From positions 62,001-126,000 of the forward strand of contig NZ_SMCQ01000002.1 of NCBI RefSeq assembly GCF_004343035.1: 64,000 nucleotides of DNA. Direction: 5' to 3'. The stretch is from Longibaculum muris (GTDB taxonomy: Bacteria > Bacillota_I > Bacilli_A > Erysipelotrichales > Coprobacillaceae). Under the pieces are notes generated by a model that saw only the letters and a list, made by a program, of their open reading frames with translations, was not told the DNA's origin and did no database searches. The position numbers were made by a program, and so were the translations under genes. Of this stretch, positions 1 to 64,000 are shown piece after piece. Positions within the stretch are counted from its first letter, which is position 1. Each line of letters begins with the position of its first letter.

Positions 1-109
1 GCATTAAAACAGCAACCAATAATAAACCGACAAAACTTAAAACAACAATCAATTGCTGAACAAGAGACAGTCTTTTTAAGAATTGAAACTTTGATAATTT
101 TGCTTTCAT
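1..109 (-). CDS. Sensor histidine kinase, N-terminal fragment (CssS-like, cut by window edge)
   Basis: Only the first 36 codons are inside the window. They start with an ATG one base after the stop of the response regulator gene. The visible part is a short basic stretch followed by a hydrophobic segment (VVLSFVGLLLVAVLM), as expected for the first membrane helix of a sensor kinase. The kinase domain itself lies outside, so the assignment rests on the position behind an OmpR-type regulator. Since that regulator resembles CssR, the partner is probably CssS-like, but this is inference. Confidence 0.6.
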   Translation of the reverse strand, partial: MKAKLSKFQFLKRLSLVQQLIVVLSFVGLLLVAVLM

Positions 110-110
110 A

Positions 111-767
111 TTAATCTAATCGATATCCAAATCCATAGATTGTTTTAATATTTAAATCTGGCATTTTCTTTCTTAAACGACGAAGTGTATCATCAACAAC
201 ACGATCACTACCAAAATAATTTTCATCCCAAACCTTAGATAAAACTTGTTCTCTTGAAATAGCAATACCTTTATTCTTAATAAAATACAATAATAATTCA
301 TATTCTTTAGTCGTTAATTCAATTTCTTTATTATTTGATAAAACCTTACGTTTTTCTTCATCAATCGCATAACCATCAATATTAATCAAAGACGGATCAT
401 CTTTATAAACACGTTTTAAAACATTATGAATTCTTAAAATCACTTCTTTAATATTAAATGGTTTCGTAATATATTCATCACAGCCTTTTTCTAATCCAAT
501 AATACGATCAAACTCCTGATCTCTCGCACTCATAAAAACAATTGGCATATTAGGTTTACAATTTTTAATTTCATTTAACAAATCAAACCCACTATTTTTA
601 TCCAACATAATATCCACAATCCATAAATGGACATCATCATCTTTATGTAATAAAGCTTCTTCATACGTATAAAAAGAATAAACAATATATCCTTCTTTTT
701 CTAAATAAGTTCTTACTAAATCATTTAAATTCTTTTCATCATCAATAATATTAATACGATACTTCAC
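111..767 (-). CDS. cssR: OmpR/PhoB-family response regulator, CssR-like
   Basis: DNA-binding response regulator of a two-component system, 218 aa. The receiver domain (about residues 1-115) has the acidic pair D9/D10, the phosphoacceptor D52 in IVDIML, S80 and K102; the winged-helix DNA-binding domain fills the rest. From memory, the segments HLWIVDIML, SARDxxxDRxxGLE, the YFGSDRVVDD stretch and the TIYGFGYR end follow Bacillus subtilis CssR closely. CssR responds to secretion and heat stress and controls HtrA-type proteases. The longest frame begins nine bases upstream at another GTG, but a GAGG site lies eight bases before the GTG at 767, so I chose that one. The kinase gene follows after one base. 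The CssR assignment is by similarity only; no target gene is in the window. Confidence 0.85.
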   Translation of the reverse strand: MKYRINIIDDEKNLNDLVRTYLEKEGYIVYSFYTYEEALLHKDDDVHLWIVDIMLDKNSGFDLLNEIKNCKPNMPIVFMSARDQEFDRIIGLEKGCDEYITKPFNIKEVILRIHNVLKRVYKDDPSLINIDGYAIDEEKRKVLSNNKEIELTTKEYELLLYFIKNKGIAISREQVLSKVWDENYFGSDRVVDDTLRRLRKKMPDLNIKTIYGFGYRLD

Positions 768-792
768 TTTTATCACCTCACTATCACTATAT

Positions 793-827
793 ACAAAATA
801 TTGCCATATAATATGGCAATATTTTGT
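793..827 (-). terminator. Perfect 35-nt palindrome, probable glmM terminator
   Basis: Two perfect 17-base arms, starting ACAAAATATTGCC, flank a single central A. The hairpin sits between the glmM stop at 847 and the response regulator start. On the minus strand the 3' arm ends in TTTT, so it can act as an intrinsic terminator of the cdaA-cdaR-glmM transcript. No long U tract follows, and it could equally be an operator or an RNA-stabilising element in front of the two-component genes. Confidence 0.6.
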
Positions 828-846
828 GATAATATGTGAAACTGTA

Positions 847-2196
847 TTATTTTTCTACTGCATATCCTTTTTCTTTAATTACATTAACGACTTTAAGCAC
901 ATTTTCATGACAAACTTCATCGCTCTTAGCTTCAACCATAACTCTTACTACTGGTTCTGTTCCACTTTCACGAACTAAGATTCTTCCTTCATCACCTAAT
1001 AATTCTTCAACTTCTTTGACAGCCTTTTGAACATCAGGATCTTCTTGGGCTTTTTTCTTATCAGTAACACGAACATTGATTAACAATTGTGGATAGATTT
1101 CAACTGCTTCAGTTAATTGAGCTAAAGTCTTTTTATTTTCTACCATTGTTTCCATAATCTTTAATGATGTTAAAATACCATCACCAGTTGTTGCATGTTT
1201 TGAGAAAATAATATGTCCAGATTGTTCTCCACCAATACAATGACCATTTTGAACCATATTTTCATAAACATATTTATCCCCAACAGCAGTCTTTTCATAT
1301 TTAATTCCAGCTTTATCAAGTGATTTATATAAACCAAAGTTACTCATAATTGTTGTAACAATTGTATCATTAACAAGTTCTCCTTTAGCTTTCATTTCTA
1401 AACCACAAACATAAAGAATTAAATCACCATTAACAACTCTACCAAATTCATCCACAGCAATACATCTATCAGCATCACCATCATATGCAAAACCAACATC
1501 TAATCCATTTTCAACAACATATTTTTGTAAGACTTCAATATGTGTAGAACCACAGTTTGTATTAATATTTGTTCCATCAGGTTCATTATTAATCACATAA
1601 GTCTGCGCACCTAAAGCATCAAAAACACTTTTAGCAATTGCACTAGATGAACCATTCGCACAATCTAAACCAACTTTTAAATCTTTAAAAGCACGTGTAG
1701 GAATACTCATTAAATATCCAATATAACGATTTCTTCCCATTGCAAAGTCTACTGTTCTTCCAATCGCATCTTTTGTCGCATATGGAATAGGATCAGTTAA
1801 TCCATCAATATATTGTTCAATTAAATTTTCAATCGTAGCCTCTAACTTATGCCCCTTACCATTAATAATCTTAATTCCATTATCATAATAAGGATTATGT
1901 GAAGCTGAAATCATAATACCACAATCAAATTCTTCACTTCTTACCACATATGATACAGAAGGTGTTGTTGTTACATGTAATAAATATGCATCTGCACCAC
2001 TTGCGGTTAACCCAGCAACCAGCGCATATTCAAACATATATGAACTTCTTCTTGTATCTTTCCCAATTACAATTCTAGCTTTGTGATTACGAGAGTAATA
2101 CCATCCTAAATATCTCCCAACTTGAAAAGCGTGTTCTACAGTTAAATCAATATTCGCTTCTCCTCTAAAACCGTCTGTTCCAAAATATTTACCCAT
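847..2196 (-). CDS. glmM: Phosphoglucosamine mutase
   Basis: Converts glucosamine-6-phosphate to glucosamine-1-phosphate for UDP-GlcNAc and peptidoglycan synthesis in the cytoplasm; 449 aa, normal for GlmM. The N-terminus has the family motif YFGTDGFRG. The phosphoserine loop ISASHNP carries the catalytic S99. DGDADR is the Mg-binding loop and RESGTEP near the C-terminus binds the substrate phosphate. The frame is open six codons further upstream, but an AAGGAATT site lies just before the ATG at 2196, and that start leaves only four bases to the stop of cdaR. It is the last gene of the conserved cdaA-cdaR-glmM operon, in which GlmM is known in other Firmicutes to bind and inhibit CdaA. Confidence 0.97.
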   Translation of the reverse strand: MGKYFGTDGFRGEANIDLTVEHAFQVGRYLGWYYSRNHKARIVIGKDTRRSSYMFEYALVAGLTASGADAYLLHVTTTPSVSYVVRSEEFDCGIMISASHNPYYDNGIKIINGKGHKLEATIENLIEQYIDGLTDPIPYATKDAIGRTVDFAMGRNRYIGYLMSIPTRAFKDLKVGLDCANGSSSAIAKSVFDALGAQTYVINNEPDGTNINTNCGSTHIEVLQKYVVENGLDVGFAYDGDADRCIAVDEFGRVVNGDLILYVCGLEMKAKGELVNDTIVTTIMSNFGLYKSLDKAGIKYEKTAVGDKYVYENMVQNGHCIGGEQSGHIIFSKHATTGDGILTSLKIMETMVENKKTLAQLTEAVEIYPQLLINVRVTDKKKAQEDPDVQKAVKEVEELLGDEGRILVRESGTEPVVRVMVEAKSDEVCHENVLKVVNVIKEKGYAVEK

Positions 2197-2200
2197 TTTT

Positions 2201-3613
2201 CTAATTCCTTTCAATATTAATTGTCACTTTAGATGATGATAATAATTCAATCTTTAATTTCTCATCATCCACTGCAACCTTGACATCAGCCTTGTTAGTT
2301 CCAAGTTTTAATTTATCAATATCAATAGTTGCTTGTATATTGTCAGCTGTTAAAGAAGCTATCTTAGCTTCTGTTCCAGTCACTGAAACAGAGGCATATT
2401 GGCTTTCTCCAGCAAATGACACCTTGTACTTTCTTTCATTGTTTAGGACTTGAATTGGTATCTTATCAAATTTCTTAGTAATAACCTTTTCAACTTCAAC
2501 CGTCACATCAATTGCACTTGTTGAAAACTTATTGATACCATTTTCCTTCTTCAATGAAACATTACTAATGGTTGTATTTGACTTAAGATTTGTAACATCA
2601 ACATCAACCTGTACAACCGCAATATCTTTAATCTTATCTTCAACACCATAAATTGTCACTTCACTTTGTGACAAAGTATAATTAGAAACTTGATATCCCG
2701 TTGACAAATCACCGATAAAATGTGCTTGAATTGGGACACTCTTACTATAACTAGAAACATTACATTTCACATGTACCTTCTTAGGTGAAATCTCAACCTT
2801 CACTTCTTTTCCACTATTATCATATGCTTTAATATTGGCATTTTGTTCAAAAGATTCTTTTTTATCTGTCACATCAATACATGCCTCAACTTTAGCAACA
2901 CGATCTAAGGTTTCTTGACTTGCATGTAAAATAACTGTCTCTAAACTCATTTCTTCAACACTAACTGAATATTCACTATCCATTTTATCTTCATTAATAA
3001 AACGATATCCTAAATCATAGACACGTTCTTCTTTTGGTGATAATTTAATCTTCACTAAATCTGGAACAATCATAACTTTTAAGGTATCAGGGAAATTACG
3101 TGATTTTAAATTAATCGTATGTTCTCCCTCACTTAAACCTTTAACATCTAAATAAATTTCATAATTTTTTGAAAAATTTGTTTTATAAATATCTAATGAT
3201 GGTCCAATTAAACCAACTGTTACCTGTTCAGGTACTCCCGAGATTTCTAATGATTTATTTAAACCTTCTATTTGCACAGGAACATTATCCAATGTTGCCC
3301 CTGAAGTTGGATTGGCTAAATTATCTTTTCCTCCACTACTTCCTGCAATACTCCAAAATAAAACACCAGCCATAATGAAAGATAAAACCATAATACTCAT
3401 TTTACTAGATAAGATTTTATCTAAAGTTTTATTAATATAATTATAAAAACGTCCTACTGTATCAATCGTCTTAGTCTTGGTTGTATTAATATTTTCTTTT
3501 GTTGGACTATTTTCACGACTGTTTTTTTCTTTTTCCTTTTGAACAACTTTCAAAAAGAATTCAGTTGTTGAATCATGAATATCTTTATGATCTTTTTGAT
3601 GTCTAGGACTCAT
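2201..3613 (-). CDS. cdaR: CdaA regulatory protein, YbbR domain
   Basis: Membrane-anchored protein with extracytoplasmic YbbR repeats, the known regulator of the diadenylate cyclase CdaA. It has a charged, Lys-rich cytoplasmic N-terminus of about 65 residues, one membrane segment at about residues 69-90 (MVLSFIMAGVLFWSIAG) and then repeated beta-rich YbbR modules to residue 470. The longest frame starts seven codons earlier; I chose the ATG at 3613 because a GGAGGG site stands seven bases before it. It overlaps the end of cdaA by 11 bases and precedes glmM by four, so translation is probably coupled. Confidence 0.93.
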   Translation of the reverse strand: MSPRHQKDHKDIHDSTTEFFLKVVQKEKEKNSRENSPTKENINTTKTKTIDTVGRFYNYINKTLDKILSSKMSIMVLSFIMAGVLFWSIAGSSGGKDNLANPTSGATLDNVPVQIEGLNKSLEISGVPEQVTVGLIGPSLDIYKTNFSKNYEIYLDVKGLSEGEHTINLKSRNFPDTLKVMIVPDLVKIKLSPKEERVYDLGYRFINEDKMDSEYSVSVEEMSLETVILHASQETLDRVAKVEACIDVTDKKESFEQNANIKAYDNSGKEVKVEISPKKVHVKCNVSSYSKSVPIQAHFIGDLSTGYQVSNYTLSQSEVTIYGVEDKIKDIAVVQVDVDVTNLKSNTTISNVSLKKENGINKFSTSAIDVTVEVEKVITKKFDKIPIQVLNNERKYKVSFAGESQYASVSVTGTEAKIASLTADNIQATIDIDKLKLGTNKADVKVAVDDEKLKIELLSSSKVTINIERN

Positions 3614-4403
3614 GTTTTTGCCCTCCTTCATCATCAGATTTAAACCAATTCAATTCATTAACAAGAGAAGCTCTTAACTCCTTAGTAGGAATTTTTTTAA
3701 GTTCCCCATTCATCGCAAATGAAATGGTTCCGGTTTCTTCACTAACAACAACGGTTAATGAATCTGTTATCTCACTAATCCCAATCGCAGCTCGATGACG
3801 AGCCCCATACTTAGGGCTTAATTCTTTATTTGTTGGTGGGTAAAATGCAGCCGCACAAACAACCCGATCCCCTTGAATAATCGTTGCCCCATCATGTAAA
3901 GGTGTTCCTTCCCAAAAGATGGTTAAAAAAAGTTCACTTTTAATATCGGCATTTATACGCGTACCGGTATTGATATAATCTAAAAGTGATTGGGTTCTTT
4001 CAAATGTAATCAAAGCTCCAGTTTGTTCTTTAGATAAAGTTGTAATCGCACTAACCAACTCATCCATTAATCTTTCTTTTTCATCATCACTGATTTCTTT
4101 TTTTAAGGTCATCTTCGTTTGACCCATTTTTTCAAGTAAGGTTCTAATTTCTGGTTGAAAGATAATAATAATTGCTAAAACACCCCAATTGATAATACTT
4201 TCTACCAAATAATTTAAAGTTGTTAAACCAAGTAAACTCGTTAAAAGTTTAACAATTAAAATAAAAAGAACTCCTTTAAATAATTGCATTGTTTTGACAT
4301 TTGTTTTAAACATTGATATCAAATAATACAAAATAAACCAAACTGCAATTAAATCTATTGAACCTCTAATAAAGTTAACAATATCACTCCAGTTAACAAT
4401 CAC
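3603..4403 (-). CDS. cdaA: Membrane diadenylate cyclase
   Basis: Makes c-di-AMP from two ATP; 266 aa, typical of CdaA/DacA. About three membrane helices occupy the first 80 residues, followed by the DAC domain with the DGA motif (residues 171-173, in LHDGATII) and the RHR motif (202-204, in GARHRAAIG), both required for catalysis. The likely start is the GTG at 4403, six bases after an AGGTGA site; a TTG two codons earlier stands too close to it. First gene of the cdaA-cdaR-glmM operon. c-di-AMP controls potassium and osmolyte transport and wall homeostasis in Firmicutes. Confidence 0.95.
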   Translation of the reverse strand: MIVNWSDIVNFIRGSIDLIAVWFILYYLISMFKTNVKTMQLFKGVLFILIVKLLTSLLGLTTLNYLVESIINWGVLAIIIIFQPEIRTLLEKMGQTKMTLKKEISDDEKERLMDELVSAITTLSKEQTGALITFERTQSLLDYINTGTRINADIKSELFLTIFWEGTPLHDGATIIQGDRVVCAAAFYPPTNKELSPKYGARHRAAIGISEITDSLTVVVSEETGTISFAMNGELKKIPTKELRASLVNELNWFKSDDEGGQKHES

Positions 4404-4487
4404 TATCAATCACCTACATTTCTTTTCTATTATAACAGTTTTTACTTCAAAATAAAATGCCACAGTTTTCATATAATGAAAAAACTC

Positions 4488-4504
4488 TTGTTAAATTTTA
4501 ACAA
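4488..4504. promoter_or_regulatory. 17-bp perfect palindrome, Rex-site-like
   Basis: TTGTTAAATTTTAACAA is palindromic around its central T. The half sites TTGTTAA/TTAACAA are those of the redox regulator Rex, but Rex boxes in Firmicutes have four spacer bases and this has three. It lies between the divergent cdaA and pduL genes, 36 bases upstream of the pduL -35. Its role as an operator is a guess. Confidence 0.35.
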
Positions 4505-4539
4505 AACAAAGATTTTGTACAAAAATATCGCAAATTCCT

Positions 4540-4567
4540 TTGCAAAATATAAAAAAAGTTGTAATAT
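4540..4567 (+). promoter_or_regulatory. pduL promoter
   Basis: TTGCAA at 4540-4545 and TAATAT at 4562-4567 are separated by 16 bases, 24 bases upstream of the pduL start. A GCAAA-TTCC-TTTGC inverted repeat (4530-4543) overlaps the -35 and may be a binding site. Confidence 0.5.
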
Positions 4568-4591
4568 ATTTATGGAAATAGGAGGATTATT

Positions 4592-5158
4592 ATGGGAAAA
4601 ACAATTTTAGTCGAAACTTCTGCTAGACACGTACATTTATCTCAAGCAGATTTGGAAACATTATTTGGTAAAGGGTATACATTAACAAACAAAAAAGATT
4701 TATCTCAACCAGGACAATTTGCATGTGCTGAAAAAGTTACTGTTGTAGGACCTAAAGGAGAAACAAAAATGTCTATCTTAGGACCAACTCGTAATGCAAC
4801 TCAAGTAGAAGTATCATTAACAGATGCAAGATCACTTGGAATTAAAGCATTAGTGAGAGAATCTGGAGATATCGAAGGAACTGAAGGATGTAAATTAGTA
4901 GGACCAGAAGGAGAAGTTGAAATTTCTTGTGGTGTGATTGCTGCTAAACGTCATATTCATATGACTCCTGCTGATGCTCAAGAATTTGGGGTTAAAGATA
5001 AAGATGTTGTCAGTGTTGAAGTGACTACTGATGGACGTTCATTAACATTTGGAGATGTTGTTTGTCGTGTTAGTGATAGCTATGCTTTAGCTATGCACAT
5101 TGATACTGATGAATCAAATGCTGCTGGTGGACCTAGTCAAGGAACAATCATTAAATAA
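4592..5158 (+). CDS. pduL: PduL-type phosphate acyltransferase
   Basis: Interconverts acyl-CoA and acyl-phosphate (acetyl- or propionyl-), feeding substrate-level ATP formation through an acyl kinase; 188 aa. The two PduL beta-barrel repeats are marked by RHVHL (H13, H15) and RHIHMTP (H121, H123), and a third metal-site histidine lies in AMHIDTDESNA (H169). These residues bind the two zinc ions in characterised PduL. The protein begins straight at the first domain, so it lacks the N-terminal encapsulation peptide of microcompartment PduLs, and no shell genes are nearby. I infer a cytosolic enzyme that replaces classical Pta. A GGAGGA site precedes the ATG; the gene stands alone with its own promoter and terminator. 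Confidence 0.93.
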   Translation: MGKTILVETSARHVHLSQADLETLFGKGYTLTNKKDLSQPGQFACAEKVTVVGPKGETKMSILGPTRNATQVEVSLTDARSLGIKALVRESGDIEGTEGCKLVGPEGEVEISCGVIAAKRHIHMTPADAQEFGVKDKDVVSVEVTTDGRSLTFGDVVCRVSDSYALAMHIDTDESNAAGGPSQGTIIK

Positions 5159-5176
5159 AAAGAGTTATATTAAAAT

Positions 5177-5217
5177 AACCAGAAGATAGAAAATCATTTC
5201 TACTTCTGGTTTTTATT
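5177..5217 (+). terminator. pduL terminator
   Basis: AACCAGAAG (5177-5185) pairs with CTTCTGGTT (5203-5211) and the inner TAGAAA with TTTCTA; one A is bulged, the loop is ATCA, and a T-rich run follows. Confidence 0.85.
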
Positions 5218-5221
5218 TGTT

Positions 5222-5307
5222 TATCCTTAGTTTTATCTACTTTCGAAGGGATGTAGAGAAATTATATGAATTTTTTAAAATATAATGTAGACAACAAACT
5301 AAGGATA
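5222..5307. repeat. Long-range inverted repeat downstream of the dehydratase gene
   Basis: TATCCTTAGTTT at 5222-5233 is repeated exactly in inverted form at 5296-5307, and a second short pair (TCTAC/GTAGA) lies inside. On the minus strand the structure would sit in the 3' tail of the dehydratase mRNA and is followed by AAACAAATAAAA, not a U run. It may be an mRNA stabiliser or the terminal repeats of a tiny decayed element; no open frame lies between the arms. Confidence 0.45.
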
Positions 5308-5331
5308 TCCGACTTAATCATACCCCTATGA

Positions 5332-6966
5332 TTATTTTAAAACAGCACCTGTTTTGGCTGATTGAACAAGTTTTGCATAACGTCCTAATAATCCTTTTTC
5401 AGCAACTCTAACTAATGGTTTAAAATTCGCACGACGTTTTTCTAATTCTTCATCACTGATTTGTAAATGAATCATATTTTGATTCAAATCCACATGAATA
5501 ATATCACCATCTTCAACCAACGCTATAGTTCCCCCAACAGCTGCTTCTGGACAAAGATAACCAATGCTTAATCCACCACTGGCTCCAGAAAAACGACCAT
5601 CTGTAATAATTCCACAATGTGCAATACCTTTCATAATCTCAGTAATACGGTGTAATTCTTTCATACCTGGCCCACCTTGAGGACCTTCATAACGTACAAT
5701 CAGAGCAGTGCCTTCTTGAATTTCATGACGATGAAAAGCTTCATAACATTCATCTTCACTATTAAACACTCTGGCTTTTCCCGTAAAGACATGTAAATCT
5801 TTAGGAACAGCACTGGTTTTGACCAATGCCCCTTCTGGAGCTAGGTTACCATATAATACTTGAATTCCATTCGTAATAGATTGTTCATCATCCATAGTAC
5901 GAATAATCTCACGATTTATCTCTATCTTGCGATTTAGATTTTCTGCTAATGTCTTACCTGTACAAGTCATGACATCTTTTTGTAAAGTAGATTCAATGGT
6001 TTTGAGGATAGCTGGAACTCCCCCAGCCTGATATAAATCAACACAAGTTAAATTTCCATTAGGAACAATATTACATATAACTGGGACTTGTGAAGTGATA
6101 TGAGCAATTTCTTCCCAAGTAACTTCTAAACCTAATTCATGAGCAAGGGCAGGTAAATGAATTAAGGCATTTAATGATCCCCCGATTGCACTTAATAATT
6201 TAATTGTATTATTGAGTGCCTCTTGACTCATAATATCAGATGGCTTAATATTCTTTTCTACCAATTCCATTAAACGAATACCACTTTCTCTTGCACTAAA
6301 GCGACGCATACTGGTACTTGATGGATATAAGGCCCCATTGGGCAACATCATTCCTAATCCTTCACATAAACAGCCCATTGTATTGGCAGTTCCTAAAAAT
6401 GGACAAACCCCAGGACCTGTATAATATTTTAAAGTTCCTTCAATAACTTCACGTTCAGTCGCTTCACCACGTAAGAATCTTTGTCTTAATTCTTTAGACT
6501 CATTAGGCTTAATTTCAGCATAACATGGTCCCGCTGTAACAATGATGGAAGGTAAATTAATTCTTGCGGCAGCATTTAACATACCAGGAATAATCTTATC
6601 ACAGCTTGCTAAATAAACAACTCCATCAAAAACCCCTTCACCAACAATCATAGCTTCACATGAATCCGTTATAATATCACGATGTGGCAAACAATAACGC
6701 ATACCAGGATGACCTTGAGCAATCCCATCACACATAGCAATAGTATTAAACTCAATAGGTTCACCACCAGCTTCTAAAATTCCTTTTTTTACTTCCTCAG
6801 CCAATTTTTTCAAAGGTTCATGGCCTGGACAAACTTCATTCCAACTATTCGCAATTGCAATCAATGGTCTTGATTCTAAAGCATCAATAGATACTCCCGC
6901 ACTTGCCAAATGTGCTTTTGAAATAGCACGTTGAAATGGTTCTAAACGATCAATAGCTCTTTCCAT
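5332..6966 (-). CDS. IlvD/Edd-family dehydratase (sugar-acid type inferred)
   Basis: Iron-sulfur dehydratase of the dihydroxy-acid / phosphogluconate dehydratase family, 544 aa. Typical segments are NSWNEVCPGH (C46), MCDGIAQGHPGM (C79), ASCDKIIPG (C122), VCPFLGTANTMGC (C188) and TDGRFSG near the C-terminus. C122 and C188 correspond to cluster ligands of the family. In isolation it would be called IlvD. However, no branched-chain amino-acid genes are nearby, and the gene is in one tight unit with a galactitol-type PTS and a KDPG-aldolase homologue. I therefore infer that it dehydrates a phosphorylated aldonic acid (6-phosphogluconate or an epimer) to the 2-keto-3-deoxy phosphate. A GGAGGAAAG site precedes the ATG; 11 bases separate it from the EIIC gene. 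Confidence 0.85.
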   Translation of the reverse strand: MERAIDRLEPFQRAISKAHLASAGVSIDALESRPLIAIANSWNEVCPGHEPLKKLAEEVKKGILEAGGEPIEFNTIAMCDGIAQGHPGMRYCLPHRDIITDSCEAMIVGEGVFDGVVYLASCDKIIPGMLNAAARINLPSIIVTAGPCYAEIKPNESKELRQRFLRGEATEREVIEGTLKYYTGPGVCPFLGTANTMGCLCEGLGMMLPNGALYPSSTSMRRFSARESGIRLMELVEKNIKPSDIMSQEALNNTIKLLSAIGGSLNALIHLPALAHELGLEVTWEEIAHITSQVPVICNIVPNGNLTCVDLYQAGGVPAILKTIESTLQKDVMTCTGKTLAENLNRKIEINREIIRTMDDEQSITNGIQVLYGNLAPEGALVKTSAVPKDLHVFTGKARVFNSEDECYEAFHRHEIQEGTALIVRYEGPQGGPGMKELHRITEIMKGIAHCGIITDGRFSGASGGLSIGYLCPEAAVGGTIALVEDGDIIHVDLNQNMIHLQISDEELEKRRANFKPLVRVAEKGLLGRYAKLVQSAKTGAVLK

Positions 6967-6977
6967 AATCTTTCCTC

Positions 6978-8357
6978 CTACATGTCTTCTTCACATTCTC
7001 CAGCATATTCTTCAATTTTCTTTTTACCAACAACTTTTTCGACAAAGAACCAAACAGCAATGAAAACAATAATTAAGAGTGGAACAAAGACAATTGGATT
7101 AGATACAAAGCTTTCAAAGACTAAGAAACTTTGTGTTAAAGATGTACCAGCAAATGATGTAATTAAACCATCAAATTTCAAACCAGTTGATAATGCTAAA
7201 CCTGTTAAAGCATGAGTTGTTAAAGTTCCAGCATATAAGATAGCTGCCATTTGAACAATCCCAATCAATAAACTTCTAAACAAATTACCTCTTGTAACAG
7301 CAACAATCATCGCAACCCTAAAAGTAATAACCGCTAAATCAGCAAATGGTAAAACACGATTTCCTGGTAAGATAGCTGCTAAAGCAATTGTAATTGGGGT
7401 TAAGATTAAAGCAGTTGTAATAACATTTTGATTACCAACAATAACTGCTGAATCTAAACCAATGTATAATTTTCTACCTTTGAATTTTTCAGAAGTAAAC
7501 TTCTTAGCAGCTTCAGAAATAGGCATTAAACCTTCCATAAATAAAGAAGTCATCTTAGGAATTAAAACCATAACTGCAGCCATATTGACACCTAAATTTA
7601 AGATAGCTGCTAAATCATAACGCGCTAACAATCCTAAAATACATCCTAAAATCAAACCTAACATGATTGGTTCACCAAAGAACCCTAAATATTTTCTTGC
7701 ACTTTTAATATCAAAATTAATTTTATTAACCCCTGGAATATGATCAATGACCCAATTCAATGGAGCGGCAATAATCAATGATGAAACTGAAGATACAGTT
7801 GGCAAAGAAACATCTGGAATCCCAAAATAATGTTCAACAAATGGAGCTGACCAATCTGATAACTTAAAGGTAATAATTGCCATAATACCTGAAGCTAACA
7901 AACCTAAAGCAACATTTTCAGTTACAAAGTAAACTAAGATACCAACAATTGCCATATGATGATAATTCCAAATATCAACATCCATTGTATCTGTTAACTT
8001 TAAAATTAACATAATAATATTAATCGCTAAAATTTCAAAAATGATGAAGGCAATAATTGGTGAAGCCCATGTAACTGAAGCAATAGCACCCCATCCAACA
8101 TCAGTAACATTTAAATTAATCCCAAAATTAGTAACCATTGCCTGAGCAGCAGGTCCAATATTTGTTTTCAATAAATTAACAACTAAATTGATACCAGCAA
8201 AACCAATCGCAATTGTTAAACCAGCTTTAAATGATTTTGATAACTTGACTCTAAAAACTAATCCAATAATTGTAATAATAACTGGTAACATAACCAATGA
8301 TCCAGCATTTAAGAAAAACTGAAAGCCTTGGTATATTGCATCAAAAAAACTATTCAT
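6978..8357 (-). CDS. PTS EIIC, galactitol (Gat) family
   Basis: Membrane channel of a phosphotransferase sugar transporter, 459 aa with about ten to twelve hydrophobic segments. The GatC-like landmarks include the GEPIMLGLILGCILG stretch and GLDSAVIVGNQNVI. The Gat family carries galactitol, arabitol and in some cases other polyols or sugar acids. The dehydratase and aldolase in the same operon suggest an aldonate-like substrate here. It has its own AAAGGAG site and lies between the dehydratase and EIIB genes; all genes of the cluster are co-directional with gaps of 3 to 18 bases. Confidence 0.93.
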   Translation of the reverse strand: MNSFFDAIYQGFQFFLNAGSLVMLPVIITIIGLVFRVKLSKSFKAGLTIAIGFAGINLVVNLLKTNIGPAAQAMVTNFGINLNVTDVGWGAIASVTWASPIIAFIIFEILAINIIMLILKLTDTMDVDIWNYHHMAIVGILVYFVTENVALGLLASGIMAIITFKLSDWSAPFVEHYFGIPDVSLPTVSSVSSLIIAAPLNWVIDHIPGVNKINFDIKSARKYLGFFGEPIMLGLILGCILGLLARYDLAAILNLGVNMAAVMVLIPKMTSLFMEGLMPISEAAKKFTSEKFKGRKLYIGLDSAVIVGNQNVITTALILTPITIALAAILPGNRVLPFADLAVITFRVAMIVAVTRGNLFRSLLIGIVQMAAILYAGTLTTHALTGLALSTGLKFDGLITSFAGTSLTQSFLVFESFVSNPIVFVPLLIIVFIAVWFFVEKVVGKKKIEEYAGECEEDM

Positions 8358-8375
8358 ATGTAGACTCCTTTCAAA

Positions 8376-8654
8376 TTATCTTAAATATCCTAATATTTTT
8401 TCAAAAGTTGCTTCTTCATTAATCCCTGTTAATAAAGCAATAGCTCCAACAATAGGTGTTGAAACACTATCATCTTTAAACTTTCCAGATGTAACAACTA
8501 AATCAAAATCAGCAGCTTTACTGGCAACTTCTAGAACTTTACATTGGGTAACATGAATCGCAATTCCTTCTTTTTCACATCTTTCTTTAATCTTTGAAGC
8601 GACAACTGTACTTGTAGCAATTCCATTGCCACATGCAACTAATACTTTTTTCAT
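8376..8654 (-). CDS. PTS EIIB, galactitol/lactose superfamily
   Basis: Small cytoplasmic phosphocarrier, 92 aa, that passes the phosphate from EIIA to the incoming sugar. The active-site cysteine is C8 in VLVACGNGIATS, the usual P-loop-like start of GatB proteins. Normal length for the family. It lies between EIIC and EIIA and is surely part of the same permease. Confidence 0.94.
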   Translation of the reverse strand: MKKVLVACGNGIATSTVVASKIKERCEKEGIAIHVTQCKVLEVASKAADFDLVVTSGKFKDDSVSTPIVGAIALLTGINEEATFEKILGYLR

Positions 8655-8666
8655 TCCTTTTTCCTC

Positions 8667-9128
8667 CTACAGCAAATATTTTTTTATTGTTTCATAAATT
8701 TCTTTTTGATTTGATGAATGAACAATTGATTTTACAACATCTTGATTTTGAATCAAGGCAACAACTTTTTGTAACATTTCAATATGTCCATGTGGTAATG
8801 TCAATGCTAGCATGACAACTAATTGAACATCAATCATCACATCTGGTTCATCCATTCTGGCAAATTGTGTGGGTTGTTTTAACACCCCAACACAAATTGA
8901 ACCTTGATTAACATTGGCTATATCACAATGGGGAATCGCAACATTAATAGCTTCTGTGAATAATCCGGTTGGATAATTTTTTTCACGTTCTATAATTGCT
9001 GGATAATAGCTGTCTTTAACATATCCTTTGACTTGTAATTGATCAGCCATTTTCTTTAAAACCTCATCGTGATTTAATTTTTCATCTATAATGAGAACTT
9101 GCGTTTCATCAAAATGAATACTATCCAT
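8667..9128 (-). CDS. PTS EIIA, fructose/mannitol/galactitol type
   Basis: Cytoplasmic PTS component, 153 aa, that accepts the phosphate from HPr. The PTS_EIIA type-2 domain spans nearly the whole protein, and the active histidine is H67 in NVAIPHCDI. A GGGGGG site stands before the ATG. Three bases separate it from the aldolase gene upstream. The C-terminal domain of the LevR-like regulator nearby is a distant relative of this protein. Confidence 0.94.
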   Translation of the reverse strand: MDSIHFDETQVLIIDEKLNHDEVLKKMADQLQVKGYVKDSYYPAIIEREKNYPTGLFTEAINVAIPHCDIANVNQGSICVGVLKQPTQFARMDEPDVMIDVQLVVMLALTLPHGHIEMLQKVVALIQNQDVVKSIVHSSNQKEIYETIKKYLL

Positions 9129-9131
9129 TAT

Positions 9132-9764
9132 TTAATCCCCCCAACTTATTTGTTGAACAAATGCTAAAATAGACTTCTTAAGATTTTCTTCATTTGCATC
9201 TTCAATATCTTTTTTATCAAAAATTCCTGAACCTATTCCAGCAAATCTCGCCCCCGCATCAAAATAATCTTGAGCATTTAACCCATTGATACCACCTACA
9301 ACCATCAATGGAATACGACCTAATGGCGCCATAACATCTTTAATATATTGTGGTGTCAATCTTGCAGCTGGAAAGACTTTCACAATATCTGCACCATTTT
9401 CTAATAATTCTTGAATTTCACTTGGTGTCATGGCAGCTGGTACAGTTATAACACCGTGTGCATGACAATAGTCAATAATTTCTTTTGACAATTTTACTGG
9501 TGATAAAACAAACTGGGCCCCCGCTTCAACAGCTTCCTTTGCTTGTGCTAAATTCATAACCGTTCCTGCTCCAACACATATGTCTTTTCCAAATTCATCA
9601 GCTATTTTTTGAATCGTACTCGCAGCATCATCACTATTCATCGTAATCTCAACAGCCTGTAACTTTGTCCCTACCATCTGTTTAACAACGGCTCTAACAC
9701 TTTCATAACGATAACCTCTTAAAATAACTGTGACCTTAGGAAAACTCTGATTTTCTTTTATCAA
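9132..9764 (-). CDS. eda: KDPG/KDPGal aldolase family protein
   Basis: Class I aldolase expected to split 2-keto-3-deoxy-6-phosphogluconate or its galacto epimer into pyruvate and glyceraldehyde-3-phosphate; 210 aa, normal length. The Schiff-base lysine is K129 in ADIVKVFPA; E39 in VEITM and the VGAGTVM loop (T68) match catalytic and phosphate-binding positions. The start is a TTG: no in-frame ATG fits, and a GGGGG site lies eight bases upstream. That site is inside a stable hairpin (see 9771-9812). First structural gene of the PTS unit, 55 bases after the regulator gene. Confidence 0.9.
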   Translation of the reverse strand: MIKENQSFPKVTVILRGYRYESVRAVVKQMVGTKLQAVEITMNSDDAASTIQKIADEFGKDICVGAGTVMNLAQAKEAVEAGAQFVLSPVKLSKEIIDYCHAHGVITVPAAMTPSEIQELLENGADIVKVFPAARLTPQYIKDVMAPLGRIPLMVVGGINGLNAQDYFDAGARFAGIGSGIFDKKDIEDANEENLKKSILAFVQQISWGD

Positions 9765-9770
9765 ATGAGT

Positions 9771-9812
9771 AACCCCCTTTCGTCTATTATTTTACTTGAC
9801 AAAAGGGGGTTT
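9771..9812 (-). promoter_or_regulatory. Hairpin that pairs the aldolase ribosome-binding site
   Basis: AACCCCCTTT at 9771-9780 is the inverted copy of AAAGGGGGTT at 9803-9812, extended by a GTC/GAC pair to roughly 14 base pairs around a loop of about 13 bases. On the minus strand the G-rich arm is the Shine-Dalgarno sequence of the TTG-started aldolase gene. No U run follows, so it does not look like a simple terminator of the regulator gene. Confidence 0.65.
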
Positions 9813-9819
9813 TGATTGA

Positions 9820-12630
9820 CTAATACTGTATTAACATAAATTTTTCTAAAATATCTTCTTGACTTGTACAAAGTTTTAAGATTTGCATAAACGAAGGCTC
9901 TCGCATTTGCTTATATAGCTCCTCAAAAGCTTCAGTTTGATCTTCTTTTAATGCCAAAGTAAATACAAAATCAACAAAGTTTTCACCATCCCAACAGACA
10001 GGTTTGTCTAATTTTGTAATGTGAATGACTGGTTTTGTAACATATTGACTTTCACCATGAGGAATCCCAATTCCTCCCTGTAAATAGGTTGGTAACCAGG
10101 CTTCTCTTTTATAAACACTTAAAAGATAGTTTTCATCAACACAATTGGCTTCAACCATCATAGCCACTGCATTATCAATAACTTCTTCTTTGGTATAATT
10201 TCCTGAAAGAATACTAATACATTGTTGATCTAAGACTTCTAATAAAGGATTATAGATACCTAAATATTTATAACAATAGGTCTTTAGAGATTCAAACCCT
10301 TCTTTTTGATAGACTTGTTGTGATGTATAGAATGGTATATCACTGATATGTGGATCTAAAGTTCCAACTATTGCCATAATTTCATATTTTTGATTAAGGT
10401 CTTCGATTCTTTCCATTAAAGATATTTCATCAACATAACCTAAATGAAGCCATTTGACATCTTTAAAAACCGACTCAAAACGGACCTTTAAATAATTTTC
10501 TAATTGAATAGCTGCTCCTTCACCAGTCACACAACAAGTTAAAATCGCTTTAGCTCTTTCATGAATACGATTTTGATTTTGATAGATATGTCTGGTTTCT
10601 TTAATGTCTAAACTTTCAACAATCTCATCAATCGTTTCATTCGTCCATAATGTCTTTCTTAAACATTCAATCACCATCAACGTATCACAACGCCCTAAAA
10701 CACCTACTGCTACACCAATTTCCTTTTCCACACGCTCACCAACCTGCAATAGCGAACCCATATCAGCCAAAATAATGCACCCTTTGCCTTGATCAATCTC
10801 ATGGACTTTCGCAATAACCTTATCTGCCATGATTTTTGGTGAATCAGAAAATTCTAAATCCAAGCCGACGGCATGATATTCACCCATAATCATATTTGCA
10901 GTTTGAGCCATGGCACTAGCCACATGACCATGTGATACAACCAAAACTGCAATCTTTTTTTGATTATCATAGTAGCGACTTTGAAACTTTTGAAAGTAAA
11001 TAGCAAGAAAACATGTTTCTTCTTCAGGATGTTGTACAAGTATTTTCTTTTGTATATTTTGAATCATGTTTTTCGCAATTAAATATTCTTTAGGATTATT
11101 TTGTTTGATTTTATTGATTTCTCTTACAAAACGTGCTTTTTGATGAACTTGTCTTTCATTCATCATCTTTAAATGAATAGCTAGTGGAAAAATCATAGAA
11201 TCACTTAAATAAGGCAATTCTTTTTTAGCTTTATCATATATGTACGAAGAAAGTTCTAAAATCGTTTTCCCAACAATTGCTGAAATTTCATCTTTACTCA
11301 TCTTGGATCTTTCAACATTATGAATCTGTTTAGATAAACTCATTTCCATTTCTTCAACCAAAACATTTCCAGCTTCCTGATCACTTAATCCCTGAGCTTT
11401 TAATTCATCAAATTTTTCATCAAGTAATTCATAAATATCCCATGAATCGGTAATATCCGAACGAGTTAAGACACTATGACCAGAAGAAGCAAAAATCATG
11501 TCACCACGAATCAGCATTCTTGTTTCACGATTATGAGCATAATAAGTACTCTTTAAAGCGTCAGATAGATTATCAAAAGTCACAATCATACTATTTTCAT
11601 CACTGATTTTTTTATCTAATAAGGCTTTTGCACAAGAGACTTTAATTTCATTTTGAACTTGCTGAAAATTATCAGGAAAAGGATAGGATAGTAAAGTATA
11701 AAGCGCTTCTTTTTTAACCGTAATATCATCATTTAAACATTGACTTTCATTTTGAAAACATTTTTGAATATAGGCAAGTTTTTCTTTCATTGGTCTTTGT
11801 TCAAAGGAAGGAAGCTGTATCACCATTGAAAAATTTCTTTGATAATCTTCTATAGCTGTATTTAAAGTTGCAATAATCATAGTAGAACTCATAAAGATTT
11901 CTGGATTATCTAGTCTTTGAAATTGTCCTGTGTTTAAATACTTCAATAACATTTCTTTGCCTTGAATGGGAAAAGAATCAATTTGATTTAAACAAATAAT
12001 TCCCTGATTCATTGTTTCTAATAAACCTGCTTGTTGTTGATATCCAAAAAGTTCCACTAATAACTGTTTTTCATTATGTTTATAATCTTGACAATTTATC
12101 TCATGGCAATAAAAATGTTGTTGATATCTTTCTAAAGTCTGCGCATAGTTTAAGACTTCTTTAATGAGCGTTGATTTTCCTGTCCCCACTTGTCCAACAT
12201 ATAAACAATGCATCCCAAAAGGTGGATATATCAAAGCTGCTAAGGCACGATTAATAATGTTTTTAAGACTTCCATCATAGCCTATGATGTGAGAAAAAAT
12301 AGGAGTTGATGTAGTATTTTGAGTTTTACTTAAAGTTAATTCTTGACGAATTTTACTGACTGCATATTTACCAATGACAAAGTATTGATCATTTAATTTT
12401 TTTGTTAGTTGACGATCACTGATTTGTGGTTGAGCTTTAATGATTTGAAGAATGGCTTTATGAAGTTCACTTTTTCTTCTTTCTCTAGAATCTGGGATTT
12501 TTAATTCTTTTCTAATGTTTGTTACAATTTCTCTTGATAAATCTAATATTTCAGCTATTTTTTCATCAGTATAGGGATTCTTTTTATCTTCTGTTTCGAT
12601 ACAATGTCGAATTAATTGTCTCGTTTGCAT
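9820..12630 (-). CDS. LevR-like PTS-controlled regulator with degenerate AAA+ domain
   Basis: Large transcription regulator, 936 aa, next to the PTS it presumably controls. Order (residue numbers count from the upstream ATG): N-terminal helix-turn-helix region (1-110); AAA+ core (about 120-340) with Walker A GQVGTGKS at 147-154; one PRD (about 420-540); a mannose-type EIIA domain with VVSHGH; a Gat-type EIIB-like segment with CCVTGEG; and a C-terminal EIIA type-2 domain with GIPHG. LevR proteins are sigma-54 activators, but the GAFTGA loop is missing here (LFGYQQQAG instead) and the Walker B acidic pair reads NQ in GIICLNQID. It may thus act without sigma-54. The second of two adjacent ATGs fits the GGAGG spacing better. 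No -24/-12 promoter is visible before the PTS genes. Confidence 0.88.
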   Translation of the reverse strand: MQTRQLIRHCIETEDKKNPYTDEKIAEILDLSREIVTNIRKELKIPDSRERRKSELHKAILQIIKAQPQISDRQLTKKLNDQYFVIGKYAVSKIRQELTLSKTQNTTSTPIFSHIIGYDGSLKNIINRALAALIYPPFGMHCLYVGQVGTGKSTLIKEVLNYAQTLERYQQHFYCHEINCQDYKHNEKQLLVELFGYQQQAGLLETMNQGIICLNQIDSFPIQGKEMLLKYLNTGQFQRLDNPEIFMSSTMIIATLNTAIEDYQRNFSMVIQLPSFEQRPMKEKLAYIQKCFQNESQCLNDDITVKKEALYTLLSYPFPDNFQQVQNEIKVSCAKALLDKKISDENSMIVTFDNLSDALKSTYYAHNRETRMLIRGDMIFASSGHSVLTRSDITDSWDIYELLDEKFDELKAQGLSDQEAGNVLVEEMEMSLSKQIHNVERSKMSKDEISAIVGKTILELSSYIYDKAKKELPYLSDSMIFPLAIHLKMMNERQVHQKARFVREINKIKQNNPKEYLIAKNMIQNIQKKILVQHPEEETCFLAIYFQKFQSRYYDNQKKIAVLVVSHGHVASAMAQTANMIMGEYHAVGLDLEFSDSPKIMADKVIAKVHEIDQGKGCIILADMGSLLQVGERVEKEIGVAVGVLGRCDTLMVIECLRKTLWTNETIDEIVESLDIKETRHIYQNQNRIHERAKAILTCCVTGEGAAIQLENYLKVRFESVFKDVKWLHLGYVDEISLMERIEDLNQKYEIMAIVGTLDPHISDIPFYTSQQVYQKEGFESLKTYCYKYLGIYNPLLEVLDQQCISILSGNYTKEEVIDNAVAMMVEANCVDENYLLSVYKREAWLPTYLQGGIGIPHGESQYVTKPVIHITKLDKPVCWDGENFVDFVFTLALKEDQTEAFEELYKQMREPSFMQILKLCTSQEDILEKFMLIQY

Positions 12631-12646
12631 CATCTTCCTCCTTCCT

Positions 12647-12675
12647 CACAAAAACCGTATGTCATCATACGGTTT
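12647..12675 (-). terminator. Terminator of the flavodoxin gene
   Basis: AAACCGTATG (12652-12661) and CATACGGTTT (12666-12675) form a 10-bp stem with a 4-base loop; on the minus strand TTTTT follows. The hairpin overlaps the last codons of the flavodoxin gene and lies 14 bases before the regulator gene. Confidence 0.85.
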
Positions 12676-13174
12676 GTAATATTCGTTGAATTTTTTGAGC
12701 AAATATTTTAATTTCCTCATCATTGAAATTTTGAAAAATATCTTTATCTTTTTCTCTTTGAATTGCAGGTGTTCTTTTATTCATAACCTGAAGAATCATT
12801 TTTTCAGTGATTGACAAGTCTGGATAATAAAGGGCTCCTCCAACCCCAGCAATCACCTGAATATCTTTTAAGATATCAAAAGAAAAAGCCTGTGTAACAA
12901 AAGTCATAAATTCACTTTGCAAAATCCCTGTTACATATAAACAATAATGCTTAGAAATCAATAATTCTTGATGATTATTAATAAAATGTACAATATCCTC
13001 ATCTAACTTTCCATAATAAACTGGAGTCCCAACAATAATCATTTGGGCTCTTTGTAATGTTGGATAATCAATATCATTGATATTCATCAAAATACAATCT
13101 GATAGATACTGTGATAAGACTTTAGCTATTTTACGTGTTGCTCCATGTTTTGTTTTATATACAATGACATTCAT
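12665..13174 (-). CDS. Flavodoxin-domain protein
   Basis: Small soluble protein of 169 aa. It begins MNVIVYKTKHGATRKIA, an FMN phosphate-loop-like start, followed by the VGTPVYYGKLD segment typical of flavodoxin_5 (HemG-like) proteins. Likely an FMN-dependent electron carrier or quinone/protoporphyrinogen-type oxidoreductase; the partner is unknown. The open frame extends ten codons upstream, but the AGGAGG site directs the start at 13174. It is a single-gene unit between HU and the LevR-like regulator. Confidence 0.8.
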   Translation of the reverse strand: MNVIVYKTKHGATRKIAKVLSQYLSDCILMNINDIDYPTLQRAQMIIVGTPVYYGKLDEDIVHFINNHQELLISKHYCLYVTGILQSEFMTFVTQAFSFDILKDIQVIAGVGGALYYPDLSITEKMILQVMNKRTPAIQREKDKDIFQNFNDEEIKIFAQKIQRILQTV

Positions 13175-13242
13175 TTTGATCATCCTCCTATCTATAGTGT
13201 ACATGAATTTCTATCAATAAGCACGCAATTTATTCTATAGAT

Positions 13243-13270
13243 AGAAAAAAAGTGCTTATTAAGCACTTTT
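13243..13270 (-). terminator. Terminator after HU
   Basis: AAAAGTGCTT (13248-13257) pairs with AAGCACTTTT (13261-13270) around ATT; a run of seven T follows on the minus strand. Confidence 0.9.
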
Positions 13271-13275
13271 CATGA

Positions 13276-13554
13276 TTATTTTCCGTTAATAACGTTCTTT
13301 AAAGCAGAACTAGCTTTGAATGCAGGAGCTTTACTAGCAGCAATAGTCATTGTTTCACCAGTTCTTGGATTACGCCCTTCTCTTGCTTCTCTTTGTCTTA
13401 CTTCAAAAGTTCCAAATCCTTTTAAAGTAATTTTGTCTCCAGCTTTTAATCCATCAGTAATAGTTTCTACAAAAGCATTGATAGCAGCTTCAGCTTGAGT
13501 TTTTGTCAAACCAGCACTTTCAGCAACTTTTTCTACTAATTCAGTTTTGTTCAT
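13276..13554 (-). CDS. hup: HU DNA-binding protein
   Basis: Histone-like nucleoid protein, 92 aa, binds DNA as a dimer without sequence specificity. The sequence is canonical throughout: MNKTELVEKVAE at the start, GFGTFEVRQREAREGRNP in the DNA-binding arm and a PAFKAS segment before the C-terminus. Single gene with its own terminator. A TATAAT at about 13605 probably belongs to its promoter, and the leader contains a small TAGGG-N5-CCCTA hairpin. Confidence 0.98.
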   Translation of the reverse strand: MNKTELVEKVAESAGLTKTQAEAAINAFVETITDGLKAGDKITLKGFGTFEVRQREAREGRNPRTGETMTIAASKAPAFKASSALKNVINGK

Positions 13555-13653
13555 TACAATATCTCCATTTCTATGTAAATTTAGGGATTCACCCTATGTA
13601 GTATTATAATACAATTTACAAATATTGTACAGTTAAAAGGATGATTATGTGAT

Positions 13654-14673
13654 TTATAATTGTTTGATAAATTCAACAAATTTTTCAACTTCTACTTTTG
13701 GGGTTGCCCATGAAGTGACTAAACGAACACGCATTTGTTGATTATCTAATGGCTGAATATGAGTGACTAAATAATGTTCTTCAATTTGAGCTAAAACATC
13801 AAGTGGTAAATCAACAAAGACTTGATTAGTTTTTGAAGGTAAATATAAAGGATATCCTTTTGCTTTAAATGCTTCTCTTATATAATCAGCCATTTGATTT
13901 TCATGACGTCCAATATCTTCATAAAGATGGTCTTTAAGTAACGTATAGAATTGAATTCCTAAAAGTCTCCCCTTAGCAAGCATGGCACCTTTATGTTTTA
14001 ATTGATAACGGAAATTCTCTTTAAGCTCATCATTTAAAATAACAATGGCTTCGCCAAACATTGCTCCCATCTTTGTTCCACCAATATAGAAAACATCAAC
14101 ATTTTTAGCAATATCAGCTAATGAAGGAGCATCATCTAAAACTAAGGCACTTCCAAGTCTTGCACCATCTAAGAAAAGATATAAACCATTTTCTTTGGTA
14201 AAAGCATGAATATCTTCTAATTCTTGTTTTGTATAATATGTTCCTAGTTCTGTGGTTTGAGAAATATAAACCATCTTAGGTTGAACCATATGTTCATCAG
14301 GATGCTGTGCTAGGATTTGTTTAATCATTTCAACTGTGACCTTACCTTCTTGATGAGGTTTCGTAATGACCTTATGTCCAGTTCCTTCAACAGCTGCTGT
14401 TTCATGAACATTAATATGCCCTTCATCACTTGCAATAACACCTTGATAATCTCTTAAGGCATGTGAAATCACAACTAAATTTGCTTGCGTTCCTCCAACA
14501 AGAAAATGAACATCAGCAGACGGTTGATTTATTCTTTTTAAAATCACTTCTTTAGCTTTTTGACAATAATCATCATTTCCATAACCAACTGTTTGTTCCT
14601 GATTTGATTGAATCAAAGCTTCTAAAACTTGAGGATGTGCTCCTTCACTATAATCATTTAAAAAACTATACAT
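13654..14673 (-). CDS. ltaE: Low-specificity L-threonine aldolase
   Basis: PLP enzyme that cleaves L-threonine or L-allo-threonine to glycine and acetaldehyde, 339 aa. The PLP lysine is K201 in YIGGTKMG, the cofactor-ring aspartate lies in LFLDGARLG, and GGTQAN forms the phosphate-binding turn. Ten bases downstream of an RpiR-type regulator and apparently the last gene of the fumarase operon. That pairing is not the usual context of ltaE; the acetaldehyde and glycine would feed fermentation and one-carbon metabolism. Confidence 0.93.
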   Translation of the reverse strand: MYSFLNDYSEGAHPQVLEALIQSNQEQTVGYGNDDYCQKAKEVILKRINQPSADVHFLVGGTQANLVVISHALRDYQGVIASDEGHINVHETAAVEGTGHKVITKPHQEGKVTVEMIKQILAQHPDEHMVQPKMVYISQTTELGTYYTKQELEDIHAFTKENGLYLFLDGARLGSALVLDDAPSLADIAKNVDVFYIGGTKMGAMFGEAIVILNDELKENFRYQLKHKGAMLAKGRLLGIQFYTLLKDHLYEDIGRHENQMADYIREAFKAKGYPLYLPSKTNQVFVDLPLDVLAQIEEHYLVTHIQPLDNQQMRVRLVTSWATPKVEVEKFVEFIKQL

Positions 14674-14683
14674 ATATCTCTCC

Positions 14684-15508
14684 CTACTTTCTATACAATA
14701 ATCCGTATCTTACATAAATCAAATCTAATAAACTTAAAAAATTCATTGTACCTTGCATTGATGATTCAGTATAATCACTTTCTGTTCCATCAATATAATA
14801 AGTATAATCAATAAACTCATGATGATAATCTTTATTCATCGTTAATAAAAGAATCTGTGGATGATGTTCATGTAATTTTTCAACAAGTGAATCAATTAAT
14901 TGTTTTCTCGCACGAACAGTAATAATAATAACCAGACTGTCTTTATCAATCATATCTAATCTTTGAATTTCATCACCACGTTCTACAAAGGCATAAATAA
15001 ATTTACGAAGTTTTAACATTTTCATTTGGAAATCATTGGAAATAATTTTATTGAATTGATAACCAATCATATGGACTTTTTGAGCTTGATGAATCATTTG
15101 ACAAATTTTATCAATTTCATGAATGTTAATACTTTGATGAACTCTTTGTAATGATTGAATTGTTTCATTATAAATTTTATCAACAAGATATTGAGGATTT
15201 TTTAAGACAGCTTTTTCATCTTCATCTTCAAGATGAATTTCATCTCTGGCAATTTCTAAAGAAATCGCCATTTCATTTTTAAAATTCGCAAAATTCTTAC
15301 AATTTAAATCTTTACAAAAACGTGAAATAGTTGCTGGTGATGTATAACAAAGATCCGCCAAATCATTAATGCTAATATCTGGAATCTTATCTAAATGAGT
15401 TAAAATGGTATGAGCAATTGTATAATACATATCTTGTGATGAGGAAACATTGACATAGGACATCAATGTATAAAGGATATCAACCTCATTATAATTTCTA
15501 ATTGGCAT
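14684..15508 (-). CDS. RpiR-family transcription regulator (HTH-SIS)
   Basis: 274 aa. The N-terminal helix-turn-helix (about 30-75; ISINDLADLCYTSPATISRF) is typical of RpiR/MurR proteins. The C-terminal SIS domain, which normally binds a phosphosugar, is recognisable but weak (VHMIGYQF, LVIIITVRARK). It overlaps the fumarase beta gene by 11 bases and precedes ltaE by ten, so it is transcribed with the enzymes it may control. Its effector is not predictable. Confidence 0.85.
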   Translation of the reverse strand: MPIRNYNEVDILYTLMSYVNVSSSQDMYYTIAHTILTHLDKIPDISINDLADLCYTSPATISRFCKDLNCKNFANFKNEMAISLEIARDEIHLEDEDEKAVLKNPQYLVDKIYNETIQSLQRVHQSINIHEIDKICQMIHQAQKVHMIGYQFNKIISNDFQMKMLKLRKFIYAFVERGDEIQRLDMIDKDSLVIIITVRARKQLIDSLVEKLHEHHPQILLLTMNKDYHHEFIDYTYYIDGTESDYTESSMQGTMNFLSLLDLIYVRYGLLYRK

Positions 15509-16064
15509 GTTGATGCTCCTTTAAATATTGGGCACGTCCTTGTTCATATAAATCATTACCATAGCTATCAATCACAACTGTTAAAGGTAAATCTTTAACG
15601 GTTAACTTACGAATAGCTTCTGGTCCTAAATCATCAAAAGCAATGACCTCACATGTTTGAATACATTGACCAATATAGGCTCCTGCTCCACCAATAGCTC
15701 CAAAATAAACACCTGTATATTCTTGCATCGCTTTTTTAACCGCCTCACTTCGATATCCTTTTCCTATCATTCCACGTAATCCTAAAGAAAGAAGGGTTGG
15801 TGCATAAGCGTCCATTCTTCCTGATGTTGTTGGTCCACCACTCCCAAAAACAGCACCAGGTTTTGCTGGAGTTGGTCCAACATAATAAATCACTTGATTA
15901 TAAACATCAAAAGGCAATTCTTTTCCAGCTTCTAATAAAGCCACTAAACGTTTATGCGCAGCATCACGTCCAGTATAAATCACGCCACTTAAAAGCACTT
16001 GATCACCAGCTTTTAAAGCAAGAACATCGTCTTGATTCAAAGGTGTTGTTATTGATTTGATCAT
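15498..16064 (-). CDS. fumB: Class I fumarate hydratase / tartrate dehydratase, beta subunit
   Basis: 188 aa, C-terminal half of a two-subunit iron-sulfur hydro-lyase. Recognised by LLSGVIYTGRDAAHKR, GPTPAKPG, the FGSGGPTTSGRMD loop and GKGYRS. The start ATG overlaps the TGA of the alpha subunit gene by four bases, which predicts coupled translation and 1:1 subunits. Fumarase and L(+)-tartrate dehydratase cannot be separated by sequence alone; I favour fumarase because no tartrate transport gene is nearby. Confidence 0.9.
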   Translation of the reverse strand: MIKSITTPLNQDDVLALKAGDQVLLSGVIYTGRDAAHKRLVALLEAGKELPFDVYNQVIYYVGPTPAKPGAVFGSGGPTTSGRMDAYAPTLLSLGLRGMIGKGYRSEAVKKAMQEYTGVYFGAIGGAGAYIGQCIQTCEVIAFDDLGPEAIRKLTVKDLPLTVVIDSYGNDLYEQGRAQYLKEHQHAN

Positions 16065-16903
16065 AAAATAACCTCCTTATGTCTAGCCACATGACAACAA
16101 ATACTTACGGCTACTGGCATTCCCGCAATATGCGTTGGATAAGTTTCAATATTTAAAGATAAAGCAGTTGTCTTTCCCCCATAACCAGCTGGTCCAATTC
16201 CTGTTTGATTGATTTTTTCTAACAATTCTTCTTCTAAAGCTTGATAACGTTGATCTGGATGATGTGTTCCTATTTCTCTTAACATTGCTTTTTTAGCTAA
16301 TAAAGTTACACGATCAAAAGAACCTCCAATTCCAACTCCAATCACCATTGGTGGACAAGCATTAGGTCCCGCATCATTAACAACTTTTAAGACAAAATCC
16401 TTAACACCTTGAACACCATCACTTGGTTTTAACATTTTCACCTGACTCATATTTTCACTACCAAAACCTTTTGGAGCAACAATAATTTTAAGTTGATCCC
16501 CTTCGACAATCTCATAATGAATAATAGCCGGTGTATTATCTTTAGTATTGATACGATCAAACATTGGATCATCCACAACACTTTTACGCAAATATCCTTC
16601 TTGATACCCTTGACGAACACCTTCATGAATAGCCTCATTTAAAGAGCCTTGAACATGAACATCTTGACCTATTTCAACAAAAACACAAGCCATTCCCGTA
16701 TCTTGACAAATAGGCGATGATGTACAACTTGCAATTGAGGCATTTTTATTTAAAACTTCTAAAGTTTGTTGTCCAATCAATGAATCTTCTTTTGTATATG
16801 CATCTTGCAAAGCCTTTTGTACATCCATTGGTAAAACATAATTTGCTTCCATGCACAATCTTTTTACTTCTTTAATAATTGTTTCTTGACATATTTCTTT
16901 CAT
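16061..16903 (-). CDS. fumA: Class I fumarate hydratase / tartrate dehydratase, alpha subunit
   Basis: 280 aa, the [4Fe-4S]-bearing subunit. Cluster cysteines are visible in ASCTSSPICQDTG and NACPPMVIGVGIGG, both standard family motifs. Hydrates fumarate to malate (or dehydrates tartrate). First gene of the fumA-fumB-rpiR-ltaE unit; an AGAGGGG site precedes the ATG. A second RpiR regulator ends about 60 bases upstream of its start. Confidence 0.92.
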   Translation of the reverse strand: MKEICQETIIKEVKRLCMEANYVLPMDVQKALQDAYTKEDSLIGQQTLEVLNKNASIASCTSSPICQDTGMACVFVEIGQDVHVQGSLNEAIHEGVRQGYQEGYLRKSVVDDPMFDRINTKDNTPAIIHYEIVEGDQLKIIVAPKGFGSENMSQVKMLKPSDGVQGVKDFVLKVVNDAGPNACPPMVIGVGIGGSFDRVTLLAKKAMLREIGTHHPDQRYQALEEELLEKINQTGIGPAGYGGKTTALSLNIETYPTHIAGMPVAVSICCHVARHKEVIL

Positions 16904-16964
16904 TTTCTACCCCTCTTTGTTAGGTCTATTATATATAATTTTATATCCAAGAACAAGAAAAGAA

Positions 16965-17789
16965 TTAAAGGATATGTCCCTTTAATTCTTGAATAGAAGG
17001 ATAATATAATGAATAATAGCGAAGTGACAACAATTCAACTGCTGTCAACAAACTATGTTTCCCCGTTTTTTTGTTTTTAGCTGGTCCTAATAAGATTGTA
17101 TGATCAACCGGAATCTTTATATCTAAATCGGGATTACAAGTTATCAAAACAACCTTACAACCTGATTTTTTTATATATTGTAATGTCTTAAAACCACTCC
17201 CAGTAAAATATCCATTAACAGTTAAAATAATGGCTACACTATCACTTGTTAACTCTTTAGCACATTCTAACTGACGCGAAGAATCCATATAAGCCATTGT
17301 AAACTTCTCTAACATTAGTAAATCAGTTTGGAAGTGAAGGGCGGCACTTTGAGAAAACTGTGTTCCAAAAAAGGCAACACTTTGACTATCATGAATTAAT
17401 TTTAAAGTTGCATCTGCTTCTTTCCAATCTAACATTTTAGGTAATTCTGAGATATATTCAATCACTTTATCAACATATTGTTGAGTCGCAAGTGATGGAT
17501 TGGTTTTCATTGTTTCTAAAGGAATATTAATTAAATTTGTAAACTTTTTATCATTTGAATGAAAAGTATAACATTCTTGTTTTAAATGAGCAAAATTTTC
17601 ATACCCCAATGCTCGACAAAAACGTGAAATTGTCGCTGGGGATACAAAACATTCAGCTGCTAGCTCACTAATACGCATATCAGCAATACGATAAAAATTA
17701 TTTGCCATGAACCAGGCTATATTATAATTGGTATCATTTTCCTGAGCAGTATCTAAAAAAATAATTAATCTATAAAATAAATTTTTCAT
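16965..17789 (-). CDS. RpiR-family transcription regulator (HTH-SIS)
   Basis: 274 aa, the same length and architecture as the regulator at 14684-15508 but clearly diverged. The HTH lies at about 30-75 (MRISELAAECFVSPATISRF) and the SIS-like domain contains VAFFGTQFSQSA and VAIILTVNGYFTGSG. Placed directly upstream of the fumarase operon in the same direction, so either protein could regulate it. Effector unknown. Confidence 0.85.
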   Translation of the reverse strand: MKNLFYRLIIFLDTAQENDTNYNIAWFMANNFYRIADMRISELAAECFVSPATISRFCRALGYENFAHLKQECYTFHSNDKKFTNLINIPLETMKTNPSLATQQYVDKVIEYISELPKMLDWKEADATLKLIHDSQSVAFFGTQFSQSAALHFQTDLLMLEKFTMAYMDSSRQLECAKELTSDSVAIILTVNGYFTGSGFKTLQYIKKSGCKVVLITCNPDLDIKIPVDHTILLGPAKNKKTGKHSLLTAVELLSLRYYSLYYPSIQELKGHIL

Positions 17790-17801
17790 AACACCTCTCC
17801 T

Positions 17802-18200
17802 TTATTTTCTTTTATATTCACCTGATACATCAAATCCTAAAGGACTTTCTCCTTTGATTTCTTTGACAAAGATAGAATGACCTTGCTTTCTTATTTCAAC
17901 AGCATAACCAATTTTTTCATCTTTTGCAATAAAAGTCTGATTAGAAATTTCCTTCACATCAAGATAATCACCAAATCCAAAACCATTTAAGAAAAATTGA
18001 TATTCTAAACTTTGAGGAAATTCATCAGGAAATTTTATAAACAATTCAAAATCATCATGAACATACGTTCCTTCCCAAAATGTCCGAATTGAATCATCAA
18101 CCATATTGACACTTATAGGTGGTGTTACTTCTTTTTGACATGTATTACAACCTTGTAAAACAACCATCCATAATAAAGCTATCATTATTTTCTTCATCAT
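17802..18200 (-). CDS. Small predicted lipoprotein
   Basis: About 132 aa, family not recognised. It starts with MMKKIMIALLWMVV and has a lipobox, VVLQGC, so the mature protein should begin at that cysteine and be lipid-anchored outside the membrane. The rest is a small beta-rich domain with no motif I know. The open frame runs 34 codons further upstream, but that part is not signal-like and an AGGTGAT site stands directly before the ATG at 18200. Twelve bases upstream of the RpiR gene, so perhaps co-transcribed. Confidence 0.7.
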   Translation of the reverse strand: MMKKIMIALLWMVVLQGCNTCQKEVTPPISVNMVDDSIRTFWEGTYVHDDFELFIKFPDEFPQSLEYQFFLNGFGFGDYLDVKEISNQTFIAKDEKIGYAVEIRKQGHSIFVKEIKGESPLGFDVSGEYKRK

Positions 18201-18374
18201 TATATCACCTATCAATACTATAACGCATATTAAATCATAAATCACATATTTTTTTACAATTATGACAAATTTCCTCGATATATTTATTATATACTTCTTC
18301 ATGTAGTCAGAAAAATATTTGTTTTCCCTTCAAATATAGACTACTTCATGATATCCTTTCCCAAACTGATATCA

Positions 18375-18411
18375 ATTAAAAACAGATAAGGACTCCCACC
18401 TTATCTGTTTT
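18375..18411 (-). terminator. Terminator of the surface protein gene
   Basis: AAAACAGATAAGG (18379-18391) pairs with CCTTATCTGTTTT (18399-18411) around seven bases; TTTTT follows on the minus strand. Confidence 0.88.
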
Positions 18412-18414
18412 CTT

Positions 18415-19401
18415 CTATTTTTTCTTTAATACTTTTAATACAATAAAAATTGATAAACTCATTAACAATAACAAAGATAACATTAAGATTGATGTTTCAT
18501 CTTCAGTCTTGACTTGTTTCATCTTTGTTTTTTTGACCATCTTTTTAGCAGATGGTCTTTTTTGTTGTGTATCTTTTTGCCATAAGGCATGAAGTTGTAC
18601 ATCATGACGTGGCATTGTTATTGTTGCATTTAATGCATAATCTTGATAACCATCACTCCATCCTATTAAATGATAACCTGTTTTATGAAATGTATCTTGA
18701 TTGATAAGACTAATGATTTGATTAGGTGTATATTGTTCACAAATTGTATGATTCATTTGATCATCATAAATTAATTGATATTTTTGAGGTTCTAATAAAA
18801 GGTCTTGATGAAGGGTTTGTCGAGAATAAGGAAGGGATATGGTCTGTTTAGATTCTTGAAAGTCATTATAGCTTATAGTAAACTTTTGATTTGTTAATAA
18901 AAGTGATGGGACTTTTAAATAATAAAAACCTTTTTCATTACTATAAGCTGTTTCTAATAAATCACAATCCTTCCATAAATCAATCTTCAATTTATCAACA
19001 CATTCATTAGTCTTTTTCTCTAAAACCTGTCCTTCAACAAGAATTTCATCCCATTGAATCAAAAGTGTTTCTTCTTGATTTAAAGAATTATCTAAAGTAA
19101 TCAAAAATGATTGTTTTGGTGCTAAGGTTTGTTGTTTTAAAAGGGTATTGATTTCATCTAATGATTGATGAGAATAATCTTGATAGGAAAAGGTAATAGG
19201 TGTTGAAATGGTCAATTCTTTTATTTGAATATCATATGTTGATTGATTGATGATTTCAATATGATGAGTAGAAGATGATAAAACAATATGACTTTGATTT
19301 TGTGAATCAAGAACAATTTTCATTGTTTCATCAGCATGAATATCTTGTATTTTAAATAAAAAGCATAAACAAAGTAAAAACCATAAAACATACTTTTTCA
19401 T
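18415..19401 (-). CDS. Secreted surface protein with InlB-type repeat and C-terminal anchor
   Basis: 328 aa. Signal peptide (MKKYVLWFLLCLCFLF), an all-beta middle part with a carboxypeptidase-regulatory-like module (EGQVLEKKTN to GFYYLKVPS), then one Listeria-Bacteroides (InlB B) repeat ending in TMPRHDVQLHALW. A Lys-rich spacer leads to VKTED, a hydrophobic helix and a KKK tail. This resembles a wall-sorting signal in which the usual LPxTG or VKTGD is altered. A TTG lies in frame upstream, but the GGTG site fits the ATG at 19401. Probably binds host or polysaccharide ligands; not known. Confidence 0.75.
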   Translation of the reverse strand: MKKYVLWFLLCLCFLFKIQDIHADETMKIVLDSQNQSHIVLSSSTHHIEIINQSTYDIQIKELTISTPITFSYQDYSHQSLDEINTLLKQQTLAPKQSFLITLDNSLNQEETLLIQWDEILVEGQVLEKKTNECVDKLKIDLWKDCDLLETAYSNEKGFYYLKVPSLLLTNQKFTISYNDFQESKQTISLPYSRQTLHQDLLLEPQKYQLIYDDQMNHTICEQYTPNQIISLINQDTFHKTGYHLIGWSDGYQDYALNATITMPRHDVQLHALWQKDTQQKRPSAKKMVKKTKMKQVKTEDETSILMLSLLLLMSLSIFIVLKVLKKK

Positions 19402-19454
19402 TTTATTCACCAACTTCTATCTATATGTTTTCCTTATTTTTCAAATTTATACAA

Positions 19455-19482
19455 AATAAGTCTGACCCTAGTCAGACTTATT
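19455..19482 (-). terminator. Terminator of the dipeptidase operon
   Basis: AATAAGTCTGA pairs with TCAGACTTATT around six bases and runs into TTTT on the minus strand; it overlaps the dipeptidase stop codon. Confidence 0.85.
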
Positions 19483-20467
19483 GCAAAACTTCTTGATAAA
19501 CGCGTAAAACATTTTTATAAAAAATCTTTTCAATTTCTTCCTCATTTAATCCTGCTGCTTGTAAAGCATGATAAAGCAAAGGCATATAAGAAGCATCTTT
19601 TAATTCTAGATTTTGTGAAATACCATCAAAGTCACTTCCTAAACCTATGCAATCAATTCCCGCTAAATCTTTAATATATAGGATGTGTTTCACCATTGCA
19701 GAGATTCTTGATAAAGCATTTTCTTCTTCACTTTCTTCCAAAAATCCACCAGCAAAATTAATTCCCATAACCCCTTTACGACTTGCAAGTTTTAAAATCA
19801 TATCATCACTCATATTACGGGCATGAGGACAAACACTTCTTGCATTGGAATGAGAAGCGACAAAAGGCTTACTGGTATTTTCTAGGACATCATAGAAACC
19901 AGCATCAGACAAATGTGAAACATCAATAATAATCCCAAGTCTTTCACACTCTTTGACATACTCAATTCCAAAATCAGTAAGTCCATGAACATTATCACAA
20001 GTATGATAACCATGATGAGAATCATCTAATGAAAAATTAGGATAACCAATGCCATTAGGAAAATTCCAATTCAAAGTAATCATACGTACTCCTAGACGAT
20101 AGTAATTTCTTAAATAAGCTAAATCCTGGCAAACAACCGCCCCTTCTTCAAGGGTTAATAAAGCACTCATTAATCCTACTTCTTGATTTTTAACGATATC
20201 ATCATAATCATAAGCTATACGAATAAGATCACTATTTTTTTCCATTTCTAAATAAAATGTATCAATCATATGTTGGACATGTTTGATGGGATCACTGTTT
20301 TTTTCTAGGTGAGTAAACATAGCAAAATTCTGGATTAAATAATCACCCTGTTGCATCTTTTTTAAACTTATATTCAAATGATTATTCCTTAAACCAATAT
20401 CTTCATTTAATCTTTGTAAACGATTAATTTCATAAATCGTATCACAATGCATATCAGCAACTTTCAT
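19478..20467 (-). CDS. Membrane-dipeptidase family (M19) metallopeptidase
   Basis: 329 aa zinc dipeptidase of the renal-dipeptidase family; such enzymes hydrolyse dipeptides including L-D and D-D forms. Metal ligands are visible in DMHCDT (HxD), LTLEEG (bridging Glu), DVSHLSD and VASHSNAR; GLGSDFDG closes the site. No signal peptide, so cytosolic. Last gene of a four-gene unit (HAD phosphatase, DMT permease, 79-aa protein, dipeptidase) with gaps of 12 bases or less. Confidence 0.92.
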   Translation of the reverse strand: MKVADMHCDTIYEINRLQRLNEDIGLRNNHLNISLKKMQQGDYLIQNFAMFTHLEKNSDPIKHVQHMIDTFYLEMEKNSDLIRIAYDYDDIVKNQEVGLMSALLTLEEGAVVCQDLAYLRNYYRLGVRMITLNWNFPNGIGYPNFSLDDSHHGYHTCDNVHGLTDFGIEYVKECERLGIIIDVSHLSDAGFYDVLENTSKPFVASHSNARSVCPHARNMSDDMILKLASRKGVMGINFAGGFLEESEEENALSRISAMVKHILYIKDLAGIDCIGLGSDFDGISQNLELKDASYMPLLYHALQAAGLNEEEIEKIFYKNVLRVYQEVLQ

Positions 20468-20477
20468 AATCTTCTCC

Positions 20478-20717
20478 TTAAAAATAAATTTCTGTTTCTT
20501 GATAATGTTTCGTCATATGACGTGTTTCTTTTAACCATTCTCTTGCTTCATTGATTTCATCTTCATCAAAATCTAAAACCCCATATGTGGCTAATTGACA
20601 AACATCATAAAGACTCTGCCATAAAGCATCAAAATCTCCAGTTTCTTCATCTGACTTTTCACTTTCTTCATAAGCATACATAGCATGTGCTTTTATGATT
20701 GCTTCTTCTTTTGTCAT
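20478..20717 (-). CDS. Small acidic protein, unknown
   Basis: 79 aa, rich in Glu and Asp, probably mostly helical; no motif recognised. A strong AGGAGG site precedes the ATG, and the gene is packed between the permease and dipeptidase genes (12 and 10 bases), so it is real. Not enough information for a role. Confidence 0.75.
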   Translation of the reverse strand: MTKEEAIIKAHAMYAYEESEKSDEETGDFDALWQSLYDVCQLATYGVLDFDEDEINEAREWLKETRHMTKHYQETEIYF

Positions 20718-20729
20718 ATTTTTTTCCTC

Positions 20730-21575
20730 CTAAATAATCAATAATAATGTTGAAACAACAATACATATTAAACCAATCAAAGTCTTTCGACTTTGTTTTT
20801 CATGTAAAATAAAATAAGCAAATAAAATTGAAATCACAATACTTAATTTATCAATTGGCACCACCACACTCGCTGGTCCATCTTTCAATGCTTCAAAATA
20901 ACACAGCCATGATAGACCAGTTGCTACACCTGATAAAACAATAAAAAAAGCTTGTTTTTTATGAATCATCGAAAGTGGTTGATAACTATGACTTACGCGT
21001 ACAACTAGCCAAGCCATCATAACAACCACAATTGTTCTTAAAGCTGTCACAGTTTGACTGTCTACATTTATAATTCCTATCTTAGCTAAGATTGCTGTTA
21101 AGGAGGCAAAAAATGCAGAACCTAAGGCATATAAATACCAATGATTACTGGTTGCTTTTTGTTTTGGTTTAGAAATCATTAGATAAGTTCCAAACATCAT
21201 CATAAGCATACATAAGATTTTTAAAGGCGTCACTTCTTCATGAAAAATAATAAACGCAAAAATCATTGTTAAAAAAGTACTGAGTTTATCAATTGGTACA
21301 ACTTGCGAAACATCAGCTAAAGATAATGCCCGATAATAACAAAGCCAACTTGCTCCTGTCGCAATTCCCGATAAAACAATAAACAATAAATTTTGAGCAT
21401 TGAGTCCACTAAAATCACTGCCACTGACCCACACCATCAGCCACGTAAAAACAAGGACAACACTAGTACGCAACGCTGTGACATAATGAGATGACATATC
21501 TTCTACTCCCATTTTAGATAACACTGCTGTTGCACCGGCAAATAATGCCGAAAGAAAAGCATTAATTAGCCACAT
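20730..21575 (-). CDS. DMT-superfamily (EamA) transporter
   Basis: 281 aa with ten predicted membrane helices in two EamA repeats; the second repeat echoes the first (SGIATGASWLCYYRAL versus SGVATGLSWLCYFEAL; VVPIDKLS in both). Exports or imports small metabolites; substrate not predictable. It overlaps the HAD phosphatase gene by ten bases. The neighbouring dipeptidase hints at amino-acid or peptide-derived substrates. Confidence 0.9.
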   Translation of the reverse strand: MWLINAFLSALFAGATAVLSKMGVEDMSSHYVTALRTSVVLVFTWLMVWVSGSDFSGLNAQNLLFIVLSGIATGASWLCYYRALSLADVSQVVPIDKLSTFLTMIFAFIIFHEEVTPLKILCMLMMMFGTYLMISKPKQKATSNHWYLYALGSAFFASLTAILAKIGIINVDSQTVTALRTIVVVMMAWLVVRVSHSYQPLSMIHKKQAFFIVLSGVATGLSWLCYFEALKDGPASVVVPIDKLSIVISILFAYFILHEKQSRKTLIGLICIVVSTLLLII

Positions 21576-22348
21576 GATTCACTAATAAGTCCTAAATGTA
21601 GACAAGCTTTATAAATCCCATCTTCATCAATAGGTGCAGTCACATAGCTAGCAATAGCCTTTAAGCGTGGATTTCCCTGCCCCATCGCAACACTCAAAGA
21701 AGCATGTAAAAACATTTCATAATCATTCATTGAATCCCCAAAAGCAATATATTCCTGATTGCCATAAATCTCCATTAATCGATGGATTCCCGTAGCTTTC
21801 GAAAAACCTGCCACAGTTAAATCTGCATATGTTGATTCCCCAGGCAAAACATTCACCCCATCAATATCTAAAAAAGGGGCATAATCATAATCCTTAGGAC
21901 CATAAACAATCATTGCATCAACACTTTGACCAGTATACTCTCCAACGGGTGGAATGACATTATTAAAGAATCTTTGTGACTCTAAAACATATTCATCTGG
22001 CTCTTTAGAAATGACTCTTGTTGTTGATTTTAAAACGACAGCAAAATTTAATTCCTTTGCTATTTTTAACGTTTCTAAAACAGCTGATTCTTTCATTTTG
22101 GCATGAAATAATTCCTTTTTATTTTTATCTAAAATGATTTGCCCATTATTACAAACAAATCCATCCCAATCAATCAATTCCATTAATCCTGTCTTGGTTA
22201 AAGAATCAACACCTCTACCTGAAGATATGACCATTTGATAACCTGCTTGTTTTAACATATGTAAAGCTTTTAAAGTTGAAGGACAGACTTCATGATGAAC
22301 ATTATCACGCAGTGTTCCATCAATATCAAAGCATAACATCGGTTTCAT
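21566..22348 (-). CDS. HAD-superfamily (Cof-type) phosphatase
   Basis: 260 aa. Motif I CFDIDGTLRDN carries the nucleophile Asp and acid Asp, motif II is SSGRG, and motif IV GDSMNDYEM sits in the last third; the Cof-type cap lies between. Cytosolic phosphatase for sugar phosphates or similar; the exact substrate cannot be read. First gene of the unit leading to the M19 dipeptidase. Confidence 0.9.
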   Translation of the reverse strand: MKPMLCFDIDGTLRDNVHHEVCPSTLKALHMLKQAGYQMVISSGRGVDSLTKTGLMELIDWDGFVCNNGQIILDKNKKELFHAKMKESAVLETLKIAKELNFAVVLKSTTRVISKEPDEYVLESQRFFNNVIPPVGEYTGQSVDAMIVYGPKDYDYAPFLDIDGVNVLPGESTYADLTVAGFSKATGIHRLMEIYGNQEYIAFGDSMNDYEMFLHASLSVAMGQGNPRLKAIASYVTAPIDEDGIYKACLHLGLISESCG

Positions 22349-22437
22349 TTATATCACTTCCTTTTTTCAATATTATACTAAAAATACGATGATTTTCCTA
22401 TTCTTTTTCGCTATAATAAAAAAGAGGAGAAGAAAAG

Positions 22438-23349
22438 ATGAGAGAGCATTTAAAAATTAAATCAGATTTTGATCAATTACCACTTGATGTCATTGTTTTA
22501 AGACCAGCACATCCTAAAGGAATCATACAGATATCACATGGAATGTGTGAACATAAAGAAAGATATTTGGATTTTATGGAATATTTATATCATTTAGGAT
22601 ATGTTTGCCTTATTCATGATCATCGGGGACATGGACAAAGTGTTTTAAAAGATGAAGATTTAGGATATTTTTATCAAGATGGTGATATTGGAATTGTTGA
22701 AGATTTACATCAGTTAACGCTTTGGATTCATCAACAATATCCTGACTTACCGTTATATTTATTTGGACATAGTATGGGTTCTTTAGTTGTAAGAGTTTAT
22801 TTAAAGAAATATGATAAAGATATTCAGGGATTAATTGTTTGTGGTAGTCCAAGTCATAATAAGATGGCTGGTGTTGGGATTTATCTCGCACAAAGATATG
22901 CCCGTAAAAAAGGTGATCATTATCGACCACCATTGATTCAAAGAATTGGTTTTGAATCTTTTAATAAGAAGTTTGATCAAGCAACCCCTAATAGCTGGAT
23001 TTGCAGTGATCCAAAAGTTGTTGAACAATATAATCACAATCCTTTATGTCATTTTGTTTTTACCGCTAATGGTTTTGAAACCTTGTTTAAACTTGTCCAA
23101 AAGACTTATTCTAAAGAGGATTGGATGTTACAAAATCCAACTTTACCGATTCATTTTATTGCTGGTCAAGATGACCCATGTATTCAAAATGAAAAACAGT
23201 TTAAACAAGCTGTGAATCATCTAAAAGAAGTAGGATATCAACAAGTAGATAGTCAATTGTTTGCGAATATGCGTCATGAAATCTTAAATGAAATTAATCA
23301 TGAAATGGTTTATGAACATATTATTAAAAAAATAAAGTCTTGGGCGTAA
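22438..23349 (+). CDS. Alpha/beta hydrolase, monoacylglycerol lipase/lysophospholipase-like
   Basis: 303 aa serine hydrolase. HDHRGHGQS near residue 60 is the typical oxyanion-region motif and GHSMGS contains the nucleophile Ser. The catalytic Asp is probably in the GQDDPC segment and the His in MRHEILNE close to the C-terminus. No signal peptide. The gene is divergent from the HAD gene and preceded by AGAGGAG. Likely cleaves monoglycerides, lysolipids or other esters. Confidence 0.88.
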   Translation: MREHLKIKSDFDQLPLDVIVLRPAHPKGIIQISHGMCEHKERYLDFMEYLYHLGYVCLIHDHRGHGQSVLKDEDLGYFYQDGDIGIVEDLHQLTLWIHQQYPDLPLYLFGHSMGSLVVRVYLKKYDKDIQGLIVCGSPSHNKMAGVGIYLAQRYARKKGDHYRPPLIQRIGFESFNKKFDQATPNSWICSDPKVVEQYNHNPLCHFVFTANGFETLFKLVQKTYSKEDWMLQNPTLPIHFIAGQDDPCIQNEKQFKQAVNHLKEVGYQQVDSQLFANMRHEILNEINHEMVYEHIIKKIKSWA

Positions 23350-23371
23350 GCATTTTACCCAAGACTTTATT
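23331..23371. terminator. Bidirectional terminator between convergent genes
   Basis: AATAAAGTCTTGGG (23331-23344) is repeated inverted at 23358-23371. It overlaps the 3' ends of the lipase (+) and the membrane protein (-), with T-rich flanks on both sides. Confidence 0.88.
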
Positions 23372-24008
23372 TTTGTGACATATTTTGATAGCGATGAGCA
23401 AGATATTCATCAGGATAATGTTCGTCTAAATATTCTCCAATTACAGATTGAGCAGGAATTTGTTGATAACGACGATATGCTCTTATTAATGATAATCCAG
23501 AGATTGCCATATCAAAAACAATAAATACAGATAAAATCCAAGTTAAGACTTTTCCATAGCGCATAGGAATTCGTTCAATCTTTTGAGATAAAAATGGGTA
23601 AATATTTTGTACCCAAACAACTGCAATTAACCCCCAGAAAAAACAAAACAATAAATTGACACGACCATCAATATTAAAAGGAATATCACTATAATCCCAA
23701 AATCTCACACCAAACAATCCTTCCGCAATAAGACTACAAATATATTCATAAATACCGCCCGCAAAAGTTCCAACTGTAAAAATCGCTAAATCACGTTTAC
23801 CTTCCATATTATGCAATAAAATGGTCAATAACACACAACCAAATCCCCAAACAATTGAGAATTGTCCATATAATAAGCTACTACGACTCATTAATTTTCC
23901 CATCGTAAAATAACACCAAACCATTTCAATCATTGACCCAATAAATGAACAACTCAAAAAAATCCAAATCAATTTATAGATGTTATATCCTTTAGCAAAT
24001 ATTTTCAT
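23367..24008 (-). CDS. Membrane protein, putative ABC-transporter type IV (CmpB) family
   Basis: 213 aa with about five membrane helices. The pattern (FIGSMIEMVWCYFTMGKL, LLYGQFSIVWGFGCV, GTFAGGIYEY, RFWDYSDIPFNIDGRV) is that of the PF06541 membrane family, common in Firmicutes and of unknown function. I chose the ATG at 24008 because it is seven bases from AGGAAGG; the upstream ATG is too close. Confidence 0.8.
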   Translation of the reverse strand: MKIFAKGYNIYKLIWIFLSCSFIGSMIEMVWCYFTMGKLMSRSSLLYGQFSIVWGFGCVLLTILLHNMEGKRDLAIFTVGTFAGGIYEYICSLIAEGLFGVRFWDYSDIPFNIDGRVNLLFCFFWGLIAVVWVQNIYPFLSQKIERIPMRYGKVLTWILSVFIVFDMAISGLSLIRAYRRYQQIPAQSVIGEYLDEHYPDEYLAHRYQNMSQK

Positions 24009-24063
24009 ACCCATACCTTCCTTACTTTTGACATACTATATCATTATTAAAACAACAATACAA

Positions 24064-24097
24064 CAAAAAAAGAGAATCTGTTAATTAACAAATTCTC
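24064..24097 (-). terminator. nrdD-nrdG terminator
   Basis: GAGAAT-TGTTAA folds on its inverted copy across 24072-24097 with one mismatch, followed by seven T on the minus strand; it includes the last codons of nrdG. Confidence 0.85.
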
Positions 24098-24599
24098 CAT
24101 ATTCATTGACCTGTTGAATAACCATATTTCCCTGTCTCAATGAAGAAGATATATCAATAATTCTTTGATTTGAGGAACCTTTATATAATAAAGTTAAACT
24201 TCTTAGTGATAAAACAAAACGTCCATCAACAAGAGTATCACATAAAGACAAAAGCTTACGTTCATTTTCACCTAAATTCAATATTTCCTCATAAGTATAT
24301 CCACTATATATCATGATATGTAAATGCGTCTGCTTCACTTTTGAAACCAATTCAATTAAAGGCAGAGGTTGTAAGAAAGGCTCTCCCCCTGAAATAGTTA
24401 CCCCATCTAATAATGGATTTTGACTGATTTCTTGTATAATCTCATCAACTTCTTTCAAATAACCACCATAAAGATCATGGCTTTTGGGATTATGACAACC
24501 TAGACAATGATGAATGCAACCTTGAGTAAAAACACAATATCTTAAACCCGGTCCATCAACAATCGAATCATTAACACAACCATATAATCTAATCTTCAT
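24081..24599 (-). CDS. nrdG: Anaerobic ribonucleotide reductase activating protein
   Basis: 172 aa radical-SAM activase that puts the glycyl radical on NrdD. The [4Fe-4S] motif is in FTQGCIHHCLGCHNP and SGGEP follows. A GTG lies one codon upstream; I prefer the ATG at 24599. It overlaps the nrdD stop region by 11 bases with no strong ribosome site of its own, so it is probably translated by coupling to nrdD. Confidence 0.96.
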   Translation of the reverse strand: MKIRLYGCVNDSIVDGPGLRYCVFTQGCIHHCLGCHNPKSHDLYGGYLKEVDEIIQEISQNPLLDGVTISGGEPFLQPLPLIELVSKVKQTHLHIMIYSGYTYEEILNLGENERKLLSLCDTLVDGRFVLSLRSLTLLYKGSSNQRIIDISSSLRQGNMVIQQVNEYGEFVN

Positions 24600-26895
24600 C
24601 ACTTATACCATGTTTAACACGTTGAGCTTCTTCAGCACGTTTTGCATCATTAAAACGATCAAGTGTTCCTACCAGATAACCAGTAATACGACGGATTCTT
24701 TCAAATCCTTCATGTTCACTTTCTTTACGACCGCATTTTGGACAAACATCATCAATGATTCCGTTATAACCACAAACCGGATCACGATCTACAGGATGAT
24801 TAATAGCCCCATAACCTATATGAGCATCATGCATAGCACGAATGACTTTTTCAAAAGCTGGTAAATTTTTAGTTGGATCTCCATCCATTTCAATATAACT
24901 AATATGACCACCATTAGTTAAAGCATGATAAGGAGCTTCTATTTTAATTTTATCAAAAGCACTGATTGGATAATAAACAGGAACATGGAAACTATTGGTA
25001 TAATATTCACGGTCAGTGATATCTTTGATTTTACCAAACATTTTTTGATCTAATTTGACAAAACGTCCGGCTAATCCTTCAGCTGGTGTTGCGATTAAAG
25101 AGAAATTCAATTGATATTTTTGGGAAGCTTCATCAATACGTTTACGCATATGCGCAATAATTTGTAAACCTAAGATCTGGGCTTTTTCACTTTCTCCATG
25201 ATGATAACCAATTAATGATTTTAAAGTTTCTGCTAAACCAATAAAACCAACTGTTAAAGTTCCATGTTTTAAAACTTCTCTCACTTCATCTTGAGGTTTT
25301 AATTTTTCTGAATCAATCCATACACCTTGGCCCATTAAAAATGGATAATTCATGACATGTCGACGACATTGTATTTCAAAACGCTCTAATAATTGTTGAA
25401 TACATAATTCAATCATCCGATCAAGTTTTTCAAAAAATTCATCGATATCACCTTTTGATTTTATAGCAAGACGAGGAAGATTGATAGAAGTAAAACTTAG
25501 ATTACCACGCCCTGGTGAAATTTCTTTTGTTGGATCATAAATATTTCCAATAACGCGAGTACGACATCCCATATAAGCAATTTCAGTTTCTGGTGTGCCT
25601 TTGTAATATTGAAGATTAAAAGGTGCATCAAGAAATGAAAAGTTAGGGAATAAACGTTTGGCTGAAACTCGACAAGCTAAACGGAATAAATCATAGTTTG
25701 GATCTTCTTTATTATAATTAACGCCTTCTTTGACTCTAAAGATTTGAATTGGGAAGATTGGTGTTTCACCATCTCCAAGACCCGCTTCAGTTGCAAGAAG
25801 TACATTACGCATAGCCATTCTTCCTTCTGGTGATGTATCCATTCCATAATTGAGTGAACTAAATGGAACCTGTGCCCCGGCTCTTGAATTCATAGTATTT
25901 AAATTATGAATTAAAGATTCCATTGCTTGATAAGTTTCTTGATTGGTTTCAAGATAGGCTTCATTCAAAGTAAAATCTTTAATTTTTTGAATAATTTCAT
26001 GATTGATATGATAAGCTTCAAGAATATCTTGAACAAATTGAAAATGTGTATGATCTTCTAATGTTGGTATTTGATCAATTGATTTTACTTTTTCCATGAC
26101 TTCATCAACTGATAAATCTGTCAAAAGTTCAATACTCTTTCTTAAATTCTTTTCATACCATTTTTTATATGATTTTCTCACCCCATCTGCCATGGCATAA
26201 TCAAAGTTAACAATTGATTGTCCACCATGTTGATCATTTTGATTTGATTGAATTGCAATACATGTTAAAGCTGCATATGTTGTAATACTATTAGGTTCTC
26301 TTAAAACCCCATGTCCGGTAGAAAAACCATTTTTAAATAATTTGATAATATCGATTTGTGTACAAGTTGTTGTTAATGTTAAAAAATCCATATCATGAAT
26401 ATGAATATCTCCAGAAATATGAGCAGCACTATGAATTGGATTTAATACAAACATTTCATTAAATTGTTTTGCTGCTTCGACACCATATTTTAACATTGTC
26501 CCCATGGGTGCATCAGCGTTCACATTTGCATTCTCTCTTTTTAAATCACTATCTTTAGCATCTTGAAAAGTAATTTCTTCCAATGTCTGCATTAATCTTG
26601 ATTTACGTTTACGATAACGGCTGCGTTCTGCACGATATAAAATATATGCTTTTGCAATTCTTACATAGCCTTTTTCAATTAAAGTTTCTTCAACTGTATC
26701 TTGTACTAATTCAACAGTTGGCAATTCTGTATGTCTTGCTTCTAACTTTTGTTCAACTTCATTGGCAACTTGAATTGCTGTATCTAAATCATATTTTGCA
26801 TCAGTTGCTTGAAAAGCTTTATAAATTGCTCCAGCGATTTTATTAACATCAAATCGGTCCATACGACCATCTCGTTTTCTAATATACTGTATCAT
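24589..26895 (-). CDS. nrdD: Anaerobic ribonucleoside-triphosphate reductase
   Basis: 768 aa glycyl-radical enzyme that makes dNTPs without oxygen. An ATP-cone lies at residues 1-95 (IRKRDGRMDRFD). A zinc-site region near 700-720 has three visible cysteines (VCGYNG, CPKCG). The glycyl radical site is in RRITGYL, Gly at about 739, followed by the usual RVKHG tail. A GGAGGG site precedes the ATG. Together with nrdG it shows that the cell grows anaerobically. Confidence 0.97.
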   Translation of the reverse strand: MIQYIRKRDGRMDRFDVNKIAGAIYKAFQATDAKYDLDTAIQVANEVEQKLEARHTELPTVELVQDTVEETLIEKGYVRIAKAYILYRAERSRYRKRKSRLMQTLEEITFQDAKDSDLKRENANVNADAPMGTMLKYGVEAAKQFNEMFVLNPIHSAAHISGDIHIHDMDFLTLTTTCTQIDIIKLFKNGFSTGHGVLREPNSITTYAALTCIAIQSNQNDQHGGQSIVNFDYAMADGVRKSYKKWYEKNLRKSIELLTDLSVDEVMEKVKSIDQIPTLEDHTHFQFVQDILEAYHINHEIIQKIKDFTLNEAYLETNQETYQAMESLIHNLNTMNSRAGAQVPFSSLNYGMDTSPEGRMAMRNVLLATEAGLGDGETPIFPIQIFRVKEGVNYNKEDPNYDLFRLACRVSAKRLFPNFSFLDAPFNLQYYKGTPETEIAYMGCRTRVIGNIYDPTKEISPGRGNLSFTSINLPRLAIKSKGDIDEFFEKLDRMIELCIQQLLERFEIQCRRHVMNYPFLMGQGVWIDSEKLKPQDEVREVLKHGTLTVGFIGLAETLKSLIGYHHGESEKAQILGLQIIAHMRKRIDEASQKYQLNFSLIATPAEGLAGRFVKLDQKMFGKIKDITDREYYTNSFHVPVYYPISAFDKIKIEAPYHALTNGGHISYIEMDGDPTKNLPAFEKVIRAMHDAHIGYGAINHPVDRDPVCGYNGIIDDVCPKCGRKESEHEGFERIRRITGYLVGTLDRFNDAKRAEEAQRVKHGISDED

Positions 26896-26918
26896 GTTGT
26901 CCCTCCTTTAGTTCTTTT

Positions 26919-26947
26919 AGTATCTCATATTTGCCTATTTTTCTCAA
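26919..26947 (-). promoter_or_regulatory. nrdDG promoter
   Basis: On the minus strand TTGAGA and GATACT are 17 bases apart, about 24 bases upstream of the nrdD start. I do not see a pair of NrdR boxes. Confidence 0.45.
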
Positions 26948-26981
26948 TTTATATGTATGATTACTCAAATTTTTTAAAAGA

Positions 26982-27005
26982 AAAGAATATCCGAAGATAT
27001 TCTTT
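26982..27005 (-). terminator. Terminator of the HPr-like gene
   Basis: AAAGAATATC and GATATTCTTT form a 10-bp stem closed by a UUCG tetraloop on the minus strand, followed by TTCTTTT. Confidence 0.92.
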
Positions 27006-27011
27006 ACTAAA

Positions 27012-27287
27012 CTATTCAATTTCTGAGATTTTTAATTCATTAATTTTGGCTTTAATTTCTTCGATAGCCTGTTTTTCATCAGGACCTTCTGCAACGATTT
27101 CTAACACTGCTTTTGTTGGAATACCTAAAGATAAAACCCCCATCATACTTTTGAGATTCACTTCTTTGGTACCATATTTCAATGTGACATCACTATGAAA
27201 TTGTTTAACAGCATTGACAAGTTCGGTAGTAGGAGTTGCATAGAGTCCGACTGGGTCTGTCACTGTAAATACTAAATTTTGAGCCAT
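27012..27287 (-). CDS. HPr-like protein lacking the active-site histidine (Crh-like)
   Basis: 91 aa, an HPr fold over its whole length. The catalytic loop reads DPVGLYATPT where HPr has the GIHARPA type: the phosphorylated His15 is Tyr16 and the conserved Arg17 is Thr18. I rechecked the codons (GGA CTC TAT GCA ACT CCT). The regulatory serine loop is intact, LKSMMGVLSLGI, with S47 equal to Ser46. It therefore cannot carry phosphate in the PTS chain by the known route, but could be phosphorylated by HPr kinase. This is the situation of Bacillus Crh, where His15 is Gln. I infer a regulatory rather than transport role; a normal HPr must lie elsewhere. Single gene with a strong ribosome site and terminator, so it is expressed. 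Confidence 0.88.
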   Translation of the reverse strand: MAQNLVFTVTDPVGLYATPTTELVNAVKQFHSDVTLKYGTKEVNLKSMMGVLSLGIPTKAVLEIVAEGPDEKQAIEEIKAKINELKISEIE

Positions 27288-27376
27288 ATATGATTCCTCC
27301 CTTACTTTCTATTTATATTATATCATAAAGATATGTAAGGGGTTTAAAAATATGCTCGAAAAAATAAAATAATTTT

Positions 27377-27742
27377 CTATCTTTTTCTTCTACGATTGCG
27401 TTTAGATGCGTGTAAACCTTCTTCTAATTCATGATAATCAATGAAGCTACCTAAATCATAAACATGATAACCTTTTTTATAGATTTTTTTATACGCTCTT
27501 TCACTAATTGCTGGATTAATTGCATAAACATAATAATTTAAATCTTGATCAGGATAATATTCTTCAAAATCATCCATTAATCTTAGTGGTAAACATTCTG
27601 CATCAGCTATATGTAATTCATCAAAATCTTTTTGTTCATCAACACAAATAATAACAATTTTATCAGGATTTTTAACGTATCGACGATATCCTTCATTAAT
27701 TTCTATTTTTTTTATTTCTATTTTTTTACCAAATCCAAACAT
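27377..27742 (-). CDS. Rhodanese-like domain protein, probably non-catalytic
   Basis: 121 aa. The middle resembles a rhodanese domain: DFDELHIADAECLPL (the usual EFxxGHIPGAxNIPL strand-helix), then YVYAINPAISERAYKKIYKKGY and VYDLGSF (usual YCxxGxRSxxAxxxLxxxGY and vxxLxGG). The catalytic Cys position is Asn in YAINPAISE, so sulfur transfer is unlikely. The first 25 residues are charged, and the C-terminus is a basic RNRRRKR tail that might bind nucleic acid. Function unknown. Confidence 0.6.
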   Translation of the reverse strand: MFGFGKKIEIKKIEINEGYRRYVKNPDKIVIICVDEQKDFDELHIADAECLPLRLMDDFEEYYPDQDLNYYVYAINPAISERAYKKIYKKGYHVYDLGSFIDYHELEEGLHASKRNRRRKR

Positions 27743-27841
27743 AGCATTTCCTCCAATACTTTACTATAATATCACTATTTCGTTCATTTTTCTATTGATT
27801 TTCTTTTTTTTGTATGTTATTATAACCTAGCAACAGATAAT

Positions 27842-27917
27842 GGCCTGTTGGAGAAACGGTTAACTCACATGCCTTTCACGCATGCATTCACGGGTTCGAA
27901 TCCCGTACAGGTCACCA
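27842..27917 (+). tRNA. tRNA-Glu (UUC)
   Basis: 76 nt cloverleaf with acceptor GGCCTGT/ACAGGTC, anticodon loop CTTTCAC (anticodon TTC), T-arm ACGGG-TTCGAAT-CCCGT and encoded CCA. Confidence 0.97.
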
Positions 27918-27924
27918 ATTTTAT

Positions 27925-27998
27925 AGGGGCGTGGTTCAATGGTAGAGCATCGGTCTCCAAAACCGTGGACGCGGGTTCGATTCCTGCCGCCCCTGCCA
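27925..27998 (+). tRNA. tRNA-Trp (CCA)
   Basis: 74 nt with acceptor AGGGGCG/CGCCCCT, anticodon loop CTCCAAA (anticodon CCA), T-loop TTCGATT, discriminator G and encoded CCA. The base pair 27-43 is a U-U mismatch. No second Trp tRNA reading UGA is needed, since TGA is a stop here. Confidence 0.97.
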
Positions 27999-28139
27999 GA
28001 TAAAAAATATTATGAATGTAAAATACTACCAATATGTGCAAGAGGTTGTCCATATGAAAAAATATTATTTAATGAAGTGCAATGTGATAGGAGACTATTC
28101 TCACTTCAAGAAATACTTAAACTTACATATGGGATATAA
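27999..28139 (+). pseudogene. 3' fragment of a radical-SAM protein (SPASM domain)
   Basis: The open frame that begins directly after the CCA of tRNA-Trp encodes 46 residues ending in TAA. They read ECKILPICARGCPYEK, then a Cys 12 residues after the last one, then SLQEILKLTYGI. The spacing Cys-x5-Cys-x3-Cys-x12-Cys and the LPIC-xxGCP pattern are the C-terminal auxiliary-cluster region of SPASM radical-SAM enzymes, such as peptide maturases. The 5' part is missing exactly at the tRNA end, as when an element has inserted or excised at a tRNA gene. Inactive remnant. Confidence 0.6.
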
Positions 28140-28219
28140 ATAAACATGTTCAATAAGTTTAAAGTTAAGTGTTATATTGGAGTATAAAACAGTAAAATTT
28201 ATATTTTAGAAAGGAAAAT

Positions 28220-28249
28220 TGAATTCATATTTTATGAATTCATATTTTT
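28220..28249 (+). repeat. Tandem 15-bp direct repeat in the CPBP gene leader
   Basis: TGAATTCATATTTTA at 28220-28234 is followed immediately by TGAATTCATATTTTT at 28235-28249. It lies between an AAAGGAAAA and the protease start. Possibly slippage-generated; no function evident. Confidence 0.5.
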
Positions 28250-28264
28250 ATTTAAAAAGACAAT

Positions 28265-28939
28265 ATGAATTTAATTATAAAAAATAATCCAGGATTCGTT
28301 TCATCAATAGTATTATTTTTAATAGTTAATATAACGTCGTTTATTATGGCGAAAATAATTTCTTATTTTCCCAGCTTTTTTTCAAATATATATTCCAATA
28401 CTTTAATTGGATTTATATTACCTATTATAACTTTGCCATGCACGTATTATTTGGTTAAATTTTTGAAATCAGATATATCATCACTCGGCATTACTAAAAA
28501 GAACTTTACCAAATCACTAAGTGTTGGAGTACTTATTTCAATTTGTCTTTTTATTATATTTGGTGGCGATCATAATGATTATCAAAATGTGCTTGTAACT
28601 CCTACAATTATCATGTTACGTATATTATATTTCTTGATTTGCGTTTCTGTAGTTGAAGAAATTGTTTTTAGAGGATTTATAAGACAAAACATTTGGAAGA
28701 ATAAAAAGGCTTTATCATATCTGTTAAGTGGAATTTTATTTTCATTTTCCCATGTTACTTTTCACAGTGTTATAAATCACATTAGTTTTATTTGGTTTAT
28801 TTTAAACAGATGGCAAGCGCTACTCTTTTATGTTTTGATACATTTATTTTTACAAATAATTTATGATAAATATCAAAATTGTGCTGGTCCTATTGCGATT
28901 CATTTTGTTATTGATTTTTTTGGACTTTTCTCTATGTAA
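28265..28939 (+). CDS. CPBP (CAAX/Abi) intramembrane metalloprotease
   Basis: 224 aa with six to seven membrane helices. Motif 1 EEIVFRGFIR (EExxxR), motif 2 SFSHVTFH and the later HFVIDFFG histidine are the intramembrane metal-site residues of the family. In bacteria such proteins often serve in bacteriocin self-immunity or peptide maturation. The radical-SAM maturase remnant just upstream suggests the same for this gene. The ribosome site is weak (AAAGA, 4-5 bases before the ATG), and base composition is more AT-rich than its neighbours, compatible with transfer. Confidence 0.85.
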   Translation: MNLIIKNNPGFVSSIVLFLIVNITSFIMAKIISYFPSFFSNIYSNTLIGFILPIITLPCTYYLVKFLKSDISSLGITKKNFTKSLSVGVLISICLFIIFGGDHNDYQNVLVTPTIIMLRILYFLICVSVVEEIVFRGFIRQNIWKNKKALSYLLSGILFSFSHVTFHSVINHISFIWFILNRWQALLFYVLIHLFLQIIYDKYQNCAGPIAIHFVIDFFGLFSM

Positions 28940-28977
28940 TTATTAAATAAAATTATATTACTAAAATACAAAAGGAA

Positions 28978-29010
28978 GGAATTCTATTTATTATAGAATT
29001 TTCTTTTTTA
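28978..29010 (+). terminator. Terminator after the CPBP gene
   Basis: AATTCTAT (28980-28987) pairs with ATAGAATT (28993-29000), followed by TTCTTTTTT. Confidence 0.6.
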
Positions 29011-29158
29011 TTTTATTATCTTTAAAAAATTCCATTCCCTGTTCTTGATATGCTAATTGAAGCTCAAAATAACCTATCTTTTCTTCAGGAGTTAGATTAT
29101 CCTTATTTTTTTCTTTAGAGTAAATTATTGCTCTTTTTTCATACTCAAAATAACACAT
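28991..29158 (-). pseudogene. Short open frame, 55 codons, possible gene remnant
   Basis: Begins MCYFEYEKRAIIYSK and continues as a Lys/Glu-rich helical-looking stretch (LTPEEKIGYFELQLAYQEQ). The residue pattern looks coding, but there is no ribosome site: the start is only 13 bases downstream of the MerR terminator stem, and the frame is closed just above. More likely a remnant than an active gene; family not recognised. Confidence 0.3.
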
Positions 29159-29164
29159 AAATAC

Positions 29165-29224
29165 AATAAAAAGTCATCTTTCTACGATGGAACTAGATAG
29201 TTACATATCGTAGATTGATGACTT
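29165..29224 (-). terminator. Terminator of the MerR gene
   Basis: AAGTCATC and TCTACGAT each pair with their inverted copies (29217-29224 and 29207-29214) in a long two-part stem, with TTTTT following on the minus strand. Confidence 0.88.
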
Positions 29225-29230
29225 ATTTTT

Positions 29231-30091
29231 TTACTTCTTTTTAAATTTATTTACAAACAATTTATCGAGTTCTTTAAATTGCTCTTTAACAGTTGGAACT
29301 TCTCCATTTTTTAATTCTTTTAACGGGTTTATATAATCCTTTTGAATAACTGTGTAGAAATTATCCCGTGGATTATCCAAATGATATAATTCTGCCCATT
29401 CTCTAAAATGTTGATTGATATATTTACTAAGTTTTACAGGATCTTGGTATGTTTTATAAATATCAATAATATTCATTGGGTCATTAACAGTCATATCTTT
29501 TTCTAACAGAAAATCAAATAAATCATTCACTTTAAGATTATTCATAAGTTGAAATGAATAAGAATCTTTTCCTGTGTGAATGTCCAAATCAACAAAGTAT
29601 AGATTATAAATACCATAATACATACCAGCTTCTGCTTTAGTACAACATAATGATACATCTATTCCAATAATTTCATCTTTATAAATTTCAACATCTAAAA
29701 ATGAAATTCTATCTTTTAATACATTTAAATTAACATAGTGATTATTAATAACTTCATTATCAAATACAATATTCACTTTTTTTCTTTGAATATACTCGTT
29801 GATATTTTGTTCAACTAATTCCAATTCGCTTTTCTCTTTATTTATGAAATCTTTTTTTGTTTCCAAAGCTTTTCTAATTGAAAGTTTTCCATCTAATATA
29901 AGTTTAATCTCATCAATAGGAACTTCCATAGAACGTAATAATAAGATTAATCTCAAAATATCAACATCACTTGAAGAATAGTTTCTATAATTATTCTCAT
30001 CACGTTTAGGATTTATCATACCTTCTTTTTCATAATAAATTAATGCTTGTTTTGTAATCCCCAACATATGTTCAATTTCATGTGTCGTCAT
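29231..30091 (-). CDS. MerR-family transcription regulator
   Basis: 286 aa. N-terminal winged helix-turn-helix with the MerR signatures TTHEIEHMLGITKQALIYYEKEGMI and NYRNYSSSDVDIL, a dimer coiled coil at about 75-110, and a C-terminal domain of about 175 residues I do not recognise. The AAGGA site fits the ATG at 30091; the one three codons earlier is too near. Its own promoter has the 19-bp spacer and palindrome expected of a MerR-controlled promoter (30118-30148), so I infer autoregulation. No transporter or enzyme is linked that would reveal the inducer. Confidence 0.9.
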   Translation of the reverse strand: MTTHEIEHMLGITKQALIYYEKEGMINPKRDENNYRNYSSSDVDILRLILLLRSMEVPIDEIKLILDGKLSIRKALETKKDFINKEKSELELVEQNINEYIQRKKVNIVFDNEVINNHYVNLNVLKDRISFLDVEIYKDEIIGIDVSLCCTKAEAGMYYGIYNLYFVDLDIHTGKDSYSFQLMNNLKVNDLFDFLLEKDMTVNDPMNIIDIYKTYQDPVKLSKYINQHFREWAELYHLDNPRDNFYTVIQKDYINPLKELKNGEVPTVKEQFKELDKLFVNKFKKK

Positions 30092-30117
30092 ATAAACCAT
30101 CCTTTCTTTCTAAATTC

Positions 30118-30148
30118 ACTCTACACTATATGCTAAGAATACAGTCAA
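30118..30148 (-). promoter_or_regulatory. MerR-type promoter and operator
   Basis: On the minus strand TTGACT and TAGAGT are 19 bases apart, the overlong spacer that MerR proteins untwist. A 21-bp imperfect palindrome fills the spacer (30125-30145; outer half ACTATA). It starts 27 bases upstream of the regulator's ATG. Confidence 0.75.
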
Positions 30149-30582
30149 GCATTTCATAACATCTTTTCAAAGATTCATCTTATTAAAACTTCTACCCTAA
30201 TCAATAGTATTTTCTTATAACTTACTAAAATAATTATTATATGCTACATCTATTAATTCAACTTTTATTTTATCATAGTCATCCCATTAAAAACTGTTCC
30301 TAAAACACTCTTATTTAAAGTATTTTCCATATAATCACTATAACTTTTTAAAAATTCATGAAAATAATATGAATCTACAAAACCAATGCTTTCCTTTGTA
30401 ATCTCATCTCTCACCTATCAACACAAATCATATGATTATTTTAACGCAGCTAAATGAAACATGAAAATAACACATAGAACACCATTGTCATTATATATTT
30501 GTCTTTTTAATTCTTATTTATTTTATCTACAAAATAATGATATAATTATCATATAAATAAAAATAATTAGGAGGATGATACA
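30149..30582. other. Largely non-coding AT-rich gap
   Basis: Apart from the short frame at 30265-30414 (minus) and the promoter of the next gene, I see no gene. An extended -10 (TGATATAAT, 30538-30546) lies in a small palindrome ATGATA-TAAT-TATCAT (30537-30552) upstream of the monooxygenase-like gene. Confidence 0.5.
30265..30414 (-). pseudogene. Possible gene remnant, 49 codons
   Basis: A GTG-started frame encodes VRDEITKESIGFVDSYYF followed by a helical stretch ending NGMTMIK. Residue use looks protein-like, but no ribosome site is clear and no family is recognised. A stop lies three codons upstream. Listed as a possible 3' relic in this decayed region. Confidence 0.25.
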
Positions 30583-30915
30583 ATGGCAATAACAGTGAAT
30601 ATTTATTATCGTGGAGAAAACGGAAATGCTAAGCGATTTGCTGAGGGAATGATTTCAAGTGGGACTGTAGCTGATATTCGTGCTGAAGATGGAAATATAA
30701 GATATGAATACTTCTTTCCAATGGATGATGAAGAAACAGTTCTTCTTATTGACAGTTGGGTAAATCAACAATCTATTGATATTCATCATGCTTCACCTAT
30801 GATGGAGAAAATCACAAAACTTAGAGAAAAATATGATCTTCATATGAAAGTAGAACGCTATGTTTCTGATGAAGATGGAATACCTGAAACAGACAAAGCT
30901 TTTATTCAAGAATAA
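30583..30915 (+). CDS. Antibiotic-biosynthesis-monooxygenase (ABM) domain protein, YgiN-like
   Basis: 110 aa small ferredoxin-like barrel protein. The pattern NIYYRGENGNAKRFAEGM near the start, then RYEYFFPMDDEETVLLIDSW and the ending around HHASPMMEKITKLREKY, matches putative quinol/antibiotic monooxygenases of the ABM family. No cofactor is expected; members act on quinols or as stress proteins. A strong AGGAGG site and extended -10 precede it. Substrate unknown. Confidence 0.8.
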   Translation: MAITVNIYYRGENGNAKRFAEGMISSGTVADIRAEDGNIRYEYFFPMDDEETVLLIDSWVNQQSIDIHHASPMMEKITKLREKYDLHMKVERYVSDEDGIPETDKAFIQE

Positions 30916-31021
30916 AGTCATAAAAAATCTATCTTAATCAATAATCTCATTCTTATTTCTTATCATACTTATACAAATATATGATATAATCATAAGTAAA
31001 TAATATAAAGGAGCAAATTTT

Positions 31022-31294
31022 ATGAATAATAATCAAATGATTTATGTTGATCCACAATTATCTCAGGGCGAAGCACTCAGATGGGCATATTTTTTTAAAG
31101 AACTTAATAATAATTGGGTTATTACTAGTGAAAATCCTGAGAATAAAAATATTGATACTTATGAACTTTTAGATAAAAGTGTTGTCTTAACAAAATATCC
31201 TGAATTAAAACAATTATTAACCTTAGATTTCGATAAAAGTATTTCATTTCGCAAAGGAATGAACAGTGATAAATGGTATGATTTTCATTTTTAA
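31022..31294 (+). CDS. Small protein, DUF2185-like
   Basis: 90 aa, soluble. The order WAYFFKELNNNWVITSENPEN, then YELLDKSVVLTKYPELKQLL and ISFRKGMNSDKWYDF, recalls DUF2185 proteins, which occur among immunity-type proteins; the match is weak. AAGGAG site seven bases before the ATG, extended -10 TGATATAAT at 30982-30990, own terminator. Function unknown. Confidence 0.65.
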   Translation: MNNNQMIYVDPQLSQGEALRWAYFFKELNNNWVITSENPENKNIDTYELLDKSVVLTKYPELKQLLTLDFDKSISFRKGMNSDKWYDFHF

Positions 31295-31303
31295 CCTTAG
31301 CAA

Positions 31304-31330
31304 AAAAAGATTGAAAAACTCAATCTTTTT
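31304..31330. terminator. Bidirectional terminator
   Basis: AAAAAGATTGA pairs with TCAATCTTTTT around AAAAC, between the convergent small-protein gene and the DUF3021 gene. Confidence 0.88.
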
Positions 31331-31692
31331 TACTTTATTAAAGCTTTATTCATTACATGCATTCGCCAACAATCCTGACATATATAAAACAACAAGAAAC
31401 CAAAGATTAAAAGATAATATAATGAATGCAAAAGAAACATAACAACTCCATAAACAACACATAACAAAATCATAAACTTCAATGGATTAACTTTATGAAC
31501 AATGATTTCTAAGATAACATTCCACATTTCTAATAAAATAGTTAAAAATAAGGCAATCAAAACACAATAGATAAGACTTTTTTGAAAAGATGTCATAGTT
31601 GTTGTATATAAATAGCCATTTCCTAATAAATTACGAGTTATCACACAATATACAAAAGCAACACCAAAATGAATCCCTATTCTTTCTTTCAT
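31330..31692 (-). CDS. DUF3021-type membrane protein paired with LytTR regulator
   Basis: 120 aa with four predicted membrane helices and short loops. Its ATG overlaps the TGA of the LytTR gene by four bases. Small four-helix DUF3021 proteins are the standard partner of stand-alone LytTR regulators and are thought to restrain them at the membrane. I infer that role here from context and topology. Confidence 0.75.
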   Translation of the reverse strand: MKERIGIHFGVAFVYCVITRNLLGNGYLYTTTMTSFQKSLIYCVLIALFLTILLEMWNVILEIIVHKVNPLKFMILLCVVYGVVMFLLHSLYYLLIFGFLLFYICQDCWRMHVMNKALIK

Positions 31693-32192
31693 AATGCTTT
31701 TCTCCTTAATTTTTCCATAAAAGATTTCACATAACTTCTTGTCAGTAAAATCCTTTGTTGATTCTTTAATACAATAATATATCTTCTTTGTACATCAGGA
31801 ATAAAACTATCAATTTCATAAATATTTACAATCATTGACTTATTCACTCTAGCAAAATGATAAGGCTCTAAAATAGTTTCTAATTCATAAAGTTTTTGAT
31901 GTGTTACAAACTGCATTGTTTCAGTATAAATAAATGCTTCTTTAGAATATCCTTCAATATAGATAATTTGTTGAGGCAATATTTTAAACATTCTTTCCCC
32001 TTGATAACAAAGAATATATTCATGACTTTGATTAAGATATTGTATCAATTCATCTAGATGATCCATTGAAAAATAATAACAAAGTCCTTCATAATCATAA
32101 CCCTTTTCAACCAATACTATATCTAAATATAGATAATCTCTTAATAATGATTTTAATGTAGATAGGTGTTGATCTGAACAGATAATTTTCAT
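31689..32192 (-). CDS. LytTR-domain DNA-binding regulator
   Basis: 167 aa. The C-terminal half is a LytTR DNA-binding domain: IIYIEGYSKEAFIYT, YELETILEPYHFARVNKSMIVN and RYIIVLKNQQRILLTRSY. The N-terminal 60 residues are not a receiver domain, so it is not a classical two-component regulator. The frame is open 15 codons upstream, but GGAGGTG fits the ATG at 32192, which overlaps the stop of the membrane-protein gene (ATGA). The three genes 32189-33532, this one and the DUF3021 gene form one coupled operon. Confidence 0.88.
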   Translation of the reverse strand: MKIICSDQHLSTLKSLLRDYLYLDIVLVEKGYDYEGLCYYFSMDHLDELIQYLNQSHEYILCYQGERMFKILPQQIIYIEGYSKEAFIYTETMQFVTHQKLYELETILEPYHFARVNKSMIVNIYEIDSFIPDVQRRYIIVLKNQQRILLTRSYVKSFMEKLRRKAL

Positions 32193-33532
32193 GATAACAC
32201 CTCCATTGGACATAGAGTCGTTTTTATAACTTGCCAATTTTCATCATAATAAACAACCTTTATTGTTTTTATGTTTTTCACAGGTTCTTTAATAAAATTA
32301 TGACTTGTAGATAAATCAAAACTATCATCCAGCATCCCATATTCCCTTAAAAGAAAATCATTATCACCATACAAGAGTTGAATACCATAAATATTAAGAT
32401 TGTTATTTTTTATATAAACTTTTGGCAGACCTATAATTGTATTCATATCATAACAAAAATTTTCAATAGAAATATCTTGGTCTTCATAATGCATAACACT
32501 TGGCTTCACAGATTGAATATCACTTTTTTGATCATAGTAACAATCCCCTTTGTGATTATAAAGTTGAATTTGAAAGACAAGATTGGATTTTTCTACAATA
32601 GAATCATTTAGTTTATTAATATCATTATAGATATCACTATTTATATAACCTCCTGTGTACCCAATAAATGGACAACTTTCTTTATCTTCATATTCTATCT
32701 TTTGGAATTTATCATATGATTCTAAAATAATTTGATCATCTTGAATAATTTTATATCTGACTTTATCCATATTTTCTAAAAGATGATCTTTTATAAAAAC
32801 CTGAACAGCAGAGTACCTAGTGACTTCTCCTTGTACAAAAAGAGTTGTGTTTTTATGTGAATCCAATCCAAAAGGTGGAACTTTATAATCATTAGTATCG
32901 ACTTTAAAATATCGTACTTCTTCTTCATTAACTTCTTGTTGAATTGTTTTGACATAATCATCTTTTATATAAATGAGTCCTGCAACACTCAAACAAGAAA
33001 GAATCAATAATATAACAAATGACTTTTGACTATGCCAAATAGATTCAACCTTTAAATTTAAATATTCATCTTCTAAAAATCGATTAATCTTTATCAAATG
33101 ATATTCAATAAAAACCAATAGAATAACCGATACTATAAGTAAAATATTTTCTATTATCAAAAGTTGTTCTATCCAATAACTAAGAATAATCATTATAAAA
33201 TAACAAATCAAATAACTTCTATACAGTTTTCGATATTTCTTTATTTTAGGATAATCATATCCAATTTCATCAATTCCTTTAAACAAAAAATATAAACTTA
33301 ATATTAGAATTATTGCACTTTGGTTTGAAAAAAACAAAGTAACAACTAAATTGATTCCAATTAAAATCAAAGAAACAATCAAATATTTTTGTTTTACTTT
33401 GTTTAAAACAATAAGAAGTCCAATGCAAATAATCATCAAAGCAACAACAATTGGAAAAAGAGAAATATTATTATAATGAAACTGAACACCTAACAAAAGC
33501 CACAATCCTACAGCTATGATTCCTATTCCCAT
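32189..33532 (-). CDS. Large membrane protein of the LytTR operon, unknown family
   Basis: 447 aa. About six membrane helices in the first 150 residues, a seventh at about 175-192 (SFVILLILSCLSVAGLIYI), then some 250 soluble residues probably outside the cell, beta-rich with several aromatic-acidic patches. No enzyme motif is visible. The GGAGGTGG site selects the ATG at 33532. Since it is translationally coupled to the LytTR regulator and its membrane partner, it could be the sensor for an extracellular signal or the protein that the switch protects. Not recognised. Confidence 0.6.
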   Translation of the reverse strand: MGIGIIAVGLWLLLGVQFHYNNISLFPIVVALMIICIGLLIVLNKVKQKYLIVSLILIGINLVVTLFFSNQSAIILILSLYFLFKGIDEIGYDYPKIKKYRKLYRSYLICYFIMIILSYWIEQLLIIENILLIVSVILLVFIEYHLIKINRFLEDEYLNLKVESIWHSQKSFVILLILSCLSVAGLIYIKDDYVKTIQQEVNEEEVRYFKVDTNDYKVPPFGLDSHKNTTLFVQGEVTRYSAVQVFIKDHLLENMDKVRYKIIQDDQIILESYDKFQKIEYEDKESCPFIGYTGGYINSDIYNDINKLNDSIVEKSNLVFQIQLYNHKGDCYYDQKSDIQSVKPSVMHYEDQDISIENFCYDMNTIIGLPKVYIKNNNLNIYGIQLLYGDNDFLLREYGMLDDSFDLSTSHNFIKEPVKNIKTIKVVYYDENWQVIKTTLCPMEVLS

Positions 33533-34026
33533 CAAACCACCTCCCATTAATATTAAATCATATTTATCATATTCAAAGTGAAAAACAATATTAAAATAGC
33601 CAAAATGTGGATTATGTTACCGATTCAAACTTCAATTTTTGAGAAGATAACTTTACTATAATTCATATCTACTATCTTTTCTTAGTTTCAATCAAGATAA
33701 ATAAAATGGATAAAAACCTTATATATTGATTTTTTAATTATTTTTATGAACATCCATTATATAATATCATTCAATAAATCTACTGATTCACAATGATAAA
33801 CATGTTTGCATTATCTCTATCATATTTTTAAATCATTTTTAGTAGTTAAACATAACTATGCATTACTTTTATTTTTTGAAAAAACACATGTAAAACTCTT
33901 TTAATTCATATTATATAAATCAAACATTTTCTATTTTTATTCTAACATATTTATCACAAATGAAAAAGAATTAGCCATTATTGACTAATCCTTCTACATA
34001 TTCTTTTCTAAATATTCATAAAGTGA
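33533..34026. other. AT-rich gap of 494 bases without a gene
   Basis: I see no convincing open frame on either strand. It should hold the promoter of the LytTR operon and a weak terminator of the upstream MerR gene: ATTAGTC/GGCTAAT stem near 33971-33990, then TTCTTTTTC on the minus strand. Confidence 0.5.
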
Positions 34027-35016
34027 TCATTCTTTTTGTATAAGTACTGCTTTAAAATTTCTATCATCAATAATATGAACATGATGATATTCTAAGATTT
34101 CATATACCGATTTTCTGTCTTGATCATCCTTTTCATAAAGTGAACTATTAACTGTAAAATGTTGACCATCCAACATATTAAACTGATAAATAACATTGTA
34201 ATAATTCATTGGTCCAAAACCAATACCACCCACCTTTTTTTCAATGATTATTTTCACATTATCAATATCTTTGTAAAAATAATGCTTAGCCAATTGATCT
34301 GTTGTTTGCTTCAATATAGCCTTTATACTTTTTAATTTCATTTTATGACTATCAAAAATATAAAAATCAACATCTTGGAATTCATAGTATTTTTCATGAA
34401 AATTAATCAACATAAACAAAATCCAAAAGATAAAAGTTCCAGCTAGCCATATAATCCATCCTATACCATTTGTAAACAAATGACGTCCTAAAACACTCAA
34501 CATAGCCAGAAATATAAAACCAACAATGATAAAATAACCAAACATTTCTTTTACAAGCTGATAAGGTGTTGTTTTTCTCCCGATTGTTATAACTGAATAA
34601 GGTTGCATAAATTCTGTTATTTTTTGAAATAATGTTTTGATATCCTTATCATAATCATTATCAGCATAAAATTCTCCATCAACAACTGCATCTAATAAAG
34701 GAATGTTCTTTTGAGTTAATTTTAAACATTTTTGTTGTATTTCTGCTAAGTTTTCAACTTGTAACTGTAATGTTTGAAGGTGTTGTTCCAAAATATTTTG
34801 AAATTCATCTTGATTCAATAAAATTCTTTCTATCATTTCTAAAGGAATATCTAATTCTCTTAAAAAACGTATTTTTTTGAGTGTTTTAATATCATCCATA
34901 GTATAATTTCGATATCCATTTTCATCTCTTTTAGGATTAAGAAATCCTAACTTGTCATAATAGCGAATGGTTTGTGAATTCATTTGTAACATTTTTTCAA
35001 CTTCTTTGATTTTCAT
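34027..35016 (-). CDS. MerR-family regulator with transmembrane hairpin
   Basis: 329 aa. N-terminal MerR DNA-binding domain (MKIKEVEKMLQMNSQTIRYY, KRDENGYRNYTMDDIKTL) and a dimer coiled coil at about 80-115. At about 165-210 there are two adjacent hydrophobic helices (LVKEMFGYFIIVGFIFLAML and WIIWLAGTFIFWILFMLI), and the last 120 residues are a soluble domain. A MerR with a membrane hairpin would hold its DNA-binding part near the membrane; I know of few such architectures. The AGAGG site fits the ATG at 35016. Its promoter is of MerR type (35102-35132). Confidence 0.85.
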   Translation of the reverse strand: MKIKEVEKMLQMNSQTIRYYDKLGFLNPKRDENGYRNYTMDDIKTLKKIRFLRELDIPLEMIERILLNQDEFQNILEQHLQTLQLQVENLAEIQQKCLKLTQKNIPLLDAVVDGEFYADNDYDKDIKTLFQKITEFMQPYSVITIGRKTTPYQLVKEMFGYFIIVGFIFLAMLSVLGRHLFTNGIGWIIWLAGTFIFWILFMLINFHEKYYEFQDVDFYIFDSHKMKLKSIKAILKQTTDQLAKHYFYKDIDNVKIIIEKKVGGIGFGPMNYYNVIYQFNMLDGQHFTVNSSLYEKDDQDRKSVYEILEYHHVHIIDDRNFKAVLIQKE

Positions 35017-35080
35017 TATAATCATCCTCTCTTGTATAAACCGAAAAATAAACGCTAATTTGATTGTTAATTCTATTCAT
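34997..35080 (-). CDS. Possible leader peptide of the membrane MerR gene
   Basis: 27-codon frame starting MNRINNQISVYFSVYTRED, with AAGGAAG seven bases before its ATG. It lies just downstream of the MerR-type promoter and ends inside the MerR gene, overlapping its start in another frame. Such an arrangement could couple or dampen translation of the regulator. Could be chance. Confidence 0.3.
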   Translation of the reverse strand: MNRINNQISVYFSVYTREDDYNENQRS

Positions 35081-35101
35081 ATATTTCTTCCTTTCAATCA
35101 A

Positions 35102-35132
35102 ACCATACACCCTTCAACAACTATAAGGTCAA
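35102..35132 (-). promoter_or_regulatory. MerR-type promoter and operator
   Basis: On the minus strand TTGACC and TATGGT are separated by 19 bases, and a 21-bp imperfect palindrome with ACCTT/AAGGGT ends (35109-35129) fills the spacer. This is close to classical MerR operators. It lies about 85 bases upstream of the regulator start. Confidence 0.75.
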
Positions 35133-35395
35133 TACAATTTCATAAAATAATTTTATATTTTTAAATTTTTATTCTTCTAGCACAGTTATATCATCATAAA
35201 ACAAAGAAAAATATAATAGCTTTTTTAAAAGTTATTAATTCATGCATTATAAAAAAATGATTTGATTATTCAAATCAATTAGACAATTTCCTATTCCTAA
35301 AATAATCCCCATATAAAATTTCCTTTTTTATATTATCTCACAAAAACAATATCATAAGAAGTTTTTTATATAAATTTATGAACCTAAGCAATAAC
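35133..35395. other. AT-rich gap without a gene
   Basis: I find no supported feature between the MerR operator and the next terminator. Confidence 0.4.
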
Positions 35396-35421
35396 AAAAA
35401 AATCTCAATCGAGATTTTTTT
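35396..35421 (-). terminator. Terminator of the zinc-ribbon protein gene
   Basis: AAAAAAATCTC pairs with GAGATTTTTTT around AATC; it contains the stop codon of the gene. Confidence 0.9.
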
Positions 35422-35728
35422 CACTTTCTTCTTTAAATAATGTTCTTACACAATCACGAGCTTGTTCAATATAAGCATAAGGAACAAAGATTTGATATCT
35501 TTCAAATAAAGGTCCTACTTTCAATGCCATTCCAGCTCCCATAGATGTTGTATAAGTATAAGGAATTTGATTATTTTCTAAAACTTCAATCAGCATTTCT
35601 GCCCACATCACTTCTTTTTCAATCAAGAAACATTCATCATCAGGTTCAACTTCTCTTAAATGAGACTTACCACAAATATCACAACAATCATTTTCATTTA
35701 AAGCTCTGCATCTTTCACAATAATACAT
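35405..35728 (-). CDS. Zinc-ribbon plus DUF2007-like protein
   Basis: 107 aa. Starts MYYCERCRALNENDCCDICGK, a CxxC...CxxC zinc ribbon, followed by a DUF2007-like ferredoxin-fold domain (SIGNAL-type LIEVLENNQIPYTY and YQIFVPYAYIEQAR). Such proteins are small putative signal transducers of unknown partner. The open frame is longer, but AAGGG fits the ATG at 35728. Single gene. Confidence 0.75.
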   Translation of the reverse strand: MYYCERCRALNENDCCDICGKSHLREVEPDDECFLIEKEVMWAEMLIEVLENNQIPYTYTTSMGAGMALKVGPLFERYQIFVPYAYIEQARDCVRTLFKEESEKNLD

Positions 35729-35866
35729 ATCATCATCCCTTCCTACTTCTATTTTACTACATTTATTTATCATAAGAAAAGAAAATCAACTTCCTATGAG
35801 AAATTGATTTTAACCATTAGAGATATATGATAAAATAATTGCGAAATAAAAGACAAATCAATCATA

Positions 35867-36064
35867 TTATTTAATAATTGTCACAATATCTTGGATATCA
35901 CAATCTAAAATTGAACATAAATCAGCAATCGTATTAAGTGTTACACTTTTATTTTTTCTTAAAGCATCTAATGTCCCACGACTGACATGATATTTATTTA
36001 TTAATTCATATTGCGAAATTCCTTTAACAATTAATGTATGAAAAAAAGGTTCAAAACTAATCAT
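35867..36064 (-). CDS. Small XRE-type (Cro-like) DNA-binding protein
   Basis: 65 aa, a single helix-turn-helix domain: GISQYELINKYHVSRGTLDALRK (shown to show the HTH; split here as GISQYELINKYHVSRG and TLDALRK) and ITD-like end CSILDCDIQDIVTI. This form is common as a small Cro/C1 regulator. It is divergent from the gene at 36174; the shared gap has an inverted repeat that could be its operator. Confidence 0.85.
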   Translation of the reverse strand: MISFEPFFHTLIVKGISQYELINKYHVSRGTLDALRKNKSVTLNTIADLCSILDCDIQDIVTIIK

Positions 36065-36116
36065 ATGAGTTATATCCTCCTTGTATTTATTATAAGGATA
36101 AGTATTTTTATTTAAT

Positions 36117-36146
36117 ATTGCCGAACATTTGGCAATATATTATAAT
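36117..36146 (+). promoter_or_regulatory. Inverted repeat and -10 in the divergent gap
   Basis: ATTGCC-N8-GGCAAT (36117-36136) is followed at 36141-36146 by TATAAT. A plausible operator of the XRE protein acting on the gene at 36174; inference. Confidence 0.4.
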
Positions 36147-36173
36147 AGATTCGAGATGAAAAGAGGTTAGATT

Positions 36174-36368
36174 ATGGAAAAAACAGTTGAATTATTACAT
36201 GAAACATCAAAAAGATTAGCTCAAACAATTGATATGATTGATATCTTGTCACTTGCCTGTTCATCAGTAGAAAAAGCTGATCTTATAGGTCCTTTAGAAA
36301 TTATGAAAAGAGATTTACAAGATCTCTATTTTCAAATTGATGAAGTCTTATATGAAGATAACCAATGA
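36174..36368 (+). CDS. Small helical protein, unknown
   Basis: 64 aa, acidic and probably a helical hairpin (ETSKRLAQTIDMIDILSLAC ... MKRDLQDLYFQIDEVL). AGAGG site before the ATG and a TATAAT promoter. It overlaps the 3' end of the MATE gene by 37 bases on the opposite strand. No family recognised. Confidence 0.65.
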   Translation: MEKTVELLHETSKRLAQTIDMIDILSLACSSVEKADLIGPLEIMKRDLQDLYFQIDEVLYEDNQ

Positions 36369-37678
36369 GAACGTCGATAATAGATGAAAAAGACAATGGA
36401 ACTTAATGTCCATGTAAGTGGATATGCCCAAAAAACCATTTGAATTTGCGGAATAATCATAACAGCAACAGTTATATAAGTGACTCGAATAATACACCAG
36501 CAAACCATCATGACAATCATTGGTACAACGGATTTCCCTGCTCCTCTTAAAATACCAGCTATACAATGTGAAAAAGCTAGCAAGAAATAAAACAAAGTAA
36601 CACTACGTGCCTGAGCTGTTCCAAAAGCAACGACTTCTTTGGTTTGATCAAACATAGAAATTAAAAATGGAGCTAATATATAAATACTAATGCCTACAAC
36701 TTCAGCAAGTATCAAAGAACAAACAATCCCAAAATGAGCACCTTTTTTAACACGCTCATATTTTTGTGCACCCAAATTTTGACTGACAAATGTTGTCAGG
36801 GCTAATGCAAAGCAAGTGATAGGTAAAAAACCAAATCCTTCAATTTTTGAATAAGCTCCACATCCAGCAACTGCCATCTTTCCAAAACTATTGATATGAC
36901 TTTGAACAACAACATTGGCTAAAGCAATAATTGAATTTTGAATCCCTGCTGGTAAACCATTATTGATAATTTGTTTAAACATAGGTAAATCAAAACGAAT
37001 ATCTTTAACATGCAAACGATAGACTTCTGGTGCATGTAATAAATGATATAAACATAAAAGTGCACTTACAAATTGTGAAATAATTGTGGCAAGTGCTGCT
37101 GAACCGACACCCATATGGAATACAGTAATAAAAACAATATCTAAGATAATATTAATGATAGACGATACAATCAAATAATAAAGTGGATGACGACTATCAC
37201 CAACAGCTTGTAAAATACCAGTTAAAGCATTATATAAAACAAAAGCCAATGACCTCATAAAATAAATTCTAAAATAAATAATTGAATTTGGTAAGACATC
37301 TTTTGGTGTTCCCATTAATACTAAGATTTTAGGAGCAAAAATCACACCAACAACACTCAATAAAAGACCAGAGATAATCCCTAAAGCAACTGTTGTATGA
37401 ATTGAACGATGAACACGTAATTCATCTTTTGCTCCAAAGTATCGTGCAATAACAACCCCAGCTCCGACAAAGATTCCATTAAAAAAACCAACTAATAAGA
37501 AAATTAAATTTCCCGAAGAAGCAACTGCTGCTAAAGCTGAAGAACCCAAAAAATTTCCTACAATTAATGAATCGGCAGTATTATATAATTGCTGAAAAAG
37601 ATTTCCTAAAAATAATGGAATCGCAAAATAGATAATCTTTTTTGCGATTGATCCCTCACTCATACTTGTATTTTCCAT
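36332..37678 (-). CDS. MATE-family multidrug efflux protein
   Basis: 448 aa, normal for the family, twelve membrane helices in two MatE halves (IPLFLGNLFQQLYNTADSLI at the start; NGLPAGIQNSIIALANVVVQ begins the second half). Sodium- or proton-driven export of cationic compounds or metabolites. The frame is open 27 codons further, but that part is hydrophilic and unlike the family; the GGGGG site fits the ATG at 37678. Confidence 0.93.
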   Translation of the reverse strand: MENTSMSEGSIAKKIIYFAIPLFLGNLFQQLYNTADSLIVGNFLGSSALAAVASSGNLIFLLVGFFNGIFVGAGVVIARYFGAKDELRVHRSIHTTVALGIISGLLLSVVGVIFAPKILVLMGTPKDVLPNSIIYFRIYFMRSLAFVLYNALTGILQAVGDSRHPLYYLIVSSIINIILDIVFITVFHMGVGSAALATIISQFVSALLCLYHLLHAPEVYRLHVKDIRFDLPMFKQIINNGLPAGIQNSIIALANVVVQSHINSFGKMAVAGCGAYSKIEGFGFLPITCFALALTTFVSQNLGAQKYERVKKGAHFGIVCSLILAEVVGISIYILAPFLISMFDQTKEVVAFGTAQARSVTLFYFLLAFSHCIAGILRGAGKSVVPMIVMMVCWCIIRVTYITVAVMIIPQIQMVFWAYPLTWTLSSIVFFIYYRRSHWLSSYKTSSI

Positions 37679-37793
37679 CTCCCATTCCCCCTTGCATATT
37701 CTTATGATACGCGCCTTGCTTTTAAAAATCAATAGCCCTTTCTCTTGATTGATATACATTCATTTTCTATAATGAAGTAAAGGAGTTGATTTT

Positions 37794-38657
37794 ATGAAAA
37801 AAACACTTGTTATTGGATCAAGCGTTTGTGATGTAATTATTAGATTGCATCGTATTCCACAAGTGAGTAGGGATGAAAATATTATTCATCAAGAATTATC
37901 GATTGGTGGATGTGCTTATAATGTTGCGCATATTTTAGATAATATGCATTGTCCTTATGATTTATTTTCACCAGTTGGTCAAGGAATTTATGGAGATTTT
38001 GTAAGAAAACATTTTAAAGAAAAGAAGATTCCAATTATGATTGAAAGTCAACAGAAGAATGGTTGTTGTTATTGTTTGGTGGATGATAGTGGAGAAAGAA
38101 CTTTTATTTGTGAACATGGTGCTGAATATTTTTATCAGGCTTCATGGTTTGATCAATTAGATGCTAATAATTATCAGCAAGTATATGTTTGTGGTTTAGA
38201 AATAGAAGAAGATCATGATGAAGTTATTATCCAGTTTTTAGCTAGTCATCCACATTTGACAATTTATTTTGCACCTGGTCCAAGAATCAATGCAATTGAA
38301 AGAAAGCGTCTTATGAAACTTTTATATCTTCATCCTATTGTTCATCTTAATCAACAAGAGATTTTTGAATTTACAAAACAAAATGATTTATCCATAGCAT
38401 GTGCCTCACTTTATCAAATAACTCAGGCCCCAATCATTGTCACTTTAGGAAAAGATGGTTGTTATTATTATGATGAAAAAACATCATTTCATACACCCTC
38501 TATTAAAACCACAGTTGTTGATACAATTGGTGCTGGTGATAGTCATATTGGTACAATTATAGCTTGTCGTAGCCAGGATATGAATTGGCCAGACTGTTTA
38601 ATAAAAGCTAATCAAATTGCTAGTCTTGTTGTGAGTCAAAAAGGATCTACATTATAA
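37794..38657 (+). CDS. PfkB-family carbohydrate kinase
   Basis: 287 aa ribokinase-like sugar or nucleoside kinase. The N-terminal signature is IGGCAYNVAHIL, and the catalytic motif DTIGAGDSHIGTI contains the base Asp. The protein is slightly shorter than ribokinase. Pseudouridine kinase and ribokinase-type substrates are possible; no partner gene is adjacent to decide. AAGGAG site before the ATG. Confidence 0.88.
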   Translation: MKKTLVIGSSVCDVIIRLHRIPQVSRDENIIHQELSIGGCAYNVAHILDNMHCPYDLFSPVGQGIYGDFVRKHFKEKKIPIMIESQQKNGCCYCLVDDSGERTFICEHGAEYFYQASWFDQLDANNYQQVYVCGLEIEEDHDEVIIQFLASHPHLTIYFAPGPRINAIERKRLMKLLYLHPIVHLNQQEIFEFTKQNDLSIACASLYQITQAPIIVTLGKDGCYYYDEKTSFHTPSIKTTVVDTIGAGDSHIGTIIACRSQDMNWPDCLIKANQIASLVVSQKGSTL

Positions 38658-38682
38658 AAACACATCAATTTGATGTGTTTTT
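38656..38682. terminator. Bidirectional terminator between kinase and ldh
   Basis: AAAAACACATCAA faces its inverted copy TTGATGTGTTTTT with a single base between; it overlaps the ldh stop. Confidence 0.9.
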
Positions 38683-39625
38683 ATAAATCTAAGCCATTTA
38701 AAACTTCTTTAAGTGCCTTAGCACTTTCTTGAAGTTTTTCATTTTCTTCATTGTTTAAATATATGTCAACAACCTTTTCTACACCTTGACTTCCAACAAC
38801 TGTTGGAATACTTAAACAAATATCATTTAAACCAAATTCACCTTGCATTAAACTAGAAATTGGTAAAACTGCATGTTCATTTTTAACAATCGCTGTAGCA
38901 ATTCTTTTAACCGCAACAGCCACTCCATAATAAGTTGCACCTTTACGTTCTATAATCTCATATGCACTATCTCGTACTTGTTGAGCAAGTCTTTCCATTG
39001 CTTCTTGATGATTAAAATGTCCTCTTAATTCACAAAAATGATTAATATGAATACCAGCTACTTGAGCTCCTGACCAAACAGCTAACTCACTATCTCCATG
39101 TTCACCAATAATATAAGCATGAACATCACGTGGATCAACTTGTAAATGACGACCTAAAACATATTTTAATCGCGCTGTATCTAAAACTGTTCCTGAACCA
39201 ATCACACGATGTGCAGGGAATCCAGATAATTTTAATGTTACATATGTTAAAATATCTACAGGATTTGAAACAATCATTAAGATTCCTTCACAATTTCTAT
39301 TCTTAATTTCTGGAATAATACTTTTAAAAATAGCAACATTTTTCTTAACCAAATCTAATCTTGTTTCATTTGGTTTTTGATTTGCTCCGGCAGTAATGAC
39401 AATTAATCCTGCATCTACGATATCATCATAACCCCCAGCATAAATATTCATAGGTGTTAAATAAGCACTCCCATGACTTAAATCCATAGCTTCACCTTCA
39501 GCCTTTTGATGATTTGCATCAATTAAAACCATTTCTGAAAATAAACCTGTTTGAATTAAACTAAAAGCTGAAGTTGCTCCTACAAACCCACAACCAATCA
39601 CTGCAACTTTTTGCATATTTACCAT
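38681..39625 (-). CDS. ldh: L-lactate dehydrogenase
   Basis: 314 aa. NAD-binding GCGFVGATSAF, VSNPVDILTY, and the active-site histidine in GEHGDSE identify an L-LDH rather than malate dehydrogenase; the substrate-specificity region TAGANQKPNETRLDL also fits LDH. Reduces pyruvate to lactate during fermentation. Three ATGs compete for the start; I take the one at 39625, ten bases from GGAGG. Monocistronic with its own promoter. Confidence 0.95.
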   Translation of the reverse strand: MVNMQKVAVIGCGFVGATSAFSLIQTGLFSEMVLIDANHQKAEGEAMDLSHGSAYLTPMNIYAGGYDDIVDAGLIVITAGANQKPNETRLDLVKKNVAIFKSIIPEIKNRNCEGILMIVSNPVDILTYVTLKLSGFPAHRVIGSGTVLDTARLKYVLGRHLQVDPRDVHAYIIGEHGDSELAVWSGAQVAGIHINHFCELRGHFNHQEAMERLAQQVRDSAYEIIERKGATYYGVAVAVKRIATAIVKNEHAVLPISSLMQGEFGLNDICLSIPTVVGSQGVEKVVDIYLNNEENEKLQESAKALKEVLNGLDL

Positions 39626-39654
39626 AAATTTCATACCTCCTATTGGCTATTAGT

Positions 39655-39683
39655 ATAATAGGATTTCAAGATTTTTCAATCAA
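39655..39683 (-). promoter_or_regulatory. ldh promoter
   Basis: TTGATT and TATTAT on the minus strand with a 17-base spacer, 30 bases before the ldh start. No Rex palindrome is visible. Confidence 0.6.
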
Positions 39684-39689
39684 TATGCA

Positions 39690-40340
39690 TTATGATTTTT
39701 TCTTAATTGGATGACGAATGACAGTTTTTAGATTTTCAACTTTTGTCTTGCGAGGATCACTTAAATAAATTTCATGGTGATAACGCAAAGAATCTTCTTT
39801 TAAATCATTAACATATCCTTGTTCTTCAATAAATTCATTCATTTTCTGAACACTTGTGACTTCTTCATCATAAGAACCTTTATGCATAATTTGAACACAT
39901 AATCCTTCATGATACGTTAAATACTGAGCCAAACCAACATTCAGTTCAGGCTTTTTCTTTTGAACTTCTGCTTTCACTTGTTCAAAATATTCTTCAGTTA
40001 CAAACTCAGGAAGTCGAATCATTGAATACCAATGAAACATATTTTTATCAACAATTCTTTGACCATCAAAATATCCTTCATCACCAAACCACAATCCTTC
40101 TAATGGTGGAACAACATATTCAAAATAACCATCGGGTTGATTTCCACTCATTTTACTCATTTTAATTGTATATGAAATAGCATATAAAATACCTATAGCT
40201 TCTTTATATTCTAAAGATGTATTTGGATCACCTTTCCCCTCTACCATGACATAATGAATAGGGGGAACATCAATGAATACTGGTTTTGTCTTAGGCATAT
40301 ACAAATCTTTATACTCTTTTTTATAATCTAATTTATTCAT
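39690..40340 (-). CDS. GyrI-like small-molecule-binding protein
   Basis: 216 aa. MPKTKPVFIDVPPIHYVMVEGKGDP starts the domain, split by an insert around SKMSGNQPDG and continuing to GSYDEEVTSVQKMNEFIEEQGY; this is the stand-alone GyrI-like/SOUL-type fold. Binds lipophilic or aromatic compounds in relatives. The ATG at 40340 overlaps the end of the GNAT gene by eight bases; together with that gene and the WYL regulator it may be a small stress locus. Confidence 0.85.
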   Translation of the reverse strand: MNKLDYKKEYKDLYMPKTKPVFIDVPPIHYVMVEGKGDPNTSLEYKEAIGILYAISYTIKMSKMSGNQPDGYFEYVVPPLEGLWFGDEGYFDGQRIVDKNMFHWYSMIRLPEFVTEEYFEQVKAEVQKKKPELNVGLAQYLTYHEGLCVQIMHKGSYDEEVTSVQKMNEFIEEQGYVNDLKEDSLRYHHEIYLSDPRKTKVENLKTVIRHPIKKKS

Positions 40341-41073
40341 GTATCTCACTCCATATCTTTTCTAATTTTCTTACATTCAAAACTTCTCTTGTCATAAACT
40401 TCTTTTGATAAAATAAACTATAGGTTGTCATAGGTGTTGGTGCCTGTAAGGCTTGTTCTCTTGTTTGTAGATGATGTATCGTCAAAGGGATATTTTGCTT
40501 TATACAATACTCCTTAATTTCTTGAACATATTTAATATTAAATGGACATTGATGTGTATAATACAAAACCAACCCATCTTCTTTAACGTCTTCAATCATA
40601 AACTTTGGTGCTGGTTGACCATCCTCAAAAGGATAAAACAGCAACTCATATTCTTCATTCCACTTATCAACACTATAAAACCCTTGTTTAATTAAAAAAT
40701 CATAATCCATTAAAAAAGACTTTTTCTTTGGTGAAGATAAAATCACTAATCCTTTCTTTCCTTTAGCTTGACTATCCAAAATACATTTCTTTAACAATTC
40801 TTTTGCATATCCATGACCTTGAAATTTCCCCGATACCCATAAACAATTGATATACATATAATCCTTTCCTGTTAAATGAATCCAAGCTTTTTCAATTGGA
40901 ATATATTCAATAAAACACTTCCCTCTCTCATTTAACTTTGTAAAAACCAATCCTTCTTGTATTCTTTCTTTTAACCACTCTTTTTTTGAAGTTGCTTGAT
41001 TATCTTTAGCAGACATTGCACAACAAATATGTTCTTTTTCAATATTATCTAATGTTAATGTTATTGTTTCCAT
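40333..41073 (-). CDS. GNAT acetyltransferase with YoaP-like C-terminal domain
   Basis: 246 aa. An N-terminal GNAT fold (residues 1-125) with the acetyl-CoA loop in GKFQGHGYAKELL, then a thioredoxin-like YoaP domain with VLYYTHQCPFNIKYVQEI and PMTTYSLFYQKKFMTREVL. The frame extends 22 codons upstream, but AAGGAG fits the ATG at 41073. Its acceptor substrate is unknown. Confidence 0.88.
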   Translation of the reverse strand: METITLTLDNIEKEHICCAMSAKDNQATSKKEWLKERIQEGLVFTKLNERGKCFIEYIPIEKAWIHLTGKDYMYINCLWVSGKFQGHGYAKELLKKCILDSQAKGKKGLVILSSPKKKSFLMDYDFLIKQGFYSVDKWNEEYELLFYPFEDGQPAPKFMIEDVKEDGLVLYYTHQCPFNIKYVQEIKEYCIKQNIPLTIHHLQTREQALQAPTPMTTYSLFYQKKFMTREVLNVRKLEKIWSEIHE

Positions 41074-41108
41074 ACGATTCTCCTTTACTGTATATATTAT
41101 ACCAAAAT

Positions 41109-41133
41109 AAACATGACACCCTCTGTCATGTTT
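41109..41133 (-). terminator. Terminator of the WYL regulator gene
   Basis: AAACATGACA pairs with TGTCATGTTT around CCCTC; T-rich sequence follows on the minus strand and the stop codon of the gene touches the stem. Confidence 0.8.
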
Positions 41134-42031
41134 ATCCATATATTTTTAATAATGTATGTATTTCATGTAACATTTCTTCTCTTAATGAATGAGGTTCAAT
41201 AATTTCTACACCACTACCAAAAGATAAAAGAAAAGATAAAAACCATGGATGATATGGCATTGATGTATGAATCCAATATCCATCTTCTTTTTCTTGAATA
41301 TCTTGATCAGAAAATTGATCATAAACAAAACTTCCTAAATATTTTTGAAACTTTAATACTACATCTATTTTTGTTTGATTTTCTTCATATGTTAAATGTG
41401 GTTCTTTATAGAAAGCAGATCTATCAAATTGTTCATCTTTAATCACTAATTGTTGAATACGAGTTAGCTTATAAGTCCGATAATCAGCTTTTTTAACTTC
41501 ATAACCATATAAATACCAAGCATTGTTTTTATAAAAAAGTTTAATTGGAAAAACATCACGATGACTTTTCTGCCCTTGAGCATTGATATAATGAAAAGTA
41601 ATCCTTAAATGTTTTAAAATAGCATCTTTTAGTTGTGAAAACTTTTCATTCATTTCTTGATCTTGATGCCACGAAGAAAAATTAACATCTAACCATTCTT
41701 CACTTTCTTTTTGAAAGATTGTCTGCATATGTTTTAATAGTTCCTGATATTCACTAACATGTAATGAAGATAGACTAGATAATGCTAATAAGATTTGCTC
41801 TTGTTGTGATTCATCTAACAAAGATTTATCAAATACAAAGTTTTCATCAAGAGACACTCCTCCATCTACACCCTGTTTTGTTATAATTGGAATTCCAGCA
41901 ACTAATAATTTATCTAAATCACGATAGATTGTCCTCGTTGAAACTTCAAATTTATCTGCTAATTGTTTAGCTGTCGTTTGTTTATTTTCCATTAAATAAT
42001 AAAGAATTTCAAATAATCTTCCTGACTCCAT
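41132..42031 (-). CDS. HTH-WYL transcription regulator (YafY-like)
   Basis: 299 aa. N-terminal HTH_11 (residues 1-60; TTAKQLADKFEVSTRTIYRDLDKL) and a C-terminal WYL domain with the FYKNNAWYLYGYEVKKADYR core; the classical WYL reads WYL in this core. These regulators bind small ligands or nucleotides and control diverse genes including defence. The GNAT and GyrI-like genes downstream, in the same direction, are the natural targets to test. Confidence 0.9.
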   Translation of the reverse strand: MESGRLFEILYYLMENKQTTAKQLADKFEVSTRTIYRDLDKLLVAGIPIITKQGVDGGVSLDENFVFDKSLLDESQQEQILLALSSLSSLHVSEYQELLKHMQTIFQKESEEWLDVNFSSWHQDQEMNEKFSQLKDAILKHLRITFHYINAQGQKSHRDVFPIKLFYKNNAWYLYGYEVKKADYRTYKLTRIQQLVIKDEQFDRSAFYKEPHLTYEENQTKIDVVLKFQKYLGSFVYDQFSDQDIQEKEDGYWIHTSMPYHPWFLSFLLSFGSGVEIIEPHSLREEMLHEIHTLLKIYG

Positions 42032-42403
42032 CTTTTTTCACACCCTCTTAACTTCATCATACACAATTTCTAATCAGAACGCAAAAAAACTTGTTTAAAA
42101 ACATTTCTTTCTTATCTTTTCAATTACTCACTTATTTCAAACATAATACCTTAATATTTTCATTTATTCATTGAATGATGACAATAAAGCAACCTTTTTG
42201 CCTATATTTATATCTATAAAATTCCTATATTATTTATATATATGAATTGCATTATAAAAAAACACTTTTTAATACCACAATAACAAATTCATTGAACAAA
42301 ACTAAATAGTTATTATATTGCCCATAAAGCATTTTACTATATAATTAATAATGTATTATAATATTACTTATTAATAGTCAAAATAAACTTAAGGAGAAAT
42401 AAC
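42032..42403. other. AT-rich gap of about 370 bases
   Basis: No gene seen. The right end carries the promoter of the first small-protein cassette. Confidence 0.5.
42318..42345 (+). promoter_or_regulatory. Promoter of cassette gene 1
   Basis: TTGCCC and TATAAT separated by 16 bases, 58 bases before the ATG. Confidence 0.6.
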
Positions 42404-42805
42404 ATGAAAAAGAAAATCACTAAAGAAGAATATTATTTACAAAATGAAGAAAAGGTTAACCAATTATTAGATATCTTTGAATTAGAAAACCTTACATTTG
42501 ATGAAAAAATTGCCCTTTTATTACCTTTGATTGATTCAACGATAGATAATTTTTTTACTCCTCCACTTTTAAAAATGCCTAATGAAATTTCTAGTAGAGT
42601 TGAGTTACACTATCATAGTAGAATTTTGTTAGTTCTATTAAAATATATTTTAGAATCGAATAGTAAATTAGATTATTTAAAAAACATAGATAAACAAAAT
42701 AAAGAACTAATAAGTCAAAACGAACAAATCATTGAGCAGAACAATAAAACTGTTGAACAACACCAACAAATTATTGATTTACTAAAAGAAATTAAAGATA
42801 AGTAA
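42404..42805 (+). CDS. Cassette protein 1: small protein with Gln/Asn-rich coiled-coil tail
   Basis: 133 aa, family unknown to me. N-terminal part with NEEKVNQLLDIFELENLT and EKIALLLPLIDS, a middle amphipathic region, then from about residue 95 a heptad-like tail (NEQIIEQNNKTVEQHQQIID) ending LLKEIKDK. The tail recurs in the two next genes, and the LENL...EK...IDS block also has a counterpart in the third, so the three are paralogs. AAGGAG site, own promoter and terminator. Soluble, likely oligomeric through the coiled coil. Confidence 0.75.
   Translation: MKKKITKEEYYLQNEEKVNQLLDIFELENLTFDEKIALLLPLIDSTIDNFFTPPLLKMPNEISSRVELHYHSRILLVLLKYILESNSKLDYLKNIDKQNKELISQNEQIIEQNNKTVEQHQQIIDLLKEIKDK
42725..42748 (+). 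repeat. 24-bp repeat shared by cassette genes 1 and 2, copy 1
   Basis: Identical to 43125-43148. It starts CAAATCATTGAGCAG and encodes part of the coiled-coil tail. Identity at DNA level points to recent duplication or gene conversion. Confidence 0.85.
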
Positions 42806-42806
42806 G

Positions 42807-42826
42807 CACCACACAAGTGGTGTTTT
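42807..42826 (+). terminator. Terminator of cassette gene 1
   Basis: CACCAC-ACAA-GTGGTG followed by TTTT, two bases after the stop codon. Confidence 0.8.
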
Positions 42827-42841
42827 CTATATGTTATTTTA

Positions 42842-42894
42842 TTGTATATATTTTTCTTATAGGATATAATTATTCTATAAGAAAGCGAGGAATT
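42842..42894 (+). promoter_or_regulatory. Promoter and conserved leader of cassette gene 2
   Basis: TTGTAT (42842-42847) and TATAAT (42865-42870) with a 17-base spacer. From about +1, a 19-base leader (42876-42894; TATAAGAAAGCGAGGAATT) is identical to the leader of gene 3 and contains the ribosome site. Confidence 0.75.
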
Positions 42895-42899
42895 TAAAG

Positions 42900-43184
42900 A
42901 TGATCGAACAAAATAATGATATGGAAAATATGATTAGGGAATACGGTTTGGAAAAACTAGATGAAAGTGATCAAATAGCTGTTTTTAGAATGTACAAAAA
43001 TTTAAAAGATTATAAAAAAAATGAAAAAGTTGCATATACTATAGACACAATTTATAACGCTGCTTGCTATACACAAAATTATCTACTTTTAAAACAACTC
43101 CTTAATTTTCAAGAACAAAACAATCAAATCATTGAGCAGAACAATAAAGTTATTGAGTTACTTACTGAAATAAAAAACAAATAA
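42900..43184 (+). CDS. Cassette protein 2: small protein with Gln/Asn-rich coiled-coil tail
   Basis: 94 aa, paralog of its neighbours. GLEKLDESDQIAVFRMYKNL corresponds to GLENLDDIEKDAIKEMFDS in protein 3; both then have YTQN, a LL-containing stretch, EQNNQIIEQ or EQNQQIIEL, and end in LLTEIKNK. No signal peptide or membrane helix. GAGGA site eight bases before the ATG. I see no terminator directly after it. Confidence 0.75.
   Translation: MIEQNNDMENMIREYGLEKLDESDQIAVFRMYKNLKDYKKNEKVAYTIDTIYNAACYTQNYLLLKQLLNFQEQNNQIIEQNNKVIELLTEIKNK
43125..43148 (+). repeat. 24-bp repeat shared by cassette genes 1 and 2, copy 2
   Basis: Exact copy of 42725-42748 within the tail-coding part of gene 2. Confidence 0.85.
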
Positions 43185-43380
43185 GTAGCTCCCATAATTA
43201 TAGTGCTTTATTCTATAAAAATACTTTTTGAAATTTCTTTAATAGTTATAGTGATTATAATAATATTATAGGATAAGCTTAAATAAAGATAAAAATCTGC
43301 TCTATTTTACAATATAATAGACAAATTAAGATATGATTTTTAGGTTTAATATTTTTAAATACATATAGATATTATTTCCA

Positions 43381-43433
43381 TTGTTTTCATTTCTTTTCTC
43401 ATATAAAATAAATATATAAGAAAGCGAGGAATT
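43381..43433 (+). promoter_or_regulatory. Promoter and conserved leader of cassette gene 3
   Basis: TTGTTT (43381-43386) and TAAAAT (43404-43409) with 17 bases between; the leader at 43415-43433 is the same 19 bases as before gene 2. Confidence 0.7.
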
Positions 43434-43436
43434 GTG

Positions 43437-43703
43437 ATGTTTGATAAAAATTTAAGTGAAGAAGAAAAAATTAATTTATTGGGTCTTGAAAATCTAGATG
43501 ATATTGAAAAAGATGCTATTAAAGAAATGTTTGACAGTATTCTTTTAAAAAGCGGTTTTCATAGTATGCGTAATACTAGTAGTGTTACAGCGCCTACTTT
43601 AGCTATGTACACTCAGAATTTTATGATTATTAGACGTCTTTTAGAAATAAAAGAACAAAATCAACAAATTATAGAATTATTGACAGAGATAAAGAATAAG
43701 TAG
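43437..43703 (+). CDS. Cassette protein 3: small protein with Gln/Asn-rich coiled-coil tail
   Basis: 88 aa, paralog of proteins 1 and 2. SEEEKINLLGLENLDDIEKD, then a variable stretch (SGFHSMRNTSSVTAP) not shared with the others, then MYTQNFMIIRRLLEIKEQN, QQIIELLTEIKNK. A GTG lies one codon earlier; the ATG at 43437 is six bases from GAGGA. Own promoter and terminator. Confidence 0.75.
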   Translation: MFDKNLSEEEKINLLGLENLDDIEKDAIKEMFDSILLKSGFHSMRNTSSVTAPTLAMYTQNFMIIRRLLEIKEQNQQIIELLTEIKNK

Positions 43704-43727
43704 AAAACACCACGAATGTGGTGTTTT
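43704..43727. terminator. Bidirectional terminator
   Basis: AAAACACCAC-GAAT-GTGGTGTTTT between cassette gene 3 (+) and the phage-type gene (-). The CACCAC stem is shared with the terminator of gene 1. Confidence 0.88.
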
Positions 43728-43730
43728 ACA

Positions 43731-44434
43731 TTATTCATAACCATTAACAAGAGTATTCATCCAAACCTTTGCCTTGGCTTGTTCCTCCTCAATAGTTAAC
43801 TGTTGGTCTACCTCTTTTTGTTTATCTGTTAATGGGTATGGTTTTGATGGATATGACGTTGCTTGTTGCCCTGATTTTCGGTAAAATACATTATATAGTG
43901 ACGTAGAAATGGCATCATAAACATACATTCCTTGTAACCATAACTGTGAGTTTTTTTGATCTTCTTTCATTTCATAAGCTTGTCTGTAGAACTTTGTTAG
44001 TTCTACATCTTGGAGATAGAATTCATCATAACTCATACCAATAAATAAATAAAAGGGAAAGACTTCTTTAAATATTTGTGTATAAGTTTTGTTGGAAAGT
44101 GAATTTTTGGTGTCTAAAAACTCGCTTTCCAGCTGATTGCGTTTTTTGAGGAGTCCTCCTCAAATAAAGTATTGAGAGTATCAGTAGCCATTTCAGATAA
44201 CTTGTTGTACATCTCATTTTTATTTGTGAATAAGTGGAAGATTTCTTCAACTTCTGCTTTTTTAATACGTTTATGATGAGCATAGAAAGCATATTCAAAA
44301 AGTTTTGGTAAAATTGTGACAGGTTTTTTATTCATGTCAGCTAAGACAATACCATCAACTCCGATTTTCTCTAATGTTTTTCTTGTATACTCTAATATAT
44401 AATCAACATCATTTCTATAGAAATATAGACACAT
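43731..44434 (-). CDS. Orphan phage tail-assembly chaperone (gpG/gpGT type) with -1 frameshift
   Basis: Two overlapping frames. The zero frame (44434 to 44114, 106 aa) holds NKKPVTILPKLFEYAFYAHHK, typical of siphophage tail chaperones. The second (down to 43731) is open well upstream of its first ATG and holds FPFYLFIGMSYDEFYLQD and LWLQGMYVYDAI, typical of the T extension. They join by a -1 shift at AAAAAAC (44141-44147), giving about 233 aa; in phages both forms chaperone the tape-measure protein. No other tail gene is present, so this is a leftover of a prophage whose frameshift apparatus is still intact. The first residues (MCLYFYRND) are atypical, so the start may be damaged. Confidence 0.72.
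44141..44161 (-). other. -1 ribosomal frameshift site with upstream SD-like stimulator
   Basis: On the minus strand the slippery heptamer A-AAA-AAC is in the correct phase (codons TCA AAA AAC). GAGGAGG lies seven bases upstream (44155-44161), similar to the anti-SD stimulator of dnaX frameshifting. Confidence 0.7.
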
Positions 44435-44576
44435 GCTTCTATAATGATGAATAATATGACAAAGACAATAGTAATTTATCTTTAAAGTTTTAATTAGCTG
44501 GTTAGATAACTTGACTTTTCAAGTAAAAGTACCTATACTTCTTATGAAACATAGTGAAATTGAGAGGTTCCTTATA

Positions 44577-46037
44577 ATGAATGAAAAACAAGTTCAAAAA
44601 ATAGATCAAAACAAAAAAACCAAAAAGCATATTCGTTTAAAAAAACAATATCATCAAAAAGCACTTATTGTTATAGGTATATTGATTGTTGGTATTTATG
44701 CTTTTGGATGTTTTTATTATCATGATAAATTCATGGCTAAAACATCAATTAATGGTATTGATGTTTCAGGATTATCTAGCCAAAAAGCAAATGATAAAGT
44801 TGCTGATGTGTTAGTCAATCAAACATTAGAATTAACTTTTATTGATCAACAAAAAGAAACATTAGTTCAAAAAGATAGTGGAATGACTTTTAATAGAGAT
44901 AATGATATTGAAAAATCATTAAAAAATCAAAATATCTTTTTATGGTTTACACATTATTTTCATCAAACACAAATTGAATTAAATAATCTCTTAAAAATTA
45001 ATCAAGATCAATTAAATCAAACTATTTCTTCTTTAAAACATGTTGATTGCAAACAAGAAAAACCAGTAGATGCAAAGGTTGAATATAAGAATCATGAATT
45101 TTCTATTCAAAAGGAAGTCTTTGGTACAAAGATTAATCAAGAAAGATTAGCTCAAGCTGTTATTGATGCTTTTGCAAATCAAAAAAAGACATTAGATGTA
45201 AAAAAAGTTAAGGGTTATGATGAACCAAAAGTAACTGATGATGATGAAAAATTAAAAAAATTATATGAAGCAGCTCAAAAATATTGCCATGCATCCATTA
45301 CTTATCAGACAACAAAGGGTGATGTTGTCTTAGATGGAAATACTTTGATGACTTGGTTATCTATTGATGAGAGTGGAAATTACTACTACAATGAAGATGA
45401 ATTTAAAAAACAAGCAACAACTTTTGTTAAAGAGTTAGCTTCTAAAATCAATATTATTTCTAAAGCTAAAACTTTTAAAGGTGCTAATGGAACAAGAACA
45501 GTAAGTGGTGGTAATTATGGTTATAAGTTGAACCAAAGTAAAGAAGTTGAGGGATTACTAAAAGATATTCAAAATCAAAAGAATGGAAAAAGAACACCCG
45601 TTGTGACTGGTGTTCAACAAAGTTATGAAAATGGGGGAATTGGTCATACATTCGTAGAAATTGATATGACGAAACAACATATGTGGTATATTCGTAATGG
45701 AAAAGTTGTTTTAGAATCCGATGTTATTACAGGAGTTCCAACAGATCCTAAAAAACGTACTCCCGGGGGAACATATTACATTTACTTTATGCAACGCAAT
45801 CGTACTTTGATTGGTGAAATGCAACCCGATGGAAAACCTGAATATGAAACACCAGTTGCTTACTGGATGGCCTTTAATGGTGGAATTGGTCTACATGATG
45901 CAACTTGGCAACGTAAGTTTGGTGGAAATCTTTATTATACAAGAGGATCTCATGGATGTGTCAATCTTCCTCTTGGAATTGCTGCCTCACTTTATGATAT
46001 GGTTAAAGTAGGTACACCAGTTGTTTGTTATTATTAA
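44577..46037 (+). CDS. L,D-transpeptidase (YkuD) with peptidoglycan-binding domains
   Basis: 486 aa, type II membrane protein. Cytoplasmic Lys-rich N-terminus, one membrane helix at about 28-48, two PG_binding_4 regions (first around INGIDVSGLSSQKANDK, second around 210-350), and a C-terminal YkuD domain with the catalytic motif RGSHGCVNLPLG. It forms or exchanges 3-3 cross-links in peptidoglycan and is typically resistant to most beta-lactams. The frame extends 22 codons upstream, but GAGAGG fits the ATG at 44577. Monocistronic. Confidence 0.93.
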   Translation: MNEKQVQKIDQNKKTKKHIRLKKQYHQKALIVIGILIVGIYAFGCFYYHDKFMAKTSINGIDVSGLSSQKANDKVADVLVNQTLELTFIDQQKETLVQKDSGMTFNRDNDIEKSLKNQNIFLWFTHYFHQTQIELNNLLKINQDQLNQTISSLKHVDCKQEKPVDAKVEYKNHEFSIQKEVFGTKINQERLAQAVIDAFANQKKTLDVKKVKGYDEPKVTDDDEKLKKLYEAAQKYCHASITYQTTKGDVVLDGNTLMTWLSIDESGNYYYNEDEFKKQATTFVKELASKINIISKAKTFKGANGTRTVSGGNYGYKLNQSKEVEGLLKDIQNQKNGKRTPVVTGVQQSYENGGIGHTFVEIDMTKQHMWYIRNGKVVLESDVITGVPTDPKKRTPGGTYYIYFMQRNRTLIGEMQPDGKPEYETPVAYWMAFNGGIGLHDATWQRKFGGNLYYTRGSHGCVNLPLGIAASLYDMVKVGTPVVCYY

Positions 46038-46070
46038 AAACAGTTCATTTCAAAATGAACTGTTTTTTTT
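46036..46070. terminator. Bidirectional terminator
   Basis: AAAAACAGTTCATTT (46036-46050) and its inverted copy (46053-46067) with a 2-base loop and eight T. Confidence 0.92.
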
Positions 46071-46692
46071 AACTTAACTCTCTTTCAAACATCTTTTTAC
46101 TTGTGATATAACCAATAACCAATATCAAAAAAGAAACATCAAAGGGACTCTTTGCACCTAATATTGCACTTATAAATCCAACTAAGAAAGTGACCCCTAT
46201 CATGATAGAGATTTTCTTTGGCATTTGAAATCTCTTTAAAAGTTGAAATTGATTTCTCACATTATGAATAGCGATATAGAAAGCAACCACTCCAACTAAT
46301 AAATCAATCGAAAAGTTAATCAAATAATGACTTGTTAAAAGTTCCTTACAAAATAACAAAACAATATAACCAGCCATTGTTTCCCATAATCCAGCAATCG
46401 TAAACTTATCTATACTTTGCTTTTTAATGACTTGTATTTTTTCCTTCATATTTAAAGATTTTTCTACTTGAGAAACATAACTTTTAATTCCTTTAGTTAA
46501 ATTTATTTTTTGATTTTCATCATTTAATTGATCTAATACCGCTGATAAAATAATATTAGCCTTCACAATATCTTTTTGATGAAGAAAAACATACTTTTCA
46601 ACATCTTGATAAATTTCAAAACAATCCTTACTCAATAATTTAACTTTCAAACTATTCTCATAGAAAAGATCATTTGCTTTTTCTTTTTTCAT
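46069..46692 (-). CDS. Membrane protein, unknown
   Basis: 207 aa. The first 100 residues are soluble and helical, followed by about four membrane helices (WETMAGYIVLLFCK, LINFSIDLLVGVVAFYIA, ISIMIGVTFLVGFISAIL, VSFLILVIGYI). DUF1129-like proteins look similar, but I cannot confirm it. Its ATG overlaps the TAA of the M18 peptidase gene by one base (TAATG), so the two are co-translated. Confidence 0.65.
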   Translation of the reverse strand: MKKEKANDLFYENSLKVKLLSKDCFEIYQDVEKYVFLHQKDIVKANIILSAVLDQLNDENQKINLTKGIKSYVSQVEKSLNMKEKIQVIKKQSIDKFTIAGLWETMAGYIVLLFCKELLTSHYLINFSIDLLVGVVAFYIAIHNVRNQFQLLKRFQMPKKISIMIGVTFLVGFISAILGAKSPFDVSFLILVIGYITSKKMFERELS

Positions 46693-48011
46693 TAGCGAGT
46701 AACCTTTAATTCATGTGCACTTGTTTCTTCAATATGACTATTAAAGAATTCTTCCATCACTTGAATCATATAATAAGTATCTTTAATACCAACAGTTTCA
46801 TAAGAAGAATGCATAGCAAGTTGTGGTAATCCAATATCAACACTATTCATTGATACTTGTGCCATAGCAATATTTCCTAAAGTACTTCCACCAACAACAT
46901 CAGAACGATTCGCAAAGAATTGAACAGGTACCCCTGCTTTTTCACAAATACCTTTAAAAACAGCAATACTTACACCATCACTTGTATATTTTTGACCAGC
47001 ATGTGATTTCACAACCACACCTTCATTCATATAAACACAATTATTGACATCTGTTTTTTCTGGATGATTTGGATGCACAGCATGAGCATTATCAGCACTT
47101 AACATGAAACTTGCAGCTAAAGCACGATAATAATCTTCATCATCTTTCCCTAAAGCATTGTTAATACGATGTAAAACATCATATAAGAAAGTTGAAGCAG
47201 CTCCTTGTTTTGTACCAGAACCAACTTCTTCATTATCAAAACAAGCAAAAACATTAATAGATTGATCATTTGATCCTTTTAAGAAACCTTGTAAAGATGT
47301 AAATGCACATTGTAAATCATCTAATTGTGGTGATGAAATAAATTCTTCATGTGCTCCCCAAATAGATGGACTCATACGATTATATAAATATAAATCTTCA
47401 CCACAAATATCTTCTTCATTTACATTTAACTCTTTAGCAATTAAAGCTTTTAAATCTCCAGCTTTTGTTTCAGTTCCACCAAACAATGGTAATAAATCAA
47501 CTTGCTTATTATAAGCAAAACCATCATTAACAGCTCTATTCATATGAATTGCAACATTTGGAATCAATACTAAATCTCTATCAATCTTTAATAAACGTGT
47601 AATATAAGAATCTCCTTCTTTCACTAAAACACGACCAGCAATAGATAGTGGACGATCAAACCAAGTTGCACATAACATTCCACCATATCCTTCAGTATTT
47701 AATTGTGTATACTTACCTCTCACTTCTAATTCAGCATTCTCTTTTAATTTAAAAGTAGGCGAATCACTATGAGATGCAGCCACATTAAAACTATAGTTAT
47801 CTAATTGTGTTCCAAGATTTAAAGCAATAATACTTGAATTATTTCTTGTAACAAAATAACGATGACCAGGTTCAATATGCCATTTTTTTCCTTCTAATAA
47901 TTCTTCATAACCATTGTCTTTTAAAAGACTTCTCATTTGTTCAACAGCATGAAATGCAGTTGGACTTTTTTGAATAAAAGATACCAATTCTTTTGATATT
48001 TCTTTATACAT
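46692..48011 (-). CDS. M18 aminopeptidase (aspartyl aminopeptidase-like)
   Basis: 439 aa cytosolic zinc aminopeptidase that removes N-terminal acidic or other residues. Metal and catalytic motifs: AASHSDSPTF, FDNEEVGSGT, SADNAHAVHPNHPEK and AMHSSYET. Five codons of open frame upstream are rejected because GGAGGT is seven bases before the ATG at 48011. It lies behind an amino-acid permease, with a promoter and a palindrome in between. Confidence 0.93.
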   Translation of the reverse strand: MYKEISKELVSFIQKSPTAFHAVEQMRSLLKDNGYEELLEGKKWHIEPGHRYFVTRNNSSIIALNLGTQLDNYSFNVAASHSDSPTFKLKENAELEVRGKYTQLNTEGYGGMLCATWFDRPLSIAGRVLVKEGDSYITRLLKIDRDLVLIPNVAIHMNRAVNDGFAYNKQVDLLPLFGGTETKAGDLKALIAKELNVNEEDICGEDLYLYNRMSPSIWGAHEEFISSPQLDDLQCAFTSLQGFLKGSNDQSINVFACFDNEEVGSGTKQGAASTFLYDVLHRINNALGKDDEDYYRALAASFMLSADNAHAVHPNHPEKTDVNNCVYMNEGVVVKSHAGQKYTSDGVSIAVFKGICEKAGVPVQFFANRSDVVGGSTLGNIAMAQVSMNSVDIGLPQLAMHSSYETVGIKDTYYMIQVMEEFFNSHIEETSAHELKVTR

Positions 48012-48026
48012 ACACCATACCTCCAT

Positions 48027-48044
48027 ATATACGCGTATATTATA
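48027..48044 (-). promoter_or_regulatory. Extended -10 and 14-bp palindrome before the M18 peptidase
   Basis: On the minus strand TGTTATAAT is an extended -10, and the perfect palindrome ATATACGCGTATAT (48027-48040) overlaps its end and covers the transcription start, a typical repressor position. Confidence 0.55.
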
Positions 48045-48077
48045 ACATATCCTTCTGGATTACCAAAAGGATATGTT
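48044..48077 (-). other. Hairpin between permease and peptidase genes
   Basis: AACATATCCTT (48044-48054) pairs with AAGGATATGTT (48067-48077). The T run is on the plus-strand side (GTTTTTG), so it is not a standard terminator for the minus-strand permease; it may be a weak terminator or part of the peptidase promoter region. Confidence 0.5.
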
Positions 48078-48084
48078 GTTTTTG

Positions 48085-49515
48085 TTATTCACTAACAGAA
48101 TTTGAATTTTCTCGTTTTCTAATAGCTGGCATAATTAAACCTAATCCAACTAAAACAATTGGAGTAATAACGTTTAAAGCAGTCGTAAACATATCTCCTT
48201 CTTTATACATACCAAGTAAACAACAAGCTGCAGTAACAATAAAGCACCAAGCTCCAGCAGTTAATGCAATACCTTGATTCTTAACAAATTTATATTCTGG
48301 ATTAAATTTATCTTTTGCTTTACGTAAAGCAATATAAGCAGCAAACACCCATAAATAACGCATTGGCATTGTTACTGAATTTAATTTTGTTAATTGTGTT
48401 AAAACGGCATCAGCACTTGGAACTAAAGCTTGAATTAAAATGATAGCTCCTGATAAGAATACAATCATCCAAATACCATTAACATAAGCACCATATTTGT
48501 TTTTCTTTAATAATTTTGTAGGAATGAATTGACGTGCATCTTCACTATCTAATAACATTCTAAGTGGTGCATCAATACTAATAACAAGTGTTGAGAATTG
48601 TCCAATTGCATTACATGCAGCATAGATAATCATTAAAGCATTACCCATTCCATAGTATTGACCAAGTTTTTGGAATGCCCAATAAGAACCATTAGCATTA
48701 TAAGCATCAAAGTTTGCCACAATATCAGCAGGATCAAACATCATACCCATTGCTATTGTACCCAAAATTGCACAAACCATAACCATGATTGCTAAAGCAA
48801 TCATTCCTTTAGGGAATCCTTTTGAAGGATTTTCTACCTTATTAACATAAGGAGAAATCTTTTCACATCCACCAACTGCAAAAACTAAAATAGATAAAGA
48901 TGTAAAATATCCCATATTAAATTGTGGAATTAAGTTTTTCAAACTAAAATCCATATGTAAATATCCACCATTTGGATTAATAGCTGGTGCAGCAAACATC
49001 ATGATGATATATAAAATAGACATCACGAACATACTTGTTCCAGCAAGTGTTGCTAATTTCTTTAAAGGATTTAAACCACGACTTGCAACCCAACAGAAAA
49101 ATAAGAAAATAGCTAACGTCGCAAATTGGATTGGTCTTGTTCCAAAAGATGAAAAAGTTGTTCCATTTTGGAAAACCATCCAACTTAAGGCTTTCAAACC
49201 ACCGCTTCCTTTACTAGCAATGTAAGTAATATGACATGCCCAATAAGTCCATCCAGCATAATATGCTAATTTTGGTCCCATTGTTTCATGAATCCAAGAA
49301 CTTACACCACCACCGGCATTCTTAAATGCTGAACCTAATTCCCCGACCATTAAAGCATAAGGAACGAAGTATAAGGCAAACATAAGAATCCAGCTAAAGA
49401 TAACCTGAATACCATTAAAGTAAATATAACCATTTAAAACATTTCCAAATCCCCATACAGTTGAAAATGCCATAAACGCCAGGTTATACCAAACAATTTT
49501 TTTAGAATCTGACAT
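48085..49515 (-). CDS. APC-family amino-acid permease (YjeM-like)
   Basis: 476 aa with twelve to fourteen membrane helices. FMAFSTVWGFGNVLNGYIYF at the N-terminus and GELGSAFKNAGGGVSSWI (helix 2-3 region) are typical of the glutamate/GABA antiporter-like branch of the APC superfamily. Transports amino acids; specificity is not readable. A 19-bp palindrome lies at its promoter. The aminopeptidase downstream suggests shared use in peptide and amino-acid nutrition. Confidence 0.88.
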   Translation of the reverse strand: MSDSKKIVWYNLAFMAFSTVWGFGNVLNGYIYFNGIQVIFSWILMFALYFVPYALMVGELGSAFKNAGGGVSSWIHETMGPKLAYYAGWTYWACHITYIASKGSGGLKALSWMVFQNGTTFSSFGTRPIQFATLAIFLFFCWVASRGLNPLKKLATLAGTSMFVMSILYIIMMFAAPAINPNGGYLHMDFSLKNLIPQFNMGYFTSLSILVFAVGGCEKISPYVNKVENPSKGFPKGMIALAIMVMVCAILGTIAMGMMFDPADIVANFDAYNANGSYWAFQKLGQYYGMGNALMIIYAACNAIGQFSTLVISIDAPLRMLLDSEDARQFIPTKLLKKNKYGAYVNGIWMIVFLSGAIILIQALVPSADAVLTQLTKLNSVTMPMRYLWVFAAYIALRKAKDKFNPEYKFVKNQGIALTAGAWCFIVTAACCLLGMYKEGDMFTTALNVITPIVLVGLGLIMPAIRKRENSNSVSE

Positions 49516-49629
49516 TCTAAAAGCCTCCTTCTTTTATATTTTATAACCACAATACCAACCGTGAAAAAATCAATGTAATACATATAAATTGTTTTAATGT
49601 ACAAACATTGATATTTAGACAGCAGACAC

Positions 49630-49655
49630 ATTATAACAAATATACCCTATATTTG
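49630..49655 (-). promoter_or_regulatory. Permease promoter with 19-bp palindrome
   Basis: On the minus strand TGTTATAAT forms an extended -10 (TATAAT at 49630-49635). CAAATATA-CCC-TATATTTG (49637-49655) is a perfect palindrome in the -35/-10 space, where a repressor would block the polymerase. Confidence 0.55.
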
Positions 49656-49698
49656 CTATAAATTTTTATTTTTTTATCACGATAATAAAAAAACATGA

Positions 49699-49726
49699 TT
49701 GCAATTTTATATGAACATGTTAGAAT
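49699..49726 (+). promoter_or_regulatory. Promoter of the HPP-like gene
   Basis: TTGCAA and TAGAAT with a 16-base spacer, 25 bases before the ATG. Confidence 0.5.
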
Positions 49727-49750
49727 AAAAACCACTGAAAGGGTGATTTT

Positions 49751-50674
49751 ATGAAAAACAGACAATTATTACCATATTTTTTAACATTTACAATTGTCCT
49801 CATTATGGTTGGAACATCTCAACTCCTTAATAATCCAGAAATTATATTCCCTGAAATAACAGCTTTAGCTATTGGATCTTTATTAGCTCCAAAACAAGTA
49901 TGGAAAACATCATCTTTGAAACTTGTTTTACTTATTATGATCTATGCCGTTATTGGTGTTTTGATGGTCAAATATCTCCATGTATCATTATTTATAAAAG
50001 TTGTCATTGGATTTACACTATGCCAAATGGGACTTATTCTTTCTAAAACAACCTTTGCCCCTCTTATTTCTGCTTGTATTCTACCATTATTATTAAATAC
50101 TGACACTTGGATATATCCTTTATCCGCAACAATAATGTCTATCATTATTATTGTTATACAAAAACAATTACAAAAAAAGCATTATATCCATGATTATCAC
50201 TATCAACCTGTCACATTTGATTATCGTCATGAACTCATTCTTTTTTGTAAAAGATTATTCGTTGTTGGAGCTTTAGGTATGTTAGCCTTACGTTTAGATA
50301 TCCGCTTGCTTATTGCCCCACCACTCATTGTTGCCTTCTATGAATTAAGTGGTAATCACCAAAAATTAAGAAGTCAAGCCCCTCGTCTTTATTTTTTAAC
50401 TATCTCTATGGCTTTTATCAGTGCTTATTTGAGATATTTCTTAAATATTCAATGTCACTTTTCAGTAATCATTCCTGCTGTTATAGCTACAGCTTTATTA
50501 CTCTTTTTCATTTATTATTTTCAAATCTTTTTCCCACCTGTTGGAGCAATTACTATTTTACCAATGATTATTCAACCTCATTTATTACTTGTTTATCCTA
50601 TTTTAATAGCAGCTGGTTTTGCTTTATTAATTGTTTTTGCTTTTTTAATCTCATATCAAAAAAGTTCTAATTAG
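49751..50674 (+). CDS. Polytopic membrane protein, HPP-like
   Basis: 307 aa with about nine or ten membrane helices and a His/Tyr-rich loop (HYIHDYHYQP) in the middle, which divides two hydrophobic halves. IFFPPVGAITILPMI near the C-terminus recalls the HPP family motif; HPP proteins are poorly known, with one plastid member linked to nitrite transport. Assignment is tentative. Confidence 0.6.
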   Translation: MKNRQLLPYFLTFTIVLIMVGTSQLLNNPEIIFPEITALAIGSLLAPKQVWKTSSLKLVLLIMIYAVIGVLMVKYLHVSLFIKVVIGFTLCQMGLILSKTTFAPLISACILPLLLNTDTWIYPLSATIMSIIIIVIQKQLQKKHYIHDYHYQPVTFDYRHELILFCKRLFVVGALGMLALRLDIRLLIAPPLIVAFYELSGNHQKLRSQAPRLYFLTISMAFISAYLRYFLNIQCHFSVIIPAVIATALLLFFIYYFQIFFPPVGAITILPMIIQPHLLLVYPILIAAGFALLIVFAFLISYQKSSN

Positions 50675-50685
50675 GAACTTTTTTT
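50658..50685 (+). terminator. Terminator of the HPP-like gene
   Basis: AAAAAAGTTC pairs with GAACTTTTTT around TAATTAG, overlapping the end of the gene. Confidence 0.88.
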
Positions 50686-50762
50686 ACATGACATTAAAAT
50701 TCTACCTATTATTAATAGAAGAATGATATAATTATAAATGAACAAGGGGGACAAGTATTATC

Positions 50763-51737
50763 ATGAGTTTATTTCAAAAAAATAATTTTAAAGGACCAGT
50801 TTTTTTCAAAGAATCTTTAAGAGCAAATAAAGAACTCCAACAAATCAATGATATTTTAAAATACACGAAAGATTCCCAATTAGAGAAAAAAGCGAAACTA
50901 ATATCTTTTGGTATAGAAGGAGAAAAAAACATTCATTTCGAACTTGAGAATAGTCATATTCCAATGTATGTTCTTCATGATGTTTATTTAGAAGATGAAG
51001 GCTTATCTGCTCAAATTGATTATATTATTATGACAAGAAAAAAAATATTTGTAATTGAATGTAAAAATCTTATAGGTACAATTACAATTGACAATAACAA
51101 TAACTTTACTAGAGAATATACATTAAATGGAAAGAAAATCAAAGAAGGAATTTATTCTCCAATTACTCAAAATAACCGACATCTTGAATTAATTAAACAA
51201 ATGCGTGGAAAAGAAAAAGGTATGTTATCTAAAAAAATATTTGAAAAATATTTTTATGATAATTATCAATCACTTGTTGTTTTAGCAAATCCTCGTTCAA
51301 TTTTAAATAATAAATATGCAAAAAAAGACGTCAAAAAACAGGTGATTAAAGCTGACCAATTAATTCATTATATCCAAGAAACAACAAAAAACAATGACAA
51401 TGTCTATACTGAACAAGATTTAATTGATTTATCAAACTGGTTTATTGCGCATCACATAGAAAATCCCATAACAATCATTAATGAATCACCCCAAAAGGAC
51501 TATGATTTTTCAGATGATCTCCGTCAAGATTTAAAGAAATATAGATTAAAAACAAGCCAAGAAAATAATTATAAACCATATTTTATTTTTACTAATCAAC
51601 AAATGGAAAATTTAATAAAATTATTACCTGTTACTATTGATGAGCTTAAGAAAATTAATGGATTTGCTGATATAAAATGTGAAAAGTTTGGAAATGACAT
51701 TATATCTATTATTCAAAAATATAAAATGGACAATTGA
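50763..51737 (+). CDS. NERD-HRDC domain protein
   Basis: 324 aa. NERD nuclease-related domain at about 45-165: GLSAQIDYIIMTRKKIFVIEC followed by KN gives the D...ExK triad of the PD-(D/E)xK nuclease fold. The C-terminal 70 residues form an HRDC domain (LRQDLKKYR, YFIFTNQQMENLIKLLPVT, INGFADIKCEKFGNDII), as found in RecQ helicases, where it binds single-stranded DNA. A nuclease-like plus DNA-binding protein without helicase; role unknown, possibly DNA processing or defence. GGGGGA site ten bases before the ATG. Confidence 0.85.
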   Translation: MSLFQKNNFKGPVFFKESLRANKELQQINDILKYTKDSQLEKKAKLISFGIEGEKNIHFELENSHIPMYVLHDVYLEDEGLSAQIDYIIMTRKKIFVIECKNLIGTITIDNNNNFTREYTLNGKKIKEGIYSPITQNNRHLELIKQMRGKEKGMLSKKIFEKYFYDNYQSLVVLANPRSILNNKYAKKDVKKQVIKADQLIHYIQETTKNNDNVYTEQDLIDLSNWFIAHHIENPITIINESPQKDYDFSDDLRQDLKKYRLKTSQENNYKPYFIFTNQQMENLIKLLPVTIDELKKINGFADIKCEKFGNDIISIIQKYKMDN

Positions 51738-51971
51738 TTTTTCAGTTGTTCATAAATTTTTCTAAAATCATAAATATTAACTATTTTACAAACTCCCTTG
51801 TAAAATAAATGAGTCTGTTATTAAGCTTATATAAAAATCATTTTAGGTTAAAAAGTTCTTTGATGATTTAAAAATCTTAACTCATCAACTTTAAGCTTTA
51901 AATCAATATAATATGTTTTATCTATACATTAAGAACGATGGTTTTTAAATTATTTATCATATAAAATCAAA
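51738..51971. other. Non-coding gap after the NERD-HRDC gene
   Basis: One clean hairpin, ATTTTACAA-N6-TTGTAAAAT (51783-51806), without T run; nothing else seen. Confidence 0.45.
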
Positions 51972-52014
51972 AAGCTGAATGAAATAACAATTTCAAGTTA
52001 TTTCATTACAGCTT
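51972..52014 (-). terminator. Terminator of the GH16 gene
   Basis: AAGCTG and ATGAAATAAC each pair with inverted copies (52009-52014 and 51997-52006); TTTTT follows on the minus strand. Confidence 0.88.
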
Positions 52015-52025
52015 ATTTTTATATT

Positions 52026-54389
52026 TTAATGTAATTGTTTTTCTTTTTTAAGAAAAAGAAATGCTGCAGCTGTGAGTGTCATAATGACTCCATAAACAAT
52101 AAAATCATTTTGATCAGCTGTTTGAACAGTCTTATCTGGAGTTGCTTGATTTTGATTTGTTTGTTCATGGTTTGTTGGTTCTTTATTGTTATTGTCTGGT
52201 GTTGGCACCACAGTTACTTTAACTAATTGATTCAAAGTTGTTTGTAATTGGTTATACATATCATCAATTTGTTTTTGAGTAGGATTACTTGTTAATAATG
52301 ATTGTGCAGCTTCTAACTCTTTTTGTAACTGTGCAATAGATTCTTGTGTATAATCACCTTTATGTGTCAATACCTCTTGAGCATCTTTGATGGCTGTTTG
52401 TAATTGAGTTGTATCAACAATTTCTTTGAATTTAACTTGAACATTGAGAGTCTTTTTATAATCACCATTGACAAAAGTAACAGGATAAACACTATCTTCA
52501 TCTTCTAAAATTGTTTCTGGTTTATCCCAGCTCCAACCATCAGGTAAAGCAACTGTTGATAACGTTTTACCTTTTTCCCCTATTAATGAAAAATCACTTG
52601 GGAAAGTACGGTCTGTTACTGTTAAAATCATACTTCTACGATTCATTTTATATGCTTTTTCAGCCAAAGGAACAAGCACATTAGGATCCCATTGATCAGA
52701 TTCAAATTCTACATCATTAGGAATTGCTGTATAATGAATATTGTATTGGCCAACAGGTAATTGAGCTAATTTTGCTTTATCATCTTGACCTGAACATCTT
52801 AATGAACATTCAGTTTTGCCACCTGTAGATTTGAACATATATTCGTCATCAATTGAAAAATCAACATAATAACCTTCAGTAACTGAAATATTCTTTAATA
52901 AATTAGGAATGTCGCCTTCCATCATTGTTATATTTTCTAAACCACTCATTTTTGGAGCGTCTTGATAATAAGCATCAGCAGCGGCTTTTTGTTCTTTATT
53001 TTGACCATAATATACATAATCAATATCAAATTCACTACCTGCTAAATCAGTAGCTGCATCGCCAGGCCAATTTCCACCCATTGCTAAATTCATTTGAATA
53101 TATTGTGGCTTATTTAAAGCTTTTTGAGCTACTGGTAAATGACTATAATCAACACTTTCTACAATTTGATCATCAACATACCACTCTAACTTATTAGGTG
53201 ACCAATTGATACCAAAAATATGATATTGATTGTTGAAATCTTCATCAATTGTATAAGCAGTTCCAGCTAGTTTTGTTTCAGTAATACGATTAGCATCAGT
53301 ATGTGCTGTTTGGTAAACTGTTCTATTACCATAGCTACCATCTTTGGCTTGTCCAATTAATTCCATGATATCAATTTCTCCACAACGGGCCCAACCGTAA
53401 CCTTGCTTAGAATTGATATCACCATCTAATACGAAATCTGATCCTAAAGTCCAAAATGCAGGGAATACGCCTTGTCCCTTAGGTAATTTAGCACGCATTT
53501 CAATTCTTCCATATAAGAACTCCTGTTTCCCATGGGTTCTTACACTTCCTGAATTATAAATAACTTTACGTCCACCACGAGGATTTATGTATTGATCTTC
53601 TTTAGCACGATCAGTTGCTTTTAATACCAAATGACCATCTTTTAAATAGACATTTTCTTTATCATTAACATAATGTTCTTGTTCATTACCACGTACACAA
53701 CCTAATTCATAACCCCATTTGCTATGATCTAACTGATTTGAATTAAAATCATCAGCCCAGATAATATTATAATTATCATCAATTGGTGTTGGATTTTTCT
53801 CAACTAATGAAACATCATCAACATAAACTTGACCATGATAAATTGCATCATCTGTACTTTCAGTCCATTTCATTGCACAAAGTGATATTTGAGAATAATC
53901 ACCAGTATTAAATGTTAATTCAACATCTTGATATTTCCAGGCTTGACCTGTAGGACATGTTACAGTTTTTTCAGCCTCTTGATTAATTAACTTTGAAACA
54001 TCCGGTGTCTTTACATTAAAAAACATTGATGCATCTTCAGATGCGAGAAGAATTTTTGCCTTAGCAATATAATCTGTGTTCTTTTTAACATTAACAACTT
54101 GGTAAACACAAGCATTATTAGAATCAGATGGTAATAATCCACACCATGCACCACTAGCAGCTGCTCCATCATAATTAGTAAATGTACCTGTTCCAGTTGT
54201 TTTCCATTGTTTATGTCCATCTTCAAATGAACCATCAACAATGAGGTTTTGTTGATCATTGTTTTTTAACTTTACTAAATCATGCTCTGTTGTTACACCT
54301 AGTGCACGACCACTTACAATATTTCCACCAATAAGGGCAAGGGCCATAAGTAAAGCTAAAGAAACTTTTAACTTTCTTTGTTTTTTCAT
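52026..54389 (-). CDS. Secreted GH16 beta-glucanase with CBM, FIVAR module and wall-anchor-like tail
   Basis: 787 aa. Signal peptide (VSLALLMALALIGGNI), a carbohydrate-binding beta-sandwich at about 48-195 (NLIVDGSFEDGHKQW), then the GH16 domain at about 205-465. Its catalytic motif is GEIDIMELIG (nucleophile and acid/base Glu of ExDxxE). Two Ig-like regions follow, then a FIVAR helical module around 670-735, an Asn/Gln/Thr-rich spacer and VQTAD, a membrane helix and KKEKQLH. It should hydrolyse beta-1,3- or mixed-linkage glucans (laminarin, lichenan) at the cell surface. The tail resembles a sortase signal with a changed motif. Monocistronic with terminator. Confidence 0.9.
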   Translation of the reverse strand: MKKQRKLKVSLALLMALALIGGNIVSGRALGVTTEHDLVKLKNNDQQNLIVDGSFEDGHKQWKTTGTGTFTNYDGAAASGAWCGLLPSDSNNACVYQVVNVKKNTDYIAKAKILLASEDASMFFNVKTPDVSKLINQEAEKTVTCPTGQAWKYQDVELTFNTGDYSQISLCAMKWTESTDDAIYHGQVYVDDVSLVEKNPTPIDDNYNIIWADDFNSNQLDHSKWGYELGCVRGNEQEHYVNDKENVYLKDGHLVLKATDRAKEDQYINPRGGRKVIYNSGSVRTHGKQEFLYGRIEMRAKLPKGQGVFPAFWTLGSDFVLDGDINSKQGYGWARCGEIDIMELIGQAKDGSYGNRTVYQTAHTDANRITETKLAGTAYTIDEDFNNQYHIFGINWSPNKLEWYVDDQIVESVDYSHLPVAQKALNKPQYIQMNLAMGGNWPGDAATDLAGSEFDIDYVYYGQNKEQKAAADAYYQDAPKMSGLENITMMEGDIPNLLKNISVTEGYYVDFSIDDEYMFKSTGGKTECSLRCSGQDDKAKLAQLPVGQYNIHYTAIPNDVEFESDQWDPNVLVPLAEKAYKMNRRSMILTVTDRTFPSDFSLIGEKGKTLSTVALPDGWSWDKPETILEDEDSVYPVTFVNGDYKKTLNVQVKFKEIVDTTQLQTAIKDAQEVLTHKGDYTQESIAQLQKELEAAQSLLTSNPTQKQIDDMYNQLQTTLNQLVKVTVVPTPDNNNKEPTNHEQTNQNQATPDKTVQTADQNDFIVYGVIMTLTAAAFLFLKKEKQLH

Positions 54390-54519
54390 AATTGTCTTTT
54401 CCTTTCCTTTTTAAGAAAACTCAAACACCCCGCCCAAATTTGTTATCGCTTTCATAAGACATATTATATATCGTTTTATCAAATATGCAACAGTTGTTAT
54501 TAATAAAACAGGACAACTA

Positions 54520-55239
54520 TCATTCAAGTTGTCCATAAGCTTCTTCTAAAGTTAAAAAATATAAATCTCTTACACCAAAATCATCTGCCTGAGAAATCAA
54601 ATCATAATATTCTAAATCTTCTAATATATATTTTGCTTTTTCTTCACTATAATGAAGTTTTTCAACTAATAAAGGAATAGAAGCATAACTTGCATCTAAT
54701 AAAACTTCTAAAACATTTTGATAAAGATGCTCCTCTTGTTCATCAATTGTATGACGATGAAATAACGAATGACGATTCGCTTTCTTTTTCAATTTTTTCA
54801 AATCATCTCCATCCCACAATTCAACTTCATTATTACTTGCAAGTGTCACTGCTTGATGAGTAAAACGATGATTTGTAACTACAACAGCATGATCACATTC
54901 ATAATATTGACATCCAGAATAAGCTTGCTGAACAGCAGAAACACCTACTGGTTTTGCATATTTCTTACACTGAATCGCATAACTTTCACCCTTATACTCA
55001 GCAATAATATCAACCCCATAATCACCACTTTTTTTCGTTAAAGTAACATGCTTATAACCATTTCTTTGTAAAATGGCTTGTACATATTCTTCAAATTCCT
55101 CACCGCTCATTCTTTCATCAAAATCCGGAATCCAGCCAAATAGAAACCCAAATACATGTTTTAATACAAAGCCAATAATCTTAACAATTCCTTTCATAAA
55201 ATAAAATGGAATCTTTAATATAAAAACAATAATCTTCAT
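54520..55239 (-). CDS. Membrane-anchored Mrr-type restriction endonuclease with C-terminal winged helix
   Basis: 239 aa. A hydrophobic N-terminal helix pair (residues 1-37), then an Mrr_cat domain at about 45-150: GVDII with D77, QCKK with Q90 and K92, the D-x12-QxK pattern of PD-(D/E)xK nucleases, and AVVVTNHRFT. After a charged linker, residues 180-235 (YASIPLLVEKLHYSEEKAKY, ILEDLEYYDLISQ) resemble the FtsK gamma winged helix that reads DNA. An inner-membrane DNA nuclease is likely; no methylase is linked. Precedes no partner except the Tim44-like gene 12 bases upstream. Confidence 0.82.
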   Translation of the reverse strand: MKIIVFILKIPFYFMKGIVKIIGFVLKHVFGFLFGWIPDFDERMSGEEFEEYVQAILQRNGYKHVTLTKKSGDYGVDIIAEYKGESYAIQCKKYAKPVGVSAVQQAYSGCQYYECDHAVVVTNHRFTHQAVTLASNNEVELWDGDDLKKLKKKANRHSLFHRHTIDEQEEHLYQNVLEVLLDASYASIPLLVEKLHYSEEKAKYILEDLEYYDLISQADDFGVRDLYFLTLEEAYGQLE

Positions 55240-55251
55240 AACGCTCCTTTA

Positions 55252-55953
55252 TTATAAGGCAATATACTCATCTTTTTGTCGTATCTCATCTAACAGAATA
55301 TTTTCATCTACGCGTTTAAACTTCCAATATTCTATAAATTCTTGATCATGAAATTCAATCACCTGATTATTTTTATCAATCGTTCTATCATTCATCTTGC
55401 CTCTTATATAAACATAAAAACTTTCTTCTTCTAACAAAATATCAGTAATAGAAAAATCAAGCAAAGCAACATCTGTTAAAAGATTTCTTTCACCTTTATC
55501 AATCTGATTTTGAATCTTTAATTCCCATTCTTTCCATAATGATGGGGTTAAATACAATTTCAACAATTGTATATTTTGATCACTCCAAGCTTGCTGAATT
55601 GTAAAATAACTTTTTGAAATCTTATCACTTAAAATATGTTCATCCCAAAATGCATCAACCTGCTGAGCTTTTTCCCACATATGGCTTTTTACAACATTTT
55701 GCTTATTTTTATTGAAGGCATTCATAATTCCCCCAAATAGTAAAAAGCCCCCAACTCCAACAAGAATAATCGAATCAATATGTGAAGATGATGAACCATT
55801 AGAATAATCATGATATTCATAATAGCTATAACCATTTCCACTACTACTTCCACTATCTCCACCATTACCTCCACCTGCTCTTGCATAAACAGGTAAAATA
55901 ACAAACCAACCGATGCTATAAACAAGTAAAATTTTAAGAAATAATTTTTTCAT
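55252..55953 (-). CDS. Tim44-like domain membrane protein
   Basis: 233 aa. Signal-like N-terminus (LLVYSIGWFVILPVYARA), a low-complexity Gly/Ser stretch (28-55), a membrane helix at about 58-77, and a C-terminal Tim44/TIM44-like domain (WDEHILSDKISKSYFTIQQA ... LLTDVALLDFSITDI ... GKMNDRTIDK). This domain binds membranes or other proteins; bacterial members are of unknown function. It is co-transcribed with the membrane-anchored nuclease 12 bases downstream. Confidence 0.8.
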   Translation of the reverse strand: MKKLFLKILLVYSIGWFVILPVYARAGGGNGGDSGSSSGNGYSYYEYHDYSNGSSSSHIDSIILVGVGGFLLFGGIMNAFNKNKQNVVKSHMWEKAQQVDAFWDEHILSDKISKSYFTIQQAWSDQNIQLLKLYLTPSLWKEWELKIQNQIDKGERNLLTDVALLDFSITDILLEEESFYVYIRGKMNDRTIDKNNQVIEFHDQEFIEYWKFKRVDENILLDEIRQKDEYIAL

Positions 55954-56060
55954 ATACCTCTCCTTATTCTTTCAATCCACATCTTTTCCTCATTATAACA
56001 CAAACTTATGTTTACAAAAATAAAAGTCATGATAAAATAAATAGGAAAAGGAGGACGACT

Positions 56061-57812
56061 ATGTTAATAACTGCGACTCATTTAACAAAATATAATAATT
56101 TAAAATGTATTGTAGATGATGTTTCTTTTACTATCAATGAACAAGATAAAGTTGCATTGATTGGTATTAACGGAACTGGAAAATCTACTTTATTAAAAAT
56201 GATTGCTCAAATTGATGATTATCAAGGTGAAATATTAAGAAAAAAAGATATCCGTATTAGCTATTTACCCCAAAATCCAGATTTTCAAAATGAACTGACT
56301 GTTCTTAAACAAGTTTATGAATATGTTGGTCATGATGTTGAAGAATATGAAGTAAAAGCGATTTTAAATAAATTTGGAATTATTAATCATGAACAAAAAA
56401 TTGCTGAATTATCAGGTGGTCAACAAAAACGTGTTGCTTTAGCCATTACTTTGTTAAAACCTTGTGATTTATTATTACTTGATGAACCAACCAATCATTT
56501 AGATAATGAAATGATTGAATATTTAGAAAAATATTTAATGAAATTTAATAAAGCAATTTTTATGGTGACTCATGATCGTTATTTCTTAGAACGAATAACA
56601 AATAAGATTTTTGAATTAGATTGTAGCAAAATCTATGAATATGAAGCAAATTATTCAAATTATTTAGAATTAAAACAACAACGTGAAGAAATCACTCTAG
56701 CCAGTGAAAGAAAACGAAAACTTTTCTTAAAGAAAGAATTAGAGTGGGTTCGTGCTGGGGTTCAAGCACGTTCTACCAAAAGCAAAGATCGTTTAAAACG
56801 TTTTGAAGAATTAAGTCAACAAAATGATACCCAAAAGATTCAAAATGTAGAAATGTTAAGTGTATCTTCACGTTTAGGAAAAAAGACAATTGAATTAGAG
56901 CAGGTATCAATGGCTTATCAAGAACTTTTGTTTGCTCCTTTTTCTTATCATTTTAAAAGACATGATAGAGTTGGTATTTTAGGAAGAAATGGTTGTGGAA
57001 AATCAACGCTTTTAAATATTATTGCTGGTTTAATTACCCCAACAAGTGGTCAAGTGATTATTGGTGATACAATTAAGATGGGATATTTTAAACAAGGGCA
57101 TGAAGATATGGATCCTAAGATGAGAGTAATTGATTATATTAAAGAAACTGCTCAGATTTTAAATACAAGTGATGGTCAATTGAGTGCTAAACAAATGTGT
57201 GAAAGATTTTTATTTGATTCACAAATGCAATATACCCCAATTGAAAGATTATCTGGTGGAGAAAAACGTAGACTTTATTTATTAAAGATTTTAATGAGTG
57301 CGCCTAATGTCTTATTATTAGATGAACCAACGAATGATTTAGATATTATGACTTTACAGATTTTAGAAGATTATTTAGATAGCTTTAATGGTATTATCAT
57401 TACTGTTTCTCATGATCGTTATTTCTTAGATCGTATTTGTGATGAATTATTTGTCTTTAATCAACAACAGATTACTTATCATATTGGTGGTTATAGTCAA
57501 TTTATTGAATTAGAAAGTTCATCCAAGAAAACCAAAACACCAAATCCAAATACTTATAAAGAACAAAAGAAAAATAAGATAAAGCTTTCTTATAAAGAAA
57601 AACAAGAATTACAAGTTTTAGAAGAATTGATCCCAAACTTAGAAAAACAAATCAAAGATATTGATGAACAAATGAATACAATCTCAGATTTTGAAACCAT
57701 TCAAAAACTAACTGAAGAAAGATCATCTTTAGAACAACAAATTGATGAAAAGAGTGAACGCTGGATGGAACTCTTAGAAAAAGAAGAACAAACTCAAAAC
57801 AACGCACGTTAA
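56061..57812 (+). CDS. ABC-F family ATPase
   Basis: 583 aa, no membrane helices. Two ABC cassettes: Walker A GINGTGKST and GRNGCGKST, signatures LSGGQQKRVALA and LSGGEKRRLYLL, Walker B LLLLDEPTNHLD and LLLDEPTNDLD. An ABC-F linker rich in Arg/Lys lies between them, and a C-terminal coiled coil resembles that of Uup. Such proteins act on the ribosome, as translation factors or antibiotic-resistance proteins; no resistance context is visible. AAGGAGG site. Confidence 0.92.
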   Translation: MLITATHLTKYNNLKCIVDDVSFTINEQDKVALIGINGTGKSTLLKMIAQIDDYQGEILRKKDIRISYLPQNPDFQNELTVLKQVYEYVGHDVEEYEVKAILNKFGIINHEQKIAELSGGQQKRVALAITLLKPCDLLLLDEPTNHLDNEMIEYLEKYLMKFNKAIFMVTHDRYFLERITNKIFELDCSKIYEYEANYSNYLELKQQREEITLASERKRKLFLKKELEWVRAGVQARSTKSKDRLKRFEELSQQNDTQKIQNVEMLSVSSRLGKKTIELEQVSMAYQELLFAPFSYHFKRHDRVGILGRNGCGKSTLLNIIAGLITPTSGQVIIGDTIKMGYFKQGHEDMDPKMRVIDYIKETAQILNTSDGQLSAKQMCERFLFDSQMQYTPIERLSGGEKRRLYLLKILMSAPNVLLLDEPTNDLDIMTLQILEDYLDSFNGIIITVSHDRYFLDRICDELFVFNQQQITYHIGGYSQFIELESSSKKTKTPNPNTYKEQKKNKIKLSYKEKQELQVLEELIPNLEKQIKDIDEQMNTISDFETIQKLTEERSSLEQQIDEKSERWMELLEKEEQTQNNAR

Positions 57813-57825
57813 ATGCGTTGTTTTT
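57798..57825. terminator. Bidirectional terminator
   Basis: AACAACGCA pairs with TGCGTTGTT around seven bases and runs into TTT; it overlaps the convergent ends of the ABC-F and GNAT genes. Confidence 0.85.
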
Positions 57826-58372
57826 GGTTCCACATAATATTTAAATGTCCTGGCTCTATTGTATCAAAACGGGTATGAAAATCTTGATTTCGAAGAAATT
57901 GAAAACCACATTTTTGATTCACTCTTGCTGATTGATGATTCTTTAAAAAATATCCACATAAAAGATAATCATAACCTAAATCTTTAAAACAATATTCAAT
58001 CACACGTAAAACGGCTTCACACATGATTCCTTGACCCCAATAATCACGATTTAAGACATAGCCAATTTCACGACCATAAACATCTTGAAAAGCTGGATCA
58101 TTAGCTAAACGATCTTCTTCAATCCCAATGCTACCAATAACTTTATGATTTGATTTAAGTTCAATCGCAAAAGTCTTTTTTTCTTGAATAAACATTTGAA
58201 GAATATGCTTTGATTCTTCCATTGATTGATGAGCTAACCAACCAGCCATCTCTCCTACTCCTGGTTGTGAAGCATACTCATTAAAATCTTTTAAATCAGT
58301 AATTTGCCAAGGACGCAGCAATAGACGTTTGGTTTCTAATTGAACATCACTGGTATCAATCTTCGCGTTCAT
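57809..58372 (-). CDS. GNAT acetyltransferase, RimJ/RimL type
   Basis: 187 aa. LETKRLLLRPWQITDLKDF at the start, IGSIGIEEDR, REIGYVLNRDYWGQGIMCEAV (acetyl-CoA loop) and NHQSARVNQKCGF are the classical RimJ/RimL features. Acetylates a protein N-terminus or small amine. The frame is open 28 codons upstream, but GAGGAAC fits the ATG at 58372, which overlaps the end of a 54-codon gene by 17 bases. Tail gene of the methionine operon. Confidence 0.88.
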   Translation of the reverse strand: MNAKIDTSDVQLETKRLLLRPWQITDLKDFNEYASQPGVGEMAGWLAHQSMEESKHILQMFIQEKKTFAIELKSNHKVIGSIGIEEDRLANDPAFQDVYGREIGYVLNRDYWGQGIMCEAVLRVIEYCFKDLGYDYLLCGYFLKNHQSARVNQKCGFQFLRNQDFHTRFDTIEPGHLNIMWNQKQRI

Positions 58373-58520
58373 CTTTTTGTTCCTCAGATTGAACTTGCAC
58401 CTTAATTGTTGCTTGTTCAACCTTGATATCTTTAACAGCATCCTGTGCAGTTGCAAACAAAGGGATATCTACCTTTGCAGTATCTGTATCTTGAGTATCT
58501 AATCTTGTCTTTAATGCCAT
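58356..58520 (-). CDS. Small 54-aa protein downstream of metH
   Basis: Begins MALKTRLDTQDTDTAKVD and ends in QSEEQKDERED; acidic, no motif known. The ribosome site AAAGGAGG stands eight bases before the ATG, inside the end of metH (gap of three bases to its stop), and the stop overlaps the GNAT start. Such perfect packing argues that it is a real gene. Conserved small partners of MetH are not known to me. Confidence 0.65.
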   Translation of the reverse strand: MALKTRLDTQDTDTAKVDIPLFATAQDAVKDIKVEQATIKVQVQSEEQKDERED

Positions 58521-58523
58521 TTT

Positions 58524-60881
58524 TTATTCCTCCTTTAAAATCTCATTTAATAATGTTACTGATGCCATGGCATCTTCACTATAATAATCAGCACCAATTT
58601 CATCAGCAATTTCTTGGGTTAAAACAGCTCCTCCAACCCAAATTGGACAATCAACGGGAATTGCTTTTAAAGCTTCAATAGTACGTTTCATATTGACAAC
58701 AGTTGTTGTCATTAAAGCACTTAATCCAATCATCTTAGGATGACAACGATGATATGCTTCAACAACCTTTTCAACTTTGACATCTTTTCCTAAATCAATA
58801 ACTTGATAACCATAGCTTTCTAAAACAACTTTCACAATATTTTTTCCAATATCATGAACATCTCCTTCAACTGTACACATCATAATAGGTCCTTTGGTTT
58901 GACTATCTATCGCAAAGGTTGATTTAACTATTTCAAAAGCAAGTTTTGTTGTTTGAGCTGATTGCATTAATTGAGGTAAAAAGATTTTATTTGTTTCGTA
59001 GTCTTGACCAACTTGATTTAAGGCTGGAATAATCATCTGATTAATAACATCCATTGCCTCATGAGCTTGCAGAACTTCTTTTGTCTTTGTTTGAACTTCA
59101 TCTTTTAAACCATGAATAATCATATCTTCTAAGGTAAAAGTTGATGGATTTTTGACTGTTTCTAATTGTACATTGGATTGCATCACAATATAGTGAGAAC
59201 TATCCTGATCAAAGTTATATAAAACATTATAAGCGGCAATACTATCCATTAATTGTTGATCTAAAGGATTGATAATCGGTAGATCTAAACCTGAATGTAA
59301 AGCTAATGTTAAGAATGTACGATTTAATAATGGACGGTTAGGTAAACCAAAAGAAACATTAGAAACACCTAAGACGGTATGAACTCCTAATTCTTGTTTA
59401 ACTAAAGTTAAAGCTTTGAGAGTTTCTTGAACTTCTTTTTGTTGAGCTGATGCAGTTAATGTTAAACAATCAATGATAATATTTTCTTTACCTATTCCAT
59501 ATTCAGCTGCCTTGTTTATTATTTTTCTTGCAATCTTTAATCGTTCTTCAGCCAATAACGGAATCCCATCTTCTAAAGTTAAACCAATAACGACTCCACC
59601 ATATTTTTTAACAATCGGGAAAATAGCTTCCATGACTTCATCTTTCCCATTCACTGAATTAATCAATGGTTTTCCATTATAATAACGACAAGCCTTTTCA
59701 ATTGCGGCTGGTGAAGATGAATCAATTTGTAAAGGTAAATTGATAACTTCTTGTAATAAACGAATCACCTTAACCATTGTTGAAGGCTCATCAATTCCAG
59801 GTAATCCTACATTGACATCTAAAATATCTGCTCCTGCTTGTTGTTGTTTAATGCCTTCAACAACACATTCATCATAGCGTTCTTCTTTTAAAGCTGCTTT
59901 TAATTTCTTTTTCCCAGTTGGATTTAAACGTTCTCCACAAACAACAACCTGACCGTTAAAAGTTACTGTTTGGTTTTGACTTGACACACGGGTATATTTC
60001 TTAACTTGTCTTGGTGTAACATGACAAGGAGCTACTTTTTTGATTGCAGCAATAAATTCTGGAGTTGTTCCACAACATCCTCCCACCATGCTTACACCTT
60101 GATGCATATAATCCATCATACCTTCAACAAATGCTGAACTTGTCATTTGATATTTGGTTTGTCCATCTTCTAAACAAGGAAGTCCGGCATTTGGTTGAAC
60201 TAAGATAGGAAGTGATGTATTTTCTAAAAGTTCATCTATAATCGGTTTTAATTCAGTTGGTCCTAATGAACAATTGACTCCAAGTGCATCTGCACCCAAA
60301 CCTTCAACAACATTCACAAAAGTTATGGAATCACTACCTGTCAAAGTTCTTTTATTCTGCTCAAATGTCATTGTAACAAAAACTGGTAAATCACTATTTT
60401 CTTTAACTGCTAAAATCCCTGCTTTGACTTCATATAAATCCGTCATTGTCTCCAATAAAACAACATCAACATCATCTTTAACCATTAAAACTTGTGAAGC
60501 AATGATCTCATATGCTTCATCAAGAGATAATGTTCCAAGTGGTTCTAATAACTGTCCAATTGGTCCAATATCCAAAACAATATAAGCCTCTTTATTCACA
60601 CGCTCTCTTGCAATTTTAGCATTTTTGATTGCTGCCTTTAATAAATCACAATAACAATATCCACTATCATTCATTTTTAAAGGATTACACCCAAAAGTAT
60701 TCGCTGTAATAAAATCAGCTCCCGCTTTCAAATAACGTTCATGAATATCGATAATAATTTCCGGATATTCAATATTATAAACCTCTGGAATTTCACCTGC
60801 TTTTAACCCCGCATTTTGTAATTGTGTCCCCATTGCTCCATCAAAAATCAGCAAATCTTTCTTTAATCGATCACGTAACAT
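58524..60881 (-). CDS. metH: Cobalamin-dependent methionine synthase, short form
   Basis: 785 aa; transfers methyl from methyl-THF to homocysteine. Homocysteine domain (1-300) with zinc cysteines in GVNCSLGP and GGCCGTTPEF, pterin domain (about 310-580), cobalamin cap and B12 domain with DVHDIGKN (the cobalt-ligand His). The C-terminal AdoMet reactivation domain is absent and is encoded by the next upstream gene. The start is set by GGGGG before the ATG at 60881. Operon metF, activation gene, metH, 54-aa gene, GNAT. Confidence 0.95.
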   Translation of the reverse strand: MLRDRLKKDLLIFDGAMGTQLQNAGLKAGEIPEVYNIEYPEIIIDIHERYLKAGADFITANTFGCNPLKMNDSGYCYCDLLKAAIKNAKIARERVNKEAYIVLDIGPIGQLLEPLGTLSLDEAYEIIASQVLMVKDDVDVVLLETMTDLYEVKAGILAVKENSDLPVFVTMTFEQNKRTLTGSDSITFVNVVEGLGADALGVNCSLGPTELKPIIDELLENTSLPILVQPNAGLPCLEDGQTKYQMTSSAFVEGMMDYMHQGVSMVGGCCGTTPEFIAAIKKVAPCHVTPRQVKKYTRVSSQNQTVTFNGQVVVCGERLNPTGKKKLKAALKEERYDECVVEGIKQQQAGADILDVNVGLPGIDEPSTMVKVIRLLQEVINLPLQIDSSSPAAIEKACRYYNGKPLINSVNGKDEVMEAIFPIVKKYGGVVIGLTLEDGIPLLAEERLKIARKIINKAAEYGIGKENIIIDCLTLTASAQQKEVQETLKALTLVKQELGVHTVLGVSNVSFGLPNRPLLNRTFLTLALHSGLDLPIINPLDQQLMDSIAAYNVLYNFDQDSSHYIVMQSNVQLETVKNPSTFTLEDMIIHGLKDEVQTKTKEVLQAHEAMDVINQMIIPALNQVGQDYETNKIFLPQLMQSAQTTKLAFEIVKSTFAIDSQTKGPIMMCTVEGDVHDIGKNIVKVVLESYGYQVIDLGKDVKVEKVVEAYHRCHPKMIGLSALMTTTVVNMKRTIEALKAIPVDCPIWVGGAVLTQEIADEIGADYYSEDAMASVTLLNEILKEE

Positions 60882-61492
60882 CTTTGTCCCCCTTTTCTTA
60901 ATGCACAACTCTCTTTTCGTATACACGAATGACATGATTTGGCCCTTTGACTTCCTAGTCCAATCATTCCAAGCATTGATTTCATAGGAATAAACAATCC
61001 CCCTGCACTCAATGTCACACCTATCTTTTTATCAATTTGTAAAACTCTTGATAATGGTTTATTCAAAGCCAAAGGTAAATCTCCATATCCTGGAGCAAAA
61101 CGAAAAGTATGCATACCTAAATCTAAAGTCTTTTCATACTCATCGCAACATTCTTCTAAATACGTATTACTCACAGCATCAAACACAACAGCTTTTGCCA
61201 TATCAATATGTTCATAATATTTCATTTGACGATCTATCTCAATACCCAGTGTACAGGCAATGACCATACATTTATGACAATCTTGAAAATAATGAGTAAG
61301 ATCTGATGACGGGATGATGAGATCTAACTCTTCAATCTTTAATGGTGAATGGGTTAAATGGAAGATTTGTTGAGTTACTTTAAAATAAGCTTTTTCTTGG
61401 ACTTCTAAAATACATTCATCAATTAATTGATTCGTTTTCTCATCAACATTACCCTGATAATTTAAATAATTTAATATTGTTTTCTTATTCAT
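60863..61492 (-). CDS. Stand-alone MetH reactivation (AdoMet-binding) protein
   Basis: 209 aa. RFAPGYGDLPL and the VTLSAGGLFIPMKSM segment correspond to the AdoMet site of the MetH activation domain (RxxxGYG motif). The N-terminal half is the vitamin-B12-dependent methionine synthase activation fold. The C-terminus has a cysteine group (CHSCIRKESC, then C later) that may bind metal or a cluster, a feature of split versions. It should re-methylate inactive cob(II)alamin in MetH using AdoMet. Overlaps the metF frame by eight bases and metH by 19. Confidence 0.88.
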   Translation of the reverse strand: MNKKTILNYLNYQGNVDEKTNQLIDECILEVQEKAYFKVTQQIFHLTHSPLKIEELDLIIPSSDLTHYFQDCHKCMVIACTLGIEIDRQMKYYEHIDMAKAVVFDAVSNTYLEECCDEYEKTLDLGMHTFRFAPGYGDLPLALNKPLSRVLQIDKKIGVTLSAGGLFIPMKSMLGMIGLGSQRAKSCHSCIRKESCALRKGGQRCYVID

Positions 61493-62374
61493 GATTTAAC
61501 TCTTTTAAAACTGTTGGAATGTTATTGAAAATGGCTTTTGCAATATCTGGTTTATTCATTGTATAAATATGAATACCATCAACCCCATTTGTTATTAAAT
61601 CAATAATTTGATGGGTTGCATAATTAATGCCAATTTCTTTCATTGCTTCAGGATAATCATAATAAGATTCAATCATTGTTGATAATTGATATGGAATAGA
61701 ACATCCACACATCTTAGCTGTGTGAAGTAATGATTTAGAATTGGTAATTGGCATGATTCCAGCTAAAATAGGAACAGTAATCCCTCTTTTTCTAGCTTCC
61801 TTGACCAATCTATAATAATAGTTGTTATCAAAGAAGATTTGAGTAATTAAATATTCAGCTCCGGCATCTACCTTTTCTTTTAATGCTTTTAAATCATCTT
61901 CAAAGCAAGCTGCTTCATTATGCACCTCTGGATAACATGCCCCAGAAAGACAGAAATCATTTGGAAATTCTTGGCTAATCAATTCATTTAAATCCTTAGC
62001 ATAATGAAACTCAAGATTTTCTTTATCAAATGTTGGATCTTTTGGATAATCACCTCTTAATGATAAATATTTTCTATGTTATGTTCTTTTAATTGTTGAC
62101 AGATATCTAAAACTTCTTGAGAAGTTGATGATATACAAGTTAAGTGAGCAACTGCTTCAATATGATAATCATTTTTTATCTTAGAAGCAATTTCTACAGT
62201 TTTTCCTTTGGTTGAACCTCCAGCTCCATAAGTCACACTGATAAAATCTGGTTGTAGTTTAGCGAGTTCATCAATTGTATAATAAATCGAAGAAATATCT
62301 CCGGTTTTATTCTTAGGAGGAAAGACCTCAAAAGAAATTGTTGCTTTATTTTTTAGAATTTCAGAAATTTTCAT
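61485..62374 (-). pseudogene. metF: Methylenetetrahydrofolate reductase, disrupted by a 1-nt frameshift
   Basis: The two halves of MetF lie in different frames. The N-terminal part (62374 to 62057) covers ISFEVFPPKNKTGD and FISVTYGAGGS up to IENI. The other frame continues with LSLRGDYPKDPTFDKENLEF, then LSGACYPEVHNEA and TQIFFDNNYYY to the stop at 61485. Adding one T in the TTT at 62065-62067 restores a full-length 296-297 aa enzyme (IENILSLRGD). So either one base was lost in a homopolymer by mutation, or the assembly is wrong there. MetF reduces methylene-THF to the methyl-THF used by MetH. The start is the ATG at 62374 after GAGGTG. Confidence 0.9.
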
Positions 62375-62397
62375 ATATTTACACCTCATTTTGCTAT

Positions 62398-62426
62398 ATT
62401 TTAAAGCATATAAAAAGAATAGTCAA
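62398..62426 (-). promoter_or_regulatory. Promoter of the methionine operon
   Basis: TTGACT and TAAAAT on the minus strand with an exact 17-base spacer, 24 bases upstream of the metF ATG. The leader is too short for an S-box or T-box, so regulation must be by a protein or be absent. Confidence 0.75.
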
Positions 62427-62438
62427 AAACTATTCTTT
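62414..62438 (-). terminator. Terminator of the FtsX-like gene
   Basis: AAAGAATAG pairs with CTATTCTTT around seven bases with five T following on the minus strand; its loop and arm contain the -35 of the metF promoter. Confidence 0.85.
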
Positions 62439-62457
62439 AAAATACATAGAAATTTCA

Positions 62458-64000
62458 TTATTCTCTTATTGTTTTATTCTCTAAACCATCTTTTTTGAGA
62501 ATTGAATAAATCGGAAGTAAGGAAAAAGAAATCAAAATTATAATCAGTATCAATGTTGGTAACACTTGTCCCATCAATGGAATAGGATCCATAAAAATAT
62601 GCCATCCACCATTGCCTCCATGTTCAATAAACATATCTGCAAAATGATAATAAAGCGCAAAAACAAATCCAAGACTTGCAATGAACAAAGACTTATACAT
62701 ATATATTTTCCATATTTCTATTTTTCTAAAACCTAATAATTGATAAGTTGCGATTGTTTCTCTTTGTTTTAATAATTCAAAAGACAATTGATAAATATAA
62801 ATAACACTTGTTGCAACAATCAATGCTAAACGTAAAGTTGGAAAATCAAATACTGATTCTTTTGACATTTGATATTCATAATCTCTTTGTGGTTGTAAAG
62901 AACTATCAATAACATTATATCTCATCTTTGGATTAGCTTTTGCAAAAGCAAGGATTGCCTGATTCTTTTGGGCAATACTATCAAAAGATAGATAAACTTC
63001 TTGATAATGCTTTACATCTGCATATTTGATAAAATCATCTTTAGACATAATTATAAATTTTTCTTCATAGTTACTTAATACGTATGCAATTTGAAAAACA
63101 TTTCCATCAACCAAAGAATAAGTTTGTAAATTGTTATCTCTATCAAATCCTAGACTAACAATAATTTCACCAGTTTTTAATACTTGATCTTGTGGTAATG
63201 AAAATTGTTTTTTTACATTTTCATCAAGACAATAGATTTTATGGGGATAACCATTTTCTGGTGAATATAAAAAGTTATGTGTATATATAACTTCTTTAGC
63301 ATAAGAAGACATTGTTTTAAAATCATCAGGATGAATATTGGTATTATCAACAATCGGTGAATAAATTAAAGTTGCATTTTGTGATGTTTCAACATATTCA
63401 TTTCTTTGCTTTGTTAAATGTATACCATAAATATAATCTCCAATAATTGACATCATCATTAAAGATGCTATAAAGACAAAGAAAATCTTAAATATCATTT
63501 GTTTCTTATTATTAACCAATTGACGCCACCCTAAATACATTGGACGCATTTGATGTAGTTTTTTATAACGATAATAGAAATATTGAAATTCCGCTGATTC
63601 AAAAGATCCACTTAATGCACGTCGTGTTGCTCCACGAGCTGGCATAAAATAGCTGATCAAAGACATCAAGACAATAATAAAAATACAACCTAGATAATAA
63701 TTCCAATTGAACTGCAATGGTATGATTGTATCCACAATAAGAATGAAAATATTTCCAACAATCACATAAGCAATACTTGCAACTATAATAGATAAAAGTG
63801 CTAATAACATGGCTTGGATAAAAACAATATAATAGACCTGCCGTTTTGTTGCACCAATTCCTCGTAATAAAGTGTAATCATTCTTACGATTTTCAAACGA
63901 GGCAATTGTCAATCCTGAAACAATAATACATCCAACAATAAATAAAACAAATTCCACAATCACAATTAAGAAATTAAGTTGAGATTTTGAACCAATATCT
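62458..64000 (-). CDS. FtsX-like ABC-transporter permease, partial
   Basis: The frame stays open to the window edge, so only the C-terminal 513 codons are seen. Two FtsX domains are visible: ASFENRKNDYTLLRGIGATKRQVYYIV near the start and ETIATYQLLGFRKIEIWKIY near the end (each quoted in part), with membrane helices around them and an extracytoplasmic region of about 180 residues between. Such permeases work with an ATPase in lipid or antimicrobial-peptide transport (MacB/BceB-like). The ATPase must lie beyond the window. Confidence 0.85.
   Translation of the reverse strand, partial: DIGSKSQLNFLIVIVEFVLFIVGCIIVSGLTIASFENRKNDYTLLRGIGATKRQVYYIVFIQAMLLALLSIIVASIAYVIVGNIFILIVDTIIPLQFNWNYYLGCIFIIVLMSLISYFMPARGATRRALSGSFESAEFQYFYYRYKKLHQMRPMYLGWRQLVNNKKQMIFKIFFVFIASLMMMSIIGDYIYGIHLTKQRNEYVETSQNATLIYSPIVDNTNIHPDDFKTMSSYAKEVIYTHNFLYSPENGYPHKIYCLDENVKKQFSLPQDQVLKTGEIIVSLGFDRDNNLQTYSLVDGNVFQIAYVLSNYEEKFIIMSKDDFIKYADVKHYQEVYLSFDSIAQKNQAILAFAKANPKMRYNVIDSSLQPQRDYEYQMSKESVFDFPTLRLALIVATSVIYIYQLSFELLKQRETIATYQLLGFRKIEIWKIYMYKSLFIASLGFVFALYYHFADMFIEHGGNGGWHIFMDPIPLMGQVLPTLILIIILISFSLLPIYSILKKDGLENKTIRE

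Follow-up and report, generated by a model that had tools for sequence, protein, structure and literature searches.

Three small tandem genes in the window (the whole 64,000-nucleotide stretch of Longibaculum muris DNA analyzed here) are, judging from their sequence context, very probably cargo of a phage-tail element. Their products form a protein family not described before, although its niche is of a known kind; what is new is the cargo slot in tailocin-like elements. The initial annotation had recognized the three genes, and they are real, with all three open reading frames intact on the plus strand. P1 (42404-42805; 133 aa) has a frame-broken orthologue in the related locus L029, at the tape-measure end of the array there. 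P2 (42900-43184) encodes 94 aa, and P3 (43437-43703) encodes 88 aa; a GTG start listed for P3 at 43434 is one codon upstream. These are the only cassette copies in the whole genome.

How are the three related to one another? P2 and P3 align over their full length with 40% identity (E 1.7e-8) and are thus homologous beyond chance. A single-sequence search with P1 finds only the tails of P2 and P3, at E 0.1-0.4; P1 is linked to the family through relatives, matching an L060 copy with a phmmer E value of 1.4e-9. Its match to the family profile (E 1.3e-18) comes from an alignment that included P1 itself. As claimed at the outset, the proteins share an N-terminal motif (LENL, LEKL, and LENL in P1, P2, and P3) and coiled-coil tails and have unlike middles. 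Two exact repeats were also borne out, both on the plus strand: 24 bases, CAAATCATTGAGCAGAACAATAAA, in the tails of P1 (42725..42748) and P2 (43125..43148), and a 19-base leader, TATAAGAAAGCGAGGAATT, at 42876..42894, where it includes the P2 ribosome-binding site, and at 43415..43433, where it precedes P3.

The cassettes had been described as sitting beside a prophage relic. This is wrong: blastn places them inside a phage-derived relic, of which they make up most. DNA homology to phage-tail elements (L029, L028, L027, L060, and L204) extends over 42158..44413, firm from 42393 and weak at 42158-42243. The N-terminal half of P3 is nearest to cassette L028b, and its tail and flank are continuous with L027 and L029. 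The relic also includes two tail-chaperone genes (43731-44434) on the strand opposite to the cassettes. One is a gpGT-like remnant (43731..44036, minus strand) that is 133 aa long in relatives and 101 aa here from the first usual start. The other, a gpG-like gene (44114..44434, minus strand), has had its first codons replaced, and the homology stops inside it at 44413; the window's genome has no second copy. It matches the Pfam family DUF5055 (PF16478), and chaperone roles for both genes are read from their order beside the tube and tape-measure genes. The gpG position of the DUF5055 gene suggests a likely function for the PF16478 family.

In two genomes of another genus of the same family (G032 and G033), the regulator gene and the L,D-transpeptidase gene that flank the relic in the window are near neighbors, with no tail genes between them. 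What they have there is a gene for a 289-aa lipoprotein (L209 577-1446 and L210 2450-3319), at the place where the window has the tail relic. The complete tail element of both genomes is located elsewhere, beside a DegV-like gene, which makes the window fragment a small piece sitting at a different site. The relic is probably a fragment of a headless tail element with the cassettes within it, and the window's genome retains only the cargo and the two tail-chaperone genes of that parent.

What did the parent look like? The element of G033, about 16 kb, was read end to end, as was that of G032, which corresponds to Candidatus Stoquefichus massiliensis AP9 and whose cassettes are the same as those of L024. 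Both have the same gene order: repressor, M78/DUF955 protease, possible activator, tail terminator, tube, gpG, gpGT, cargo, and tape measure, followed by distal tail, tip, fibers, holin, and lysin; several of these names come from size and order and only some from a Pfam match. The G033 element includes PF06114, PF05105, an NlpC/P60-like lysin, and tail genes. Among all open reading frames of at least 60 to 75 aa in the two elements, no capsid, portal, terminase, integrase, or replication genes were recognized. The elements of G034, G037, and G038 have the same layout in the parts read. This is also the layout reported for the Listeria monocins, F-type tailocin clusters which, in the portion of the source available (PMC6872733), have a repressor and DUF955 protease, a tail module with a tape measure, a holin, and an endolysin and, like the parent element, have neither capsid nor integrase. 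In contrast, cargo between chaperone and tape measure is not described for the monocin in that portion, and the host lineage is another. In its gene content, the parent element resembles a monocin-type F-type tailocin.

Within the same bacterial family, intact elements have the cassettes on the opposite strand between gpGT and the tape measure, and reversed cargo (cassettes or SHOCT-tailed proteins) is present in this slot or its remnant in each of the six family genomes with this tail type. Across 34 related tail loci, several of which are the same as or nearly identical to the elements found in the genomes, gpGT and tape measure abut in 25, and cargo, nearly all of it reversed, fills the gap in 7. 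Cassettes occupy the slot in L055, L056, L057, and L060, with a divergent one in L063; SHOCT proteins occupy it in L056 and L062; and L061 begins with a lipoprotein gene on the tail strand. Two loci, L058 and L059, were ambiguous in this count. In both, a rearrangement has put an activator-like gene directly after gpGT, in the place of the tape measure (L058 1207-1845 and L059 6693-7331). As expected of a moron, the cargo is inserted between conserved genes that in most related loci have nothing at that place.

The SHOCT-tailed phage proteins (phrog_888) use the same slot with or without cassettes, and they too have a variable body and a short constant C-terminal helix. They differ in length (240-275 aa) and in body, and no sequence relation to P1-P3 was found. 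A frame-broken gene in L029 (3785-4198) consists of a cassette body and then a SHOCT-like tail, interrupted by a stop, and hints at tail swapping between the two cargo families. The same locus contains a tape-measure open reading frame that terminates in a duplicated piece of gpGT (5476-7212). Past it comes a further partial cassette array (3742-4201), and together they amount to a segmental duplication spanning the slot. In G034 (L205 6065-8267), two coiled-coil paralogues of the L063 type flank a gene for a 268-aa protein in the slot and form a second, divergent tandem set.

Morons also carry their own promoters and terminators, and here the evidence is good for a conserved P2 promoter and for terminators. 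The claim that each gene has its own promoter holds for P2, is weak for P3, and for P1 comes down to a consensus match, in a region with 10 promoter-like matches versus 15.5 in shuffles, which is not above background. The P1 site (TTGCCC-16-TATAAT, 42318..42345, plus strand) matches the consensus at 10 of 12 positions, not above that shuffle background. The P2 promoter (TTGTAT-17-TATAAT, 42842..42870, plus strand) has the spacing and flank found upstream of L028a, L027b, and L027c, so that it is kept in both L028 and L027; the common form is ATTGTnn-N17-TATAAT, and the P2 version is ATTGTAT-N17-TATAAT. A near-perfect palindrome covers the P2 -10 element (42853..42884), was reached in 0 of 500 shuffles of the P2 leader region, and has a similar counterpart at L028a. 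From its sequence it is a possible operator.

Terminators stand out more clearly, with 3 terminator-like matches versus 0.1 expected in shuffles. The CACCAC terminators said to be common to two genes are present after P1 (42804..42825, plus strand) and after P3 (43704..43727); the terminator scan found none for P2 itself. The second CACCAC stem lies between the convergent P3 and gpGT genes and probably acts in both directions, to go by its sequence. It is kept after gpGT in L027, L028, L029, L060, and L204, whether the neighbor is a cassette or a SHOCT gene. Because this stem could stop transcription from both sides, tail transcription toward the tape measure would need readthrough.

The proposal of duplication and diversification with constant ends and variable centers was right, and DNA alignments show the pattern recurring between independent elements. 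The leader and N terminus and the tail of P2 and P3 are 76-86% identical in DNA to their closest relatives (blastn), and no DNA match to those relatives was found for their centers. The best matches of all three lie in other elements (P1 with L029, P2 with L029c and L028a, and P3 with L028b), so the cassette set is not recent strain-level diversity. Are the tails simply copied from one gene to the next? In L060, the last 36 codons of the paralogues are 92% identical in protein and 0.86 at third positions, against 24-37% protein identity in the body. The P2 and P3 tails, at 64% protein identity, share only 31% of third positions. This low third-codon identity (0.31) argues that they are held by selection, and recent gene conversion or DNA homogenization was rejected for them, in contrast to L060 and L027.

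Tail lengths step mostly by seven residues. Measured from a fixed anchor to the last LL, with the anchor matched by eye between the cassette and staphylococcal families, 19 of 22 proteins, among them staphylococcal ones, have a length of 6 modulo 7. The two P1-type tails differ from each other by exactly 14, and L028b is the exception to the rule. A model of P2 (pLDDT 81) has two short helices (residues 2-15 and 22-40), a loop, and a 46-residue helix (48-93), with a variable center that extends from the last part of the second helix through the loop into the first part of the third helix. The prediction for each protein is a small helical hairpin containing a variable loop, and after it a constant coiled coil through which the cassette proteins would oligomerize.

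That no family had been described holds for Pfam, NCBIfam, PADLOC, and PDB; the sole match is to the nameless phrog_5375. P1, P2, and P3 all match it weakly (E about 1e-4 to 1e-5) through its C-terminal part alone and not over the full-length model. PADLOC likewise had no match for the staphylococcal relative or the slot neighbors, fold searches gave nothing at E 0.001, and no phage or plasmid record matched P2. Pfam matches of P1-P3 (BBS2_hp, Sec8_N, Med15_fungi, and others) were below the cut-offs and were taken as coiled-coil noise, as were PDB profile matches to yeast Rif2 (E 0.02-0.05). When 295 genomes of the order were searched with the profile, real members turned up only in G000, G032, and G009; a G205 match within a 1007-aa frame was dismissed. 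The G009 relative (L008 1429-1800) sits beside a cell-division FtsX-like gene and is broken near a run of A, which could reflect sequencing error, decay, or phase variation. A short Planococcus membrane protein (L025 5998-6144) was set aside as a member since only its tail is similar; that tail (QNDKLIEQNKQVIELLKEIKDK) is very much like those of the cassettes, so the tail type also occurs outside phage elements.

The phrog_5375 proteins, from 44 Staphylococcus phage records, have a C-terminal module in common with the cassettes (QN[FY]..I..L....QN..IIEQNN..I.LL..I.K, in matching heptad register), bodies that diverge strongly, and a position as mobile-element cargo. Unlike the cassettes, they are 158-189 aa long, have another N-terminal body, and occur as single copies in the lysogeny operon, between repressor (cI) and integrase in the loci read. 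A model of the staphylococcal protein (pLDDT 67) was too uncertain for comparison. In 80alpha, gp03 occupies the place between repressor and integrase, in agreement with the published account of Tha as lying next to "xis." By this argument from position, the staphylococcal relatives may share a locus with Tha.

What, then, might the cassettes do? The reading we prefer, at somewhat less than even confidence, is that they are moron-type cargo of a headless tail element, acting by phage exclusion or tail interference; the function itself, argued by analogy, is put forward a shade more tentatively. The parent would be a headless monocin-like F-type tailocin cluster whose cargo holds a fixed slot, lies on the opposite strand, and is served by a promoter of its own and a shared terminator. 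This arrangement would let the cargo be transcribed with the tail operon off, and switching on that operon would read the cargo antisense. The cassette proteins would be active in the uninduced cell, if they are expressed there, as phage-exclusion or tail-assembly-interfering factors. Their constant tail would keep oligomers together or bind a shared partner, and specificity would come from the variable center. It counts against this reading that P1-P3 match no PADLOC model of a known defense protein and that a headless element does not itself face superinfection, so that the host would be the one to benefit.

The proposed function draws on position and on precedents that act through tails: HK97 gp15, Tab, Tha (PMC11087260), and Tai (PMC11364771). 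HK97 gp15, a superinfection-exclusion moron according to the available text of citing papers, is annotated in the same slot, between the frameshifted tail chaperone and the tape measure, and is likewise an extra small gene with its own terminator. Unlike the cassettes, which are likened to it by position alone, it is on the tail-gene strand, is single, and is a predicted inner-membrane protein in Escherichia coli. Tab of Pseudomonas phage JBD26, a small moron product of 83 residues expressed from the prophage, is encoded on the opposite strand inside the late operon with its own promoter (PMC10884400). It differs in lying between the terminase genes and in having an anti-Tab partner, a gene not recognized here, and it too is likened by position alone. 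The resemblance of the cassettes to the class of HK97 gp15 and Tab is thus one of position and orientation only. Also against the preferred reading, the module shared with the staphylococcal proteins is a coiled coil, in which chance resemblance is easy, the variable center could be a relaxed linker, and the copy in the window may just be in decay.

Phage exclusion or tail interference nevertheless ranks ahead of the other readings. Next is an unlikely one in which the cassettes are a brake on their own tail, binding gpG/gpGT or the tape measure to block leaky assembly until antisense transcription removes them at induction. In every intact relative, the cassettes lie directly between the chaperone gene and the tape-measure gene and antisense to both, and the relic has retained them together with the chaperones. 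Such a brake sits poorly with the quite different SHOCT-type proteins that hold the same slot in other elements, with the 25 related tail loci that need nothing there, and with staphylococcal relatives of the tail module that lie far from tail genes. Less probable again is that the cassettes are selfish or neutral cargo that does nothing at present and drifts in a slot that tolerates it. Frame-broken copies in L029 (the P1-type copy and one cassette) and the loss of most of the window element would suit it, yet the tails are conserved as protein without DNA conservation, their lengths step by heptads, promoter and leader are conserved, and three intact open reading frames persist in the relic.

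Still lower we place producer immunity against the element's own or kindred tailocins. Although tandem diverged copies linked to a tail cluster of monocin layout are what it would predict, no membrane segment or signal was seen in P1-P3, and the cassette genes lie far from the fiber genes. The toxin-antitoxin idea raised in the initial annotation, with which abortive infection may be grouped, found nothing specific in its support and is very improbable. These are small genes in a mobile-element setting, and the gene upstream of a staphylococcal relative is annotated "putative toxin component" in one record, while in another the same place holds a gene called a metalloprotease. Against this, all three genes are paralogues with separate leaders, the paired unlike small gene of such systems is absent, and family-model searches with P1-P3 gave no toxin, nuclease, or antitoxin match.

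A bolder form of the exclusion reading, to which we give little credence, is a modular exclusion system. In it, the constant heptad-repeat tail would join diverged paralogues into homo- or hetero-oligomers, and exchangeable centers would recognize the tail proteins of different phages; the system would be carried by tailocins and temperate phages of the Bacillota and reshuffled through recombination within the constant protein tail.

Overall, a cargo slot has been identified in monocin-like tail clusters of Erysipelotrichaceae, at the place where HK97 carries an exclusion gene, and it is filled by two kinds of undescribed small protein. The combination of gpGT, a CACCAC terminator, and reversed small open reading frames is a marker for finding more such cargo. 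Should the cassettes prove to act on tails, tail interference would reach Gram-positive tailocins as well, and the cassettes would provide a compact, modular family.
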